Below, one piece after another: positions 1 to 64,000 of a DNA stretch of 64,000 bases. Position numbers and translations under genes: made by a program. The stretch covers positions 1-64,000 of the forward strand of contig QKAN01000158.1 in the NCBI GenBank assembly GCA_003246365.1. The letters are read 5' to 3'. The notes under the pieces were generated by a model. It did not search any database, was not told where the DNA came from, and worked only from the letters and a program-made list of their open reading frames with translations. Position 1 is the first letter of the stretch. Every line of letters begins with the position of its first letter. Source of the stretch: Clostridia bacterium (GTDB lineage: Bacteria > Bacillota > Clostridia > Christensenellales > CAG-138).

Positions 1-73
1 AGAACATCAATGCTTAGGAACTAGTATCAATTATTGGTAGATGTTGCGCTTAGAAAAAAGCACACGAAAGAAT

Positions 74-274
74 TTAATAAGTTTCTTCAATTGGAGGTAA
101 TATTTCGTCTAAACGTATTTCAACAGAATCATCAAAAGTTCCGTGTCTATGCCATTTTTTATTCGTAGTGAGAACAATGATGATTGAGGGAGAGTAAGAA
201 ACGTGCTTGTCTTCAACGGCGAACTCAATAATCTTTCCGACTCCTATTTTGATGATCTCATTTCCATCTTTAGA
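74..274 (-). pseudogene. Remnant of an unidentified CDS; frame ends ...SIIIVLTTNKKWHRHGTFDDSVEIRLDEILPPIEETY*
   Basis: Open minus-strand frame of about 67 codons with no ATG and in-frame stops just upstream (TGA at 275-277, further stops before that); AT-rich sequence. Confidence 0.35.
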
Positions 275-594
275 TCAAATTATTTACGGAGAATTTTATA
301 GTGCAATTTGATTACCATCTTGAAGTGTTAATTATATAATCCATTTTACAGCATTTCTAGATTTTTACAAAGCAGTTTATTCCACTAAGCTAATGCAGTT
401 TAACGCATAATTTGGTCTTTTGCCTTGTCGCTATTTCAATTGCTTAGGAACACTGTATTTGTTACTATCGTCAAAATCGCAAAGCAGTGGATACATCGGA
501 TGCTTGGTGATGTCGTGCTTTCGCGAATAAAACGGATGAACACCCAGCAACTGTAGAATGCACTGAGAAATCATCTAAAAAGATCGATATAAAC

Positions 595-627
595 AAAAAA
601 TCCGCACTACCAGCGTGCGGATTTTTT
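595..627. terminator. Rho-independent terminator, possibly bidirectional
   Basis: AATCCGCAC ... GTGCGGATT stem flanked by A-run and T-run, just 3' of the minus-strand kinase gene. Confidence 0.75.
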
Positions 628-642
628 ATCTCAAATTTTTGT

Positions 643-2016
643 TCAACTCTCCGAACTGCGTTCCTTCGGAACCCAAATCGTAAACGCACTTCCAGCGCCA
701 ACTTTGGACTCTAACTCGATTCGCCCACCGATCTTGCTCAGATTCTCCTGAACAATGTATAGGCCGAGGCCTTCGCCGTTTGTGCCGTGCGAGCGTTCGC
801 CGCGGTAGTATGCGTCGAAAATCTTCGCCTGCTCCTGCGGCGCAATCCCGATTCCGGTGTCCTGTATGGCAATCGCCAGTTCGCGATCATTCTCGTGATA
901 GCTGACCGTAACCGAACCACCGGACGGAGTGAACTTGTACGCATTGGTCAGAATGTTATAAATCGCTTGACTCAAACGATAAAAATCGGTCTCCACTGTG
1001 ATTTTTTGCTGCGTGTTCACCAGCAGGGCGAGCGGCTTTTTGTCGAACTGCGCTTTCAACCCCGCGACGATCTGCCGGATCAGGCCGGAGATTTCCACTT
1101 GGGTGAATGTGACCGGGTCGATCTCTTTTTCCGCGTCGATGAGTCCGCTCATATTTGTAATGATGGACGAAAGATTCTCAATCTGCGCTTCGCAGGTCTG
1201 AATCTCCTCCGGTGTAAACTGAATGACGCCGTCTTGAAACCCTTCCAGATGCGTGCGCAAAATCGTCAGCGGTGTTCTGGTTTGGTGCACCAGCTCGTCG
1301 ACGAGCTTCTTCCGGCTGGTTTGCTTCAGCAAAAGGCGGGAATGCAGCGTTTCCAGACTCTGTTGGATCGATTGAATTTCGATGATGTTGGACTTCGGCA
1401 GATCGGAAGGATTGCCAAGGTCGATGTTGACCGCCTGCTGCGCGGTCTGCGTCAGGTCCTTGCTCATGCGGCGGCTGAAATATTTGCTCAGTAAAAACAC
1501 AAGCGCAAACGCGATGCCGAACGAAAAAACACTGTTTATGATCAGCGAACGCGTGAAATTTCTGGTTGCGAGCGAACTGCCGATGGAACTGTATCGCGTG
1601 ATGTTCAACTTGCCGATGACGACTCCGTTTTGCGTGATGTCGATCGAATCGACTTCTTGCGCAGCGGTTTGCACAAACCGGCCCATCATTCCGCTGCGCA
1701 TCATGCCCATCATCGTGTCGTCGTCCGAACCGACGTCCGCGAGGAGCGTTCCATCCGCGCTGTAAAGCCGGATGCGGTTGATCGGATCGCTCAGGTGCGA
1801 CTCAAGCTGCATTTCCAGCTGCGAACTCGAATACTCCCCGGTGCTCAGCGCTTCCGTAGAAAACGCGACAACCTGGGACACATGCTGATTATAATTTTCT
1901 GTGGAATAGTCGATAAAATAGCGGTTGATCAGGGCGCTGAACACGAAGGAATTCACAATGACGGAAAGCGCGGCCGACAGCATCAGCGCGAGCATCCATT
2001 GACGCTTGACACTCAT
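643..2016 (-). CDS. Membrane sensor histidine kinase with Met-rich extracytoplasmic loop
   Basis: Two TM segments; H-box LVDELVHQTRTPLTIL; N/G boxes NILTNAYKFTP, DTGIGIAPQEQAKIFDAYYRGE, GEGLGLYIV. Confidence 0.92.
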   Translation of the reverse strand: MSVKRQWMLALMLSAALSVIVNSFVFSALINRYFIDYSTENYNQHVSQVVAFSTEALSTGEYSSSQLEMQLESHLSDPINRIRLYSADGTLLADVGSDDDTMMGMMRSGMMGRFVQTAAQEVDSIDITQNGVVIGKLNITRYSSIGSSLATRNFTRSLIINSVFSFGIAFALVFLLSKYFSRRMSKDLTQTAQQAVNIDLGNPSDLPKSNIIEIQSIQQSLETLHSRLLLKQTSRKKLVDELVHQTRTPLTILRTHLEGFQDGVIQFTPEEIQTCEAQIENLSSIITNMSGLIDAEKEIDPVTFTQVEISGLIRQIVAGLKAQFDKKPLALLVNTQQKITVETDFYRLSQAIYNILTNAYKFTPSGGSVTVSYHENDRELAIAIQDTGIGIAPQEQAKIFDAYYRGERSHGTNGEGLGLYIVQENLSKIGGRIELESKVGAGSAFTIWVPKERSSES

Positions 2017-2699
2017 TGCGGTTTTCCTCCAAACAAATATCCGGCGCCGTATTTCGTGACAAGGATCTGCGGATTGCGCGGATCGATTTCTATTTTTTGC
2101 CGGATTTTCTTGATATAACTGTCGATATTCCGGTCGTAGCCTTCGTAGTCGTCGCCGTATGCCTGCTCAATGAGCTGTTCGCGGGACATCACGCGCCCCT
2201 GATTGCGAAACAGAGCCTGCAACAGTTGATATTCGGCTGTGGTCAGCGGGATCTCATTTTCGCCGCAGTAGAGTTTCATGCTGGCAGTGTGCAGGCTTAA
2301 GCCTTCATAGCGATAAATGATTTCGTCCGATTCGTGATAGACGCGCGTCAGCAGGCGGCGGATGCGCAGCATCAGCTCTTTAACGCTGAACGGCTTGACC
2401 ACATAATCGTCCACGCCGGTTCGAAAACCGCGCACACGGTCTACTTCGTCCTGCCGCGCGGTCAGCATGATGATGGGCAGTTCGGACACGTTGCGAATCT
2501 CCCGAAGCACCTCAAACCCGTCGATGCCGGGCATCATCACGTCCAAAAGAACGAGGTGGACGGTGTGATTGTTGAAGAGTTCCAGCGCCTGGAAACCATC
2601 GCTCGCGGTCAGAACAAGATAGCCCTCTTTGAGAAGATACTGTTCTACGATCGAGCGGATTTCCGCCTGGTCTTCTACAACTAAAATCTGATATCGCAC
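2013..2699 (-). CDS. OmpR/PhoB-family response regulator
   Basis: REC domain (ILVVEDQAEIR, LVLLDVMMPGIDG, KPF) plus winged-helix C-terminus (RNIDSYIKKIRQKIE..YGAGYLF); overlaps the kinase gene by 4 nt. Confidence 0.93.
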   Translation of the reverse strand: MRYQILVVEDQAEIRSIVEQYLLKEGYLVLTASDGFQALELFNNHTVHLVLLDVMMPGIDGFEVLREIRNVSELPIIMLTARQDEVDRVRGFRTGVDDYVVKPFSVKELMLRIRRLLTRVYHESDEIIYRYEGLSLHTASMKLYCGENEIPLTTAEYQLLQALFRNQGRVMSREQLIEQAYGDDYEGYDRNIDSYIKKIRQKIEIDPRNPQILVTKYGAGYLFGGKPQ

Positions 2700-2733
2700 C
2701 GTTCCACCTCGTCGTGTTTCGCCCGCTCAGCAA

Positions 2734-2979
2734 TTATTTGCCGAGGACATCTTTCATCTTGGTGTATTCTTCTTCGGTCAGTTCGCCTTTGATATAGCGA
2801 AGCTTCAATGCTTCCGCGGCGGCATCGTTCGAGCCGTGTTTCTTCTTGGACGCGAGCACGATGACAACCACCAGAGCCGCGACGAACAGCACGCCAAGAC
2901 CGATCCATACGCCGGGATACATATACCCGAACCCTCCGCAAAATGTGCCGAAGCTGCTAAAACCTCTTGATAACATCAT
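2734..2979 (-). CDS. SHOCT-domain small membrane protein
   Basis: N-terminal TM; C-terminus ALKLRYIKGELTEEEYTKMKDVLGK matches the SHOCT pattern. Confidence 0.8.
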   Translation of the reverse strand: MMLSRGFSSFGTFCGGFGYMYPGVWIGLGVLFVAALVVVIVLASKKKHGSNDAAAEALKLRYIKGELTEEEYTKMKDVLGK

Positions 2980-3026
2980 TGTATCATACCTCCTGTAAAA
3001 TTATTTGATTTCGTGTTTTGGTTTCG

Positions 3027-3209
3027 TCATTCGCTGATGACTTTTTGCATTTTTCTGTATTCTTCTTCGGTGATTTCTCCGTTGACGAAGCGCTTTAACA
3101 GCAATTCTTCGGGTGTTTCACCGGACTTGGTCCAATCGCTCACTTTTTTGCCCGACTTTGCGAACACCAGATAAACGATGAGGCCGACTAACAATAGCCA
3201 GATATACAT
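3027..3209 (-). CDS. SHOCT-domain small membrane protein
   Basis: TM then LLLKRFVNGEITEEEYRKMQKVISE. Confidence 0.78.
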   Translation of the reverse strand: MYIWLLLVGLIVYLVFAKSGKKVSDWTKSGETPEELLLKRFVNGEITEEEYRKMQKVISE

Positions 3210-3233
3210 GATTTCTACTGCCGCCTTTCCGTA

Positions 3234-3656
3234 TTAGTCCCAGTTGTAACCGCGCATCATACCGCGTCCATAGGTTCCGCCGTACGAGCCATAGCTGTCA
3301 TCCAGATCGTATCCGACATAGCAGCCGTTCATCATTCCGTAACCGTAAGCGTATCCGTTTTCGGCGTATTCGGCGGCCATTTCATCCAGACGCTCCAGAG
3401 CAAGCTGCGCTTGTGCATCGGTCAGGAGCCCGTCCGCGAGCATGGTGTTGATCGTTTCTTTTCGCAGGTCGATCATCTTTTGAAACGATGCATCCAGATC
3501 CGCCTGTTGCTGCTGTGTCAGCTCCTGCTGATAACCATAGGCCACGGAACTTTCACGGACTGCGACGCGCGCAGGAGAGTTGACGATCAGTACATACGCG
3601 GCAACGGGAACGAGCGCGAGTACGGCAATTGCGATGATGAGTAATGCCTTTTTCAT
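3234..3656 (-). CDS. DUF2680-like secreted/anchored protein with Gly/Tyr/Met-rich tail
   Basis: Signal/TM N-terminus; helical LTQQQQADLDASFQKMIDLRKETINTMLADGLLTDAQAQ region; tail YGYGMMNG...YGRGMMRGYNWD. Confidence 0.65.
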   Translation of the reverse strand: MKKALLIIAIAVLALVPVAAYVLIVNSPARVAVRESSVAYGYQQELTQQQQADLDASFQKMIDLRKETINTMLADGLLTDAQAQLALERLDEMAAEYAENGYAYGYGMMNGCYVGYDLDDSYGSYGGTYGRGMMRGYNWD

Positions 3657-3866
3657 GTTTTCACCCCCTTGTGGTTAATTGGTTGGTTGGATTCTGTACC
3701 CTTACTTTACCGGGAGAATATGATTGAATTATGATCGTACTTTTTTTGTAAAAAAATTATTTTGAAACATGGCGTACTTGCCGAAAACGCGGCAGCGATT
3801 GTGTTTTTGCGCGGAATGTTGTAAGGTTGTACTATTGTAAAAAACGAAGATTAAAGGCGGTACGGT

Positions 3867-4571
3867 TTGAACGGATTTCAGCAGACATATCAATTCCTCA
3901 TGTTCGACGTTGACAACACGCTGATGGATTTTTCCGCGGGAGAAAAGGCGGCGCTGTTTCAGACGATGGAGGAGCTCGGCACGCCGATTGGTGACGACGA
4001 TCATAAAAAGTATTTAGAGATCAACGCGGGCGTATGGTTGCGCTTTGAACAGGGGCTGCTGGACAGCAAGGCCGTGCAGCGCATTCGCTTTGAGGAGTTT
4101 GCGGAGCATCTGGATCGTGACCCCGCAGAGGCGCTGCTGCTGAACGACGCATATGTGGAGAATCTCGGCAAACAGGCGATCATGCTCGACGGCGCGATGG
4201 AAATGCTGCACAAACTCAAAGAGCGGTACCAAATCGCCGTTGTGACCAACGGGCTGCATCTGGTGCAGCGCGCGCGGCTCACGCGCTCCGGTTTGCTTCC
4301 GCTGTTGGACGGCGTTTTTATCTCGCAGGAGATGGGCGTGCAAAAGCCGGACAAAGCATATTTTGACGAGGTGTTCCGCACATATGGCGACCGGGATAAA
4401 CGCAAGTATCTCATGATTGGCGATTCGCTCTCTGCAGATATACAGGGAGGCATCAACGCGGGCGTTGACACCTGCTGGTATCATCCGTCCGGCACGGCGG
4501 CGGAAGGAGCGATAACGCCGACCTACACGGTGCGCGATTTTTCCGAAATGACGCGGCTGCTGTTGCCGTGA
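3867..4571 (+). CDS. yjjG: HAD-family noncanonical pyrimidine nucleotidase, YjjG type
   Basis: FLMFDVDNTLMDF, VVTNGLHLVQRARL, QKPDKAYFDEVF, MIGDSLSADIQGGINAGVDTCWYHP; TTG start after AAAGGCGG. Confidence 0.88.
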   Translation: MNGFQQTYQFLMFDVDNTLMDFSAGEKAALFQTMEELGTPIGDDDHKKYLEINAGVWLRFEQGLLDSKAVQRIRFEEFAEHLDRDPAEALLLNDAYVENLGKQAIMLDGAMEMLHKLKERYQIAVVTNGLHLVQRARLTRSGLLPLLDGVFISQEMGVQKPDKAYFDEVFRTYGDRDKRKYLMIGDSLSADIQGGINAGVDTCWYHPSGTAAEGAITPTYTVRDFSEMTRLLLP

Positions 4572-4662
4572 ACTCATGGTATTTGCGCAAATTCTCTGGC
4601 TTTTAGGGGCGAGATGCGCTAAGATAGAGAACAATATATGATTTCTCGGGAGGGGACATACT

Positions 4663-4980
4663 ATGGATCGGTTTGAACAGGTTACCGCCATTAAAAAGGC
4701 GAATGTGTATTACGACGGCAAGGTGACGAGCCGCACGGTGCTTTTCGCGGACGGCACAAAGAAGACGCTCGGCATCATTCTGCCCGGCGAATATTCCTTT
4801 GGCACGGCGGATAAAGAGATTATGGAGATTCTCGGCGGGTCGCTGCGCGCGCTGCTGCCGGGTGAAACGGAATGGGCGACGTTTGGCGAGGGGCAGACGT
4901 TTGAAGTGCCGGCCAACAGCCGATTTTCGGTGGTTGCGGACGGCGTTTGCGATTACTGCTGCTCATATGTAAAAGAATAA
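4663..4980 (+). CDS. ppnP: Pyrimidine/purine nucleoside phosphorylase (PpnP/DUF1255 family)
   Basis: Small cupin: [29 protein letters not shown]...[23 protein letters not shown]. Confidence 0.88.
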
Positions 4981-4993
4981 GAAGAAACAGCAC

Positions 4994-5036
4994 AAAAACG
5001 GACGGAATCGACAAGATTTCGCCCGTTTCTTTTTTT
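4994..5036 (+). terminator. Rho-independent terminator
   Basis: AACGG-CGGAATC ... GATTTCG-CCCGTT stem followed by TCTTTTTTT. Confidence 0.65.
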
Positions 5037-5103
5037 GCGGATCGATTGTAATATGAATACAGAATGCGCGCGTGCAAAACGCAGACGCGGCGGAGGGGAT
5101 AGT

Positions 5104-5637
5104 ATGCGAAACGTGGTGCTGTTTATTGCGATGAGCCTGGACGGATTTATCGCGGCAAAGGACGGCGGGGTGGACTGGCTGGTCGGGCAGGACCCGGACA
5201 GCACGGAGCCGGGGAGCTATCCGGCGTTTATCGCGGGCGTGAGCGACATCGTCATGGGGTACACGACGTACCACCAGCTCGCGACCGAACTTTGTCCCGG
5301 CGCATGGCCGTATCCGGACAAGACGACCTATGTGCTGACGCACCGCGAAGGGGAGACGGCGGAGGCAGGCGTCTCGTTTACGGACGAACCGCTGGACGCG
5401 CTCATCGGCAGGTTAAAGGTGCAGCAGGGCGGAGAGATTTGGATTTGCGGCGGCGCCGCCGTCGCAAACCAGTGCATCCGGCTGGGGCTGATCGACCGCT
5501 ACCACATCAGCGTGATTCCGGTGATTCGCGGGGGCGGGGTGCGGTTGTTTGAGGCGCTGGATGCGCCGATTCCGCTCAGGCTGATTTCGACCGAGAGTTA
5601 CAACGGGATTGTGGATTTGGTGTATGGGGAGAGGTAA
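5104..5637 (+). CDS. Dihydrofolate reductase / RibD C-terminal family protein
   Basis: MRNVVLFIAMSLDGFIAAKDGGVDWL...DIVMGYTTYHQL...EIWICGGAAVANQCIRLGLIDRYHISVIPVIRGGG. Start set at ATG 5104 inside the longer ORF. Confidence 0.88.
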   Translation: MRNVVLFIAMSLDGFIAAKDGGVDWLVGQDPDSTEPGSYPAFIAGVSDIVMGYTTYHQLATELCPGAWPYPDKTTYVLTHREGETAEAGVSFTDEPLDALIGRLKVQQGGEIWICGGAAVANQCIRLGLIDRYHISVIPVIRGGGVRLFEALDAPIPLRLISTESYNGIVDLVYGER

Positions 5638-5744
5638 AACAATTTATGTTGTCATGAGGGAAGCTATGAATTGACGATATAAAACATCGCAGTTTAAATT
5701 CAACGAAACAAACATTGAAAGCTGCTATTATTGTTGCGAATATA

Positions 5745-6341
5745 CTACACAATGCTTTCAATTGCGTTGACTAACTGATCAATGAAAATATAACAATTTG
5801 TAACCATTTCATCATCGATCTGCGTGAGCATTCCCGTTGGTTGATCAATATCTGACTCGTGAACAATCTTATTTCTACGGTTAACAATAATAGCTAGTTT
5901 AGCAGAGATGTCTTCTGCAGTAAAACCCATAATTGGAGATAAAGCGGACCACACTTTATTCACTTCTATTAATGATAATGCATATTCAACATTTCGAGGA
6001 GCTTGGAATGAAGATTTTGCATTCATTTGTTGCAAGTAACCATCAATTAAGAGTTCTCTATCAATTGTATTGTTTGCACAAATAATATTTTGTATTTGAA
6101 AAGAAGAAAAAGAAACGGGATTCTTGGGGGATAATGAACAAGAGAAGAACTTCGCAACAAACTTCTCTCGAACTAAATCATGCAGATATTTATCAAAACA
6201 ACTTATTATAAATGCATATTGCCACCTCAACAATTGAGACACGTCAAGATTCGGTGCTGCTTTTATTATGTAATTATATAAAGAAGAAATATCTGTTAAA
6301 TAAACAATACTTCGTTTATATGTCTTTAATGAGTTACTCAT
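5745..6341 (-). CDS. HEPN-domain (RiboL-PSP-HEPN-like) putative ribonuclease
   Basis: C-terminal RRNKIVHESD fits the HEPN Rx4-6H motif; all-helical. Start set at MSNSLKTYKRS (6341), which overlaps the stop of the ParA-like gene (ATGAGTAA). Confidence 0.65.
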   Translation of the reverse strand: MSNSLKTYKRSIVYLTDISSLYNYIIKAAPNLDVSQLLRWQYAFIISCFDKYLHDLVREKFVAKFFSCSLSPKNPVSFSSFQIQNIICANNTIDRELLIDGYLQQMNAKSSFQAPRNVEYALSLIEVNKVWSALSPIMGFTAEDISAKLAIIVNRRNKIVHESDIDQPTGMLTQIDDEMVTNCYIFIDQLVNAIESIV

Positions 6342-7374
6342 TTTCAATAAGTTCAACAACCCTTTCCGCAAAAATTCTAAACAATAATTTAAACCAAGAG
6401 AGGGTTTTCGCTTGTCCTTCGTGAGCGTGATCAAGTTTTAGTTCAAAAATTGGCAAAGACTTTTCATGCGATAACGCAATTAACTTATTAAAATTTGAAA
6501 ATTGTGCAAGACAATAATGATCATAATAGTCCTCAATGTGATTTGCTTTCTGAACCATGTTTCTATATGCTCTTTCGTATGCATCTTCGCTTAGCGTCAT
6601 ATTATTCTTTTTTAGATCTTCTATAAAAGTAGTAGTTATAACTGATGAAATTTTACTCATAAACCCAGCAAAGCTTGCTTGAGGATGACCACCAGATAGA
6701 TTAAAATCATTTATCGTATATCCTAAAAAACGAGGAGTGGTGTTAGAAATCTTATAAGTCGCTTCAGAGAATGAATCTCGAGCACTTTTTGCCCATGCTT
6801 CCCAAGAAGGTAGCACTCGAGATAGAGATTTGATTGCCATGGCAGAGAACACATCAGGTGCGGTAGGAATTATGAAAAAATCACTACTTAATAAGATGTC
6901 CTCGTTTATTGCGCTAAGACTTGGATTGAGATCAAAAATAGTATAATCAATACTATATTTTTTACAAGTTATATCTATTAAATAATTTATAGCACCAGGT
7001 AGATTCTGCATTGAGCCTAAAGAGTTTGACAATTGCATAGCAACACCAAGTTGCATTTCGTTTTCAGAAAAATCGATGTGACCAGGGCATAAAAACAAGC
7101 GTTCCTTGATTTCGATGCAATTTACTGGTGTAAGTAAACGCGGTTGTGATTTGAATGCTGGCGCTAATGCATCGTGTATATTTTCTTGAGATCCGGACTC
7201 ATAATATTTTTCAAATTCATCTTGACCTAACGCATATTGAGTGAGATTACACTGAGCATCGGCATCAACAAGTAAAATTCGCTTGCCAAGTGAAGCAAGA
7301 CTCCAACCTAGATTATATGATGTTGTTGTTTTTGAAACGCCACCCTTGTGATTAAATACTGCAATCCTCTTCAT
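6334..7374 (-). CDS. ParA/Soj-like P-loop ATPase
   Basis: Deviant Walker A FNHKGGVSKTTT; ILLVDADAQCNLT; YTIFDLNPSLSAINEDILLSSDFFIIPTAPDVFSAMAIKSL. Confidence 0.9.
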   Translation of the reverse strand: MKRIAVFNHKGGVSKTTTSYNLGWSLASLGKRILLVDADAQCNLTQYALGQDEFEKYYESGSQENIHDALAPAFKSQPRLLTPVNCIEIKERLFLCPGHIDFSENEMQLGVAMQLSNSLGSMQNLPGAINYLIDITCKKYSIDYTIFDLNPSLSAINEDILLSSDFFIIPTAPDVFSAMAIKSLSRVLPSWEAWAKSARDSFSEATYKISNTTPRFLGYTINDFNLSGGHPQASFAGFMSKISSVITTTFIEDLKKNNMTLSEDAYERAYRNMVQKANHIEDYYDHYCLAQFSNFNKLIALSHEKSLPIFELKLDHAHEGQAKTLSWFKLLFRIFAERVVELIENE

Positions 7375-7392
7375 AATTGACCTCTCTCAAAC

Positions 7393-7431
7393 TATACTGT
7401 TAATTATAGTATAAAAAGCAATTTTGATCAA
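7393..7431 (-). promoter_or_regulatory. Sigma-70-type promoter with overlapping inverted repeat for the ParA-like/HEPN operon
   Basis: Minus strand TTGATC (7431-7426), 17 nt, TATAAT (7408-7403); TATACT/AGTATA arms at 7393-7398 and 7408-7413 overlap the -10. Confidence 0.6.
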
Positions 7432-7438
7432 TTTGTTT

Positions 7439-7966
7439 TCACTCCCTCTCCCTCAACATCTCTTTCAACTCCGCAATCTCCGCCTCCATCCGGTGCAGAT
7501 GCTTCTGCATGTCGTCAATCTCCTGCTCGGCTTTGTAGTTGATCGCAAAGTCGATGATCGCCTCGTGCTTGTCCCGCGCGGCCTGTCGGTTCTGGCTCAT
7601 CATAATAATCGGCGCCTGAAACGCGGCGATGAACGAGAGGATGAGGTTGAGCAGAATGAACGGTTTCGGGTCAAACTGCACGCCTAAAAACGCGAGCGTA
7701 TTGATTAGAATCCAGAGGAAGAGAAACGTCGCGAAGATGATGATAAACGTCCAACTGCCGCCGAACGAGGCAACCTTGTCCGCCACGCGGTCGCTGCGCT
7801 TGGTGTGCAGTTCATAGTCCTCGTCCAGCCGGGCGGCGACGCGCTTTTCATAGCTCTCCACCATCTTGTCGATGCGGGAGAGCTTTTCGTCGTTCAACTC
7901 AATGCCGTAACCGCGAATCTTCGTTTTGCTTTCGGCTTTCGTCGAAATTTTATCCTTTTCCGTCGC
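7439..7966 (-). CDS. DUF1003 family membrane protein
   Basis: DRVADKVASFGGSWTFIIIFATFLFLWILINTLAF...DPKPFILLNLILSFIAAFQAPIIMMSQNRQAARDKHEA. Confidence 0.9.
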   Translation of the reverse strand, partial: ATEKDKISTKAESKTKIRGYGIELNDEKLSRIDKMVESYEKRVAARLDEDYELHTKRSDRVADKVASFGGSWTFIIIFATFLFLWILINTLAFLGVQFDPKPFILLNLILSFIAAFQAPIIMMSQNRQAARDKHEAIIDFAINYKAEQEIDDMQKHLHRMEAEIAELKEMLRERE

Positions 7967-8094
7967 CATACGCGTCGTCTCCTTGCATGCTGTGATAGCC
8001 ATATTTTATCAGCATCGGTTGTATTCGTAAACGGATTTTCGGCGCGGCGTGGTATAATGGTTCAAACGAAACCACGCAGGAAGGGGAAAACGAT

Positions 8095-8496
8095 ATGCTG
8101 CGCGAATTTTCGCTGTCTACGGGGCGTAACAGCTGGACGGAAGTGACCCAAACGGTGAAGGAGACGCTGCGCGAAAGCGGCGTGAAAAACGGCCTGTGCG
8201 TGGTTTATTGCCCGCATACGACGGCGGGAATCACCATCAACGAAAACGCCGATCCGGATGTGGTAAAAGACCTTGTGTTCGCCTTGGAAAAAACCTACCC
8301 CGACCGGCCGGAGTTTTGCCATATGGAGGGCAACAGCGCGGCGCACCTGAAGGCGAGCGTATTCGGCAGCAGCGCGACGGTCATCGTCCGCAACGGGCAG
8401 CTGCTGCTCGGCACCTGGCAGGGCATCTACTTTTGTGAGTTTGACGGCCCGCGTTCCCGTATGTTTTATGTGAAAGTTTTAGAGGAAAAAGCGTGA
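8095..8496 (+). CDS. yjbQ: YjbQ / UPF0047 family (secondary thiamine-phosphate synthase-like)
   Basis: GLCVVYCPHTTAGITINENADPDVVKDL...HMEGNSAAHLKASVFGSSATVIVRNGQLLLGTWQGIYFCEFDGPRSR. Confidence 0.93.
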   Translation: MLREFSLSTGRNSWTEVTQTVKETLRESGVKNGLCVVYCPHTTAGITINENADPDVVKDLVFALEKTYPDRPEFCHMEGNSAAHLKASVFGSSATVIVRNGQLLLGTWQGIYFCEFDGPRSRMFYVKVLEEKA

Positions 8497-8804
8497 ACAG
8501 CGTTCGAATCACCGTACTGAAACGGGAGTTTTATCCCGATCTGGCGGAGCAATATTTAAGCGAGGGCACGAGCGCCGGCGCCTGCCCTCTGCAAGCGGTT
8601 GGCGATGTGTTTCTCTATACCGGCAGCGCGGAAAAGCCGGATGGGCTTTGCCCCTGGGCGTGGATCGACCTGTATGCGTCGGTTGCGTCGCTGTATACCG
8701 GAGGTGACGAAAACACCTGGTATCGCGACGGCGGCACGCGCATCCTCTGCTGTACGGACGGGGTGCGTCCCGTTGTGTACAAGCTGGAACTGATTCGCTC
8801 CTGA
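8493..8804 (+). CDS. TIGR04076-like small protein
   Basis: VRITVLKREFYPDLAEQYL...CPWAWIDLYASVASLYTGG...RILCCTDGVRPVVYKLE; 4-nt overlap with yjbQ. Confidence 0.75.
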   Translation: MNSVRITVLKREFYPDLAEQYLSEGTSAGACPLQAVGDVFLYTGSAEKPDGLCPWAWIDLYASVASLYTGGDENTWYRDGGTRILCCTDGVRPVVYKLELIRS

Positions 8805-8813
8805 CAAATAAAA

Positions 8814-8840
8814 AACAGGAAAGCGAAACCGCCTTCCTGC
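8814..8840 (-). terminator. Rho-independent terminator
   Basis: Minus strand CAGGAAGGC-ggtttc-GCTTTCCTGTTTTTT. Confidence 0.65.
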
Positions 8841-8854
8841 AAAAGTGCACGCGC

Positions 8855-9055
8855 TTAGCGACTGTATGTGTGCTCCAGCGTGTATGCGTCGGTAACTACG
8901 GGCTTTCCGTCCTTGTCGAGCAGCGGCGTTAACCCGCCTGCGTAACCTGCGGAGTGGAACAAGTAATTGACTCCGGTTTCGCGATCAACCCAGATTTCGT
9001 TTACGTTTGCAATGCCTTTGCCATATATCTTGATAAAACGGTCTTCCTGTGCCAT
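8855..9055 (-). CDS. DUF6440-like small protein
   Basis: MAQEDRFIKIYGKGIANVNEIWVDRETGVNYLFHSAGYAGGLTPLLDKDGKPVV. The listed ORF to 9541 over-extends antisense to the CorA-like gene. Confidence 0.75.
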   Translation of the reverse strand: MAQEDRFIKIYGKGIANVNEIWVDRETGVNYLFHSAGYAGGLTPLLDKDGKPVVTDAYTLEHTYSR

Positions 9056-9165
9056 GTTTGCCTCCATGCGCATAAAATCTAGCTTTAGTATATCACAGTG
9101 AGCGCATGAAAGCCGGAAAAGAAGCGGCATATTACAATTAGGAAGAGCGGCGGGGGAACCATACG

Positions 9166-10104
9166 ATGTTATACGAGTTTTCGGATCAACTCCGGCGGGT
9201 AGAGCCGGAACATATGGACAGAACGCGCCTGACGGCGGGCGTCGTTTCGCTGGATTTGCTGAAGGGCAGCTTCGGCGAACGGCTCGGGTTCGGCGCGCGT
9301 GAAGCGGAAGAGTGCGAAAAGTCGGACGAGCGGTTCCGCTCCGCGGTGGAATTTTCGGAAGGCAAACTCTTTGCTGTCGTTTCGGTGCGAGAGGTCGCAA
9401 ATGTATATGGTGCGCGCGACCGCGTTGGTCTGTTCGTTCGCAAAAACCTGATGCTGCTGGTCTCTCTTCGGGACGACGATGGCAGCATTCCTTTTGCGAT
9501 GGACGAGGCGGCGCGCCGCATGAGCCTGAAAGCGGTTTCACTGGAGCGGTTGATCTGCGTGTTCTTCGAGCGGCTCATGGACAACGACGGGCGCGATTTG
9601 GAGAGCTTTGACGACCGCATAGCCGGCATGGAGGCACAAATTGAAAACGGTACGACGGAGAAGACATTCAACAGCGAAATCCTCTCGCTCCGCCGTCGGT
9701 TGTTGATCGTTCGAAATTATTACGAGCAGCTGCTGGATATCTTCGACGCGATGATCGAGAACGAAGCCGACCTGTTTTCCGAAAAGAACCTGTATCATTT
9801 TCGCACGGTCCGGGAAAAAATTGTTCGTCTTTCCGCAAACGCACAGATACTGCGCGACAGCCTCGTGCAGGTAAGGGAGGCGTATATGGCAGCGCTGGAT
9901 TATAGCGCGAACCGTATCATGAAAGTGTTTACGGTCGTTACGACGATTTTCCTTCCGTTAACGCTGCTTGTCGGATGGTACGGCATGAATTTTCAATATA
10001 TGCCGGAGTTAAAAAGCAGATTTGGGTATCCGGCGGTTATTCTGTTGAGCGTTCTGGTTGTCATTGTCAGCTTCATTTTCTTTAAACGGAAGAAACTTCT
10101 TTGA
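9166..10104 (+). CDS. corA: CorA-family divalent cation transporter
   Basis: C-terminal TM pair with YGMNFQYMPEL (GMN motif) and Lys-rich KRKK tail. Confidence 0.9.
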   Translation: MLYEFSDQLRRVEPEHMDRTRLTAGVVSLDLLKGSFGERLGFGAREAEECEKSDERFRSAVEFSEGKLFAVVSVREVANVYGARDRVGLFVRKNLMLLVSLRDDDGSIPFAMDEAARRMSLKAVSLERLICVFFERLMDNDGRDLESFDDRIAGMEAQIENGTTEKTFNSEILSLRRRLLIVRNYYEQLLDIFDAMIENEADLFSEKNLYHFRTVREKIVRLSANAQILRDSLVQVREAYMAALDYSANRIMKVFTVVTTIFLPLTLLVGWYGMNFQYMPELKSRFGYPAVILLSVLVVIVSFIFFKRKKLL

Positions 10105-10230
10105 CAGCTGTTTATTAACGTTTGATCGAATACAGATAAATTGCGTAAGATTATTCTTTTTTTACAAAAAATATTGCATTGTGACTAATAGAATAACTAT
10201 ACTATTACAATGTATGAATAAATAATATGT

Positions 10231-10291
10231 AGAATCCCCCGTGAAGCCTTGAAAAGCGAGGGGATTCTTATATGTCTCGGCTTAAGCCGGG
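10231..10291 (+). promoter_or_regulatory. Structured 5' leader: two stem-loops upstream of a GGDEF gene
   Basis: AGAATCCCC (10231-10239) pairs with GGGGATTCT (10260-10268); CTCGGCTTAAGCCGGG at 10276-10291; preceded by TTGCAT-N18-TATACT. Confidence 0.45.
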
Positions 10292-10323
10292 CATGGCGGA
10301 TTTGAACAGTTGAGGATCGGCAA

Positions 10324-11517
10324 TTGGCAAAACGAATCTTAACGGCAATTCAGCGCTGGCGATATTTAGGTTATGATCGCGATACGGTTCGGCAATTCCG
10401 CGCGGAATCGAATCGCGCCAATCTGCATACCGTTAAACGCATCTGCCTGATTACGGCGGGCTTGCTTTTGATCTTTGCCATGTTCTGCACAGCCGCTAAC
10501 AAAAGCGCGAATCATCTGATTTTTATAGCGATGGGATTCGCGATACTGACGATTTTTTATGTTTCTGCAACACGTTGGTTGAGCCGAATTTCGACAGGAC
10601 CCATCTATGGGACGGCAGTGATTGTTTACGCCACATCCATCGTGCTTTATGTTATCGGCATCTATTTTGGAACGTTTCTTTCCGGCGATGAACTGGGTGT
10701 GCTGAGCGTTTGGATGTTTTTACTTGTACAGATCAGCTTCGATACGCCGCCTGTACAAAACGTTTTGACGGTTATACCGATGGCAGTGCTGTTTCTGCTT
10801 TTAAGCTATCGTATGAAAACATTGCAACACTGGCATACGGATATGATTTATACGTTTATTTCCGTTTCGGTCGGGGTGTTTGTTTCTTATCATCAGTCGC
10901 ATTTGGCTCTGGATAACATCATTGCGAAAAGTAATCTACAGAGGGCGAACTTCACGCTTTACCACACCGCGACGACCGACGAACTGACTGGGCTTATGAA
11001 CCGACGCATGGTTTTTGACCGATATGAAACAATATTGGACGAATGCGAGCGGGACAACAAAAGCGTTGCTTGTATCGTGTTGGATATAGACGATTATAAG
11101 CAATTTAACGATAGCTACGGGCATCCGGAAGGAGACGTACTTTTACGCAGAATCGGGGAAACGCTGCGCGTTTACAGCGTTCAAAACGATATTGAAATCG
11201 GCCGAATCGGCGGAGAAGAGTTTCTGGCCGTATGGCCGGAGGAATCCGTAGAACGCTGCGAGCAGGTTGCGGAGACATTGCGCGCATCAATTGAACAAAT
11301 GGCGATTCCGCATTCCGGCGCGCTGGATCATGCGCAGGTAACAATCAGCGTTGGGCTTTGCCTGCTGCCAAGTTCGCTTGCGCGGAACGCATATTATTAT
11401 GCCGACAAGGCGCTATATCGCGCCAAGGAAGCAGGAAAAAATTGTTCCTGCCGGTTTAACTTCCTGGATAGCGCCTATATCTATATTTGCCGCAAAAACG
11501 CAAAGGAAGTAAATTAA
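10324..11517 (+). CDS. Membrane diguanylate cyclase (GGDEF)
   Basis: Multi-TM N-terminus; DELTGLMNRRMVFDRYE, IVLDIDDYKQFNDSYGHPEGDVLL, GRIGGEEFLAVWP; TTG start. Confidence 0.9.
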   Translation: MAKRILTAIQRWRYLGYDRDTVRQFRAESNRANLHTVKRICLITAGLLLIFAMFCTAANKSANHLIFIAMGFAILTIFYVSATRWLSRISTGPIYGTAVIVYATSIVLYVIGIYFGTFLSGDELGVLSVWMFLLVQISFDTPPVQNVLTVIPMAVLFLLLSYRMKTLQHWHTDMIYTFISVSVGVFVSYHQSHLALDNIIAKSNLQRANFTLYHTATTDELTGLMNRRMVFDRYETILDECERDNKSVACIVLDIDDYKQFNDSYGHPEGDVLLRRIGETLRVYSVQNDIEIGRIGGEEFLAVWPEESVERCEQVAETLRASIEQMAIPHSGALDHAQVTISVGLCLLPSSLARNAYYYADKALYRAKEAGKNCSCRFNFLDSAYIYICRKNAKEVN

Positions 11518-11586
11518 ATTTTTTCGGGTTTGCGATGAAAATCGTAAGATCTGCTATTATGTTAACTTGAGTGAGAGGGACCGCGA

Positions 11587-12936
11587 ATGAAGCGCAAACG
11601 CAACACGTTTTTATCTCTGGCTATCCGGATGATAGGCTTTGGTGTAGTAATTGGAATCGCATTTCCATTTTTCATGATACTGCTCGGCGTACCGGTAAAT
11701 ATCGCGCTCAGCGCGCTCAGCTTTATTGCTTGTGTCGTCGCGGGTATTATCGTTGGATTTTTCAATATACTTATGACGAGCACTACGGTAGAGCGAAAAC
11801 TGACGCTCATCACCGAAAAAATGTACGAAGTGAAAAACTCGATCATCACCGTTTCGGAAAGCGGAAACATTGGCGATTGCGATCCGGAACACTGCACCAT
11901 CCCCATCGATACGAACGATGAATTCGGGCGAAGTGCGCAGGCGTTTAACGAATTAATTACGTCGTTTTCCAGCTCGCTGCGCATGCTGGACGATATTAAG
12001 ACGTATACTGCGATTTTCTCAGGCCAGCTCGATTTGCGTACGCTCGCGGAATATGCGTTGGATCGCGTAATGAACGGTACAGACGCAGACGCAGGTGCAA
12101 TATTGTTTGACCAAAACGGAGAAATCGGTGTTTTACATTCGTTCGGAATTCAGGACGTGAACGCACTCATTTCGGATTCACATATTCTGAATGCATTCTC
12201 CAAAAAGGAATCGTTTACCATATCCCTGCCGGATGATGTAATCGTAGAAAGTACGCTTACGCAGTTCCGCCCCAAAGAAGTGATCATTGAGCCGGTATTG
12301 TTTAAAAACGTTCCGATAGCGGTCATACTACTCGCCAAAGCGGAATGCTTCCAATCGGGGTATTCCAAGCAACTCTCCATCTTTACCCAAAGTCTTGCCG
12401 TTGCACTGCATAATGCTTTGGAGCATGAGCAAATGCAGAAACTCGCTGCGCTCGATCCGCTAACAGGCGTTTTAAACCGCCGATTTGGCCTTTTGCGCCT
12501 GCAGGAAGAGTATTCCCGCGCGATACGCCGCGGCACTGTGCTTGGCGTGCTGATGTTCGACATTGACCACTTCAAGCAGGTAAACGATACATACGGGCAT
12601 GTGATCGGAGATCGCGTGCTGAGGAACGTTACCACCCAGATTCGCGAAGCGATGCGCGAAGGCGATATACTGATGCGCTACGGCGGAGAAGAATTTCTTG
12701 TCGTGTTGCCGGGCGCTTCGAAAGAGGATATTTACACCGTTGCGGAGCGGGCAAGACGCATTATTCGCGAACATAAAACCCATTATGGCGAAAGCCAAAT
12801 CGCTGTAACGATTAGTATCGGCGGAGATTCTATGCCGGAATCGACACCTGACAGTGAACAGGGCTTGATTTCCAACGCTGACGAGGCGCTATACCGCGCC
12901 AAGAATTCCGGTAGAGACAAAGTTCTATTGCACTGA
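11587..12936 (+). CDS. Membrane GAF-like plus GGDEF diguanylate cyclase
   Basis: 2 TM; GAF-like mid region; DPLTGVLNRRFGLLRL, FDIDHFKQVNDTYGHVIGD, YGGEEFLVVLPG. Confidence 0.9.
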   Translation: MKRKRNTFLSLAIRMIGFGVVIGIAFPFFMILLGVPVNIALSALSFIACVVAGIIVGFFNILMTSTTVERKLTLITEKMYEVKNSIITVSESGNIGDCDPEHCTIPIDTNDEFGRSAQAFNELITSFSSSLRMLDDIKTYTAIFSGQLDLRTLAEYALDRVMNGTDADAGAILFDQNGEIGVLHSFGIQDVNALISDSHILNAFSKKESFTISLPDDVIVESTLTQFRPKEVIIEPVLFKNVPIAVILLAKAECFQSGYSKQLSIFTQSLAVALHNALEHEQMQKLAALDPLTGVLNRRFGLLRLQEEYSRAIRRGTVLGVLMFDIDHFKQVNDTYGHVIGDRVLRNVTTQIREAMREGDILMRYGGEEFLVVLPGASKEDIYTVAERARRIIREHKTHYGESQIAVTISIGGDSMPESTPDSEQGLISNADEALYRAKNSGRDKVLLH

Positions 12937-12951
12937 GAACAGTTTATATTG

Positions 12952-12990
12952 AAAAAAACGCATGCACAGATATTGTGCATGCGTTTTTTT
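12952..12990 (+). terminator. Rho-independent terminator
   Basis: AACGCATGCACA-gatat-TGTGCATGCGTTTTTTT. Confidence 0.9.
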
Positions 12991-13018
12991 GTGCTTTGAC
13001 AGATGCCAAAGCACCGGA

Positions 13019-14032
13019 TTAATTGAAGTAGATGATATCGCCGGATTCGCGTCCGCCCTTATAAGGTTGATTTATGACATTTCCCTGAAACATCATAACC
13101 GCGGTTGCGCCGCCGTCAAGATTGTAAGCCTGTTTGCAGCCGAGACTTTCCATCAGCACGGAAACCTCCGTTAGTCGCATGCCGATCGAATATCCGGTCT
13201 GTCTACCGTCTATGACAACAAAGCAATAATGCCCCGGTGCATAATAGCCGACTACGCTGCGCGGATGCCGCTCGGTCAACTGGGAATCAAACTCGGTGAT
13301 ATGCGCGCCGTTTTCATCCAGAAGCGGCGGACCGAACGACCATGTTTGCCAAACACCGCGCGCGATTGCATCGGAGAGATTGAAGGAGGATGCATCATAT
13401 GTTTTCATCTCTCCGTCCTGATACAACACACAAACATCCGTTCCGGCAACGTCGCGATAGAGCGTGCCGTTTCGTACAACAATTCCCTGACTGCGCGCGC
13501 TGTAATAATCTCCAGTTACCGCAAAAACGGCGCTGTTTGCATTTGCGGTGGTGAGAGGAAAATCATAGATGCTTTTTCCATAGGTACCCTTTGCAAACGC
13601 GGTTTTCAGTGCGTCAATCGAACGCACGTATACATCCGCAACAAAATATGTTACGTCGTTTTCCTGAATGCGGTTAATCGCGATGCGGACCGAATCGGTT
13701 TGATAGCTGTAGAGCGCGCCAACACCGGTGTCTTCGGTTGGAAACGTTGCGGAGAAATCGCCCGGAACGGGTGTTGCGGTTGGTTCAGGTGTTGCTTCCG
13801 CCGCCTGCGTTTCGCCGGTATCCGGCGTAGGAGACGGCGATGATGTGGCTTCGGCTACAGCCGCTGCATATGCGGATGTATCAACGGGCTGCAGCTTTCG
13901 AGGCAATACATGATGAAAAAGTGCAAACACGTTGAGTGCGATACCGAATAGAGCGAAATCCCGCAGGAAGATCTTCCAACCCTTTACTTTGCGTTTTTTG
14001 TTTGGCTTTCGATGTCCCTGCCTGCGTTCCAT
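13019..14032 (-). CDS. Phosphodiester glycosidase (NAGPA/DUF2233-like) family protein, copy 1
   Basis: N-terminal TM, Pro/Thr linker, then GVWQTWSFGPPLLDENG...RHPRSVVGYYAPGHYCFVVIDGRQTGYSIGM...CKQAYNLDGGATAVMMFQG. Start at MERRQGHRK. Confidence 0.88.
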   Translation of the reverse strand: MERRQGHRKPNKKRKVKGWKIFLRDFALFGIALNVFALFHHVLPRKLQPVDTSAYAAAVAEATSSPSPTPDTGETQAAEATPEPTATPVPGDFSATFPTEDTGVGALYSYQTDSVRIAINRIQENDVTYFVADVYVRSIDALKTAFAKGTYGKSIYDFPLTTANANSAVFAVTGDYYSARSQGIVVRNGTLYRDVAGTDVCVLYQDGEMKTYDASSFNLSDAIARGVWQTWSFGPPLLDENGAHITEFDSQLTERHPRSVVGYYAPGHYCFVVIDGRQTGYSIGMRLTEVSVLMESLGCKQAYNLDGGATAVMMFQGNVINQPYKGGRESGDIIYFN

Positions 14033-14075
14033 GGTTTCCTCCCGCACTAAACTCACAACAGAATAGCACCGCAAT

Positions 14076-14115
14076 ATGAGAAACGCGGGGGAGAAACATG
14101 AGAACTGCATGAGAG
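14076..14115 (-). promoter_or_regulatory. Direct-repeat motif upstream of glycosidase copy 1
   Basis: Minus strand CTCTCAT, TTCTCAT, TTCTCAT at 11- and 22-bp spacing; core TTCTCATGTTTCTCCCCCGCGTTTCTCAT (14104-14076). Confidence 0.6.
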
Positions 14116-14121
14116 AATTGC

Positions 14122-14158
14122 AAAAAAGCCCTTTCGACTGACATCGAAAGGGCTTTTT
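14122..14158 (-). terminator. Rho-independent terminator for the two-component operon
   Basis: AGCCCTTTCGA ... TCGAAAGGGCT flanked by A-run and T-run. Confidence 0.85.
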
Positions 14159-14194
14159 GTGTTTTATAGCTGTGCTGAATCCGAAAACTTATCG

Positions 14195-15580
14195 TTATGA
14201 CTGCGGGATGGTTATCGTGATCGTCGTTCCAACGTCGGGCTCGCTTTCTATACGAGCGGTTCCGCCGTGCGCCTGCGCGATAGCTAGCACGATGGAAAGA
14301 CCGAGACCCATCCCTCCGGTCGTTCGCGTGCGGGCAGCGTCGACACGATAAAAACGTTCGAACACATGCTCGCTGTCCTCCAACGACATGCCTGCGCCGG
14401 AATCCTGCACCTGAAGCGAGACGAACCCATCTACGCGGAACAAGGAAAGACGAATTAACCCCTCAAACGGCGTGTATTTCACGCTGTTGTCGATTAACGC
14501 ATGCAGAAGTTGCTTGATCATCGCGTGATCGGCAGTGATGGTATCGTCAGGTGGAATTTCATATTCATATTGATGATCCGGATCGATCAGGGCTTGCTCT
14601 TCGATTAGTTCGTCAAACAGCTCGCCAACTGAAAATGTCACCGGATTCAAGCGCGCCTGCGCGTTGTCATAGCGCGCAAGTAGAAGCAGGTTTTCAACCA
14701 GTTCGCTCATGTATTCCGTTTGTGTTTGCAGCGCGCGTATACTGTCCTGCCGCACGACAGGGTCTTCCGTTCCCCAACGGGCGAGCAGATCCACATTGCC
14801 TTGCATCACGGCAAGCGGAGTGCGCAGCTCATGTGAAACATCCGCAACAAAGCGGCCCTGCTGCCGGTATGCGGCGGATACGCGGTCCAGCATGCCGTTG
14901 ATTGTAGTAGCAAGGCTTCTGAGTTCATCGTCCGCTTCCGGCACTTCCAGACGGGCGTCCAGCGTAAGGCTGTCGATCAGATTGGCGGCGGTGATCATTT
15001 GACCAATCGGCGCAAGCATGCGTCTGCTGGTTCGTTGGCTCATCAGCAGGGCGATTGCCGCGCCGGCAATGTTCGCACCGAGCAGCAGAAAGCCGAGCAG
15101 CTTCAGAAAAGCTGTTTCATTGGACATGGAGTATATCAAATGGAGGTTGCCGTACGATTTTCCGTGCTCAGAGATTGAACTATATGCGCGCAACATCAAC
15201 GTATCATTGTAAAAAAACGTTTCGATTTTTCGTCCGGATGAATTGTTTTTCACATCTGACACCGGAAAATTCAAAACGCGATTAACCAGTTTGCCGTCAT
15301 TGTTGTAGATAAAGATCGACAGGTTGGAATCCACGTTGAGTTCTTCCAGCAGCTCGTGGCTCGAGAGAGATTCACCCTCTTCCACTTCCTCTACTAAATT
15401 ATCGCTGATGAGCTCGAGCGTATTGCCCAGGTGATCCCATTGCTTTTGCAGAAGAAAACGGAATGCCAAAAAGAAAACACCGACAGAGATCATAAGAAAA
15501 ATGGCGGAGAACAGCAATGCGAATGATCTGGTCAGTCGATTGGTGAGTTTACTCTTTCCGTGTTTTGTCGCGTATGACAT
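14195..15580 (-). CDS. Membrane sensor histidine kinase
   Basis: DVSHELRTPLAVMQGNVDLL, HALIDNSVKYTPFEG, GAGMSLEDSEHVFERFYRVDAARTRTTGGMGLGLSIV. Start MSYATKHGKSK. Confidence 0.93.
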   Translation of the reverse strand: MSYATKHGKSKLTNRLTRSFALLFSAIFLMISVGVFFLAFRFLLQKQWDHLGNTLELISDNLVEEVEEGESLSSHELLEELNVDSNLSIFIYNNDGKLVNRVLNFPVSDVKNNSSGRKIETFFYNDTLMLRAYSSISEHGKSYGNLHLIYSMSNETAFLKLLGFLLLGANIAGAAIALLMSQRTSRRMLAPIGQMITAANLIDSLTLDARLEVPEADDELRSLATTINGMLDRVSAAYRQQGRFVADVSHELRTPLAVMQGNVDLLARWGTEDPVVRQDSIRALQTQTEYMSELVENLLLLARYDNAQARLNPVTFSVGELFDELIEEQALIDPDHQYEYEIPPDDTITADHAMIKQLLHALIDNSVKYTPFEGLIRLSLFRVDGFVSLQVQDSGAGMSLEDSEHVFERFYRVDAARTRTTGGMGLGLSIVLAIAQAHGGTARIESEPDVGTTITITIPQS

Positions 15581-16241
15581 AACCGATCCCCCGTACCGTT
15601 TCAATAATTTTGCTCTCTTCTGTATCGTGTATCCGGTTTCGCACATAGCGCACGTATACGTCGACAACGTTACTGTTGCCCGCGTACTCATATCCCCAGA
15701 CATGACTTAAAATTTGATCGCGTGTGAGTACAATATCCCGATTTCTCAGCAAATACTCCAGCAGATCGTATTGTGTTTTCGTCATTTCGATAATTTCACC
15801 TGCGCGGGTTACCTGACGGGAAGCAGAAGAGAGAGACAGATCTCCGAGCGAGAGATAATCATCTCCGGATGTCTGCGTGCCCGGTTCGCCGCAGCGCAGC
15901 GCAACGCGAATCCGCGCAAGCAATTCTTCAATATGAAAAGGCTTGGTGATGTAGTCGTTTGCACCCATGTCGAGGCCGTTGACTTTTTCCATGACAGCAT
16001 CGCGCGCGGTAACGAGAATAACAGGCACGGCGCTAAGCTTCCTTAAGCGGCGGAGTACCTCGATGCCGTTGAGTTCCGGAAGCATGACATCCAGCAAAAC
16101 AAGGTCGAATTCCCCGGACAGGGCGCGTTCAAGTCCGCTCCGGCCGTCGGAGCAGCTTGCGGTTTGATAACCTTCGTGCTGCAGTTCCAGTGTAAGAAAC
16201 CTTGTGATCTCCGCCTCGTCTTCGACAATTAAAATCCGCAT
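15549..16241 (-). CDS. OmpR-family response regulator
   Basis: MRILIVEDEAEITRF..FDLVLLDVMLPELNG..KPFHIEELLARIR..VDVYVRYVRNRI..TVRGIGYVIR; 3' end overlaps the kinase start. Confidence 0.94.
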   Translation of the reverse strand: MRILIVEDEAEITRFLTLELQHEGYQTASCSDGRSGLERALSGEFDLVLLDVMLPELNGIEVLRRLRKLSAVPVILVTARDAVMEKVNGLDMGANDYITKPFHIEELLARIRVALRCGEPGTQTSGDDYLSLGDLSLSSASRQVTRAGEIIEMTKTQYDLLEYLLRNRDIVLTRDQILSHVWGYEYAGNSNVVDVYVRYVRNRIHDTEESKIIETVRGIGYVIRDKTRKE

Positions 16242-16311
16242 ACGGTTTCCCCCGATGCTCTGCCGCAGATGCGGCGTTTCTTTCATTATATATCGAACAC
16301 AATCCGTTTCA

Positions 16312-16329
16312 ATGAGGATTGCATGAGAA
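16312..16329 (-). promoter_or_regulatory. Candidate autoregulatory repeat upstream of the response regulator
   Basis: Minus strand TTCTCATGCAATCCTCAT: two TYCTCAT elements 11 bp apart. Confidence 0.45.
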
Positions 16330-16427
16330 TTTAGCGAAAAACGAAGGAAAATGGGAATTCGTTACGAAAATGAAGCAACCTGAAGCCGATTTTCGTAGGG
16401 TTTCGATCATACAAAAACTTCATCATA

Positions 16428-16456
16428 TTCTCATGTTTCCGTCGTGTGATTCTCAT
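16428..16456 (+). promoter_or_regulatory. Direct-repeat motif upstream of glycosidase copy 2
   Basis: TTCTCATGTTTCCGTCGTGTGATTCTCAT: same layout as 14104-14076. Confidence 0.6.
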
Positions 16457-16497
16457 TTGTATTGTTTACTATGTAACTCGTAACAGGAGGGGCTGCG

Positions 16498-17553
16498 ATG
16501 GAGCGCACAACAGGCAAAGGCGGCAAACAGGATCATAAAGGCGCGATATTGATTGTTCGAGACGCGCTGATTTTTGCTATGGTCATGCTTGCGGCGGCGC
16601 TGATCTATGTGATTGCTCCGCGTATGCAATCGGCGCAAACATCGAGCAATGAAACGGCACAAGCTGCTATCGATACAATTGATGTTCAGGCCGAGCCGAT
16701 TCAAACAGAGTTGCTGCAACAGGTAAATTCGACTGCTACTGTAACGGCGGAACCGAGCGCTACACCGGAGATTGAGCAAACACCGGCTCCGACGGCGACA
16801 CCTTTAACAGCGTCCGGTGACTTTTCATCGGTTTTCCCATCGTATGATACTGGGGCTGACGCAATGTTGAGCAGCCAGACAGACAACTTCCGGATTTCGA
16901 TTCGGAAAGAACAAGCGTATGATTCGACGTATTTTGTTGCGGATGTATGGGTCAAGAATATTGACGTTTTCCAAACGGCGTTTGCAAAAGGGTCATACGG
17001 GCGGGGACTGCATGAAATGCCGGCGAAAATTGCGCAGGACAACAAAGCGATATTTGCGGTTTCCGGCGACTATTACGGCGCGCGTGAATACGGGGTCGTG
17101 GTGCGAAACGGCGTTCTCTACCGAGACGTGATGGGAGACGACGTCTGCGTACTAAAACGGGACGGTACCATGCAGGTTTATCAGAACGGTTCAATCTCGG
17201 CGCTGGAAACATTTGACGAGACGGTATGGCAGGCGTGGGCATTTGGCCCGGCGCTGGTAGAAAACGGAACGGTATGCGATACGTCTTCGAGCAAGATTAA
17301 AGTGAAGAATCCGCGCTGTGCAATTGGATATTACGAACCTGGACACTATTGCTTTATCGTAGTTGATGGTCGCCAGACAGGATATTCCGACGGCATGACG
17401 CTTGACGAACTGGCAAACACATTCGCCGCGCTTGGTTGTCAGACGGCTTATAACCTTGACGGTGGCGCGACGGCGATGATGGTGTTTGACGGCGCTGTTG
17501 TAAACAAACCGACAAATGGCGGTCGATCTTCCAGCGACATCATTTGCTTTTAA
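16498..17553 (+). CDS. Phosphodiester glycosidase (NAGPA/DUF2233-like) family protein, copy 2
   Basis: TM, Pro/Thr linker, then ETVWQAWAFGPALVENG...KNPRCAIGYYEPGHYCFIVVDGRQTGYSDGM...CQTAYNLDGGATAMMVFDG; clear paralog of 13019-14032. Confidence 0.88.
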   Translation: MERTTGKGGKQDHKGAILIVRDALIFAMVMLAAALIYVIAPRMQSAQTSSNETAQAAIDTIDVQAEPIQTELLQQVNSTATVTAEPSATPEIEQTPAPTATPLTASGDFSSVFPSYDTGADAMLSSQTDNFRISIRKEQAYDSTYFVADVWVKNIDVFQTAFAKGSYGRGLHEMPAKIAQDNKAIFAVSGDYYGAREYGVVVRNGVLYRDVMGDDVCVLKRDGTMQVYQNGSISALETFDETVWQAWAFGPALVENGTVCDTSSSKIKVKNPRCAIGYYEPGHYCFIVVDGRQTGYSDGMTLDELANTFAALGCQTAYNLDGGATAMMVFDGAVVNKPTNGGRSSSDIICF

Positions 17554-17622
17554 ATTGATCGTATAGAAAAAGAGAGTAGAAAGAGTGGCCGATCGGCGGT
17601 TCGATCGGGGAGGAAGAAGACC

Positions 17623-18060
17623 ATGCGAGATAAACAGGCAATATGGGGATTTTTTGCACATGCCAGCATTATTATTGGCATGATGTTTGTTGTGTTTTTT
17701 GTAATCGACCGGTTTAATCCGGCAATGGAGTTTTTAACAAGCAGCCTGAGCAAATGGCTGATTCTGCTGTTCGCGCTTTTTTCAATTGGGAACGGGGCAT
17801 TTTCGGCGGTGCTGCTGTTTCAGCGTCAACGCAAACGCGAAGAACGCAGGTTTGCTTCGCATAGTCATACGATGCCGACAGAGCGCGAATATGCCGCACC
17901 TATGCAGCGCAACGTTGCAGCTTATCAACCGCAAAGGGAGCTGCCGCAGCCAACTCGTTTTCACGATGATTACGAACAGAATTACGCAGCATATCATAAC
18001 AGGCGAGAGCCTGTAGAGTTTCCGCAATATCAAAGGCGAGAAGCAGGCGAACGAAGATAA
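17623..18060 (+). CDS. Small two-TM membrane protein with basic, Gln/Arg-rich tail, unknown function
   Basis: Two hydrophobic helices then a polar tail; RBS GGGAGGAAG upstream of ATG. Confidence 0.6.
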   Translation: MRDKQAIWGFFAHASIIIGMMFVVFFVIDRFNPAMEFLTSSLSKWLILLFALFSIGNGAFSAVLLFQRQRKREERRFASHSHTMPTEREYAAPMQRNVAAYQPQRELPQPTRFHDDYEQNYAAYHNRREPVEFPQYQRREAGERR

Positions 18061-18080
18061 GGATTACCCGAAAAAACAAA

Positions 18081-18111
18081 CAAGCCCGGAAACGTATTCT
18101 TTCCGGGCTTG
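18081..18111. terminator. Hairpin between convergent genes
   Basis: CAAGCCCGGAAA ... TTTCCGGGCTTG. Confidence 0.65.
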
Positions 18112-18138
18112 CGTTTATATTTTCCGTTTAAAGAGGGG

Positions 18139-20679
18139 TTAACTTTCGACAAAGCTGAAGTTGTGTTTCCGAAACAGGGAAACGCAGATATCCACAATTG
18201 CGGGATCGAACTTGGTGCCTTTGTTCACTTCGATTTCATTGAGCGCGGCGTCGATGCCCAAAGCGGGACGATAAGGTCTATGCGACGTCATCGCCTCTAC
18301 AACGTCCGCTACGGCGAGTATTTTGCTCTCGAGAATGATTTGATCTCCTTGCAATCCTCCGGGATAGCCGGAGCCGTCCAATCGTTCGTGGTGTTGCAGA
18401 ATCATGGTTAAAATTTCCTGCGGCAGATCGATTTCCCGCACGATATGATACCCGTGTTCCGCATGCGTCTGTAAAATCTGATATTCCAGATTCGTGATCT
18501 TTCCGGGCTTATTCAAAATGTCAGAAGCGATATAGATCTTGCCGATGTCGTGAATCAGGGCGCCGTAAGACAAATTTGTGATCGCTTCCTGCGACATTCC
18601 GCAATAGCGGCCGATTTCGCAGGCAAGCTGCTGCACGCGTTTCTGGTGGCCTGCGGTATAAACATCGCGCAGCTCGCCCATTTTGGAAAGAGCGTTGATG
18701 GACTGTTTGAGACGGTTTTCTAAGACTTCGTTTGTTTCAATCAGCGACTGATGCTGTTTTTCAACTTCTTCTTCCAATGCTTTTCTCTTGCTGATATCGC
18801 GAATCAAGCCTTCGATTCCGGTCACAATTCCAGCGTCATCTTTTTGGTATTGAACGTGCATGGAAATCCAAAACTTTAAGCCGCTTTTTTTTAGCGCCAA
18901 GCATTCATAGTTTGTTACGCGACCGTTCGACTTCAACTTTTCCAGAAGTGCAGCGTGACCTTCCGGATCGGCATACAACTGATGCATGGAAACGCGCTTC
19001 ATTTCCGCATCCTGAGAATAGCCATACATTTCTATTGCGCGGGGATTGAGCATACGGAACGAACCATCCAAATCCGCCTGAAAATAGGCGTCCTGCAGGT
19101 TGTTCAGAATGCGTTCGTTTTGCTCCAGCATTTCTTTGATTTGTTGTTCCGCTTTCAAACGCTCCGATAAATTGGTCCCCGTGCTTAATACTGCGGGGGT
19201 ACCGTCCCATTCGAATTGTTTTGCATAGATAAAGAAGGGAACAGAGGATCCGGTTTGGGCAAGATGTATGCTTTCAAACGTTGCTTCACCATATGTTCCG
19301 ATCAATCTGAATCGTTCGGAAATCTCTTCAGCAGTACTCGTGGAGAGATCGCGTAAGTTCATCGTTAACATTTCTGAGAGGGAATATTGATGCAAGGCGC
19401 AAGCGATTTCGTTTGCATAAAGGATTTTTCCATTGTAATCATGGACGATGATAGCGCCGGGCGCAATATTACAGATATGCGCGAGACGACCAATTTGTTC
19501 TTCGGCCTTTTGCGCTTCTTCCTGCATGAGAATGCGTTCCGTAATATTCGAAAACGTACAGGCAAACTGTCCCGGCGCGGGGCGATAAGCCGTTACGTTA
19601 AAATGCTTCTGAAGGGGCGCGGAATAATTTTGAAACGTAATCGGTTCGCCCGTTGATGCAACGTGGCCGTATGTTTCAATCCAGTAATGTTCCGTGTTCG
19701 GAATAACTTCCAAAACCGTACGCCCGATCAGGTCTTCTTTTTTCAGGCCGGTCATTTGCTCAAACGCCGGATTAACCGCAATAAAACGATAGTCAACGGG
19801 TGATCCGTCGCTGTCAAATATCATTTCGTGCAGTGCAAAAGCATCGATCATTTCGTGAAAGAGCTGTTGATAGTTTTTCTGTGCATGTCGTTCCTGCGAA
19901 ATATCTTTTAGGACGACATAAACCTGATACGGTCGGTCTTCCCCTTTATGAAACAACGGGGTAGCGGTGACGGAAAGCCATACGTGGTCATCCAGCAATG
20001 AATTGTAGACGCCAACGATTTGCGGGCCGATGTGATTTCCGGTTTTTAGCGCAACCATGGAGGGATGCTCGTCGCCGGAAAGAGGAGATCCGTCTTCATG
20101 CATTGTGCGCCATTCGGGACTGAGTGACGTGCGCAGTTTCATCTCTTCTATAGAAAGACCCAGCATACGCTCCGCAGCAGGGTTCGCCGAAATAATTTTA
20201 CCCGCGGCATCCTGATACACGATCCCCTGATCCATGGTTTCAAAGAGCAGACGGTATTTTTCTTCGCTTTCCTGAACTTTATATTCCAAACGGCTTTGTT
20301 CGGAGTGGTCTCTTAAGTGGATGTTGACGTAATCGACTTTGTTATAGGTAAAAATGCGCGCGCTAAGATAACCCGTAAAATCGCTTCCATCCTTACGTAC
20401 GATTTGCACGGACTCTTCGTTGAGCAAGCGATCGCGCCGAATTTTCATCAGGATATGTTCGCGATCTTTCGGATTGCGGTAAAGATTGAGTCCTAATGTG
20501 GTTTTACCGATTGATTCAGTGGGAAGATAACCGGTTACCCGAAAAAAACCGTCGTTGACATGAAAGATAATGCCGTCGGACAGTCTCGTAACAGCAATTG
20601 CATCAGGACAATTTTGAAAGACGCTTTGGAAGAAAACACTAAGTTGGCTTTCATCCGAACTATCTTTTTTCTTCAGCAT
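18139..20679 (-). CDS. Multi-PAS protein with HD-GYP phosphodiesterase domain
   Basis: Repeated PAS segments; HD-GYP motifs YGALIHDIGKIYIASDILNKPGKI, HHERLDGSGYPGGLQGDQI, VVEAMTSHRPYRPALG. Confidence 0.92.
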   Translation of the reverse strand: MLKKKDSSDESQLSVFFQSVFQNCPDAIAVTRLSDGIIFHVNDGFFRVTGYLPTESIGKTTLGLNLYRNPKDREHILMKIRRDRLLNEESVQIVRKDGSDFTGYLSARIFTYNKVDYVNIHLRDHSEQSRLEYKVQESEEKYRLLFETMDQGIVYQDAAGKIISANPAAERMLGLSIEEMKLRTSLSPEWRTMHEDGSPLSGDEHPSMVALKTGNHIGPQIVGVYNSLLDDHVWLSVTATPLFHKGEDRPYQVYVVLKDISQERHAQKNYQQLFHEMIDAFALHEMIFDSDGSPVDYRFIAVNPAFEQMTGLKKEDLIGRTVLEVIPNTEHYWIETYGHVASTGEPITFQNYSAPLQKHFNVTAYRPAPGQFACTFSNITERILMQEEAQKAEEQIGRLAHICNIAPGAIIVHDYNGKILYANEIACALHQYSLSEMLTMNLRDLSTSTAEEISERFRLIGTYGEATFESIHLAQTGSSVPFFIYAKQFEWDGTPAVLSTGTNLSERLKAEQQIKEMLEQNERILNNLQDAYFQADLDGSFRMLNPRAIEMYGYSQDAEMKRVSMHQLYADPEGHAALLEKLKSNGRVTNYECLALKKSGLKFWISMHVQYQKDDAGIVTGIEGLIRDISKRKALEEEVEKQHQSLIETNEVLENRLKQSINALSKMGELRDVYTAGHQKRVQQLACEIGRYCGMSQEAITNLSYGALIHDIGKIYIASDILNKPGKITNLEYQILQTHAEHGYHIVREIDLPQEILTMILQHHERLDGSGYPGGLQGDQIILESKILAVADVVEAMTSHRPYRPALGIDAALNEIEVNKGTKFDPAIVDICVSLFRKHNFSFVES

Positions 20680-21041
20680 TTTGACACCTCTAGAGATCAC
20701 GAAATCACTGCTATGATTTTATTTTATGTGCGTATAAAGATTATGTCAATGCATATTGTAGACAGGGGAAATTGGGCGATTTTGTTGATTGAAAATAAGT
20801 AAATCATCAAAAGTATTGTTTATGTCTAGTACAAAGCGATATTGTCATAAAAATCATGATTGGTTGTTCTGTATATCTATTCATGCAAATTATGTTTCAT
20901 ACAAATACAGACGAGTTATTTTTCGATTTTAATTGATTCACGATCAGAAAAGAGGGCATCTCTTGCCTTCAAAGTTATAGTGCTATGAAGTAGCGATATA
21001 TGAAGCTAGTAAAGGCAGTTGGCTTGCAGTGCGCGCAAAAA

Positions 21042-21067
21042 AGAGACGCTTTTCAGCGTCTCTTTTT
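21042..21067 (-). terminator. Hairpin terminator of the large surface-protein gene
   Basis: AGAGACGCT ... AGCGTCTCT with flanking A/T runs. Confidence 0.7.
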
Positions 21068-21094
21068 GTGTAGTTCAATGAGATTAGTTTTCGA

Positions 21095-24000
21095 TTAATG
21101 CGCTTTCGACCGGAAACCGAGCGCAACCAGCGCCGCTTGCACAAGCGTGATACCCGCCATCAGAATCGTCCAGCGGTCAACCATGACCATTGCGCCTGAC
21201 AAGTTCTGCGTCAGAATAAATGCAAGAATCGCGCCTGCCGCGGGAAGTAATGTCGAGATGCGGAACGTCTTATTCGCGCGTGTGAGTCTGTCAGCTCGTT
21301 TCTTCTTCAACAAGGCGATGATCGAGCCGATGCCGATGGTTGTTAACGCTGCCAGAATCAGGTTTGCCAGTGACCAGGTCGGTCCAGCGAGCGGCGTTGC
21401 CTGATCTGGAATTATCTGCGCCTGCAGGGAAACCTGCGTGAGTGTTCCATAGAACGTCAGGTCCTGATCCGGCATCGTGGCCGGGATTACGTTGGTCCAT
21501 CCGCCAAAGGTGTAACCATCTTGCGACGGATCGTTCGGAATCGGAACAGTTGCGCCATACGGAATATCGGTGTAACTTGCGTACGGCGTGGTTCCGTCTA
21601 AACCATCCAGCGTTCCGCCGTTAACGATATAGGTAACGGTGTAGTAGAGCTGTTCCCATTGCGCATAGAAGTTGACTTCCGTTGCGGGCATTACAAATGT
21701 GTTGCCCGGCTGCTGTGTTACCGCTCCGGTTGGGGTTTCACTCCAGCCGATGAATCGGTATCCGGTTCTCGTGAACGAGTTTGCGTCAACCGTAACCAGA
21801 GAGAGCGTTGCGTGGAGGTCTTCGGTATAATCTGTACCAGTACCGCCGTTAGCATGATAGATGACAGGCGAGAGGTTGGCAACCCAGTTTGCAGTAAGTA
21901 CTACGTTGTTTGCCGGCATTGCAAAGGCAGCGCCGGATGCATAGGTTTGCGCAACGCCGGTAATACCCGTTGTAGTCCAGTTAACGAAGGTGAAACCTGC
22001 ACGCAGCGGAATCGTACCGGAGACGGTGTAGTTGGTGTTATACAGTACAGCAGCTACGTTCGCAGGCATGTTGGTAACGCCAACCGCGCCGGCTACATAC
22101 GTAACCGAATAGGGAATCGGTGCCCAGACGGCGAGAAGCGTAATATTCTCCGTCAGAGCAGGAATCGTTTCACCGAGCAGGTAGACGGTTAAGGTTGCCG
22201 CGTCCTGCCAGCCTGTCAGCGTGTAGCCAACCCGCGCCACACCAGCACCGTCGCTCAGAAGGGCAGCTGTGTTATACGCAAACCACACTGTTGCAGGCAT
22301 TCCCGTTACGGCATCCGTCGTGTTCGCGTCGTAGACGATTTGCGGGTCGATGGTGAAGTCCGCAGGCGTTACAGTAATGGAATAGTTGGCTTCTGCCGTA
22401 GCGTCCGCCGCAAGGATATCTGCCGAGATGACGCCCGTATGGACGCCGACGTCTTCCGCGGTTGCCGCGCTGATGTCGGTGCGCATCGGACTGACCGTGA
22501 TTCCGGTGCCGTCGATGATGTCATAATAACCAACGCCGGTCATGAGCGAATATGTGAAGGTCGGGTCGACATCGCCGAAGTTTTTCGCCGCAGAATCCAT
22601 TACGATGGTTACGGTACGCGGCGTTATCGTCAGCGTGCCGTATTCTCGCGTGATGTTATAGTCGCCAGCAGTCGTGTTGGCTTTCAGTTCCGGCAGATCA
22701 AACAGGTTGTCCACCGTTCCAACATTGACAATACTGCCCGTTGGTGCGGGTTCCGTTGCAAAACCTTCGCCGGAAACGAATCCGTCTGCAATACCGGCGA
22801 GGTCTTCAATCGTGTAGCCGGTTGCTGTCAGTGCGGTGTTATCAAACACTTTCGAATCGGAGTCGGAAATTACGTTCACATCGCGGACTTCGATTGTGAT
22901 ATCTGCGCTGCCGAAGGCCGGATTATAGTTCGGGTTGGTTGCAACGAAGTACACGGTCATGCTTTCGCTGACGTGCGTCGCTTTCGGGCTTTCCGTCAGC
23001 TCATAGTCCGCCGGATCCGTGTGCGGTGAAGTGCTGTAGCGGATCACCGTTCCGTCGGTAATAGCAGTATCGGTACCCTGAATATTTGCCGCGGCAGTGA
23101 CGCCATGAGCGGCTCCGTCATAGATGTCCGAATACGAACTTGCCTTAACTTCCATCGTATCGGCCGGCAGCACGTTTAGGATTCCATGTTCATAGGACAC
23201 GGTATAGTTGCTGGAAAGCGTTCCCGGAAGGAATGTTACGCCGGTAATCGTATTCCAGGTTCCGCTGTCGGAAACGTTGGTTACCGTGCTCAAACTGCTG
23301 AAGCTGACGCTGGCAAGTCCTTCCGATCCGACGAACGATCCGCTGGTAACGTCATAGTAATGCCAGGTTTGCGCGGAGCCGTTGTACGTGAAATCATTTG
23401 ATTGTGCCGTCAGCTCAATTGCTACGGGGTTGATGCTAACAGTCGCGACTCCATAGTATGGGAAGTAGTTATCCATCGTCACCACGAAGTAAACCAGATG
23501 CAGTCCGTCCGCGTTGGTATAGGTCGGACTTGCGCTGAGCGTGTACTGCGACGGGAACAGATGAGGAGACGTCGAGTAGCGGATTTTTGCGCCCTCTACC
23601 GTTGTGCTGACGGTAATGCCGTGCGCCGCGCCGTCGTAATCGTCAGAATAACCGCTGTATACGATCGGCAGGAAAGCGGGCGAAATGGTCAGGTACCCTT
23701 TCCACGTGGACACATCATACTGATAAGTCACGTCGGTTGAACCGCTCATAATCTTGAAGTCTGGGGTCAGCGTAACATTGGCCGTGTATACGCCAACGTT
23801 CGTGCCGGAACCGAAGACCGTATATCCGGTAACCGTTACGCTGTTATCGGACAGGGACGCCGTTGTGATGGACTGTTCGGTGCCGTTATAGACTTTTACG
23901 GCGGAGTCAGCGCGGATAATCAACGTTTTGTTTCTGACATACAACGCGTTGATGACGGTGTTAGCGGTTATGTTGCTTGCCGAAGCGGGATCAAATGATC

Positions 24001-27000
24001 CGCTCCAGTAATAATTGCTGCCGCGATAGGTGGTGTTCTGCGGCGGGGTAAACCCGCTGTAGGACGCGCTTCCGGTTCCGTAATCGACCCATTCCGTATA
24101 AAGAACAGTGCCGTTTACGTTGATACGGTAGGTAACCTGCGGCCGTATCATCAGCGATCCGTTGATGAACGTTACGGTGTATTGATTGGTAACGTCTACA
24201 CCTCCGCTGTAAATAATCAATCCGTCCGTATTTTGGAAGGTTGCTTCATAGATGCCAGGTGCTGTGCTGTGCACTCCGGCGGTAGTTGTTCCGCCAAAGG
24301 TCAGCGTGCCGGAAGAATCATCGCTGGTGAATCCGCTAACGCTCTTTAAGATTCCGTCATAGTTGACCGTTGCACTGTTTGCGGTTAGAGTTAGCGCAAT
24401 TTTCTTTTCCCAATTTGCAGTAAAGGTCAGGTTGCCAGTCGAACCGATTTCAATAGTCGTATCCGAAGGCGTCCATCCGAGGAAATAATAACCGTCGCGA
24501 GAAGGATCGAACAAGGTGAAAGTAGGCGTTTCGATGGTATATGTGTCGGGGTTTCTCGGGTCATTAATACCCTCGTTCATGTTATAGGTAATAGAGTATT
24601 CAATCGGGTCAGACCAGACTGCGGTGAACTCCAGATTGCCGGTGGTTACACCCTGCGTAATCGTGGTGCTGAACGCCGAATCCCAGCGCACGAAATTATA
24701 ACCGACGCGGGAAGCATCCGCGAGCGTGAAAGTCGGGGTTTCAACGGTATACGAATCTAGGTTGGATGCAGGATTCGTACCGCCGAGTAAATTGTTGTAG
24801 GTAATAGAGTATTCAATCGGGTCAGACCAGACTGCTGTGAACTCCAGATTGCCGGTCGTTACGCCTTGCTCAATCGTGGTACTGAACGCCGAATCCCAGC
24901 GCACAAAATTATAACCGACGCGGGAAGGGTCCGCGAGCGTGAAAGTCGGGGTGTTCACAGTGTACGAATCTAGGTTGGATGCCGGATTCGTGCCGCCGAG
25001 TAAATTATTGTAGGTAATAGAATATTCAATCGGGTCAGACCAGACGGCGGTGAACTCCAGATTTCCGGTGGTTACGCCTTGCGTAATCGTGGTACTGAAC
25101 GCCGAATCCCAACGCGCGAAATTATAGCCGACGCGGGAAGGATCCGCAAGCGTGAAAGTCGGGGTTTCCACAGTATAAGAATCAAGGTTGGATGCCGGAT
25201 TCGTACCACCGAGTAAATTGTTGTAGGTAATAGAGTATTCGGTCGGGTCAGACCAAACCGCAGCATAGGTCCTTTCGCCAGTTGAACCCTGCGAAATTGT
25301 GGTGCTGAACGTCGAATCCCAACGGAGGAAATCATACCCGACACGGGAAGGATCCGCGAGTGTGAAAGTCGGGGTTTCCACGGTATACGAATCTAGGTTG
25401 GACGTCGGATTCACAGCGTCGAACATGTTGGTGTAATCAATACTGTATGGTATTGGCACAGACCAGACGGCGGTGAACTCCAGATTTCCGGTTGTCACAC
25501 CCTGGGTAATCGTGGTGCTGAACGCCGAATCCCAGCGCAGGAAATTATACCCGACGCGGAACGGATCCGCGAGCGTGAAAGTCGGGGTTTCAACGGTATA
25601 CGAATTAAGGTTGGATGCCGGATTCGTGCCGCCGAGTAAATTGTTATAGGTAATAGAATATTCAATCGGGTCAGACCAGACAGCGGCATAGGTCCTTTCG
25701 CCGGTTGAACCCTGCGAAATCGTGGTGCTGAAGGTCGAATCCCAACGGAGGAAATCATAACCAACACGCGAAGGATTTGACAACGTGAAAGTCGGAGTTT
25801 CAATGGTGTATGAATCAGGATTGGACGACGAATTCACAGCGTCGAACATGTTGGTGTAATTGATGCTATATGATATTGGCGCAGACCAGGTCGCTGAGAA
25901 AGTTTTATTACCAGTCGAACCAACAGGGATTACGCCGCCGTCCGACCAACTCACAAAATCGTATCCGGGTCGCGTCGGGTTGGTTAATGTCAATGGCAAA
26001 ACGTTTGCGGTATAGCTGACGGGATTGTTGTTGCTCGCCGGAGCGATCGAACTGTCATTCAAATTATAAGTAATTGTGTAAGAAGCGGCCTTATAATAGA
26101 ACGTTATCACATTACCCGTATACAATAATGTAATGGTCTGCGGATCGGTGGAATTTAACGTATAACCATCTGGGGTAGTTTTGGCATATTCTGTTACGGT
26201 ATCGCCGATGTATGCGGCGACGGTAAGATCAGGGTATAGTTTTTCATTTGTGTCTTGGTCAAGGTAATGGACTGTATAGGTTGTTGGAACTTGCCCTTCC
26301 ATGATGTTTGCAGTAACAGTATAAAAGTATGTTGCTCCATCCAGTTTTATTTGTCCGTTACTATATACGTCATGGTTATCAAAGTTTCCTGACACGCCGA
26401 GCATACCCGCATCCATGTTGGTTTGAAACCAGTTTAATACTTCGACACCTCTTTCTGGTATGCTATCCAACTGGGCATCTGTCAGATAAAAAGTGTAAAC
26501 CGCCAGTTCAGTGTCATCTTTATTGCCGAGATAAAAAGTAATAGTTACTTCGTTGAGTGTGGAGGTTGACTCAACAGAGAATCCAAACAATGCACTCATT
26601 AGCAAAGGAGCAACGCCAAACTTGGCAAACAGGGTAAACGAGGAATGAACCTGACTCGAAAAATCGTAACTTGAACCGTCGGCCGTTGCCCAATATAGGA
26701 ATACCATGCCGTCAAATTCTTCACCGGCCGGGGTATCGGGGATGAAAGAAGGCTCAATTACACTCGCATTTTCGACAACCAACTGCGTGTCGACCGTTTC
26801 GCCGTTTACAACAAATTGAACGGTGAACTCTACAGGGGCAGGTGTTGGCGTAGGCGTAGTTTCCGTGTCCGGACTTGAAGATGAGTCGGGGGTTGGATCA
26901 TCGGACGGATCGGATGATGGCTCGGGTGTAGAGGTGTCCAACAGGGGAGTATCGCTGGTCTCTTCATCCGATGATAACGTGCTTGACGGAATAATCTGTG

Positions 27001-27106
27001 CCCGCACGCTGCTGGCTTCAGCAAGCGCTGACACGGGCAAGAGCGAAAATACCATTAAGAAACAAAGTGCCAAGCTGATGAGCTTGCTGATACGCGATCC
27101 TTTCAT
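21095..27106 (-). CDS. Giant repeat-containing surface protein (InlB_B/Listeria-Bacteroides repeats, MucBP-like, MBG-like domains)
   Basis: Signal peptide MKGSRISKLISLALCFLMVFSLLPVSALAEA; S/T/P-rich linker; YTVHYLDQDTNEKLYPD MucBP-like; repeated YSITYNNLLGGTNPASNLDSYTVETPTFTL..GY.F.RWD units; C-terminal TM segments, no LPXTG seen. Confidence 0.88.
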   Translation of the reverse strand: MKGSRISKLISLALCFLMVFSLLPVSALAEASSVRAQIIPSSTLSSDEETSDTPLLDTSTPEPSSDPSDDPTPDSSSSPDTETTPTPTPAPVEFTVQFVVNGETVDTQLVVENASVIEPSFIPDTPAGEEFDGMVFLYWATADGSSYDFSSQVHSSFTLFAKFGVAPLLMSALFGFSVESTSTLNEVTITFYLGNKDDTELAVYTFYLTDAQLDSIPERGVEVLNWFQTNMDAGMLGVSGNFDNHDVYSNGQIKLDGATYFYTVTANIMEGQVPTTYTVHYLDQDTNEKLYPDLTVAAYIGDTVTEYAKTTPDGYTLNSTDPQTITLLYTGNVITFYYKAASYTITYNLNDSSIAPASNNNPVSYTANVLPLTLTNPTRPGYDFVSWSDGGVIPVGSTGNKTFSATWSAPISYSINYTNMFDAVNSSSNPDSYTIETPTFTLSNPSRVGYDFLRWDSTFSTTISQGSTGERTYAAVWSDPIEYSITYNNLLGGTNPASNLNSYTVETPTFTLADPFRVGYNFLRWDSAFSTTITQGVTTGNLEFTAVWSVPIPYSIDYTNMFDAVNPTSNLDSYTVETPTFTLADPSRVGYDFLRWDSTFSTTISQGSTGERTYAAVWSDPTEYSITYNNLLGGTNPASNLDSYTVETPTFTLADPSRVGYNFARWDSAFSTTITQGVTTGNLEFTAVWSDPIEYSITYNNLLGGTNPASNLDSYTVNTPTFTLADPSRVGYNFVRWDSAFSTTIEQGVTTGNLEFTAVWSDPIEYSITYNNLLGGTNPASNLDSYTVETPTFTLADASRVGYNFVRWDSAFSTTITQGVTTGNLEFTAVWSDPIEYSITYNMNEGINDPRNPDTYTIETPTFTLFDPSRDGYYFLGWTPSDTTIEIGSTGNLTFTANWEKKIALTLTANSATVNYDGILKSVSGFTSDDSSGTLTFGGTTTAGVHSTAPGIYEATFQNTDGLIIYSGGVDVTNQYTVTFINGSLMIRPQVTYRINVNGTVLYTEWVDYGTGSASYSGFTPPQNTTYRGSNYYWSGSFDPASASNITANTVINALYVRNKTLIIRADSAVKVYNGTEQSITTASLSDNSVTVTGYTVFGSGTNVGVYTANVTLTPDFKIMSGSTDVTYQYDVSTWKGYLTISPAFLPIVYSGYSDDYDGAAHGITVSTTVEGAKIRYSTSPHLFPSQYTLSASPTYTNADGLHLVYFVVTMDNYFPYYGVATVSINPVAIELTAQSNDFTYNGSAQTWHYYDVTSGSFVGSEGLASVSFSSLSTVTNVSDSGTWNTITGVTFLPGTLSSNYTVSYEHGILNVLPADTMEVKASSYSDIYDGAAHGVTAAANIQGTDTAITDGTVIRYSTSPHTDPADYELTESPKATHVSESMTVYFVATNPNYNPAFGSADITIEVRDVNVISDSDSKVFDNTALTATGYTIEDLAGIADGFVSGEGFATEPAPTGSIVNVGTVDNLFDLPELKANTTAGDYNITREYGTLTITPRTVTIVMDSAAKNFGDVDPTFTYSLMTGVGYYDIIDGTGITVSPMRTDISAATAEDVGVHTGVISADILAADATAEANYSITVTPADFTIDPQIVYDANTTDAVTGMPATVWFAYNTAALLSDGAGVARVGYTLTGWQDAATLTVYLLGETIPALTENITLLAVWAPIPYSVTYVAGAVGVTNMPANVAAVLYNTNYTVSGTIPLRAGFTFVNWTTTGITGVAQTYASGAAFAMPANNVVLTANWVANLSPVIYHANGGTGTDYTEDLHATLSLVTVDANSFTRTGYRFIGWSETPTGAVTQQPGNTFVMPATEVNFYAQWEQLYYTVTYIVNGGTLDGLDGTTPYASYTDIPYGATVPIPNDPSQDGYTFGGWTNVIPATMPDQDLTFYGTLTQVSLQAQIIPDQATPLAGPTWSLANLILAALTTIGIGSIIALLKKKRADRLTRANKTFRISTLLPAAGAILAFILTQNLSGAMVMVDRWTILMAGITLVQAALVALGFRSKAH
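24388..25890 (-). repeat. Tandem 210/213-bp coding repeats in the surface-protein gene
   Basis: Phase mark CAATCGG(GTCAGACC) at 24601, 24814, 25027 and the equivalent at 25240 and about 25450: spacings 213, 213, 213, 210. Confidence 0.85.
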
Positions 27107-27799
27107 ATTTTTGTCCCCCTCATATTGCAAAAACATTAGTTATATTTATAGACAGATTCTATGATAACCATTATAGGAATGGACTATTACATTGAAGTGT
27201 TTTTTCAACGGGTTTCGAAAAAAAGTTTTTTGAGAAAAGGGCTGTTTTTTGCACGTTTTTGGCGATGAAGCTGGTTTTACGGATCGTTGTTACATTGACG
27301 TTGCTTTAGACTGCTTACAAACAAAGAAACCGGATCAAAACAAGAACAAACGTACGCATTAACGGAGAGATACGGCAAACTTAGAACATGTATTTTCGGA
27401 ATTTCTACAATATTAATTAGAACATAGAAGCGGCATGATTTCTGCTCCAAAATCATTACAAATTCATTACAATCGATAACGAAACGAGAAAAATAAAAGT
27501 GATTTTCAGTGCGACCAAAAAACGATGAAGTTTGTTTGGAACACGGACTTTCGGGGATGATCACACTCCAAATGAAAGTTAGAGTAATGCTTGCTGCGAA
27601 ATACCACACGTGGTACCGAATGCGAATCTCTTAAACGAAAAACATTCATCCAGACGAGATCAGATTATGCAGAAAAAAACGAATAAGGCTTTAAAAATTG
27701 CATAATTCTTAAATAAAAATCGTAAAGCATTTCACGGTATCTGTTTTAAATTTTACAAAGATTTTCCGTATGTTTTACATGCTGAAAACCACGAATATA

Positions 27800-27850
27800 T
27801 TGACATTGATACCATCAAATCATATGCTAATCACATAAAAGTAATTTGAT
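27800..27850 (+). promoter_or_regulatory. ars promoter with candidate ArsR half-sites
   Basis: TTGACA (27800-27805)-N17-TATGCT (27823-27828); TTGAT-ACC-ATCAA inside the spacer and a further ATTTGAT downstream. Confidence 0.55.
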
Positions 27851-27862
27851 ATGAGGTGCCGT

Positions 27863-28177
27863 ATGGAAACGAATTATACAGAGTACGCAACGGTGTTTAA
27901 AGCGTTTTGCGATGAGACACGACTTCGTGTGTTGGAGCTTTTACGGGATGGTGAAAAATGCGCTTGTGTATTGATTGAGCGCATCGGCATCGGTCAATCC
28001 GCCTTGTCCTATCACATGAAGATTCTAGTGGAATCCGGCATTATTCACGCGCGGCAAGAAAAGAAATGGACCTACTACAGCATCAGTGCGGAGGGGAGCG
28101 CGCGAGCGGCGGAAATGCTCGGTGAACTAACAACACCGAACATACTTCAGTCAGAACCAGAGTGCTGTGAAGATTAA
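27863..28177 (+). CDS. arsR: ArsR/SmtB-family repressor
   Basis: FKAFCDETRLRVLELLRDGEKCACVLIERIGIGQSALSYHMKILVESGIIHARQEKKWTYYSI; terminal ECCED. Confidence 0.9.
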   Translation: METNYTEYATVFKAFCDETRLRVLELLRDGEKCACVLIERIGIGQSALSYHMKILVESGIIHARQEKKWTYYSISAEGSARAAEMLGELTTPNILQSEPECCED

Positions 28178-28230
28178 CATATATTCAAATGAATGCAGAA
28201 TTCAAGGCCAATTGAGGAGAGAAAAGGATT

Positions 28231-29289
28231 ATGGAAACAAAAAAAGAGGCAGGCATCGGATTTTTTGAGAAATATCTGACGCTGTGGGTGATTCTCTGCA
28301 TGGTTGCGGGCGTGCTGATCGGACGGTTTTTACCGGGGATTCCCGCGTTTCTCGGCAGGTTTACCTATGCGAACGTATCGATTCCGATTGCAATTTTAAT
28401 TTGGTTGATGATCTATCCGATGATGCTTAAGGTGGATTTTCAAAGCATTAAGAACGTAGGAAAAAATCCCAAGGGGCTGTTTGTCACATGGACAACCAAT
28501 TGGCTGATCAAACCGTTTACTATGTTCGGCATCGCGTGGTTGTTTTTCTTTGTGATTTTTAAAACGTTGATTCCGGCGGATCTGGCAAAGGACTATCTTG
28601 CGGGCGCAATCCTGCTCGGCGCTGCGCCATGCACGGCAATGGTGTTTGTGTGGAGCCATCTCACGAAGGGAAATCCTGCGTATACCGTTGTGCAGGTTGC
28701 GACGAACGATCTGATCATTCTTGTTGCGTTTACACCAATTGTTGCGCTGCTACTGGGTATCGGCGGCGTAAAAATCCCATGGGATACACTGTTGCTCTCC
28801 GTTGTGCTGTTTGTGGTAATCCCTTTGGCTGGCGGCGTTATCACACGAACTTCGATCATAAAGCGCCGCGGACTTTCCTATTTTGAAAAAGGGTTTTTAC
28901 CGAAATTCAATCAGGAGACCATCATCGGGCTTTTGCTGACGTTGATCATCATCTTTTCATTCCAGGGAAATGTAATTCTCGAAAACCCACTGCACATTGT
29001 GCTCATCGCGATTCCCTTGATCATCCAGACATTCCTGATTTTCTTTATCGCATACGGCGCAAGCAGGCTGTTTCGATTACCGCACGACATCGCCGCTCCG
29101 GCGGGGATGATCGGCGCTTCCAACTTCTTTGAACTTGCGGTTGCGGTTGCAATTTCGTTGTTCGGAACGTCTTCTCCCGCCGCGCTTGCGACCATCGTAG
29201 GCGTGCTGACGGAAGTGCCGGTGATGCTGATACTGGTCAAAATTGCCAACCGGACAACGCACTGGTTTCCTGCCGAAAACAGCAAATAA
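28231..29289 (+). CDS. acr3: ACR3-family arsenite efflux permease
   Basis: Multi-TM; PMMLKVDF, LLGAAPCTAMVFVWSHLTKGNPAYTVVQVATNDLI, directly after arsR. Confidence 0.92.
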   Translation: METKKEAGIGFFEKYLTLWVILCMVAGVLIGRFLPGIPAFLGRFTYANVSIPIAILIWLMIYPMMLKVDFQSIKNVGKNPKGLFVTWTTNWLIKPFTMFGIAWLFFFVIFKTLIPADLAKDYLAGAILLGAAPCTAMVFVWSHLTKGNPAYTVVQVATNDLIILVAFTPIVALLLGIGGVKIPWDTLLLSVVLFVVIPLAGGVITRTSIIKRRGLSYFEKGFLPKFNQETIIGLLLTLIIIFSFQGNVILENPLHIVLIAIPLIIQTFLIFFIAYGASRLFRLPHDIAAPAGMIGASNFFELAVAVAISLFGTSSPAALATIVGVLTEVPVMLILVKIANRTTHWFPAENSK

Positions 29290-29307
29290 ACCGGAAGGAT
29301 GAACCCC

Positions 29308-30960
29308 ATGAAAATCATCATCATAGGCGCGGTCGCCGCCGGAACATCCGCCGCGGCAAAAGCCAGACGAAACAGCGAGGACGCGGAAATCACGGTGTAT
29401 GAAAAAGACAGGTTCATTTCATATTCCGGATGCGGTATGCCGTATTTTCTCGGCGGTGAGGTGGCGCGCGCGGAGGAACTCACCCCGCGCGATCCAGCGT
29501 TTTTTCGAGATAAGTACAACGTAGACATCAGGACTGAGCATGAAGTGCTCTCGGTTTTGCCGGAAACAAAAACCGCCACAATAAAGAATCTGAAAACAGG
29601 AGATGTTTTTACAGACTCATACGATAAGCTTGTGATCGCGACAGGCGCACGCGCGGTTACCCCGCCAATTGCCGGACGAGAGCTGAAGCATGTGTTTACC
29701 CTGCGTGGTATTGGCGATATGCTCCGAATAGAAGCATTTTTAGAAGAGCAGAAACCCAAATCCGCGGCGATTGTCGGAACGGGATTTATCGGTTTGGAGA
29801 TGTGTGAAAATCTCATGCGGCGCGGTATACGGGTTACCCTGCTTGAGAAACTGCCGCAGGTGACACCGGGACTGGACGCGGATGTTGCGGTATATGTGGA
29901 AGAGCATCTGAAAAGCAAAGGTGCATCCGTTCTTACTGGCGTTTCGATCACGCGGATTACGGAACGAGCCGTCGAGCTGGCGGACGGAACAAACATAGAG
30001 GCAGATTTCGTATTGCTCTCTACAGGTGTGCGCCCGAATACTGACCTCGCACAGGCGGCAGGAATCCGCCTTGGAACGACCGGCGCGATTCAGGTGAACG
30101 AACGCATGGAAACCAATCTGCCGGATGTTTTCGCCTGCGGAGATTGCATTGAGCAGTTCCATGTTGTGACAGGAAAACCGGTTTACCGGCCGCTCGGCTC
30201 AACGGCAAACAAAACGGGGCGCATTGCGGGAGACTGCATGACGGGCGGTTCTTTGGCATATCGCGGAACGCTTGGTACAGGCATCTTCCGCGTGATGGGG
30301 CTTGACGTCGGGCAAACGGGACTTACCGAACGGGAAGCGAAGGCGGAGGGATACGACACGGTTGTTTGCCACAATATCAAACCTGCGAAACCGGAGTATC
30401 TCGGCGGAAAAGAAATTGTGATCAAGGCCATAGCCGACCGCATGAGTGGAAGACTTCTCGGCGCGCAGGTGGTTGGACCGGAAGGCGTAGACAAACGGGT
30501 TGACGTGTTCGCAACCGCAATCAGCTTCGGCGCGAAGGCGGAGGATTTGTTTTATCTCGATCTGGCGTATGCGCCTCCGTTTTCAACGACGAAAGACCCG
30601 GTTATGTACACCGGCATGATCCTCGATAACGCGATTCGAGCGCAGCGTCCTTTGATGCAGGCGGAGGAGTTGATTGCGCGACAGGAATCCGGCGAGGATA
30701 TCACCGTAATCGACGCGCGCGTAACGGCACAATATGACAAAGCGCATGTGGATGCTGCTGTCAATATTCCGCATGCGCAGCTTCGCGATGCGGTTGATTC
30801 GCTGGATCGGGATGCGGTCGTCGTGACATATTGCAACAAGGGAACCACGGGCAACGCCGCGCAAAACATTCTGATCAACCGCGGATTCAAACGGGTGTAC
30901 AATCTTTCCGGCGGTATGAACCAATATAAGATGGCGCTAAAATATCTGAAGAAATCTTAG
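29308..30960 (+). CDS. CoA-disulfide reductase-like FAD/NAD oxidoreductase fused to a rhodanese domain
   Basis: IIIGAVAAGTSAAAKARR, SYSGCGMPYFLGG, AIVGTGFIGLEMCENL, FACGDCIE; C-terminal DAR...HVDAAVNIPHAQLR...VVTYCNKGTTGNAA. Confidence 0.88.
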   Translation: MKIIIIGAVAAGTSAAAKARRNSEDAEITVYEKDRFISYSGCGMPYFLGGEVARAEELTPRDPAFFRDKYNVDIRTEHEVLSVLPETKTATIKNLKTGDVFTDSYDKLVIATGARAVTPPIAGRELKHVFTLRGIGDMLRIEAFLEEQKPKSAAIVGTGFIGLEMCENLMRRGIRVTLLEKLPQVTPGLDADVAVYVEEHLKSKGASVLTGVSITRITERAVELADGTNIEADFVLLSTGVRPNTDLAQAAGIRLGTTGAIQVNERMETNLPDVFACGDCIEQFHVVTGKPVYRPLGSTANKTGRIAGDCMTGGSLAYRGTLGTGIFRVMGLDVGQTGLTEREAKAEGYDTVVCHNIKPAKPEYLGGKEIVIKAIADRMSGRLLGAQVVGPEGVDKRVDVFATAISFGAKAEDLFYLDLAYAPPFSTTKDPVMYTGMILDNAIRAQRPLMQAEELIARQESGEDITVIDARVTAQYDKAHVDAAVNIPHAQLRDAVDSLDRDAVVVTYCNKGTTGNAAQNILINRGFKRVYNLSGGMNQYKMALKYLKKS

Positions 30961-31022
30961 AATACCATATGTGGTAATCATGATTGATTCATCTAGCGTT
31001 GAATAAGACATTAAAGATCAAC

Positions 31023-31060
31023 AAAAAAACGGATCCCGATTTTTTGCGGGATCCGTTTTT
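31023..31060. terminator. Rho-independent terminator
   Basis: AACGGATCCCG ... CGGGATCCGTTTTTG. Confidence 0.75.
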
Positions 31061-31093
31061 GTTTGTAAAGTTTGCTATTGTTGTTATCGATTC

Positions 31094-31981
31094 TTAGGTG
31101 ATGGATGCCGCATAGATTTCGTCGATCGATTTGGCGAGCGTCGCGTTAAACTCCGCGTCGGTTTGGTTCGCAAACAATCCTTCCGCAAGTGCGCGGGAGA
31201 AGCTCGCGATCAAGCCCGGGTTGTGTGCCAGTCGGGCGTCGGCTTCCGCCTGCGAATATCCGCCGGAGAGAGCTACCACGCGTAGTATATGCGGATGCTG
31301 AATCAGGTCGGTATAAAATCCGTCCACCGTCGGAATGGAGAGTTTCAGCATCACCTGTGTTCCCACAGGGAGTGCGTCAAGATGCTTGAGGATGTTCTGT
31401 TTGAGCAATTCTTCCGACTGCGCTTTATCCGCGCTGTTGATGTCAACTTCCGGTTCGATAATCGGCATCAGTCCTGCATCCAGAATCTGTTTACCATAGG
31501 CAAACTGCTGATCGACGACCGCCGCAATTCCATCGGGCGTAGCCTGCTTGATAACCGAGCGCATTTTTGTGCCGAAGATATTCCGCTCTGTTGCGCGTTT
31601 TAGTAAAGCATCCAATCCGGTAATCGGTTTCATCAGTTGCACGCCGCCTTCCAACGCGGCAAGGCCAAGGTCTACCTTAAGAAACGGAACGACACCTTTT
31701 TTCTGCCAGAGGTAATCCGCCGTATACATGCCTTCCACTTTTCGATCCATCGTCTGCTCGAACAGGATTGCACCGAGGATATGCTCGCTGGTGAAGGCGG
31801 GACTCGTTACAATTCTGGTACGCATCTGGTGTACGAGATCAAACATCTCGTCTTCGTTATGATACGAATCAGGGGAAACACCATAATGTTCCAGCGCTTT
31901 GGGTGTGCTGCCGCCGCTCTGATCCAGCGCCGCCAAAAAACCCTTGCCTGTGCGTATGCGCTCTGTCTGTTTGCTGTCCAT
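31094..31981 (-). CDS. fda: Class I fructose-bisphosphate aldolase
   Basis: [78 protein letters not shown]. Confidence 0.92.
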
Positions 31982-32112
31982 CGCAATGCCTCCTTCGTTT
32001 ATTTTGAATATCGAATGGTATTGAACCATTGAATTACAAAAGCTTTGCTCTATGAACATATCATAGTTTGCATCAATCTACATCGTCAGTGACAGAATTA
32101 CAACGCTGGTTC

Positions 32113-33369
32113 TTAAAACGAGCTGATCAAAAGTACGACGTTGAGCGCGGTTACGATCAATCCGATGCTCCAGAGAACGATTTTACCTATCTTGGAATTG
32201 GCATATTTGCCCATTACCTTCTTGGATGACGTGAGATAAATCAGCGCGAAAATCGTAATCGGTAGTTGCACGCTTAAGAGCATCTGCGAATAAATCAGCC
32301 CGTCGAACGGAGACTTAATCAAAAAGATCACCAGCGTCGCGGGAACCATGGTCAGCAGAACGCCGACCTTGGTATGCTTGTCCTTAATATCGTATGGTTC
32401 GGAGAAGATACCCGCGAAGATGCTGCCGCCCGCCATGCCAGCCGTGATGCTGGAGGAGAGACCGGCGAACAGAAGCGCAATTGCAAAAACGATACTTGCG
32501 GCGTTGCCGAGCAAGGGCTTTAGCATTTGCTCTGCTTGCGCGAGATCCGTTACAACCGTGCTCGTGGAGAAAAAAGTTGCCGCCGCCATCAGAATCATGG
32601 CGCTGTTAATCGCCCAGCCGATGATCATGGAAATCAGCGTATCGCCGAACTCGTATTTCAACTGCTGCTGAATGACGGATTCGTCCTGCAAATTCCATTG
32701 CCTGCTCTGGATGACTTCCGAGTGCAGATACAGATTGTGCGGCATAACGACCGCGCCGAGCACACTCATGATAACCAGCATCGCGCCTTTCGGGAACGCG
32801 GGAACCACCCAACCGACCGCTGCGGAAGCCCAGTCCGTGTTGATGATACAGAGCTCAAACAGAAACGAAAGACCGATGAGCGAGACAAAACCGATGATGA
32901 TTTTTTCGATTTTCCGGTAAGAGTTTGTAAATTGCAGGGTCAGCGCCACCGCGAGCACGAGCACCGCGCCAAGTTTGAGCGGCAGATGAAACAGCATGTT
33001 TAGCGCGATAGCCGCACCCATAATCTCCGCAAGCGCGGTGGAAATTGCAGCGCCGACCGATGTGAGCAAAACGAAATTGCGTATTCCGGGACGCATATAC
33101 TCCGTTGCCGCTTCGGAGAGGCACTTACCGGTTACGATGCCGAGATGCGCCGCGTTGTGCTGCAAAACGATCAACATAAAGGTGGACAGCGTCACCATCC
33201 AAAGCAGCGTATAGCCGTATTGCGAACCGGCGGCTATGTTGGACGCCCAGTTTCCGGGATCGATAAAACCAACCGTCACCAAGAGCCCGGGCCCGAGATA
33301 TTTTAAAAATGCCGCCGCTTTATGATCACGCTTGTGCGGTTTAAAAAACGATTTCCATTTTTCTTCCAT
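32113..33369 (-). CDS. mntH: Nramp-family divalent metal transporter
   Basis: GPGLLVTVGFIDPGNWASNIAAGSQYGYTLLWMV; VVMPHNLYLHSE; multi-TM. Confidence 0.92.
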   Translation of the reverse strand: MEEKWKSFFKPHKRDHKAAAFLKYLGPGLLVTVGFIDPGNWASNIAAGSQYGYTLLWMVTLSTFMLIVLQHNAAHLGIVTGKCLSEAATEYMRPGIRNFVLLTSVGAAISTALAEIMGAAIALNMLFHLPLKLGAVLVLAVALTLQFTNSYRKIEKIIIGFVSLIGLSFLFELCIINTDWASAAVGWVVPAFPKGAMLVIMSVLGAVVMPHNLYLHSEVIQSRQWNLQDESVIQQQLKYEFGDTLISMIIGWAINSAMILMAAATFFSTSTVVTDLAQAEQMLKPLLGNAASIVFAIALLFAGLSSSITAGMAGGSIFAGIFSEPYDIKDKHTKVGVLLTMVPATLVIFLIKSPFDGLIYSQMLLSVQLPITIFALIYLTSSKKVMGKYANSKIGKIVLWSIGLIVTALNVVLLISSF

Positions 33370-33462
33370 AACTATTTTGACCTTTTTAACTACAGTTTAA
33401 TCGCTTGAATAATTAACAACAGTATAGCACACAGTTGTAAACCGCTGAACTGCACAATAAAT

Positions 33463-33488
33463 ATAGGGCTATACAAGTATAACCCTAT
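33463..33488 (-). promoter_or_regulatory. 26-bp inverted repeat upstream of the Nramp gene
   Basis: ATAGGGCTATAC-aa-GTATAACCCTAT; one mismatch across the arms. Confidence 0.5.
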
Positions 33489-33604
33489 CAGAATGCGTAA
33501 TCGTTTGATTGAAACCGGTTGGTAATAGTTGATTAGAAATTGAGTGCCTGCACACCGGACGAATACAGATAAATTCCATTATCGTCCGGCTGACCAGAAA
33601 GCAA

Positions 33605-34747
33605 TCAGCGATCCATCATCCGGCGCAGGAACGGTACCTTCACCTGAATCGCGCTTTCCGGACAGATCTCCTGACAGCAGAAACAACGAATACAACGGTT
33701 ATAATCGTAACTTGGCGGATTTTGTTTGTTGCCGTCGTGCCAGTCGACCGCCTTGGGGGTAACCGGACACATCTTGACGCAGAGCCCGCATTTCACGCAA
33801 CGCTCACCCATGATATACGGTCTGGGCGTAATTGCGTTTTTAATAACGTTCGGCTGTTTTCGTTTGCTGCTTTGCTGTTCCGGTTCTCTTCTTACGTTAA
33901 AGTCTTTCGCGATGAACGTTTCAATCGGGTCGCCCAGGAGCCGGATGTCCTCATCCAGATAGGTTCCAGCGCCCATCTCCAGACCGGCTTGGTTCGTTAG
34001 AACCAGCGAGGGATCGAGATTCATCAATCGGCACATCGTCGCATCCAGCGCGATCGGGTCGGTTGAAAACAGCAGAACGTTCATTGCTCTCGGCGTTCCG
34101 CCGCGCGGACCGTTGCCCTCCATCGCCATGATGCCGTCCATCACATACAGCCTTGGATGGATGCAGGTGTTTAAATCGATCAGCATTTTCGCGAACTCGT
34201 ATGCGCTCGGCAGCTTCACATGAAATTCGCCTTTCAGCGCGCCGGGAATACAGCCAAACTGGTTTTTGACCGCGCCGGTGACCCGCTGAAACGCATGCGT
34301 TTTCATCTTGGGGAGACTGACGACGCCATCTTGAGATAATACGGCGTTGGAAAGAAAGAATTTTTTGTTCTGCTGCCCTTCGGCATAATGAACGTCTTGT
34401 CCGTTGTGAAAATCCGCCAGCGGAATATGGAGCGCTTCCGCGACATCTGCTGCGCCGGTGCGCTTTGCTGCCGTTTCGGGCGATTGGAACCCCGGCGAGT
34501 CGCCATAGGAAAGCTGGCCGCCTTCGCGCAGCAACACTTCGGCAACCGCGCGGAACACGGACGGATGCGTTGTGACGCATTTTTCCGGCGGATCTGCGGA
34601 AAGCCAGTTGAGTTTCAACAGTATTTTTTCGTTCGGCTGGACAAATTTGCTTGCGCCGCCGAGAAGGCCGACGCCGCGTTCAACCGCAGACAAAACTGCG
34701 GAAGGATCGTAACTATTGCAACTGACGATTGCCACTTCAGATTTCAT
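33605..34747 (-). CDS. DUF362 protein with 4Fe-4S ferredoxin domain
   Basis: NEKILLKLNWLSADPPEKCVTTHPSVFRAVAEVL..YGDSPGF; CVKCGLCVKMCPVTP and CIRCFCCQEICPESAI clusters. Confidence 0.9.
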   Translation of the reverse strand: MKSEVAIVSCNSYDPSAVLSAVERGVGLLGGASKFVQPNEKILLKLNWLSADPPEKCVTTHPSVFRAVAEVLLREGGQLSYGDSPGFQSPETAAKRTGAADVAEALHIPLADFHNGQDVHYAEGQQNKKFFLSNAVLSQDGVVSLPKMKTHAFQRVTGAVKNQFGCIPGALKGEFHVKLPSAYEFAKMLIDLNTCIHPRLYVMDGIMAMEGNGPRGGTPRAMNVLLFSTDPIALDATMCRLMNLDPSLVLTNQAGLEMGAGTYLDEDIRLLGDPIETFIAKDFNVRREPEQQSSKRKQPNVIKNAITPRPYIMGERCVKCGLCVKMCPVTPKAVDWHDGNKQNPPSYDYNRCIRCFCCQEICPESAIQVKVPFLRRMMDR

Positions 34748-34974
34748 GCTTGTGTATCCTCGATTCAGAGTATTCAAAATCAAAGCCGATTATCCAACTC
34801 GCGCTACAAGCGGACGTGCGGAAAGAGCAGCTTTCATAAAGTAATAGTAAGACACAGCAGACGAAAACGCCACCTATTTTTATTGATGACAAAACTATAG
34901 AGAAAATAAGCGATGCCTTTTTCAAGCATTTCTGTCAATCAGTTAAGCTATTGCAATTAAAAATCAGATTAATT

Positions 34975-35032
34975 ATTGACATATGCCGATAATGGTTTTA
35001 TACTTAACACGTAATTGACATATGCCAATAAT
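34975..35032 (+). promoter_or_regulatory. Promoter with two palindromic operators before the DUF134 gene
   Basis: TTGACA (34976-34981)-N17-TATACT (34999-35004); ATTGACATATGCCGAT (34975-34990) and ATTGACATATGCCAAT (35014-35029). Confidence 0.65.
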
Positions 35033-35113
35033 ATCTTCAAGTGGAGCAATCAACTGCTTCGAGTCATTTAAGATGAACAGATACGATAGCAACAAATAAA
35101 GGAGGCGCAAATC

Positions 35114-35545
35114 ATGCCGAGACCGGTGAAATGGAGACGGGTTTGTTGCATGCCCGACAACAGCCGATATGGCCCGCTCGACAAGCAGATTGATGAAAGA
35201 AACGTCGTTTTTATGTCTGTCGACGAATACGAAGCAATCCGTTTAATCGACGCAGAAGGCTGCACGCAAGAGGAATGCGCCGAGCAAATGAATGTTTCGC
35301 GCTCAACAGTGCAGAGCATTTATGACAGCGCAAGAAAAAAACTAGCCGCTTCGCTGATTGACGGAAGCATGCTTCGCATTGAAGGCGGCGAATTTCGGCT
35401 TTGCGACGGAGTATCCCGCTGGTGCGGCAGCCGTTGCCAAAAACATCACCATGGAAGAAGATGTTCCTTCAATCCGGAATATGAACTGCAAACAAAGAAA
35501 ATTGAAACGGAGAAAAACGATGAGAATAGCAATACCGACGAATGA
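35114..35545 (+). CDS. DUF134 family HTH protein
   Basis: MPRPVKWRRVCCMP..FMSVDEYEAIRLIDAEGCTQEECAEQMNVSRSTVQSIYDSARKKLA. Confidence 0.92.
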   Translation: MPRPVKWRRVCCMPDNSRYGPLDKQIDERNVVFMSVDEYEAIRLIDAEGCTQEECAEQMNVSRSTVQSIYDSARKKLAASLIDGSMLRIEGGEFRLCDGVSRWCGSRCQKHHHGRRCSFNPEYELQTKKIETEKNDENSNTDE

Positions 35546-35885
35546 ACAATCGATGGATTCGGAAGTATGTCCGTCTTTCGGGCGTGCGCCATACTTTTTA
35601 TTTTTTAACAGCGTAACGGAAGAGACCTATTTTTTGGATAATTCGGCTGTTGCTAGCCAAGGCGGCGCAGGAATCCGCGCCGCGCAGGTGCTTGCAGATC
35701 ACGGTGTGAACGCGCTGATTACGCCAAGATGCGGCGAAAACGCCGAGGAAGTTCTTAGAAAAGCAGAGGTGTTTGTCTACCGGGCAATTCCCGGAACCGC
35801 GCGGCAAAACATTGACGCTCTGCTGGAGAACCAGATTTCTTTGCTGAGAGAGTTTCATCCGGGATTTCATGGACATGAGGCATAA
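35520..35885 (+). CDS. NifX/NifB-C-like dinitrogenase iron-molybdenum cofactor family protein
   Basis: MRIAIPTNEQSMDSEVCPSFGRAPYFLFF..GGAGIRAAQVLADHGVNALITPRCGENAEEVL. Confidence 0.85.
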   Translation: MRIAIPTNEQSMDSEVCPSFGRAPYFLFFNSVTEETYFLDNSAVASQGGAGIRAAQVLADHGVNALITPRCGENAEEVLRKAEVFVYRAIPGTARQNIDALLENQISLLREFHPGFHGHEA

Positions 35886-36756
35886 AAGCGCAAAAATTGC
35901 GGTTTTAAGCGGCAAAGGCGGAACGGGAAAAACGCTGGTTTCTGTGAATCTGGCTGCTGTTGCAGGTGAGGCTGTGTACATTGATTGCGATGTGGAAGAG
36001 CCGAACGGACATCTGTTTTTTCAGCCGGAAATATCGCTCGAGGAAACGGTTTCCGTCAAGATTCCTTTTGTGGATGAAAACCGCTGTATTGGCTGTCGGA
36101 AATGCGTAGATTTTTGCAAATTCAATGCGTTCGCATTCGTAAAAAATAGACCGCTTTTGTTTCAAGAAGTGTGCCATTCCTGCGGCGGCTGTGCGTTGCT
36201 TTGCCCGGAAGGTGCAATTACCGAAGTGGATCAGAATGTCGGATTTCTGCGCGAAGGCAAATCGGAAAATGTATGGGTTCGTACGGGAACGATGAACGCC
36301 GGAGAAGCATCCGGTATTCCGATCATAAAAAAACTGCTCTCCCAGACAACAACTTCGCAAAACGGTCCCGTTTTCATCGACTGTCCGCCGGGCAGCGCAT
36401 GCAGCGTTATGGAAAGCATCAAAGATGCAGATTTTTGTATTCTGGTTGCGGAGCCGACAGTGTTTGGCGTGCACAATTTGAATATGGTTCGCGAACTTGC
36501 CGACGTTTTTCAAAAACCTTATGGCGTAGTACTCAATAAGTGCTTATATGAAGCGAATCCAGCGGAACAATACTGCGTGGAGCATGGCATTTCTATTTTA
36601 GGGCGGATTCCCTTTGACAGCGAACTAGGATTGATGAACGCAGACGCAAAAGTTGTTGCGCGCGAACGCCCGCAATATCGGGCGCTGTTTTCCGAGTTGC
36701 TGAAAACTGTGTTAGAGGAGGTGCGGCATGAAACAGCTGTTGATCCTCAGCGGTAA
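35869..36756 (+). CDS. MinD/Mrp-like ATPase with inserted ferredoxin domain, copy 1
   Basis: VLSGKGGTGKTLVSVNLA; CIGCRKCVDFCKFNA and CHSCGGCALLCPEGAI; FIDCPPGSACSVM. Confidence 0.9.
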   Translation: MDMRHKSAKIAVLSGKGGTGKTLVSVNLAAVAGEAVYIDCDVEEPNGHLFFQPEISLEETVSVKIPFVDENRCIGCRKCVDFCKFNAFAFVKNRPLLFQEVCHSCGGCALLCPEGAITEVDQNVGFLREGKSENVWVRTGTMNAGEASGIPIIKKLLSQTTTSQNGPVFIDCPPGSACSVMESIKDADFCILVAEPTVFGVHNLNMVRELADVFQKPYGVVLNKCLYEANPAEQYCVEHGISILGRIPFDSELGLMNADAKVVARERPQYRALFSELLKTVLEEVRHETAVDPQR

Positions 36757-37594
36757 AGGCGGAACGGGAAAAACCACGCTGGCAAGCGCATTTGTTCGTC
36801 TTTCGCAAGCAAAGGCGTATGCCGATTGCGACGTGGATGCGCCGAACCTGCACCTAGTGCTGGCGCAGGAAAAGAAACCGAGCAAAATGGATTATTACGG
36901 CATGCCAAAGGCAAAAATCGAACAGGATCGATGTATCGCCTGCGGCCAATGTATGGAACATTGCAGATTCCAGGCGATATCCGATGAAAACGGATATTCG
37001 GTGAATCTATTTGCCTGCGAGGGCTGCGGCGTTTGCGAGGCTGTTTGCCCGGCAAATGCGATTATGATGCAGCCGGTAATCGCCGGGGAACAAATGCTGT
37101 ATGCCGATGATGAGGCTGTTTTTTCAACGGCGCGGCTCAACATGGGAAACGGCACCACCGGCAAGCTGGTAACCGAGGTTAAAAAACAGATGCTTGCCGC
37201 GAGCAGCCCGAACGCGCCGCTTGCAATTATTGACGGTTCGCCGGGAATCGGCTGCCCTGTAATCGCGTCGATGAGCGGCGTGACCATGACGCTGATTGTT
37301 GCGGAACCTTCCGTATCGGGTATCAGCGATATGGAGCGAATTCTTCATACTGCCGGGATATTCAAAACGCCTGTTTGTGTCTGCGTCAACAAAGCCGACA
37401 CAAATAAAGCCGCGGCAGATCGAATTGAACAATTTTGCCGGGATCGCGCTTTGCCTTTTGTCGGAAGAATTCCATATGATCCCGAAGCGGTAAAAGCGAT
37501 CAACAGCGGGTTGACGGTGGTGGATATCAAGTGTCCAGCCGGAGATGCCGTGCGCGTCGTGTTTTCGGAAGTGATGCGCCAACTCGGTATATAA
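36728..37594 (+). CDS. MinD/Mrp-like ATPase with inserted ferredoxin domain, copy 2
   Basis: ILSGKGGTGKTTLASAF; CIACGQCMEHCRFQAI and CEGCGVCEAVCPANAI; IIDGSPGIGCPVIASM; overlaps copy 1 by 29 nt. Confidence 0.9.
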   Translation: MKQLLILSGKGGTGKTTLASAFVRLSQAKAYADCDVDAPNLHLVLAQEKKPSKMDYYGMPKAKIEQDRCIACGQCMEHCRFQAISDENGYSVNLFACEGCGVCEAVCPANAIMMQPVIAGEQMLYADDEAVFSTARLNMGNGTTGKLVTEVKKQMLAASSPNAPLAIIDGSPGIGCPVIASMSGVTMTLIVAEPSVSGISDMERILHTAGIFKTPVCVCVNKADTNKAAADRIEQFCRDRALPFVGRIPYDPEAVKAINSGLTVVDIKCPAGDAVRVVFSEVMRQLGI

Positions 37595-37673
37595 CTATGA
37601 AAGCAATTTAGGTATTGCGAACTATCCCGTTTTGCGGGGTTCGAATATATTAAAAAAAACGGAGGTCAATCAT

Positions 37674-38030
37674 ATGAGAATTGCAGTAGCCAGCGAAGGA
37701 AGTTTCGTGACGGGGCATTTTGGACATTGCGACAGTTTTACGATATTTGATGCGGAAAACGGCGCGATCGTTAAACAAGAGTCGATTCCAAATCCCGGAC
37801 ACAGACCCGGATTTCTGCCAAACTTTCTTGCCGACCGCGGTGTGAATGTCATCATCAGCGGAGGCATGGGCGGCGGCGCGGTAGAAATCTTTAACGAACG
37901 AAATGTTGAGGTCATTGTCGGCGCTTCCGGCGAGGCGAAAGCAGCCGTTGAAGCATACCTGAAAGGAGACCTGAAAACGACAGGCTCCGTATGCCACGAA
38001 CACCAGCATCACGGTGAGTGCCACGGCTAA
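37674..38030 (+). CDS. NifX-like family protein with His-rich tail
   Basis: MRIAVASEGSFVTGHFGHCDSFTIFD..GGMGGGAVEIFNERNVEVIVGASGEAKAAVEAYLKGDL..CHEHQHHGECHG. Confidence 0.85.
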   Translation: MRIAVASEGSFVTGHFGHCDSFTIFDAENGAIVKQESIPNPGHRPGFLPNFLADRGVNVIISGGMGGGAVEIFNERNVEVIVGASGEAKAAVEAYLKGDLKTTGSVCHEHQHHGECHG

Positions 38031-38061
38031 AAACAAAATTAAATAGTATAAAATGTTACAT

Positions 38062-38096
38062 GCTAACGGCGAATATTTTATTTGCCGTTAGCTTTT
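38062..38096 (+). terminator. Rho-independent terminator
   Basis: GCTAACGGC ... GCCGTTAGCTTTTCTTTT. Confidence 0.8.
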
Positions 38097-38307
38097 CTTT
38101 TCCGTAATATCAGAAATACTGAGTATTATCACGCTGAAATATTACATGGAACAAGAAAATACCCTTATTTTGGCGTTTTGCAACACTATTTGTTTAACAA
38201 AATTACGGATTTTTATTGTAAAATGTAATCATGTAATATAATATTGGAATATAGGACAAATCGTGTTGCTGTACCAAACTGCCCGCTTTACTGGGAGGTG
38301 GAAGCAA

Positions 38308-39138
38308 TTGGAAGAAAATCTGAGCACGATGATCGTTCAAACAGCCAATGCATACGCCGTCGATCTGTCGGTTTTTGACGACGAATTTTTAACCAAGTCC
38401 TTTTTTCGAAAATACGAAGCATCCGGGATGAATAACCCAATTGAATATTGCGCCTTTCTGCAAGAAAACCACATCGAAGCAACAGACTTTTTTCAATCAT
38501 TGATCATTACCTATACTACCTTCTTTCGAGATCCGTTTATGTTTACCTATTTGGAACATCGGATTATTCCTGCATTGGTTCGAAACGCGCAAGCAGGAAG
38601 TGAAATACGAATTTGGTCTGCCGGGTGTTCCTCCGGCCCGGAAGCGTATTCCATTGCCATACTAATAGACGAGCAAATACAACTGATACAAAAAGAAATC
38701 CGCTTCCGTGTTTTTGCAACAGACATTTCGGGAGAAGTATTATCGATTGCACGTGAGGGAATATATGACGCAACCGCAATGCAGAACGTGAAACTAAAAC
38801 ATTTGCAGCAATATTTTTCAGAGAGCAATGGGAAATACAGCGTATCGGCCAACTTAAAAAATCACGTCAGTTTCTCTGCTTATGACCTCTTGGACACATC
38901 TTCGGCAAATCCGCCGGACAGCATATTCGGTAACTTCGATCTGATAAGCTGCAATAATTTGCTGATGTACTACAAAAAAGAGATCAGGCTGAACATACTA
39001 AAAAAATTCGAACGATCGTTGGCTCCAAACGGTCTACTGGCGGTGAGCGAAGCGGAGCGGGCGTTCGTGAAAAACAGCACGAAATTTCAACCGATATCCA
39101 TGCCGATTGCGGTTTTTTATAACCCAAATAATTCTTGA
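38308..39138 (+). CDS. CheR-type protein methyltransferase
   Basis: TTFFRDPFMFTYLEHRIIPAL, IRIWSAGCSSGPEAYSIAILID, RVFATDISGEVLSIAREGIYD, FDLISCNNLLMYYKKEIRLNIL. TTG start chosen from GGGAGGTGG RBS. Confidence 0.88.
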   Translation: MEENLSTMIVQTANAYAVDLSVFDDEFLTKSFFRKYEASGMNNPIEYCAFLQENHIEATDFFQSLIITYTTFFRDPFMFTYLEHRIIPALVRNAQAGSEIRIWSAGCSSGPEAYSIAILIDEQIQLIQKEIRFRVFATDISGEVLSIAREGIYDATAMQNVKLKHLQQYFSESNGKYSVSANLKNHVSFSAYDLLDTSSANPPDSIFGNFDLISCNNLLMYYKKEIRLNILKKFERSLAPNGLLAVSEAERAFVKNSTKFQPISMPIAVFYNPNNS

Positions 39139-39220
39139 ACATATCTCCCGGGAAAACCGATGACAAATGATGGCGTTGTAGAGCAGGTTACGAATGATGT
39201 GAATGAGGGGGAGGAGCGTT

Positions 39221-42200
39221 ATGAATAAAAGAACCCTGACAATCGGCGCGCAGCTGCTAATCGGCTTTTCGGTTGTTTTGGCGTTTGTTGTTATATTAGG
39301 CGCGGTTTCCGGGGTTCAAACCGTCCGCCTGTATGAACGCGAACAAACGCTGTACGATCATCCGCTTCAGGTGAAGGAAGCGACAGACCAAATAACAATC
39401 GATGTTTTGGATTCGCGCGTTGCGATTCGCGATTATATTCTTTTTAACGACGACGCCGTGAAGAAGCAGGAAGCGCAGCAAATTATCGCGACATCGTTCA
39501 GCAGCATTGAGAAACAACTTGATAAAATTGGTGAATTATATTTGGGACCCACAGAGGATATAGAACGGGCAAACGAATCTTTCATCAACTGGAAAGTGGC
39601 AACACAAAACAGGATGAATCAAGCAAAAACCGGCGAAATGCAGTCGATTATTGCCAGCCTGGGTGATGACGGGAATGTCGGCAGCTACAGAATTCAGTTT
39701 GCAGCGGATATCAAAGTGATCGATGATTTTGCAAGCAACAAAGCAACCGAACTGAACACGGATTATTCGGCGTACTACCGATCTATGATCACAAGCAGGA
39801 ATGTATTTATCGGTATTATCCTGGGGCTCTCTGCGCTCATCAGCGTCTATATCATAGAATCAATTCGCAGGCCGCTTGCTGAATTCATCACTGAAATCAG
39901 TCATTTCCGTGAGGGTAAACTAGACGCGAGAATCGGTTATTCCAGAAAAAACGAATTCGGAAAACTTTCCGCTTCCTTTAATTCCATGGCGGATGCCATT
40001 CAGATGGATATCCAACTAAAGACGAAGGCAACAGGGATATCCGACGCAATGTTGCGGCATGAAGATAAAAAGACGTTCTTCCGAACCATGTTGGAAGAGC
40101 TGGCGAAAGAGTTTTGCGGCAATACAGCGGCGGTGTATTTGCTAAGCGCGGATAAGAAGACATTCCAATGCTATGATTCGATCGGGTTAAATGGAGAAGC
40201 GCGGGAGTCGTTTGATGCGCTGTTATCAGAAGGCGAGTTTGGCATGGCGCTTGCCACGAAAAGACCGCAACTGATTTGCAGACTGCAAGAGGACGCAAAA
40301 TATCGTTTTCCGACTTCCAGCGGCGAACTGACTCCGAATGAAATTATCACGATTCCAATCGTCTCCGGAAGCGACGTTATTGCGGTTATTTCGCTGACGA
40401 GCGTAAGCCGGTTCTTTGAACACGCTGATCAATTGATCGAGATTATTGTTCCGACGCTTAGCGCCCGCATTGAAGGAATTCTCGCTTATCAGACGATTCA
40501 GGATATGCTGGCTAGAATGGGTCAGCAGAACCGTGAGCTAGACGCACAGAAAAATGAGCTGACCGCGCAGGCGGATGAACTGATGCAGCAAAACGCAGTG
40601 CTGGATATGCAGAGCAGCCAACTGGCGGAAGCGAGCCGACTGAAAACGACTTTCCTCTCGAACATGAGTCATGAGCTGCGCACACCGCTCAACTCGATTA
40701 TCGCGCTTTCCGGTGTTCTGACAAGGCGACTTTCCAGCGCAATACCGGAGGAAGAACTGAGTTATTTAGAAATCGTTGAGCGTAACGGAAAACATCTATT
40801 GTCGCTGATTAACGATATTCTTGATATCTCGCGAATCGAGGCGGGACGGGAAGAAATTGAAATAACGAAATTTGGACTGGCCGACATTATTTCAGATTTG
40901 ATACAAATGCTTACGCCGCTTGCCCGGCAAAAAGGAATCGATCTGGTTTGGATAACGCCGGATATTGATGTTCGTTTCATTAGCGATGAACGAAAATGCC
41001 GGCATATTTTACAAAACATCATCAGCAATGCGGTTAAGTTTACCGAAACCGGTGCGGTGACAATTGAAACACTGTTGCTGGGGGATAATGTTCGGATAAA
41101 AGTGACCGACACAGGAATCGGGATTGCAAAGGAACACATCGCCAGCATATTCAATGAGTTTCAGCAGGCGGACAACAGCACCTCCCGAAAATATGGCGGC
41201 AGCGGGCTTGGGCTCGCCATCGCGAAAAAATACGCGGAGTTTCTTGGCGGCAGTATTACTGTTTCGAGCACGCCCGGCGTAGGGTCGGAATTTGTTATTA
41301 CGCTTCCGATTTCACAAAGAGGGGAGAAGCCCACCACGAAACAACAGAATGAATTTATGCCGGAGTTACCTCTTCCAAAGCGTATTTCTGGAGCGGACAA
41401 CGTTTCCTCGTCGAACGGAAAAACCATATTGATCATTGAAGACAGCGAACCGGCGATCATTCAGGTGAAGGATTTTGTGGAACAAAACGGCCACAAGATG
41501 CTGGTTGCGCGCAGTGCGCGCGAGGCCTACAAAATTGTGGAAGAGACGGTTCCCGACGCGATCATCCTCGACCTGATGATGCCGGAGATCGATGGTTTCG
41601 AGACTCTGAATACGCTGCGCGCATCGGAAAGAACGGCGGACATTCCGGTTTTGATTTTAACGGCAAAGCAGATCACGAGTGAAGAACTCAGTCAGCTCAC
41701 GAGAAACCATGTTTCGCAGATCGTTCAAAAGGGCGGCATCAACAGCAGCGAGTTTCTTGCGGCAGTTTCGAGGATGCTTCAACCGCCGACGGAACAACCC
41801 GAAGAAACGAGCGTAAAAGTCGAAACGGAACAACCTGTTACGGCAACAGCACAGGAAACGCAAGCAGGGGAAATGCCGCTGGTTCTGGTTGTTGAGGACA
41901 ATGCGGATAACAGAACGACCGTGCGGGCGCTTCTGATGGACGATTTTCGCGTGATTGAAGCGGAAGACGGCGAAAAGGGCGTTGAACTTGCGAAAAAAAC
42001 AAAACCGGATTTGATATTGATGGACATCGCACTGCCGGGCATCAGTGGAATCGATGCGTTTCATGCGATTCGCAATGCGCCGTCGACCTGCCATATTCCG
42101 ATTATTGCACTGACGGCCAGCGCAATGCTTCAGGAACGCTCCAGCATTCTGGCACACGGGTTTGAGGCGTTTGTTGCAAAACCGATTCAGATCGACGAGC

Positions 42201-42238
42201 TGATTTTGTCGATTAAAGAGGTGCTGTATGGACGATAA
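39221..42238 (+). CDS. Hybrid sensor histidine kinase (HAMP, GAF-like, HisKA, HATPase, two REC domains)
   Basis: FLSNMSHELRTPLNSIIAL; NIISNAVKFTETG; GSGLGLAIAKKYAEFLGG; REC 1 ILIIEDSEPAI..LDLMMPEIDG; REC 2 VLVVEDNADNR..LMDIALPGISG. Confidence 0.93.
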   Translation: MNKRTLTIGAQLLIGFSVVLAFVVILGAVSGVQTVRLYEREQTLYDHPLQVKEATDQITIDVLDSRVAIRDYILFNDDAVKKQEAQQIIATSFSSIEKQLDKIGELYLGPTEDIERANESFINWKVATQNRMNQAKTGEMQSIIASLGDDGNVGSYRIQFAADIKVIDDFASNKATELNTDYSAYYRSMITSRNVFIGIILGLSALISVYIIESIRRPLAEFITEISHFREGKLDARIGYSRKNEFGKLSASFNSMADAIQMDIQLKTKATGISDAMLRHEDKKTFFRTMLEELAKEFCGNTAAVYLLSADKKTFQCYDSIGLNGEARESFDALLSEGEFGMALATKRPQLICRLQEDAKYRFPTSSGELTPNEIITIPIVSGSDVIAVISLTSVSRFFEHADQLIEIIVPTLSARIEGILAYQTIQDMLARMGQQNRELDAQKNELTAQADELMQQNAVLDMQSSQLAEASRLKTTFLSNMSHELRTPLNSIIALSGVLTRRLSSAIPEEELSYLEIVERNGKHLLSLINDILDISRIEAGREEIEITKFGLADIISDLIQMLTPLARQKGIDLVWITPDIDVRFISDERKCRHILQNIISNAVKFTETGAVTIETLLLGDNVRIKVTDTGIGIAKEHIASIFNEFQQADNSTSRKYGGSGLGLAIAKKYAEFLGGSITVSSTPGVGSEFVITLPISQRGEKPTTKQQNEFMPELPLPKRISGADNVSSSNGKTILIIEDSEPAIIQVKDFVEQNGHKMLVARSAREAYKIVEETVPDAIILDLMMPEIDGFETLNTLRASERTADIPVLILTAKQITSEELSQLTRNHVSQIVQKGGINSSEFLAAVSRMLQPPTEQPEETSVKVETEQPVTATAQETQAGEMPLVLVVEDNADNRTTVRALLMDDFRVIEAEDGEKGVELAKKTKPDLILMDIALPGISGIDAFHAIRNAPSTCHIPIIALTASAMLQERSSILAHGFEAFVAKPIQIDELILSIKEVLYGR

Positions 42239-44180
42239 AAACATTGTCATACTGGCTGTAGACGACAATCCGGATAATCTAATCACGCTGAAGGCTCTGA
42301 TTCGGGAATCATTTCCTTCTGCGGATGTTAAAACCGCGCTCACCGGACACAAAGCGCTAGAGTTAGCTGCAGAGCATGATCCGGATGTAATTCTGCTGGA
42401 TATCGTCATGCCGGGCATGAGCGGATTTGAAGTGTGCAAAACATTAAAATCAAATCCACGCTACAGCGATATTCCGATCGTGTTTGTTACCGCGCTCAAA
42501 GGAGACAAGGACAGCCGTATTCAGGCGCTGGAGTGCGGCGCGGAAGCGTTTTTGGCAAAACCCATTGACGAATGCGAACTGATAGCGCAGATTCGCGCAA
42601 TGGTAAAGATTAAAGCTGCAAACCTAGCAAAACGGGACGAGAAGCAACGACTGACCGCGCTTGTGGAAGAGCGGACACAGCAGCTCAAGTTTGAACACCA
42701 AAAGGCGCTGTCGCTGGTTGCGGCGCTGGAGGAAGAGAACGCAATTCGAAAACGCAGCGAAATTGCGCTACGCGAAGCAAAGGACTATTTTGAACTGGTT
42801 TTTAATACCAGCCCTGATGCGGCATATGTAGCCCGACTTGATAATGGAACGATTTTGAATGTGAACGATGGATTTACCAACCTGTTTGGGTATACAAAAG
42901 AGGCGACGATTGATCGGGAAAGGCTGGAGTATTCGCTGTTTCAAACGGAGTCCGACCGCGATGCGATCAGGATCGCGCTGCTAGAAAACGGATTTGTCGA
43001 CGCGCGGGAAGTCCGTCTTGTTCGAAATGACGGCAGCTCGTTTATCGGGTTACTTTCTGCGAAGCTGATTCACTTGGAGGGAATTGCGCATATCTCCACC
43101 AATGTGCATGATATTACGGAACGTATCAAAATGGAGGACAACCTCTATTATTTGAGCCGCTATGATGTTTTAACAGGATTGATCAACAGACTGTACTTCG
43201 AGCAAAAACTGGCGTCGCTGGATCGCATTGATATGCTGCCGCTTTCCATCATCGTCGGAGACATCAACGGACTGAAGTTAATCAACGATGCGTTCGGGTA
43301 TGAGCGCGGCGACCGGATGATCGTTGAAACCGCAAAAGCGATGCAGTCCTGCTGCCGCGAGAGCGACTTGCTTGCAAGAACGGGAGGGGACGAGTTCGTG
43401 ATCGCGCTTCCAAAAACGGACTCTGTTGCGGCGCTTGCCGTTCTGGAATCGATTCAAGCCGTCTGCCAGAAGATCAACGATTCGAAAGATGCGTTTCGCG
43501 CAAGCGTCGCCCTTGGCGCAGGAACAAAAACCTCAATCGATCAATCGATAGCTTCAACTCAAAAAATCGCAGAAAAGTACATGTATCAGCGGAAAGTGCT
43601 GGAAAGCAAAAGCATGCACAGCGCGGTGCTCTCCTCCATCAAGGCCACGCTGTTTGAAAAAAACGAAGAAACAGAGGAGCACTGCGAACGGTTGATTCAC
43701 TTATCTGCAATGATCGGTCGAAGGTTACACCTGTCGCAGAAAGAAATGGACGAGTTAGAATTGCTTTCAACGCTGCACGACATCGGAAAAATCGGGATTC
43801 CGGAGCAGATTTTAAGCAAGCCGGGTAAACTGACCGAAGAAGAATGGATCGAGATGAAGAAACATCCGCAGATCGGATACCGAATTGCGAATGCTTCGCT
43901 GGAACTTGCGCCGATTGCAGAATATATCCTCTGCCATCACGAACGTTGGGACGGCAATGGTTATCCGCAGAAACTGACAGGAGAAAAGATCCCGCTGTTA
44001 TCGCGCATTATTGCAATCGCGGATTCATATGACGCCATGACGCAAGACCGCGCATACCGGAAGAAGATGGATGCCTGTGAAGCGATACAAGAGATCAAGG
44101 CGAATGCCGGAACACAGTTCGATCCCAAACTCGCGGAAATATTTCTGGAAGAGTTAATGAAAGAAAAAATTGCAGTGTAA
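42228..44180 (+). CDS. REC-PAS-GGDEF-HD-GYP protein
   Basis: AVDDNPDNLITLKALI..ILLDIVMPGMSG; PAS; YDVLTGLINRLYFEQKL..TGGDEFVIALP; STLHDIGKIGIPEQILSKPGKL..HHERWDGNGYPQKL; 11-nt overlap with the kinase gene. Confidence 0.93.
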   Translation: MDDKNIVILAVDDNPDNLITLKALIRESFPSADVKTALTGHKALELAAEHDPDVILLDIVMPGMSGFEVCKTLKSNPRYSDIPIVFVTALKGDKDSRIQALECGAEAFLAKPIDECELIAQIRAMVKIKAANLAKRDEKQRLTALVEERTQQLKFEHQKALSLVAALEEENAIRKRSEIALREAKDYFELVFNTSPDAAYVARLDNGTILNVNDGFTNLFGYTKEATIDRERLEYSLFQTESDRDAIRIALLENGFVDAREVRLVRNDGSSFIGLLSAKLIHLEGIAHISTNVHDITERIKMEDNLYYLSRYDVLTGLINRLYFEQKLASLDRIDMLPLSIIVGDINGLKLINDAFGYERGDRMIVETAKAMQSCCRESDLLARTGGDEFVIALPKTDSVAALAVLESIQAVCQKINDSKDAFRASVALGAGTKTSIDQSIASTQKIAEKYMYQRKVLESKSMHSAVLSSIKATLFEKNEETEEHCERLIHLSAMIGRRLHLSQKEMDELELLSTLHDIGKIGIPEQILSKPGKLTEEEWIEMKKHPQIGYRIANASLELAPIAEYILCHHERWDGNGYPQKLTGEKIPLLSRIIAIADSYDAMTQDRAYRKKMDACEAIQEIKANAGTQFDPKLAEIFLEELMKEKIAV

Positions 44181-44281
44181 ATTGATCTGGAAATATCATA
44201 CGGAAAAAATGCGGAAACATATACCGATTTCGGGGTGGTTTCCGCTTTGTGTTGATGCATGTGTTTAGCTTTTACTGACTG

Positions 44282-45151
44282 TCATTCGAAATCAATTGCG
44301 GTGGATGATTCGCCTTCCGCGGGCGCGGTGCGGAACCCTTCGCAAAAGCGCGACGGAGAGAAACCGTATTCTCGAGCAAATGCCTTATAAAACGTGGTGT
44401 AATCCGAAAAACCGGTTTGCGCCGCACAGTCTCCCGCGCTAACCCCGCGGGCGAGCAGACGGCGCGCGCGTTGAAGCCGCAATTTTACGATATATTGATG
44501 CAGGGAAATGCCGGATTCCGCGTGAAAGCGGCGCATGAGATGCGACTTGCCTATATGGAGCGCACCGGCAATGGCATCCGCCCGTAAATCGCCGGAAAGA
44601 TGCGCACCGATATACGCCTCAACGCGGCGTAAAAAGGCGCTTGTTCCACCGCCTTGAATGCGAATCCGCGAAAGTTGCGTGAAAATGAGCCGAATATAGT
44701 CCGAATATACAGAGTCGCGCCCTGCAAAATCGGAAAAATCGCGTTCCAGTCGATCTTGCTCGACAGAGAGCAGAAACAACAAATTTCCTATGATTACACC
44801 TTCCGCCTCGGTAAGCTGCAACTCCAGCGGTTCGCCCCAGTCTTCGTCGGAGACGCGCATCATTAACTCCGGCGAAACCCAGAGAACCGTTCGCTGATAT
44901 GCGCTGGTTTCATCGAGAAAGCGGAGCGAATGCGAACAATCCGGCGGAAGAAGCAGAAGGGTGTTTTGTTTTAGGGGCACGACACGCTCTTCGATCAGAA
45001 ACTCCGCTTGTCCGCTCAAAAACAGATACAACTCAAAGAATTCGTGCCGATGCCGATAGACCCGGCGAATGTTGTTTTCGGCAAATGAGTTGAGCTCAAA
45101 TCCTCCCGGCAGACAGGAAGCGCCAATCGGATACGTAAAGTAACTTCTCAT
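44282..45151 (-). CDS. AraC-family transcriptional regulator with cupin N-terminus
   Basis: RHRHEFFELYLFLSGQAEFLIEERV; C-terminal HIGKSHLMRRFHAESGISLHQYIVKLRLQRARRLL..GFSDYTTFYKAFAREYGFSPSRF. Confidence 0.92.
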   Translation of the reverse strand: MRSYFTYPIGASCLPGGFELNSFAENNIRRVYRHRHEFFELYLFLSGQAEFLIEERVVPLKQNTLLLLPPDCSHSLRFLDETSAYQRTVLWVSPELMMRVSDEDWGEPLELQLTEAEGVIIGNLLFLLSVEQDRLERDFSDFAGRDSVYSDYIRLIFTQLSRIRIQGGGTSAFLRRVEAYIGAHLSGDLRADAIAGALHIGKSHLMRRFHAESGISLHQYIVKLRLQRARRLLARGVSAGDCAAQTGFSDYTTFYKAFAREYGFSPSRFCEGFRTAPAEGESSTAIDFE

Positions 45152-45329
45152 ATGCAGATCGTATCAAACAAATGCGCTTTTTTCAATTGATATTAGAAAA
45201 ATGCATTTATTAAAGCTTCGAATGCTCTATAGAAGCGCACGAAATTCAATGATAACGATATGTTTTGCAATAGAACAGGCGATTGCGCCGCCTTATAATG
45301 GATTTATCTAGTAAAGGCGGTTTTTCACT

Positions 45330-47642
45330 TTGCCTCAATATCAGCATTTATTTCGACTGCACGAAAAATCAGATTTTCATAGCATCTATCACGCGGATGG
45401 GATTTCTTCGCGTGTCGATTTTTTAAGCGAATCGCTCGTGCGCATCGCGATACTTCCCGACGGAGCTCGACTGCTGCCGACTTATTCCGTCTGCCCGGAC
45501 GGCAACATGCCGCGGGAAGGACGGAACAGGCTTTCGACGGAAGGATTTCCGCTTTTTTCTCCGGTGCGTGAGGAAGAGTTTTCGTTTTCCTGGGGCGAAT
45601 ACAGGCTTTCGTTCGATCCCGTTAACTTTTCACTCCGTTTGACAAGAAATGATTTGCCGCTTTTGACCGATCGCGCACCGATGGGCTGCAATCTCGGCGG
45701 CGAATACGGTCCGAACATGCGGCATTATCTGGTGCGCGAGCCGGACGAGCGAATCTTCGGCCTGGGGGATAAGGCGGGACAACTCAACAAAGCCGGACGG
45801 CGGTTTCGTTTGGATAGTACGGACGCGATGGGTTACGACGCTGAAACAAGCGATCCGCTGTATCAGCATGTACCGTTCTACATTTGCCAGAACAAAGCCG
45901 GATTTGTCGGGGTGTTTTACGACACGCACGCAAGCTGCGCGTTTGATTTCGGGTGCGAAATCAGCAACTATAGCGGCGCATTCCGGTATGCTGAAATTGG
46001 CGAGCAGGCATTGGTTTACTATATTCTGCTCGGTACACTGCCCGAAATCGTCGCTTCGTTTTCTGCGCTCACGGGCGGATCGGCGTTTTTGCCGCGCCGC
46101 GCGCTTTATTTTGCGGGAAGCACGATGACATATACGGATGCGCCGGATGCGGATGCCCAGCTTCGTGCCTTTGCGGACGAATGCGGCGCACGCGGCTTTG
46201 CCTGCGGCGGGTTTTATCTTTCGTCGGGGTATACGTCAATCGGGCAAAAACGCTATGTCTTTTACTGGAACAATGAAAAGATACCGGAACCAAAATCGCT
46301 GGCGGCGTATTTTCGTGAGCGTGGCATTGAACTGATTGCCAACATCAAACCGGTGTTTTTAACCGATCATCCGTTATATGAGCATATTGCGCAAAACGGC
46401 TGGTTTCTGCGTTTGCCGGACGGATCGCCCGGGCTTACGCCGTTTTGGGACGGTCTCGGCAGTTGGTTGGATTTTTCGAATTCGGATGCATACGAATTCT
46501 GGATGAATCAGGTTACGAGCCAGTTGTTGGAAAATGGAATTGCAAGCACATGGAACGATAACAATGAATACGAAGTTTGGGATCAAAGCGTGTTGGCGAA
46601 TGGATTTGGCAATCCTTACCCTGCATATTTGGGGAAACCCACGTTTGCAATGCGAATGACGGCGGCTTCGCTGGAGGCGCAGCAGGCGTATTTTGGGGCG
46701 AACAAACGGCAGTTTATTTCGTCTCGTTCTGGTGCGGCCGGCATCTGCCGTATGGCGATGATCTGGAGCGGAGACAACCGAACGGAATGGAAAACGCTGC
46801 GCTATAATCACTATATGGGGCTGACGATGTCGCTCTCTGGCCTGTATCTATTTGGACACGATATCGGCGGGTTTGTCGGCCTTGCGCCGGAGAGGGAGCT
46901 GTTTCTCCGCTGGCTGCAACACGGCGTATTCACGCCACGCTTTACGATTCACAGCTGGAACGACGACGGGCGCGCTACGACGCCGTGGTTTTATGAAGAC
47001 CTTGTGCCTGCCGTGCGGGAGATTTTTGCGTTTCGCAGCCGCATATTACCGTATCTTTACGACGCGATGTACCGTGCGCATACCTATCATGAACCGATTC
47101 TGCGACCATTGATCTATGACGACTCATCCGCCGATTCGGAAAGCGACCTGTTTCTGGTCGGGGATTCACTGATGGCGGTTTGCGTGTTTGATTCGGGTGT
47201 AACGGAAATGAAGCTGTGTCTGCCGAAGAGTGAACACGGCTGGTATGACGAAAGCGGCGCATGGTTTTCGCAAGGCGAAGAAATATCACTCGCTTGTCCG
47301 GCAAATGGTGCGCCGAGAACGCTCCATAAAGGCGGCAGTGTATTTGCGCAAGACGATTCCGAAGATAGTTCAATTGAAGCTAAAGTTGAAGAATCGAAGC
47401 ATTTATTTACGGTATATGCCCAACAGAGCGGCACATTCCAGCGCGAATACTTCTTTGACGACGGAGAAAGTACTGCCTATCTCAATAACGACTGCATCGC
47501 AATTGAGTTTTCTGTGACCTGTACCTCGGAACAGGTGGATGTAAAATATCGCAATCTTGGCAACCAAACAATCACACCTGCGGTGCGGCTGATCGATCGG
47601 TTGAATCGAGTCTTGCATATTTCGAAAGGAGACGACGCATGA
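45330..47642 (+). CDS. Glycoside hydrolase family 31 (alpha-glucosidase/alpha-xylosidase-like)
   Basis: RIFGLGDKAGQLNKAGRRFRL, PFYICQNKAGFVGVFYDT, GIASTWNDNNEYEVW, MIWSGDNRTEWKTLRYN, GHDIGGF. Confidence 0.9.
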   Translation: MPQYQHLFRLHEKSDFHSIYHADGISSRVDFLSESLVRIAILPDGARLLPTYSVCPDGNMPREGRNRLSTEGFPLFSPVREEEFSFSWGEYRLSFDPVNFSLRLTRNDLPLLTDRAPMGCNLGGEYGPNMRHYLVREPDERIFGLGDKAGQLNKAGRRFRLDSTDAMGYDAETSDPLYQHVPFYICQNKAGFVGVFYDTHASCAFDFGCEISNYSGAFRYAEIGEQALVYYILLGTLPEIVASFSALTGGSAFLPRRALYFAGSTMTYTDAPDADAQLRAFADECGARGFACGGFYLSSGYTSIGQKRYVFYWNNEKIPEPKSLAAYFRERGIELIANIKPVFLTDHPLYEHIAQNGWFLRLPDGSPGLTPFWDGLGSWLDFSNSDAYEFWMNQVTSQLLENGIASTWNDNNEYEVWDQSVLANGFGNPYPAYLGKPTFAMRMTAASLEAQQAYFGANKRQFISSRSGAAGICRMAMIWSGDNRTEWKTLRYNHYMGLTMSLSGLYLFGHDIGGFVGLAPERELFLRWLQHGVFTPRFTIHSWNDDGRATTPWFYEDLVPAVREIFAFRSRILPYLYDAMYRAHTYHEPILRPLIYDDSSADSESDLFLVGDSLMAVCVFDSGVTEMKLCLPKSEHGWYDESGAWFSQGEEISLACPANGAPRTLHKGGSVFAQDDSEDSSIEAKVEESKHLFTVYAQQSGTFQREYFFDDGESTAYLNNDCIAIEFSVTCTSEQVDVKYRNLGNQTITPAVRLIDRLNRVLHISKGDDA

Positions 47643-49378
47643 GTTACCGCGTTCGAGACGATTGCAAACTGGAAACCGAACTACCGATGCACGAGCCTGC
47701 CCCGTATGATCTGAGCAACCTGACGATTTCCGCATGCGTGGACGGGCTGTCGCTCAACAAACTCTCGCTCAGCGGCGCATACGATGCGGTGCTGCAAGGC
47801 GGATATTACGGTGTATGCGGAAAGCGCGCGCCGGACGATCCGGCGGCAACGCGGCAAGTCGTTGCCTACGGGCGCGTGCAGGAAACGAAATTCTCGATTT
47901 GCGATGCAACCTATACCGCGCGCTGGGTGATGGGTTCCGATTCGCCTGTGTTGTTTTTAAAACTGCATGCGCAAGGATGTCATCCGTTCTATCTGGATTA
48001 TAACTTCGGTGTGCAATGTATGTCGGAACGGCTGAATTTGCTTGCAACCTCGCCGCTGACGCTGCGCGAACGTGAAGGCGATTTTCTGCATTACTCCGTC
48101 AGCGTGAAGGCATCCGCATACAAAGACGCGTTTTTTGCGGATCTCGCAATTGCTTTCGATCTGGGAATGACATTGACGCAGGATGCGCTGGTGGATGCCA
48201 CGGCTCAGGCAGAAGCAGATGCGGAAGCGTACTTTGCCTATCTTGTTTCGCTGGCAAAGCCAAATGAAGACGCGGCGATGAAAGCGTATGCGCTCAATGC
48301 GGCGTTTTCCAGCTATAAATCATTTAGCGGCTTTTCCGGCTTTTTCGCGGGTGTAAATTATGCCGCGCCTGCGCGCACGTATTATCGGGACGGGTATTAT
48401 ACCGCGCTTGCGGTTTTACCGTATCGTCCGGATTGGGTACGGGAGCAAATTCTTACGCTCGCGCGCGGCGTTGCAAGGGACGGCTCCTGCGGATCTGCGG
48501 TAGACGCAAACGGCGAACCCTGGTGGCGCGATCACGCCGATAGCCCGCTGTTTTTCGCGCTGCTGTTATACGCTTATGTTAGCGCAACGGGTGACGATGC
48601 GTTGTTGAACACGGACGATATATCGCAAAAACTGACCGCCGCTCTGGATGCAACCGTCGCCGCGTTGAACGAAAACGGGTTGCTGTATCGCGACCCCGCT
48701 TCCCGGCATGACTGGGCGGATAATGTATTTCGTGAAGGGCATGTTACCTATATCGAATGTCTGGCTTACGGCGCATTGCGGTTGGGCGGAATGTTGCTTG
48801 CGGATGCAAAGCGCTATACCGAGGCAGCGGAGCGGGTGAAGACCGGCATCAACGCCATGCTTTGGGACGAGAAGCTCGGCTACTATGTGAACTTTAAAAC
48901 GCCGGAAGAGACGGAGACAAATCTGTCGATCGATACGGTGTTTGCCGCGCTGTTCGATATTGCGCCGCCGGAGCGCGCAAAACGGATGCTTTTGCGCATG
49001 GAAGTACTGCTCGAAACCAGAAACAATACGCGGTTTGGCGACTTCGGCACGCTTTGCGTCTATCCGCCGTACAGCTCTGCCGAACGGCTGGTGGAAAAGA
49101 GCGCATATCCGCTTCGCTACCACAACGGGGCGGAATGGCCGTATCTTTCCGCGCTGTATGCGTTTGCCAAGAAAATACACGGCATGGAACATCGTTATCC
49201 GCTGACGCGCTGGTATGAAACCGGACTGGAGAAAGGGTTTGCCACGCCGGTTGAGTATTTTTCTCCCTATTATCCGGCTGGCGGCATGCTGCAAGGCTGG
49301 AGTGCGATGGCAGCGTTTGCAATGGATCATGACAGCCCGGACGGATTTTTTTTCGGTAAATTGAGCTTATTAAAATAA
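47639..49378 (+). CDS. Alpha-helical-toroid glycosidase (amylo-alpha-1,6-glucosidase/MGH-like)
   Basis: YRDGYYTALAVLPYRPDWVREQILTLARGVARDGSCGSAV..WWRDHADSPLFFALLLYAY..YRDPASRHDWADNVFREGHVTYIECLAYGAL; ATGA overlap with GH31. Confidence 0.72.
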   Translation: MSYRVRDDCKLETELPMHEPAPYDLSNLTISACVDGLSLNKLSLSGAYDAVLQGGYYGVCGKRAPDDPAATRQVVAYGRVQETKFSICDATYTARWVMGSDSPVLFLKLHAQGCHPFYLDYNFGVQCMSERLNLLATSPLTLREREGDFLHYSVSVKASAYKDAFFADLAIAFDLGMTLTQDALVDATAQAEADAEAYFAYLVSLAKPNEDAAMKAYALNAAFSSYKSFSGFSGFFAGVNYAAPARTYYRDGYYTALAVLPYRPDWVREQILTLARGVARDGSCGSAVDANGEPWWRDHADSPLFFALLLYAYVSATGDDALLNTDDISQKLTAALDATVAALNENGLLYRDPASRHDWADNVFREGHVTYIECLAYGALRLGGMLLADAKRYTEAAERVKTGINAMLWDEKLGYYVNFKTPEETETNLSIDTVFAALFDIAPPERAKRMLLRMEVLLETRNNTRFGDFGTLCVYPPYSSAERLVEKSAYPLRYHNGAEWPYLSALYAFAKKIHGMEHRYPLTRWYETGLEKGFATPVEYFSPYYPAGGMLQGWSAMAAFAMDHDSPDGFFFGKLSLLK

Positions 49379-49420
49379 CCAATTTTAAATCAATATCAAA
49401 TCAATCAGGAGGATGACACT

Positions 49421-50749
49421 GTGGAACAACTTCCCAACACCCCCTATCGCGAGCTGAAGGGCGGACAGCAGGTTACCTATGCGGTCGGCCACCTCGGCCC
49501 GGGTATGCTCAGCCAATTTATCACCACTTGGCTGCTGTTGTTTATGACAGGAAACGCGGACAACCCGATTCTCTCCGGCACATTGGTTGGCACGGCGACG
49601 CTGTTCGGGCGCATTGTAGACGGCGTGGCGGACCCGCTGGTAGCCAACTGGAGCGATAACATCCGCGGCAAGCGAATGGGGCGCAGGCTGCCGTTTATGC
49701 TGCTCGGTACGCTGCCGATGATCTTTTGTTTTCTAATGGTCTGGATCACCCCACAGGCGGCGCAGACCGAACTGGCGCGGTTCATCTGGCTGTTTATCTT
49801 CCTGAACGGGTTTTACTTCTTCTATACCGTTGTTGTTAACCCGTATTTTGCGTTGCTGCCGGAGATCGCCAAGGACGACAAACAGAGAATCTTCATCCAG
49901 AGCTTTGTTTCCGTATTCGGCATTCTCGGTATGGGCATCGCGCTCGGCGCGTCCGGTTTTTTGATCAATGCAATCGGGTATCTCGGCGCTGGAGCCGTAC
50001 TCAGCGTGATTTGCGCGCTCGTGATGGTGGTGCCCGCGCTGGTGATTAAAACCAACAAAGACTATGTGCCCGCGCCCGCGCCGAACCAGACGAAGAACCT
50101 GTTTAAAAACATTGCGGGCGCATTCCAGAATGACAAATTTGTAAAATACATCATCGGGTTTGCGACGTTCTTCATTGGGTTCCAGCTGATTCAATATAAC
50201 CTTGCGTTTGTTACGACCATATCTCTCGGGCTGGAAAAAGGCATGTCCAGCACGCTGTTCATCGTTTCGGTCGTTTGCGCGCTGGCGTTTATTCCGCTAT
50301 ACAACGTGTTCGTCAAGAAGTTTGGCACGGTCAAATCTTTGATGATTTCGATGGCGAGCTACGCGATTGTCGCGATACTCATCATGACGCTGCCGCAGAT
50401 TCAGGGTATTTCGGGAACGATTCTCGGCTTTGTGCTCATGGCGCTGCTTGGGTTCCCATACAGCGGATTGATGGTCATCCCGAATGTTCTGGTTTCGGAA
50501 ATTATCGACGACGACTACCGCCGATTTGAGGTGCGCAGAGAAGCGATGTTCTTTGGCGTACAGGGGCTGGTGAACAAGCTTGCTACCGCGTTTGCGTCGT
50601 TTGCCGTAGGCGTTTTGCACGATCTTTTGGGCAGCACGGCGGAGCATCCGCTCGGCATCACCATCGTGGCTCCCGTTGCGGCGGCGTTTGCGCTGTTTGG
50701 CTTTTTCGTGATGATCCGGCTGAACAGGGAGAAGGCGGCGCAGCCGTGA
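49421..50749 (+). CDS. GPH-family (MFS) sugar:cation symporter
   Basis: ATLFGRIVDGVADPLVANWSDNIRGKRMGRRLPFMLLGTLPM; about 12 TM. Confidence 0.88.
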   Translation: MEQLPNTPYRELKGGQQVTYAVGHLGPGMLSQFITTWLLLFMTGNADNPILSGTLVGTATLFGRIVDGVADPLVANWSDNIRGKRMGRRLPFMLLGTLPMIFCFLMVWITPQAAQTELARFIWLFIFLNGFYFFYTVVVNPYFALLPEIAKDDKQRIFIQSFVSVFGILGMGIALGASGFLINAIGYLGAGAVLSVICALVMVVPALVIKTNKDYVPAPAPNQTKNLFKNIAGAFQNDKFVKYIIGFATFFIGFQLIQYNLAFVTTISLGLEKGMSSTLFIVSVVCALAFIPLYNVFVKKFGTVKSLMISMASYAIVAILIMTLPQIQGISGTILGFVLMALLGFPYSGLMVIPNVLVSEIIDDDYRRFEVRREAMFFGVQGLVNKLATAFASFAVGVLHDLLGSTAEHPLGITIVAPVAAAFALFGFFVMIRLNREKAAQP

Positions 50750-51579
50750 TTTGGGTGATTTTTGCGCTTGCTCTCGTTCTGATGTTGCTGTTTGGCGTGC
50801 TTTTGTTTGCAAACAGATTTGTGAATCAATCCGGCGTGCCGCGGCTGAATCGGAAGATCGAATTCAACAAAGACGACCGTATTTTGTATGTTGTTGCGCA
50901 TCCGGACGACGAAGTGCTGATGAGCGGAACGCTTTCGTTGCTTAAGCGCAGATACGGTCTGCCGGTCAAGGCGCTGTATTTGACGCACGGCGAGGATGGG
51001 CCGACGTTTGACCTCGTACCCAAGAGCGGGCTGAAAGCGCGCAGAACGCAGGAACTCGGACGCGTAAAAGAGATACTTGCGCTCGACGAAATGGTTGTTT
51101 GTGAGTATCCCGATCGCTATCTGGTAAACCAGAACTTCGACGCTGTCTGCGAAACCGTGCGAAAAGAAGCGGGATCGTTTCACCCGACGTATGTTTTTAC
51201 GTTTGACGAAAACATTGGCATGTACGGGCACACGGATCATGTGACCGCGGGGAAAGCCGCCGTACAGGTTGCACGGAAGATCGAGAGCGTAAAAGGCGTG
51301 TTTCAGATGACACTGCCAAGCGGCATGCTGTCGCTTGCGCTTAAGATGAGCAAAACATTCCGCGAACGGTATGACGCCGAACACGGATTGCCGCAGCCGA
51401 ATGTTGCCGCGAACATCTATCGCTGGCGCAAAATTCGATTTGCGGTTACGCGCGCACACGAAACGCAGACCGCGGTGATGCGCGAACTGCAGCCGTATTA
51501 CGACAAACTGCCGCGCTGGCTGTATTATGCGATTTTTGACCGCGAATACTTTTTCTATCGCGAACGAAACGAGCTGTAA
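50746..51579 (+). CDS. PIG-L/LmbE-family deacetylase
   Basis: ILYVVAHPDDEVLMSGTLSLLKRR..LYLTHGEDGPTFDL..YGHTDHVTAGKAAVQVA; 4-nt overlap with the transporter gene. Confidence 0.9.
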   Translation: MIWVIFALALVLMLLFGVLLFANRFVNQSGVPRLNRKIEFNKDDRILYVVAHPDDEVLMSGTLSLLKRRYGLPVKALYLTHGEDGPTFDLVPKSGLKARRTQELGRVKEILALDEMVVCEYPDRYLVNQNFDAVCETVRKEAGSFHPTYVFTFDENIGMYGHTDHVTAGKAAVQVARKIESVKGVFQMTLPSGMLSLALKMSKTFRERYDAEHGLPQPNVAANIYRWRKIRFAVTRAHETQTAVMRELQPYYDKLPRWLYYAIFDREYFFYRERNEL

Positions 51580-51600
51580 CTAGAACGAATTAAATTGATG

Positions 51601-51659
51601 CCCGCGTCTATTCAAGCTAAGACAGAATATATTCTGATTTACTTGAGATAAGGCGCGGG
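51601..51659. promoter_or_regulatory. 59-nt extended imperfect inverted repeat
   Basis: CCCGCG..TTCAAG.TAA..CAGAATATATTCTG..TTA CTTGAG..CGCGGG; central 14-bp perfect palindrome at 51623-51636. Confidence 0.45.
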
Positions 51660-51784
51660 TATTGAATTGCGCAAAATTGCAAATAAGTTGATCAGTTCGA
51701 AGATTTTCAGCGGTCAAATTTGCATGTCTGCGATATAATGGAGAAAAGAAAATCTTGAGTGACCATGTCGCAAGGAGAAAGACG

Positions 51785-52759
51785 ATGATCAAAAACCAAT
51801 GGTATGCGGTGCTCCCGTCCAAAGCGGTTCGTCAAAATCGCATTGTCGCGGCGAAACGGCTGAATCTGGAACTTGCCTTTTTCAGAACCGAATCCGGCGC
51901 GCTCGGGTGCGTTGCCGACCAATGCACACACCGCGGAGCCGCGCTGAGCAAGGGCGTTGTCAAAGGCGAATGCATCAGCTGCCCGTTTCATGCGCTGGAA
52001 TTCGACGCTACGGGCGCATGCCGCTTTATACCGGCCAACGGCAAAGCCTCCACGCAGAACATCGAACGATACAATGTGAAACACTATCCGGTGCGGGAAG
52101 CGCACGGGATCATCTACCTATGGTACGGTGAAGAAGGAAAAGAGATCGAAGAACTTCCGTTTTTCCCGGATGAACTGGACGAAAGTTATGCGTTTAGCGA
52201 GCTGGAAGACCACTGGAATTCGCACTATTCCCGCTGCATCGAAAACCAGCTCGACGTTGTGCATGTTCCAATTGTGCACTACAACACAATCGGACGGGGC
52301 AACAAGACGCTGGTGAATGGTCCGCGGGTGGAATATACGGACGGTGTGATTTTAACCAGTGCAAACAATGAAACGGATCAGGGGCAAAAGCCGAAACCGC
52401 CTGCGCAATGCGTCATCAAGCCAACCTATCTGAAGTTTCGGTTTCCCAACATATGGCTCAACCATATCTCGGATCGGGTTAAAGTGATGATCTATTTTGC
52501 GCCGGTTGACGAAGAGAACACAGTTCTCTATATCCGGTTTTATTCGAAAGCGACCGGAATGCGCTGGCTGAATCAAATAATCGCGCAAATCGGTAAACCG
52601 ATGAACAAGGTGATCGAGCGGCAGGATAAGCGCGTTGTAATCACGCAAAAACCGAAAGTTTCGTCCTTCCGTTCTGGTGAAAAGCTGCTGACCGGCGACG
52701 GCCCGATTTTGATGTACCGGAAGATCAGGGACGAATATCAGACAAAGAGCGCAGAATAA
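51785..52759 (+). CDS. Rieske [2Fe-2S] mononuclear-iron oxygenase alpha-subunit-like protein
   Basis: Rieske pair CTHRGAALSKGVVKGECISCPFH; catalytic iron motif ENQLDVVHVPIVHYN. Confidence 0.85.
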   Translation: MIKNQWYAVLPSKAVRQNRIVAAKRLNLELAFFRTESGALGCVADQCTHRGAALSKGVVKGECISCPFHALEFDATGACRFIPANGKASTQNIERYNVKHYPVREAHGIIYLWYGEEGKEIEELPFFPDELDESYAFSELEDHWNSHYSRCIENQLDVVHVPIVHYNTIGRGNKTLVNGPRVEYTDGVILTSANNETDQGQKPKPPAQCVIKPTYLKFRFPNIWLNHISDRVKVMIYFAPVDEENTVLYIRFYSKATGMRWLNQIIAQIGKPMNKVIERQDKRVVITQKPKVSSFRSGEKLLTGDGPILMYRKIRDEYQTKSAE

Positions 52760-52820
52760 ACCACTGTGAAATCAATTATGACGGGTTCCTCAACACAATA
52801 AATCTTTAAAATGCTAAATA

Positions 52821-52860
52821 AAAACCGCCTTCATCTTTGCGATGTGCGGCGGTTTTTTTG
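52821..52860 (-). terminator. Rho-independent terminator
   Basis: AAAAACCGCC ... GGCGGTTTTTTT. Confidence 0.7.
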
Positions 52861-52866
52861 CTGCGT

Positions 52867-53850
52867 TTATCGGTCGGGTGGCGTGTCGAGATGAATTGCA
52901 AAGCGGCACACGGGATCGCCGCGCAAAACGGATTGCAGCAGCTCGACGCGAAGCTCTCGCCCGAGAATTGCTTCGTATGGCGTTTTGACAAATCCGCCGC
53001 TGCAATAGCACCAGTTTTCGGAAATTGGCGCTTCGTTGCGCAAAATCGCCTCGCGCACAAACGGGCAATGGCAGGCATAGTAACGCTTTAGAGTTGGATC
53101 GGTTTCGGAAAGAAACCGCGCCGGATCGTAAGGAATCTTTGTGGTATAAAGCGTGTCTCCCTCTCGTACGGCGGACTGGATTTCCTGGTTCTTGGAAACA
53201 AAATCGACCACTTCCTGCGTGATGAGCTGCTCATACCAGACCGTATTCGTGTCGCAATGCTGCTGCAACTGCGCTACCTGCCGCGCGTGATGCTCGGCCA
53301 GATATTCGTCCATGGAAGCGGCGTTTTGGTAGAATTCTTTTTCCTTGTCGAACGCCGACATCGGAATTTCATGATGATTTCCGGCCAGCGCGCGGCGAAC
53401 CGTTTGCTCCGGCAGGTTGCTTTCCAACCGCTCCATCAAGGCGCGGGTAAACGCAGGGAAATCTACCGGGTCTGAGCCGAGCGGCGGGCGCGGGATTGCG
53501 TTGATCAATCCTTCCGTCGTTTCTTCACCTTCGAGACGAGATAGTTGTTTGGCGATGCTTTCGATTACGCCGACGCCGCCCAGAAGCGAAGTGAAATAAA
53601 CATAGATTTCATTTTGGCCGGAGAGATAAAAATACCGCGCGAGAGCGAGCAGCGTTTCGATTGAATTATCCTGTGTCTCTATCAGCGTACGGATATAATC
53701 GCGGATATCCGCTTTCTGCGCGGTTGTTAGCTGTTGACCGCGCGGTGAAAGCCAGCGTTCCAACGCAAAAACAGCGCAGATCGCCGCCTCGGTTTCCTGC
53801 AATGTTGCGCCGCGCTTTTCGTAATACGCGCGTAAAACCTGTTCGTTCAT
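52867..53850 (-). CDS. Uncharacterised protein with Cys-containing C-terminal domain (DUF6144 / L-2-amino-thiazoline-4-carboxylate-hydrolase-like, tentative)
   Basis: YYACHCPFVREAILRNEAPISENWCYCSGGFVKTPYEAILGRELRVELLQSVLRGDPVCRFAIHL. Confidence 0.55.
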   Translation of the reverse strand: MNEQVLRAYYEKRGATLQETEAAICAVFALERWLSPRGQQLTTAQKADIRDYIRTLIETQDNSIETLLALARYFYLSGQNEIYVYFTSLLGGVGVIESIAKQLSRLEGEETTEGLINAIPRPPLGSDPVDFPAFTRALMERLESNLPEQTVRRALAGNHHEIPMSAFDKEKEFYQNAASMDEYLAEHHARQVAQLQQHCDTNTVWYEQLITQEVVDFVSKNQEIQSAVREGDTLYTTKIPYDPARFLSETDPTLKRYYACHCPFVREAILRNEAPISENWCYCSGGFVKTPYEAILGRELRVELLQSVLRGDPVCRFAIHLDTPPDR

Positions 53851-54209
53851 ACCGCACCTCCTGCTAAAAAGATGAAGAGCTGGACAATTTGATTATATGC
53901 GAACACATGTTTTTTCACAAGCATTGAAAATCGGCGTAAAACATCAATTCCGCTTGATGGATAGTTGAAAATATGCTGATAAAATGCGGTTGTCGGATGA
54001 AAAATCAACGGAAATGTTGGTTTTTATGGAGACAAACGGACAACATTTGCAAGGCTTCATAAAAAAGCCGTAAAGTTGTCGGCAAATCGTCAGTTTTTCG
54101 TAATAGGCGCGTAACAATGTGCCGTTATGATGGGAACATAGAAGCGGCGAAGAAATGCCGCAAGGTTTGATAGCAGTGTTTTGACCATGGAAAGCGAGGA
54201 AATACTCTC

Positions 54210-55259
54210 ATGAAACGAGTTTATATTATTACAGGTGTAGGCGGACATCTGGGCAACACGGTTGCGCGGGAACTGCTTGCCGCCGGAGAAACGGTGCGCG
54301 GCTTTGCGCTGCCGAGCGAGGACATCACCATGCTGTATGGCGATGCGGTGTCCATCGTCCGCGGAGACGTGCGCGACAAGGCTTCTCTTGAGCCTCTGTT
54401 TTACGGGCTCAAGCCGGAAGACGAAATCTATTTTATCCATTGCGCGGGCATTGTCTCCGTTGCGTCGAAATACGACCAGCGCGTTGTGGACGTAAACGTG
54501 CGCGGCACGGAAAACGTCGTTAGCCTCTGCAAGGAGCACAACGTAAAGAAGCTCGTGTACATCAGCTCTGTGCATGCGCTGCCGGAACTGCCGCACGGCA
54601 CCGTGATTCATGAAGTGGAAGATGGGTTCCAAGCGGAAGCGGTCATCGGTCTCTATGCAAAGACCAAAGCTGCGGCAACGCAGATTGTGCTCGACGCGGT
54701 CAAGAGCGGATTGGACGCGACTGTGATTCATCCTTCCGGCATCATCGGGCCGAACGATTACGGTCACGGGCATCTGACGCAGATGGTGATCAATTATCTC
54801 AACGGTTCTCTGACGGCTTGCGTCGAGGGCGGATATGATTTTGTGGACGTGCGCGACGTAGCCGACGGCGTGATTGCCGCAACCGAAAAAGGCAAAAAGG
54901 GCGAGTGCTACATCCTTTCCAACCGCTATATTCCGGTGCGCGAACTGCTCAACACGCTTTCGCGCGTGACCGGCGGCAGAAAAATCACGACGGTGCTGCC
55001 GCTGTGGTTTGCGAAACTGACCGCACCGCTGGCGGAGCTGTATTACAAAATTCGCCATGAATCCCCGCTCTTCACGCGTTACACGCTGTATACCTTGACG
55101 AGCAACGCACGGTTTACCTATGAAAAAGCGCGCCGCGACCTCGGATACAAGCCGCGCGACATTAGCGCGACGATTAAGGACACCGTGTCGTTCCTGACGA
55201 AAGAGCGCAAAAGTCTTTTCCGCAAGCGCGGCGTAAAACCCGCAACTGCGTTGGGCTGA
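54210..55259 (+). CDS. NAD-dependent epimerase/dehydratase (extended SDR)
   Basis: VYIITGVGGHLGNTVARELLAAGE..FIHCAGIVSV..YISSVHALPE..LYAKTKAAATQIVLDA..IHPSGIIGPNDYG. Confidence 0.9.
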   Translation: MKRVYIITGVGGHLGNTVARELLAAGETVRGFALPSEDITMLYGDAVSIVRGDVRDKASLEPLFYGLKPEDEIYFIHCAGIVSVASKYDQRVVDVNVRGTENVVSLCKEHNVKKLVYISSVHALPELPHGTVIHEVEDGFQAEAVIGLYAKTKAAATQIVLDAVKSGLDATVIHPSGIIGPNDYGHGHLTQMVINYLNGSLTACVEGGYDFVDVRDVADGVIAATEKGKKGECYILSNRYIPVRELLNTLSRVTGGRKITTVLPLWFAKLTAPLAELYYKIRHESPLFTRYTLYTLTSNARFTYEKARRDLGYKPRDISATIKDTVSFLTKERKSLFRKRGVKPATALG

Positions 55260-55271
55260 CAACTTAAATAC

Positions 55272-55306
55272 AAAAGAACTCCGATAAAACCGGAGTTCTT
55301 TTTTTA
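55272..55306 (+). terminator. Rho-independent terminator
   Basis: AAGAACTCCG ... CGGAGTTCTTTTTTT. Confidence 0.85.
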
Positions 55307-55337
55307 TGTAGCAGATGTTTTTGGAAAAGCGAAAGCA

Positions 55338-56069
55338 TTATCGCATCATATATACGGTATATGGATGATCCACGTGATAACCGAGTTTTTCCGCGAGGGA
55401 AACACTTCGAAGATCGAATGCATCCCAACTGGGATACAAACCACGATCCAACGCTTCCAAAATCAGTTTCGCGCCGCAGACGGTTGCAAGGCCGCGCTGG
55501 CGATGATCCGGCATGGTGTCGATCTCGATTTCGATTCCGCCGTTATAGATTGCATAGGTGCTGGCACCGGCAACAAAGGCGCCGTTGTGCAACGCGGCGA
55601 CGCCGAATCCGCGGGTTAAGAAGTCGTTGCAATCGTTGAAACAGTTGCAAAAGTCATGCGACCATTTTTCAGCGAAAGATTGGGCATACAGCGTTTCATC
55701 AAAGAGACGAAGCTCATACTCTTCCGGCAGGGAATCCACATAGTATTGCAGCGTTTCGGGACGAAATGCATCCGGTTCTTTCTTGATGGCATAGCGAAGC
55801 CGCCGCATGACGCGATCACCCCATGCGTGCTCGATTGCTTGCTCCCATGCTTCGTTTTGCGGCACAAGCTCTTCGGCGGCTGCTTTTGCAGCGAATGTTG
55901 TGCTGGGACGACCCGCAAAAAAGCAAAAGTCGCCGATGACGACCTGCGCCGCAGTGGGGGACGTTTCATCGTCCACGATTGCATAACCCATATGCCCCTC
56001 GAGTACCGACCGGATGAGCGTTTCATTCCAACCGTCGAACAAGGGCGAGATTTTTTCAAGCAAAGTCAT
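55338..56069 (-). CDS. GNAT-family N-acetyltransferase
   Basis: AFVAGASTYAIYNGGIEIEIDTMPDHRQRGLATVCGAKLILEALDRGLYPSWDAF. Confidence 0.85.
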   Translation of the reverse strand: MTLLEKISPLFDGWNETLIRSVLEGHMGYAIVDDETSPTAAQVVIGDFCFFAGRPSTTFAAKAAAEELVPQNEAWEQAIEHAWGDRVMRRLRYAIKKEPDAFRPETLQYYVDSLPEEYELRLFDETLYAQSFAEKWSHDFCNCFNDCNDFLTRGFGVAALHNGAFVAGASTYAIYNGGIEIEIDTMPDHRQRGLATVCGAKLILEALDRGLYPSWDAFDLRSVSLAEKLGYHVDHPYTVYMMR

Positions 56070-56094
56070 GATTGGTTCCTTTTCGAGGGAAAGA

Positions 56095-57360
56095 CTATTT
56101 CATGCGGCGAATGATACGCGTAGCTTCGGCATAAATTTGCTCGGGGTCGACACCAATCGCAAATTCGCCGCGCTCATACAATATACGCCCCGCGATCATG
56201 GTAAGTATTACGTTTTGTTTGCTGCCGCTGTATACGACATTCTTTTCGATATTGTTCAAAGGCTGCATATTCGGCTGATGCAGGTCGATCATGATCAGAT
56301 CCGCCTGTTTGCCGACAGCGAGCGAATCGCAGTCCGGAAAACCGCAGGCATATGCGCCGTTTCGGCAGGCCATGGTCAGTACATCCATCGCATCTACCGC
56401 CTCGGCGCCGTGACGGAGCTTTTGCAGACCGGTTACAAGGAACATTTCCCGGAAAAAATCGAGACAGTTGTTGCTTGCCGGACCGTCGGTGCCGATTGCG
56501 ACAGGAATGCCGCGTTCGAGATACTCATAAACCGGCGCGACGCCGCTTGCCAGCTTCGTGTTGGAACCGGGACAGGTAACCGCCGTCATGCCGCGCGCTT
56601 TCATAATTTCCATCTCGAGCTCGGAGACGTGCACACAGTGATACCCACCGCCGCCGTAATTGAAAAAGCCCAGCGAATCGAGATATTCGATGGTGCGCAT
56701 TCCGCTGTGCGCAACGCAGCTTTCCACCTCGGCTGCTGTTTCGCTCAGATGTGTATAAAAAGGCTGTTTGAGCGAGTGCACCATTTCCGCGAGGTCTTTT
56801 AGCAGCGGTTCGCTCGTTGTGTATTCCGCATGGAATCCGAGTTGATAGGAGATCAGCGGATTCATTTTGGAAAAGCGTGCATATTCCTGCTCTGTTTCCT
56901 TTGCGCTTCCGCCGTAGTCGTTTGCGCAGCCGACCAATGCGGTTCGAAACCCGGTATCGATCGCGGCGGATGCGATGCTCTCGCGCGAAAAATACATGTC
57001 GAACATCATGGTGATACCGCTGGTCAGATATTCCATGATTGCCAATTTGGATAGCGTGTACACATCGTCCGGCGTAAGCTGCGCTTCCTTTGGAAACACC
57101 TGCTCGGTCAGCCAGCGCTGCAGCGGCAAATCGTCTGCCAGCGACCGAAGAAAAGTCATGCCGCTGTGCGTGTGCGCGTTTTTAAACCCCGGCATAAGTA
57201 GGTTTCCGCGGCAGTCGATCTCCCGGTCGAACGGGCCGGAAAAGGCAACGTGCTCTCCAAGTGCAGCAACACGCGAGGACGAAACGATCAACTCACCCGT
57301 AAACAGAGGAGTGACGCCGTCCATCGGAAGAATTCGTGCATTGTAAAATCGAATATTCAT
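56095..57360 (-). CDS. Amidohydrolase family (adenosylhomocysteine/cytosine deaminase-like)
   Basis: LLMPGFKNAHTHSGMTFLRSLADDLPLQRWL; HLSETAAEVE; VAIGTDGPASNNCLDFFREM; QADLIMIDLHQPNMQP. Confidence 0.88.
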   Translation of the reverse strand: MNIRFYNARILPMDGVTPLFTGELIVSSSRVAALGEHVAFSGPFDREIDCRGNLLMPGFKNAHTHSGMTFLRSLADDLPLQRWLTEQVFPKEAQLTPDDVYTLSKLAIMEYLTSGITMMFDMYFSRESIASAAIDTGFRTALVGCANDYGGSAKETEQEYARFSKMNPLISYQLGFHAEYTTSEPLLKDLAEMVHSLKQPFYTHLSETAAEVESCVAHSGMRTIEYLDSLGFFNYGGGGYHCVHVSELEMEIMKARGMTAVTCPGSNTKLASGVAPVYEYLERGIPVAIGTDGPASNNCLDFFREMFLVTGLQKLRHGAEAVDAMDVLTMACRNGAYACGFPDCDSLAVGKQADLIMIDLHQPNMQPLNNIEKNVVYSGSKQNVILTMIAGRILYERGEFAIGVDPEQIYAEATRIIRRMK

Positions 57361-57638
57361 GGAAATAGTTTACCATATGCGCATTGCCGGAATCCACAGA
57401 AATGATGTTCAAAAATTGGAACATTGCGGACTTTGCGTGACAGATGGCAGATGATCCGTATCGGTTCTTAAAGACAGGAAAAAATACCGTACAAGTCACA
57501 ATTTTGTTGCAGGAAAGGTGACCCACGCCGGAAAAAAAGTGCTAGAATAGATACAACAGCAGATTCATATTGCATTTCTGACGTCATATCCTATATGCGA
57601 TCGCAGCATACGATCGGGAAAAGTGAGCATCTGCATAC

Positions 57639-58403
57639 ATGTACGAAGAAGAATTTTCAAAAATTGCCGAACTGAAACGAATACTTGCACGATCTCGCAG
57701 AATTGTTTTTCTGGGCGGGGCGGGAACATCGACCGAGAGCGGAATTCCGGATTTCCGGTCCAGCGAAGGTGTTTTCACCGCGACGCGGGACTACGGTTAT
57801 TCGCCGGAGACGCTGTTGAGCCATTCGTTTTTCCTGAAACACACGGAAACGTTTTACGATTATTATCGCAAACACCTGTTGTATCCCAACGCCATGCCGA
57901 ATGACTGCCACCGCGCACTGGTTCGGCTGGAGCGGGACGGCGTGCTCAGCGCGGTTATCACACAGAACATCGACGGACTGCACCAGAAGGCGGGCAGCCG
58001 CGGTGTTCTGGAGCTGCACGGCAGCGCGCATAGAAATCATTGCATGAAATGCGGGCGCGCATATTCCTTGCAGGATGTGATCAAACGACCCGGCGTACCG
58101 AAATGCACCTGCGGCGGTATTATCAAGCCGGATGTCGTGCTCTATGAGGAACCATTGAACGAGGAACTCTTGCACGCGGCAGTGTCAAAAATGGGGAAGG
58201 CGGATACGCTTATCATTGGCGGCACATCGCTTGCGGTATATCCCGCGGCGGGGTTGGTGGATTACTTCCGCGGGCGTAGCCTCGTCGTGATCAACCTCGG
58301 AAAAATCGGACGAAACGACAGCGCAACGCTGAATATTGCCGCGCCGATTGCGCAGGTAATGCGAAAAGCCGTGTTGGAACACGCGCTTGCGAAAGAAGCG
58401 TAA
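57639..58403 (+). CDS. cobB: Sir2-family NAD-dependent protein deacylase
   Basis: IVFLGGAGTSTESGIPDFRSSEGVF; ITQNIDGLHQKAGS; ELHGSAHRNHCMKCG..CTCGGIIKPDVVLYEE; IGGTSLAVYPAAGL. Confidence 0.94.
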   Translation: MYEEEFSKIAELKRILARSRRIVFLGGAGTSTESGIPDFRSSEGVFTATRDYGYSPETLLSHSFFLKHTETFYDYYRKHLLYPNAMPNDCHRALVRLERDGVLSAVITQNIDGLHQKAGSRGVLELHGSAHRNHCMKCGRAYSLQDVIKRPGVPKCTCGGIIKPDVVLYEEPLNEELLHAAVSKMGKADTLIIGGTSLAVYPAAGLVDYFRGRSLVVINLGKIGRNDSATLNIAAPIAQVMRKAVLEHALAKEA

Positions 58404-58613
58404 TAAACCGCTTTTAGCAAAAGAAGAACGGGTTTATTATCTTGGAATATTAAATCTATAGCAGGGTTGTCCGCCGGAAAATGGCTGCGGACGGCCCTTC
58501 TTCATATTCCGTTCACACTTTGTTTGATTGTCCGTGCTATCCCTGCATGGTAAAATACATTGATATCATAGGCTGTGTGCGTCCGTTCGGATAGCTTGAA
58601 AGCGGGTTTTTAA

Positions 58614-59651
58614 ATGGGTTTATTTGATACGTCCGATATTGGAATCGACCTCGGCACTTCCTCCACACTGGTGTTTGTAAAAGGCAAAGGGATTGTGCTA
58701 AAGGAACCGTCCGTCGTCGCGGTAGAGCGTGTGACGGGGCGGATTGTCGCAATTGGCGAAGAAGCGCGGAAATTGATGGGCCGCGAACCGGCGAACACCA
58801 TCGTCATCCGCCCGCTGCGCGACGGCGTAATTTCCAATTTTGATGTAACCGCGCGCATGTTGCGTTATTTCTTCCAGAAAGTAGTTGGAAAACGCCTTCT
58901 GTATAAACCGAGGGCGGTTGTTTGCGTACCCTCCGGTGTGACGGAGGCGGAAAAACGCTGCGTCATCGAGGCGGCGGACGAAGCAGGCGCACGATATACG
59001 TATTTGATTGAGGAACCGATTGCCGCCGCGATTGGTGCGGGGCTCGACATCAACGAACCGAAAGGGCATATGGTGCTCGACATCGGCGGAGGTACCACAG
59101 ATATCGCGATCATCGCATACGGCGCAACCGTTCTTTCGGATTCGATCAAGATGGCTGGAGACAAGTTTGACGATGCGCTGCGCCGCTATATGAAACGCAA
59201 ACACAACCTTTACATTGGCGAGCGCAATGCGGAGGATATCAAGATTGCCTACGGGCGCGCGCATATCGAAAAGGAGCAGCGCATTATCGAAGTGCGCGGC
59301 AGAAACGTCGTAACGGGACTACCCGAAGCGATTCCGATTGGCACCAACGAGATGGTTGACGCGTTGAGCGAACCGCTTTCCGCCATTATCGAACGCGTGC
59401 GCGGCCTGCTGGAACGCACTCCCCCGGAATTGGCGAGCGACATTGCCAGCACCGGTATTATTGTTACCGGCGGAGGTGCACTGCTCGCGGGATTCGACCG
59501 CTATGTGACCGAGCGCACGAGTGTGCCTTGCCGCATTGCGGAGGACCCGATTTCCTGCGTCGCGATTGGTACCGGACGCGTTCTGGATGATTTTAGAAAA
59601 TATAACGCAGCGATTTACGATTACCGCCGCGGAGAATATTACGACAGCTAA
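58614..59651 (+). CDS. mreB: MreB/Mbl-family rod-shape protein
   Basis: GIDLGTSSTLVFVKGKGIVLKEPSVVAVER; PSGVTEAEKRCVIEAADEAGARYTYLIEEPIAAAIGAGLDI; LDIGGGTTDIAII; VTGGGALLAGFDRYV. Confidence 0.95.
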   Translation: MGLFDTSDIGIDLGTSSTLVFVKGKGIVLKEPSVVAVERVTGRIVAIGEEARKLMGREPANTIVIRPLRDGVISNFDVTARMLRYFFQKVVGKRLLYKPRAVVCVPSGVTEAEKRCVIEAADEAGARYTYLIEEPIAAAIGAGLDINEPKGHMVLDIGGGTTDIAIIAYGATVLSDSIKMAGDKFDDALRRYMKRKHNLYIGERNAEDIKIAYGRAHIEKEQRIIEVRGRNVVTGLPEAIPIGTNEMVDALSEPLSAIIERVRGLLERTPPELASDIASTGIIVTGGGALLAGFDRYVTERTSVPCRIAEDPISCVAIGTGRVLDDFRKYNAAIYDYRRGEYYDS

Positions 59652-59797
59652 ACGAGAACGAGTGACGCTTTGATATTATCGATTCGTTTAAAAAATGTTC
59701 AACATAGCGTCACGATTGGTTGCTATACTCGACACGACACTAGATTTGGATATTAGGCGGCGGCAATATGCCACATCCCGCCGAAAGGAGTCTGAAC

Positions 59798-62038
59798 GTG
59801 CCTATTGATTCCCACAGCACGCGGAAGGGCTCGCAGGGAAAAACCAAACACAAGAGCGCCCCAGCGAAACAGTCCACTGCGAACAAAGCACGCCATAGCG
59901 CCGACGAGGCGCATTTTCATCAATCTAAAAAACACACTGCGAATCGCACCAAGTCGGCATCGACCGGACAAAAAACACGGAGCGAACGAAGCAGCGCATT
60001 TGAAAACACCCCGAAAAAGAGCACGGCAGAGCAACGCCGCGTAGCGGACTATTCAGGAAAGAGTACCGCCCAGTATGCTTTTGATGCGCAAACCGTAGTA
60101 CCGAAAAAGAAAAAGAAGAGCAAATTTAAGCGTTTCTGGAAAAATCTTGGTAAAGAGATAAACGCGTTTGCGACGAAGCTGGTGCAGGTTAATGATGTCG
60201 ACCCGGCGAAAGACGTGACTTCCGCAAAGACCAACTCTGATTTCAAACAGAAAGCAGGCAATACGATTGGCGGCGTTTGGAAGACCGTTCAAAAGGGACT
60301 TCTGACCGGCACCCGATATGCTGCGCGCGGCGTATATCTTGGCGTGCGCTGGCTTTATAATTATCTAATGAAACTGTCGCCGCGCGGGCTTGTTGTTGCG
60401 GGAAGCGCATTCAGCCTCGTTGTCGTGACGGTGATTGTACTCGCGCTCGCCCTGCCGGGCAAACCTTCCAAAGCGGACGGAACAGATCAGCTTGCGGCAT
60501 ATACCGCACTCGAGACGGAACCGACCGCGCTGGAAAGTGCCACATCGGATTCTTCCTTGCTGGATGGATCAGGCGACAGCACCAGCGAGACGACGCAGAC
60601 CACAACGGAAGATCAAACGACAACTGAAACCGCTGTTGTCGACGCCACGAATGCCGCCACGTTTACGGGCGAGCTCGCAGAAGGCGACAACGGGGAAATC
60701 ATTGCAACGATACAGACGCGTCTCATGGAGCTGGGCTACATGGACTCCGACGAACCGACAGAGCACTTCGGCCCGCTGACGGAAAGCGCGCTGACAACAT
60801 TCCAGCGGCATAACGGGCTGGACGACGACGGCATTTGCGGAGAAGCGACATACGAACTGCTGATGAGCGATGATGCAAAGATTTATGTTATGCAGCTTGG
60901 CGATTCCGGTGCAGATGTAGAAGGCATCCAGCAGCGATTGTATGAGCTTGGTTATCTTGATAACAAAGCGAATATTCAGGGAACGTTCGGCGAAAAAACT
61001 GAAGCAGCCGCAATCGCATTTCAAAAGAAAAACGACCTGACCGCGGATGGAAAGGTTGGAAACAAAACGCTTGAGATGCTCTACGGCGAAGACGTCGTGA
61101 GCAACGCATATACACTCGGCGACGAGAACCAGGTGATTAAAGATTGCCAAACAGCGCTGAAAAAACTCGGGTATATCACCTTTAAACCGGACGGCGTGAT
61201 GGGCAAAGCAACGGTATCCGCCATCAAAGCGTTTCAACAGGCAAACGGCCTGACCCGCGACGGCGCACTTGGCCCCGTAACGAGAGACTTGCTTTTATCC
61301 GGCGATGCGCAGGCGATGGTTCTGCAGCTCGGCGATTATGGCACGGATGTTAAAAACATGCAGAAGCGTCTGGCTGAGTTGAACTATCTGTCCAGCGCGA
61401 ACGCTACAGGTTACTTTGGAGAGATTACGGAAGACGCCGTAAAAGCCTTCCAGAAACGCGCCGGTCTAACGGCCGACGGAAAAGTTGGCGCGGTTACGCT
61501 GACCATGATGAACTCCTCGAGTGCGAAGAAAGCGACGACATCGCCTTCCACCAGTTCGGAGTCTTCGAGCAGCAGCTCCAGCTCGTCGAGCAGTTCGTCC
61601 TCCAGCAGCTCGTCTTCGAGCAGCTCTTCCTCGAGCACCTCGAATCTCGCTGGTGTTGAAAAACTCGTTGCGCTCGCCCAGAGCAAACTGGGCTGCACAT
61701 ACGTCCGTGGCGCAAAAGGACCGAGCACGTTTGACTGCTCCGGATTCGTGTACTGGTGCCTCAAGAACTCCGGCGTCAGCGTAAGTTATATGACGTCGAT
61801 TGCGTGGAGAACAACATCCCGCTTCCAGCGGATTACGAGCATGAGCTCGATCTCACGCGGCGATATTCTCGTGTTCTCCGGAACGACATCTTCCGACGGT
61901 CACGTTGGCATTTACATTGGCAGCGGAAAGATGATCGACGCGAGCTCCTCGGAAGGCAAGGTCAGAACGTCTTCGTCCGTGTTGACTTCCGGCGGTTATT
62001 GGATGAAACACTTCATCTGCGCTTACCGCATATTCTAA
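59798..62038 (+). CDS. Membrane-anchored peptidoglycan hydrolase: several PG_binding_1 repeats, Ser-rich linker, NlpC/P60 domain
   Basis: Repeats such as IQTRLMELGYMDSDE..ALTTFQRHNGLDDDGICGEATYELL; (S)n linker; CTYVRGAKGPSTFDCSGFVYWCLKNSGV..GDILVFSGTTSSDGHVGIYIGSGKMIDA. GTG start after AAAGGAG. Confidence 0.92.
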   Translation: MPIDSHSTRKGSQGKTKHKSAPAKQSTANKARHSADEAHFHQSKKHTANRTKSASTGQKTRSERSSAFENTPKKSTAEQRRVADYSGKSTAQYAFDAQTVVPKKKKKSKFKRFWKNLGKEINAFATKLVQVNDVDPAKDVTSAKTNSDFKQKAGNTIGGVWKTVQKGLLTGTRYAARGVYLGVRWLYNYLMKLSPRGLVVAGSAFSLVVVTVIVLALALPGKPSKADGTDQLAAYTALETEPTALESATSDSSLLDGSGDSTSETTQTTTEDQTTTETAVVDATNAATFTGELAEGDNGEIIATIQTRLMELGYMDSDEPTEHFGPLTESALTTFQRHNGLDDDGICGEATYELLMSDDAKIYVMQLGDSGADVEGIQQRLYELGYLDNKANIQGTFGEKTEAAAIAFQKKNDLTADGKVGNKTLEMLYGEDVVSNAYTLGDENQVIKDCQTALKKLGYITFKPDGVMGKATVSAIKAFQQANGLTRDGALGPVTRDLLLSGDAQAMVLQLGDYGTDVKNMQKRLAELNYLSSANATGYFGEITEDAVKAFQKRAGLTADGKVGAVTLTMMNSSSAKKATTSPSTSSESSSSSSSSSSSSSSSSSSSSSSSSSTSNLAGVEKLVALAQSKLGCTYVRGAKGPSTFDCSGFVYWCLKNSGVSVSYMTSIAWRTTSRFQRITSMSSISRGDILVFSGTTSSDGHVGIYIGSGKMIDASSSEGKVRTSSSVLTSGGYWMKHFICAYRIF

Positions 62039-62063
62039 GCGCAAAGTACAAATACAAGTTACA

Positions 62064-62102
62064 CAAGCGCGGGATTGGAGTTATTCCAGTCCCGCGCTTT
62101 GC
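62064..62102 (+). terminator. Rho-independent terminator
   Basis: AAGCGCGGGATTGGA ... CCAGTCCCGCGCTTT. Confidence 0.75.
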
Positions 62103-62456
62103 TATTTCAATCCGGTCAATAGGCTATTGGAAGCAAACGGGGAGAGAATTAACGCGTATGTGTCGCCGGTTTTGTTGCACTCAAGAGCAAGGCGCTTTGC
62201 GAACAACCTCTGTGAAAAGACCAGATCGAATGGGAATGATCACCTGAACAATCGCAAGAGAACAGCGAGAAAGGCTTACAAACGATTTGCGCACGCTGGC
62301 GGAAGCTCTAATCAATTACGTGATAAATGAAGTCCAAATCATCGTTGAATGACGCGTTACAAGAGCGATACTACGGAATGATATTGGATGTGCAGCCAAA
62401 TAGAAACAGCGTAATATATTTAATTAGTAGCCACATCGAGCGTAGGATGAAACATA

Positions 62457-62490
62457 AAAAACCGCCTCGGAATAGTTCCGCGGCGGTTTG
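62457..62490 (-). terminator. Rho-independent terminator
   Basis: Minus strand AAACCGCCGCGGAA-cta-TTCCGAGGCGGTTTTTTATG. Confidence 0.75.
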
Positions 62491-62503
62491 AATCAGTGGT
62501 GTA

Positions 62504-63655
62504 TTAGCCTTCTGGCGTCGGGGTGGGTTCCTCGGTGGGCTCGGGCGTTGGCGTGAGTTCTGCGCCATAAAGCGCAATCTGCAGGTTAGCAGCCGCCTTT
62601 TTAAGGTTGAACTCCAGCTGGTCGGTCTTGGTGCCGGTTTCGTCGTCTACATAGTAGTTATACGACCCTGCTTCCGGAACGGTGATGCTGCTGTCGAACG
62701 AAATATCCGTCGTGAGCAACAGCTTCGCAAGAGCGGTCATTGTAGAGAGTTCCATGTTGGTTTCAACATAGTTTGCAGCAAAGCTGATTAACGCAAGCAC
62801 ACTCTGTTCGTTCATCTGCGACGTGACTTTATCGAAAACGAGCTGGATAATCTCCTGCTGGCGATTGACACGGTCAAAATCGTTGCCGTCTCCGCCGTCT
62901 ACACCGGTGTGGCGGTTACGCGCGTAGATGAGGCACTGCGCGCCGTCCAGATGCGTGACGCCAGGATCGGTTTTGATGGTGGTCGCGTTTTTCACGATAT
63001 CGGGTTCAAGTTCGTGATCGCCCGTAATACGGTCGTTGATGAAGTTGATTTCCGCTTGGTCGAGATCTACGTCAAGCCCGCCAATCTTGTCGATCAGCGC
63101 GGCAAAACCGTCAAATCCGATCGCGACATATTGCTGAATATCGAGTCCGAAGTTTTCGTTGAGTGTTGCAATTAACTCGCCGGGGCCGCCGCCGCCGTAG
63201 CCGCCGCGGTATGCGCCGTTGAGCTTGTTATAAAACGTAAAACGACCGCTGGAACCGATTCTGTGTACGCGCGAATCGCGCATGAAGGAAACGAGCGTAA
63301 TTTCGCCGTCTGCTTTGTTGAGCGAAACGAGCATCATGGAATCGGAACGCCCTTCGGAACTCTCCAACTCATCGTTGCTGCGCGAGTCGGTACCGATCAG
63401 AAGAATGTTGATGACGTTTTCATCGTTGGACTCTTCTTCCCATATGGGCATCGGCGTCGGGGAAGGTGTCGGATCTTCGGAGAGAACCGTGAACACTTCT
63501 GGCTCTTCCGTAACCGTGACTTCCAGATCCTGCGGCTTTTCTACGGTTTCAACTGCTTTTGAACGCATGCTGGTGAGCACATATGTCCCTACGCCTGCGA
63601 TAGCAAGCACGATGACCAGCAATACGATCAGTATGATCTTCATGACCTTTGACAT
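62504..63655 (-). CDS. LytR-CpsA-Psr (LCP) family protein
   Basis: NILLIGTDSRSNDELESSEGRSDSMMLVSLNKADGEITLVSFMRDSRV; FNKLNGAYRGGYGGGGPGELIATLNENFGLDIQQYVAIGFDGFAALIDKIGGLDVDL; LDGAQCLIYARNRHT. Confidence 0.94.
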   Translation of the reverse strand: MSKVMKIILIVLLVIVLAIAGVGTYVLTSMRSKAVETVEKPQDLEVTVTEEPEVFTVLSEDPTPSPTPMPIWEEESNDENVINILLIGTDSRSNDELESSEGRSDSMMLVSLNKADGEITLVSFMRDSRVHRIGSSGRFTFYNKLNGAYRGGYGGGGPGELIATLNENFGLDIQQYVAIGFDGFAALIDKIGGLDVDLDQAEINFINDRITGDHELEPDIVKNATTIKTDPGVTHLDGAQCLIYARNRHTGVDGGDGNDFDRVNRQQEIIQLVFDKVTSQMNEQSVLALISFAANYVETNMELSTMTALAKLLLTTDISFDSSITVPEAGSYNYYVDDETGTKTDQLEFNLKKAAANLQIALYGAELTPTPEPTEEPTPTPEG

Positions 63656-63816
63656 AAATTACCTCATTAATATGGAATAAACAAAGCTTACAAAACGCAA
63701 TCATGATATCATACAGATTTCTTGGATTCAATCAAAACGGCAAAACTCACAACTTGTTTACAACTTTATGGCCCCTAAAACAGGACATATTTTGGCATAT
63801 GCAGAACACTCAACAA

Positions 63817-63846
63817 AAAATCCGCTCCAGTAAAGGAGCGGATCAA
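63817..63846 (-). terminator. Rho-independent terminator
   Basis: Minus strand ATCCGCTCC-tttact-GGAGCGGATTTTTTG. Confidence 0.8.
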
Positions 63847-63862
63847 TCACACAACAGAGAGT

Positions 63863-64000
63863 TTAAAGCTTCAACTCTGAAATGACGTGACCGACAGCTT
63901 TTTCAACGCTGCCCGGTTCAAAGGGAATATCCAGACCGGCCAGTTGCAGCAACTCAAAATATCCTTTGCTGCCGCCCGCACGGCACAGATTGAGATATGA
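63863..64000 (-). CDS. pepF: C-terminus of an M3-family oligoendopeptidase (partial; truncated by the window edge)
   Basis: Manual minus-strand translation: SYLNLCRAGGSKGYFELLQLAGLDIPFEPGSVEKAVGHVISELKL*. Confidence 0.7.
   Translation of the reverse strand, partial: SYLNLCRAGGSKGYFELLQLAGLDIPFEPGSVEKAVGHVISELKL

Follow-up and report, generated by a model that had tools for sequence, protein, structure and literature searches.

ParA proteins are known as movers of DNA and other cargo. In the 64,000-nucleotide stretch of a Clostridia bacterium contig analysed here (the window), a ParA-type ATPase gene is followed by a gene for a HEPN protein, and the locus raises the question of what such an ATPase does beside a protein of this kind. 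The two genes probably form a horizontally acquired defence or toxin-antitoxin cassette in which HEPN is the predicted RNase effector and the ATPase the regulator. A preliminary description had reported a Walker-type ATPase and, after it on the same strand, an all-helical HEPN protein, with overlapping genes in an AT-rich block and without a parB-like partner, and these points were borne out (Table 1). The overlap ATGAGTAA is read in both open reading frames, that of HEPN running from an ATG at 6341 to a stop at 5745 on the minus strand. The GC content of the block is 0.32–0.36 against approximately 0.5 on both sides, and no parB was found next to the ATPase gene or the pair; the neighbours are the HEPN, RibD_C-like, and DUF1003 genes.

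Table 1. Features of the locus (window positions) and groups of related loci (L numbers)
Feature	Position or loci	Strand	Description	Basis
RibD_C/DHFR-like gene	5104..5637	(+)	conserved left flank of variable site
HEPN gene, RiboL-PSP family	5745..6341	(-)	198 aa, second gene	ORF, Pfam, motif, fold
Stop/start overlap ATGAGTAA common to both genes	6334..6341	(-)	8 bases	sequence
ATPase gene, ParA-type (AAA_31)	6334..7374	(-)	346 aa, first gene	ORF, Pfam, fold
Inverted repeat TATACTATAATTAACAGTATA across the -10 box	7393..7413	(-)	candidate operator
Best sigma-70-like promoter of the block, TTGATC-17-TATAAT	7403..7431	(-)	10/12	consensus match only
DUF1003 membrane protein gene	7439..8002	(-)	conserved right flank of variable site
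ATPase then ThsA/DSR2-like SIR2, usually overlapping	L240-L269		plasmids and viral contigs
ATPase then RelA/SpoT-type protein	L181/L290, L280-L283, L288, L291-L301		in approximately 12 of these loci

The ATPase matched Pfam AAA_31 with an E-value of 1.7e-28 and displays a deviant Walker A motif (FNHKGGVSKTT), the residues D37 and D148, and a C-terminal motif, LIALSHEKSLPIFEL. Its AlphaFold2 model (pLDDT 94.6) has the ParA/Soj fold, and comparison with the PDB retrieved Soj/ParA structures, the best match and closest solved relative being 3pg5 (E=2.1e-12), the uncharacterised protein DIP2308. HEPN matched PF18735 (HEPN_RiboL-PSP) with 41.1 bits, the curated cut-off being 28.4, and the same model matched all of its 55 relatives. 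The stretch RRNKIVHESD, which had been taken for a HEPN Rx4-6H-type motif, sits in a conserved block with R156-x4-H161 intact, and both residues are invariant in the 55 relatives, together with R39, D50, I159, and D164. The AlphaFold check proposed for HEPN gave an all-helical model with a pLDDT of 97.1. When this model was used in a fold search, the best PDB match had an E-value of 0.8, and the HEPN proteins Csm6 and HepT were among the top, non-significant matches; because the model has no significant match in the PDB, the HEPN assignment is based on the sequence-profile match together with the motif. In PADLOC-DB 2.0.0, no model matched HEPN, and the sole match of the ATPase, to PDC-M28B, is confined to a short P-loop segment and does not cover most of that model.

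The predicted sigma-70-like promoter lies directly 5' of the ATPase gene. The arm length of the inverted repeat across its -10 box has a p-value of 0.23 in the window when taken alone; an ATACT/AGTAT repeat was found in 3 of 99 upstream regions against a shuffle mean of 0.29 (p approximately 0.003, for a motif picked post hoc). The palindrome is thus a possible operator, which we keep as a lead only.

The pair is not confined to this locus. By tblastn, the same pair was found on plasmids of Burkholderia and in two inoviruses, Pf1 and WX-TY, and it is carried by Pf1-type inoviruses and conjugative plasmids. Among cultured hosts, Caulobacter vibrioides has a homologous pair (L081). A ParA-centred scan of 84,980 genomes yielded 515 relatives, the best 80 of which were read; five of these loci lay too near a contig edge, leaving 75 that could be scored. 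An intact HEPN gene was located directly 3' of the ATPase gene in 64 of the 75. This count comprises 52 pairs scored as full, less one with a frameshift (L093), plus 13 longer HEPNs, mostly cyanobacterial and approximately 235–270 aa in length with an insertion, which were first scored as partial and proved complete on reading. The 52 full pairs come from at least 13 phyla, with one archaeal bin among them, so the conserved linkage that the preliminary description had asked about is present. HEPN overlapped the ATPase gene in 46 of the 52 relatives measured, most commonly by 17 bases. The recurrence of the two genes in this order, with overlap, in different phyla makes the pairing more than chance. 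The ATPase was intact and HEPN broken or missing in nine of the 75 loci, through several independent events, although some frameshifts in metagenome assemblies may be errors; both genes were broken in two. No intact HEPN with a broken or missing ATPase was seen in this ParA-centred sample, which is biased in that most loci were reached via the ATPase.

The two proteins also appear to have evolved together: distances taken from the ATPase tree are correlated with those from the HEPN tree (r 0.834, the best of 999 permutations reaching 0.287), and the ATPase-linked and unlinked states on the HEPN tree are explained by only two changes. In a viral scan conducted from the HEPN side, the ATPase was upstream of all HEPNs with family-model scores over 160 bits and absent from all those under 130 bits, which are weaker RiboL-PSPs; as linked members had served to train the family model, this split is partly circular. 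Other RiboL-PSP HEPN genes, which lack the ATPase, lie on prophage contigs (L191-L208), some of them right after an apparent integrase gene, and are possible solitary defence genes. The pair is rare among Bacillota, where 2 of 398 genomes have it, and no other copy of it was found in the 100 nearest genomes.

The chromosomal site provides the best evidence here that ParA-HEPN is a defence gene pair. In the window, the pair stands alone between two chromosomal genes, and the RibD_C-like and DUF1003 flanks are kept in four congeners with different content between them each time. One congener (G006) has a Fic protein with DUF2188 at the site (PADLOC PDC-S04 1.4e-59 and PDC-S16 8e-38), two others (G003 and G002) have two different AAA_13 proteins (PDC-S06, 3e-14 and 8e-170, respectively), and the fourth (G004) has a HerA-like ATPase (1.4e-23). 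The Fic and DUF2188, AAA_13, and HerA-like cassettes all match defence models; the PADLOC ‘PDC’ models stand for predicted, not proven, defence genes. Alignments of the flanks showed that similarity stops at the cassette edges. A fifth alternative was found on a short contig of the window's own assembly (C197), where a UG5-nitrilase DRT-like protein is encoded beside DUF1003. That DUF1003 gene (L233) is a second copy, 83% identical, and the contig may come from another strain because the bin is 6.5% contaminated and probably mixes strains. A further genome (G064) was rejected as an example of the site: it has a close DUF1003 copy, and the neighbourhood is not the same. Because the flanks are kept while the cassettes between them, matching defence models, differ, the site behaves as a small defence-gene hotspot.

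ATPases approximately 30–35% identical to that of the window, with the same fold signatures and C-terminal motif, precede other effectors. The ATPase gene is directly followed by a SIR2-family gene on plasmids of Spirosoma, Neorhizobium, Burkholderia stagnalis, Photobacterium, Salmonella, and Vibrio ponticus, with overlaps of 4–17 bases; these SIR2 partners have invariant N-F-D and H-G residues and are closest by sequence to ThsA and DSR2. Viral contigs contributed approximately 20 further ATPase-SIR2 pairs and about a dozen pairs with a RelA/SpoT-type protein. One of the latter partners matched PF04607 (E=7e-13) and another retrieved small GTP pyrophosphokinases in a PDB search, and these pairs are possibly toxSAS pairs. 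In a single case (L273:3001-6293), the ATPase gene overlaps a PglZ gene by 4 bases (PADLOC PglZ E=1.9e-281). In the ATPase tree, the HEPN-linked members form one branch and the SIR2-linked members another, each with 99% SH-aLRT, the RelA-linked members fall in two places, and the solitary ones in several. Two ATPases sister to the HEPN-linked branch are followed by a partner without any Pfam match (L116:7023-7955 and L120:2078-2593), and the L116 partner has RNDAIH, which resembles the HEPN motif.

Solitary ATPases, with no effector, were found near a repressor gene of the CI type in prophages of the P22-like and lambdoid kinds (L016:3995-5068, L020:3995-5071, L134-L180); relative to the CI-like repressor gene, the ATPase gene is directly downstream in L020 and one gene off in L016. 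One such prophage gene is present in 109 of 5,426 E. coli genomes (approximately 2%). Since partnerless copies occur in phages, the ATPase is useful in its own right, and these copies suggest superinfection immunity or phage counter-defence.

The effectors that accompany this ATPase family belong to types of enzyme with a known capacity to shut cells down. As the partners are of several such types, the ATPase is the constant component and the toxic enzyme the exchangeable one, from which we infer that the ATPase controls the effector. We propose that the ParA-type ATPase would be made first, from a message common to both genes, and that in a healthy cell it would most likely bind HEPN and restrain it. 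Infection would alter the nucleotide- or DNA-bound state of the ATPase and so set HEPN free, and the freed protein, acting as an RNase through R156 and H161, probably as a dimer, would halt growth or kill the infected cell. Restraint of HEPN is somewhat likelier than its activation by the ATPase, because HEPN has repeatedly been lost with the ATPase kept, the reverse not being seen, and because the ATPase gene is the first of the two; the argument from gene loss is weak, since the sample was drawn mostly through the ATPase. The conserved linkage, the hotspot, the swapped effectors, and the one-sided loss give good support to the earlier proposal of a defence or toxin module with a predicted HEPN RNase under the control of the ATPase.

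The same parts with the opposite sign of control would give an abortive-infection system that resembles STAND or HerA-type systems: HEPN would be inert alone, and the ATPase would turn it on after detecting infection, e.g. from phage DNA or from a change in a nucleotide. The site held in common with abortive-infection-type genes would accord with this, and the swapping of HEPN, SIR2, and RelA/SpoT partners also suits a sensor with exchangeable effectors. We nevertheless regard such activation as rather unlikely, given that the repeated loss of HEPN beside an intact ATPase, never the reverse, fits restraint better, if weakly in view of the biased sample, and that the antitoxin-first order and the tight overlap do so as well. 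It is more doubtful still that the genes are a plain addiction module which stabilises a mobile element or island and has no anti-phage role: the two-gene layout is that of toxin-antitoxin pairs and the pair is found on plasmids, inoviruses, and islands, but in the window it stands alone between chromosomal genes where relatives carry defence-type genes. That an ordinary partition ATPase, as the ParA/Soj fold would allow, happens to lie beside an unrelated helical protein that is not an enzyme is very improbable, and a partition system was rejected, since parB is absent beside the ATPase, the ATPase co-occurs strictly and co-evolves with HEPN, the R and H of HEPN are invariant, and related ATPases pair with other toxic enzymes.

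With regard to known systems, the preliminary description had regarded the restraint or sensing module as a candidate for an undescribed one, and this holds in part. The ParA-HEPN pair alone is not new, because a dyad of ParA/Soj as antitoxin and HEPN as RNase toxin had already been predicted by Anantharaman et al. 2013 (PMC3710099). As in that dyad, a ParA/Soj-like ATPase gene and a HEPN gene share one operon here. That paper places the HEPN of the dyad in the MAE_18760 family and lists RiboL-PSP-HEPN with ParB, not ParA (PMC3710099), whereas HEPN here is RiboL-PSP by Pfam, as are all 55 relatives. PF18737 (MAE_18760) did not match the HEPN of the window at E-values up to 1, and weak MAE_28990/18760 scores were obtained for 12 of the 55 relatives. 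PF18737 genes in Bacillota were considered as representatives of the 2013 dyad and rejected: they adjoin DUF262/ParB-like genes (the DUF262 label was read from sequence by eye), not an ATPase of the window type.

The type VII toxin-antitoxin system HEPN-MNT (HepT-MntA) likewise combines a nucleotide-binding partner gene with a HEPN RNase that has the Rx4-6H motif; its partner is an MNT nucleotidyltransferase, whereas here it is a ParA-type AAA_31 ATPase. ParABS shares the ParA-type ATPase fold and P-loop, but the present ATPases differ in lacking parB, in having a long C-terminal part with its own motif, and in their toxic-type effector partners. The SIR2 proteins beside the sister ATPases are closest by sequence to those of SIR2 NADase defence (ThsA, DSR2, KomC); unlike in those systems, a separate small ParA-type ATPase gene comes first and there is no Thoeris or DSR partner. 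Searches with PADLOC and NCBIfam gave no named system for the pair, and the searchable literature, which does not include subscription papers and preprints, yielded only the 2013 prediction for ParA-HEPN, ParA-SIR2, or ParA-toxSAS. In that literature, no description was found of the multi-effector ATPase family or of the hotspot context.

The most interesting outcome is the ATPase family with exchangeable effectors. Taken together, the ParA-type ATPases with the C-terminal motif LI[AP]xSQ/SH....P[VI]F may, as a tentative reading, be a general switch for unrelated toxic effectors encoded just downstream (HEPN RNase, SIR2 NADase, RelA/SpoT-type synthetase, and once PglZ), and would then constitute an unrecognised, modular, nucleotide-gated class of abortive infection, with the solitary copies beside phage repressor genes as immunity or counter-defence factors. 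If this is true, a large branch of ParA proteins goes with lethal enzymes of three kinds, and the fold gains a new role in which it turns bacterial immunity on and off. Such an ATPase-effector family would open the toxin-antitoxin prediction of 2013 to direct testing, and the pair with its 8-base overlap is small enough for cloning whole.

Two further regions of the window were recorded. The minus strand at 21095-27136 encodes a 2013-aa secreted protein with many near-identical repeats, which is probably a cell-surface protein. On the plus strand at 38263-42238, a CheR-like methyltransferase gene is followed by that of a large hybrid histidine kinase with receiver domains, both identified by eye, and these genes adjoin a GC dip at 38-39 kb.
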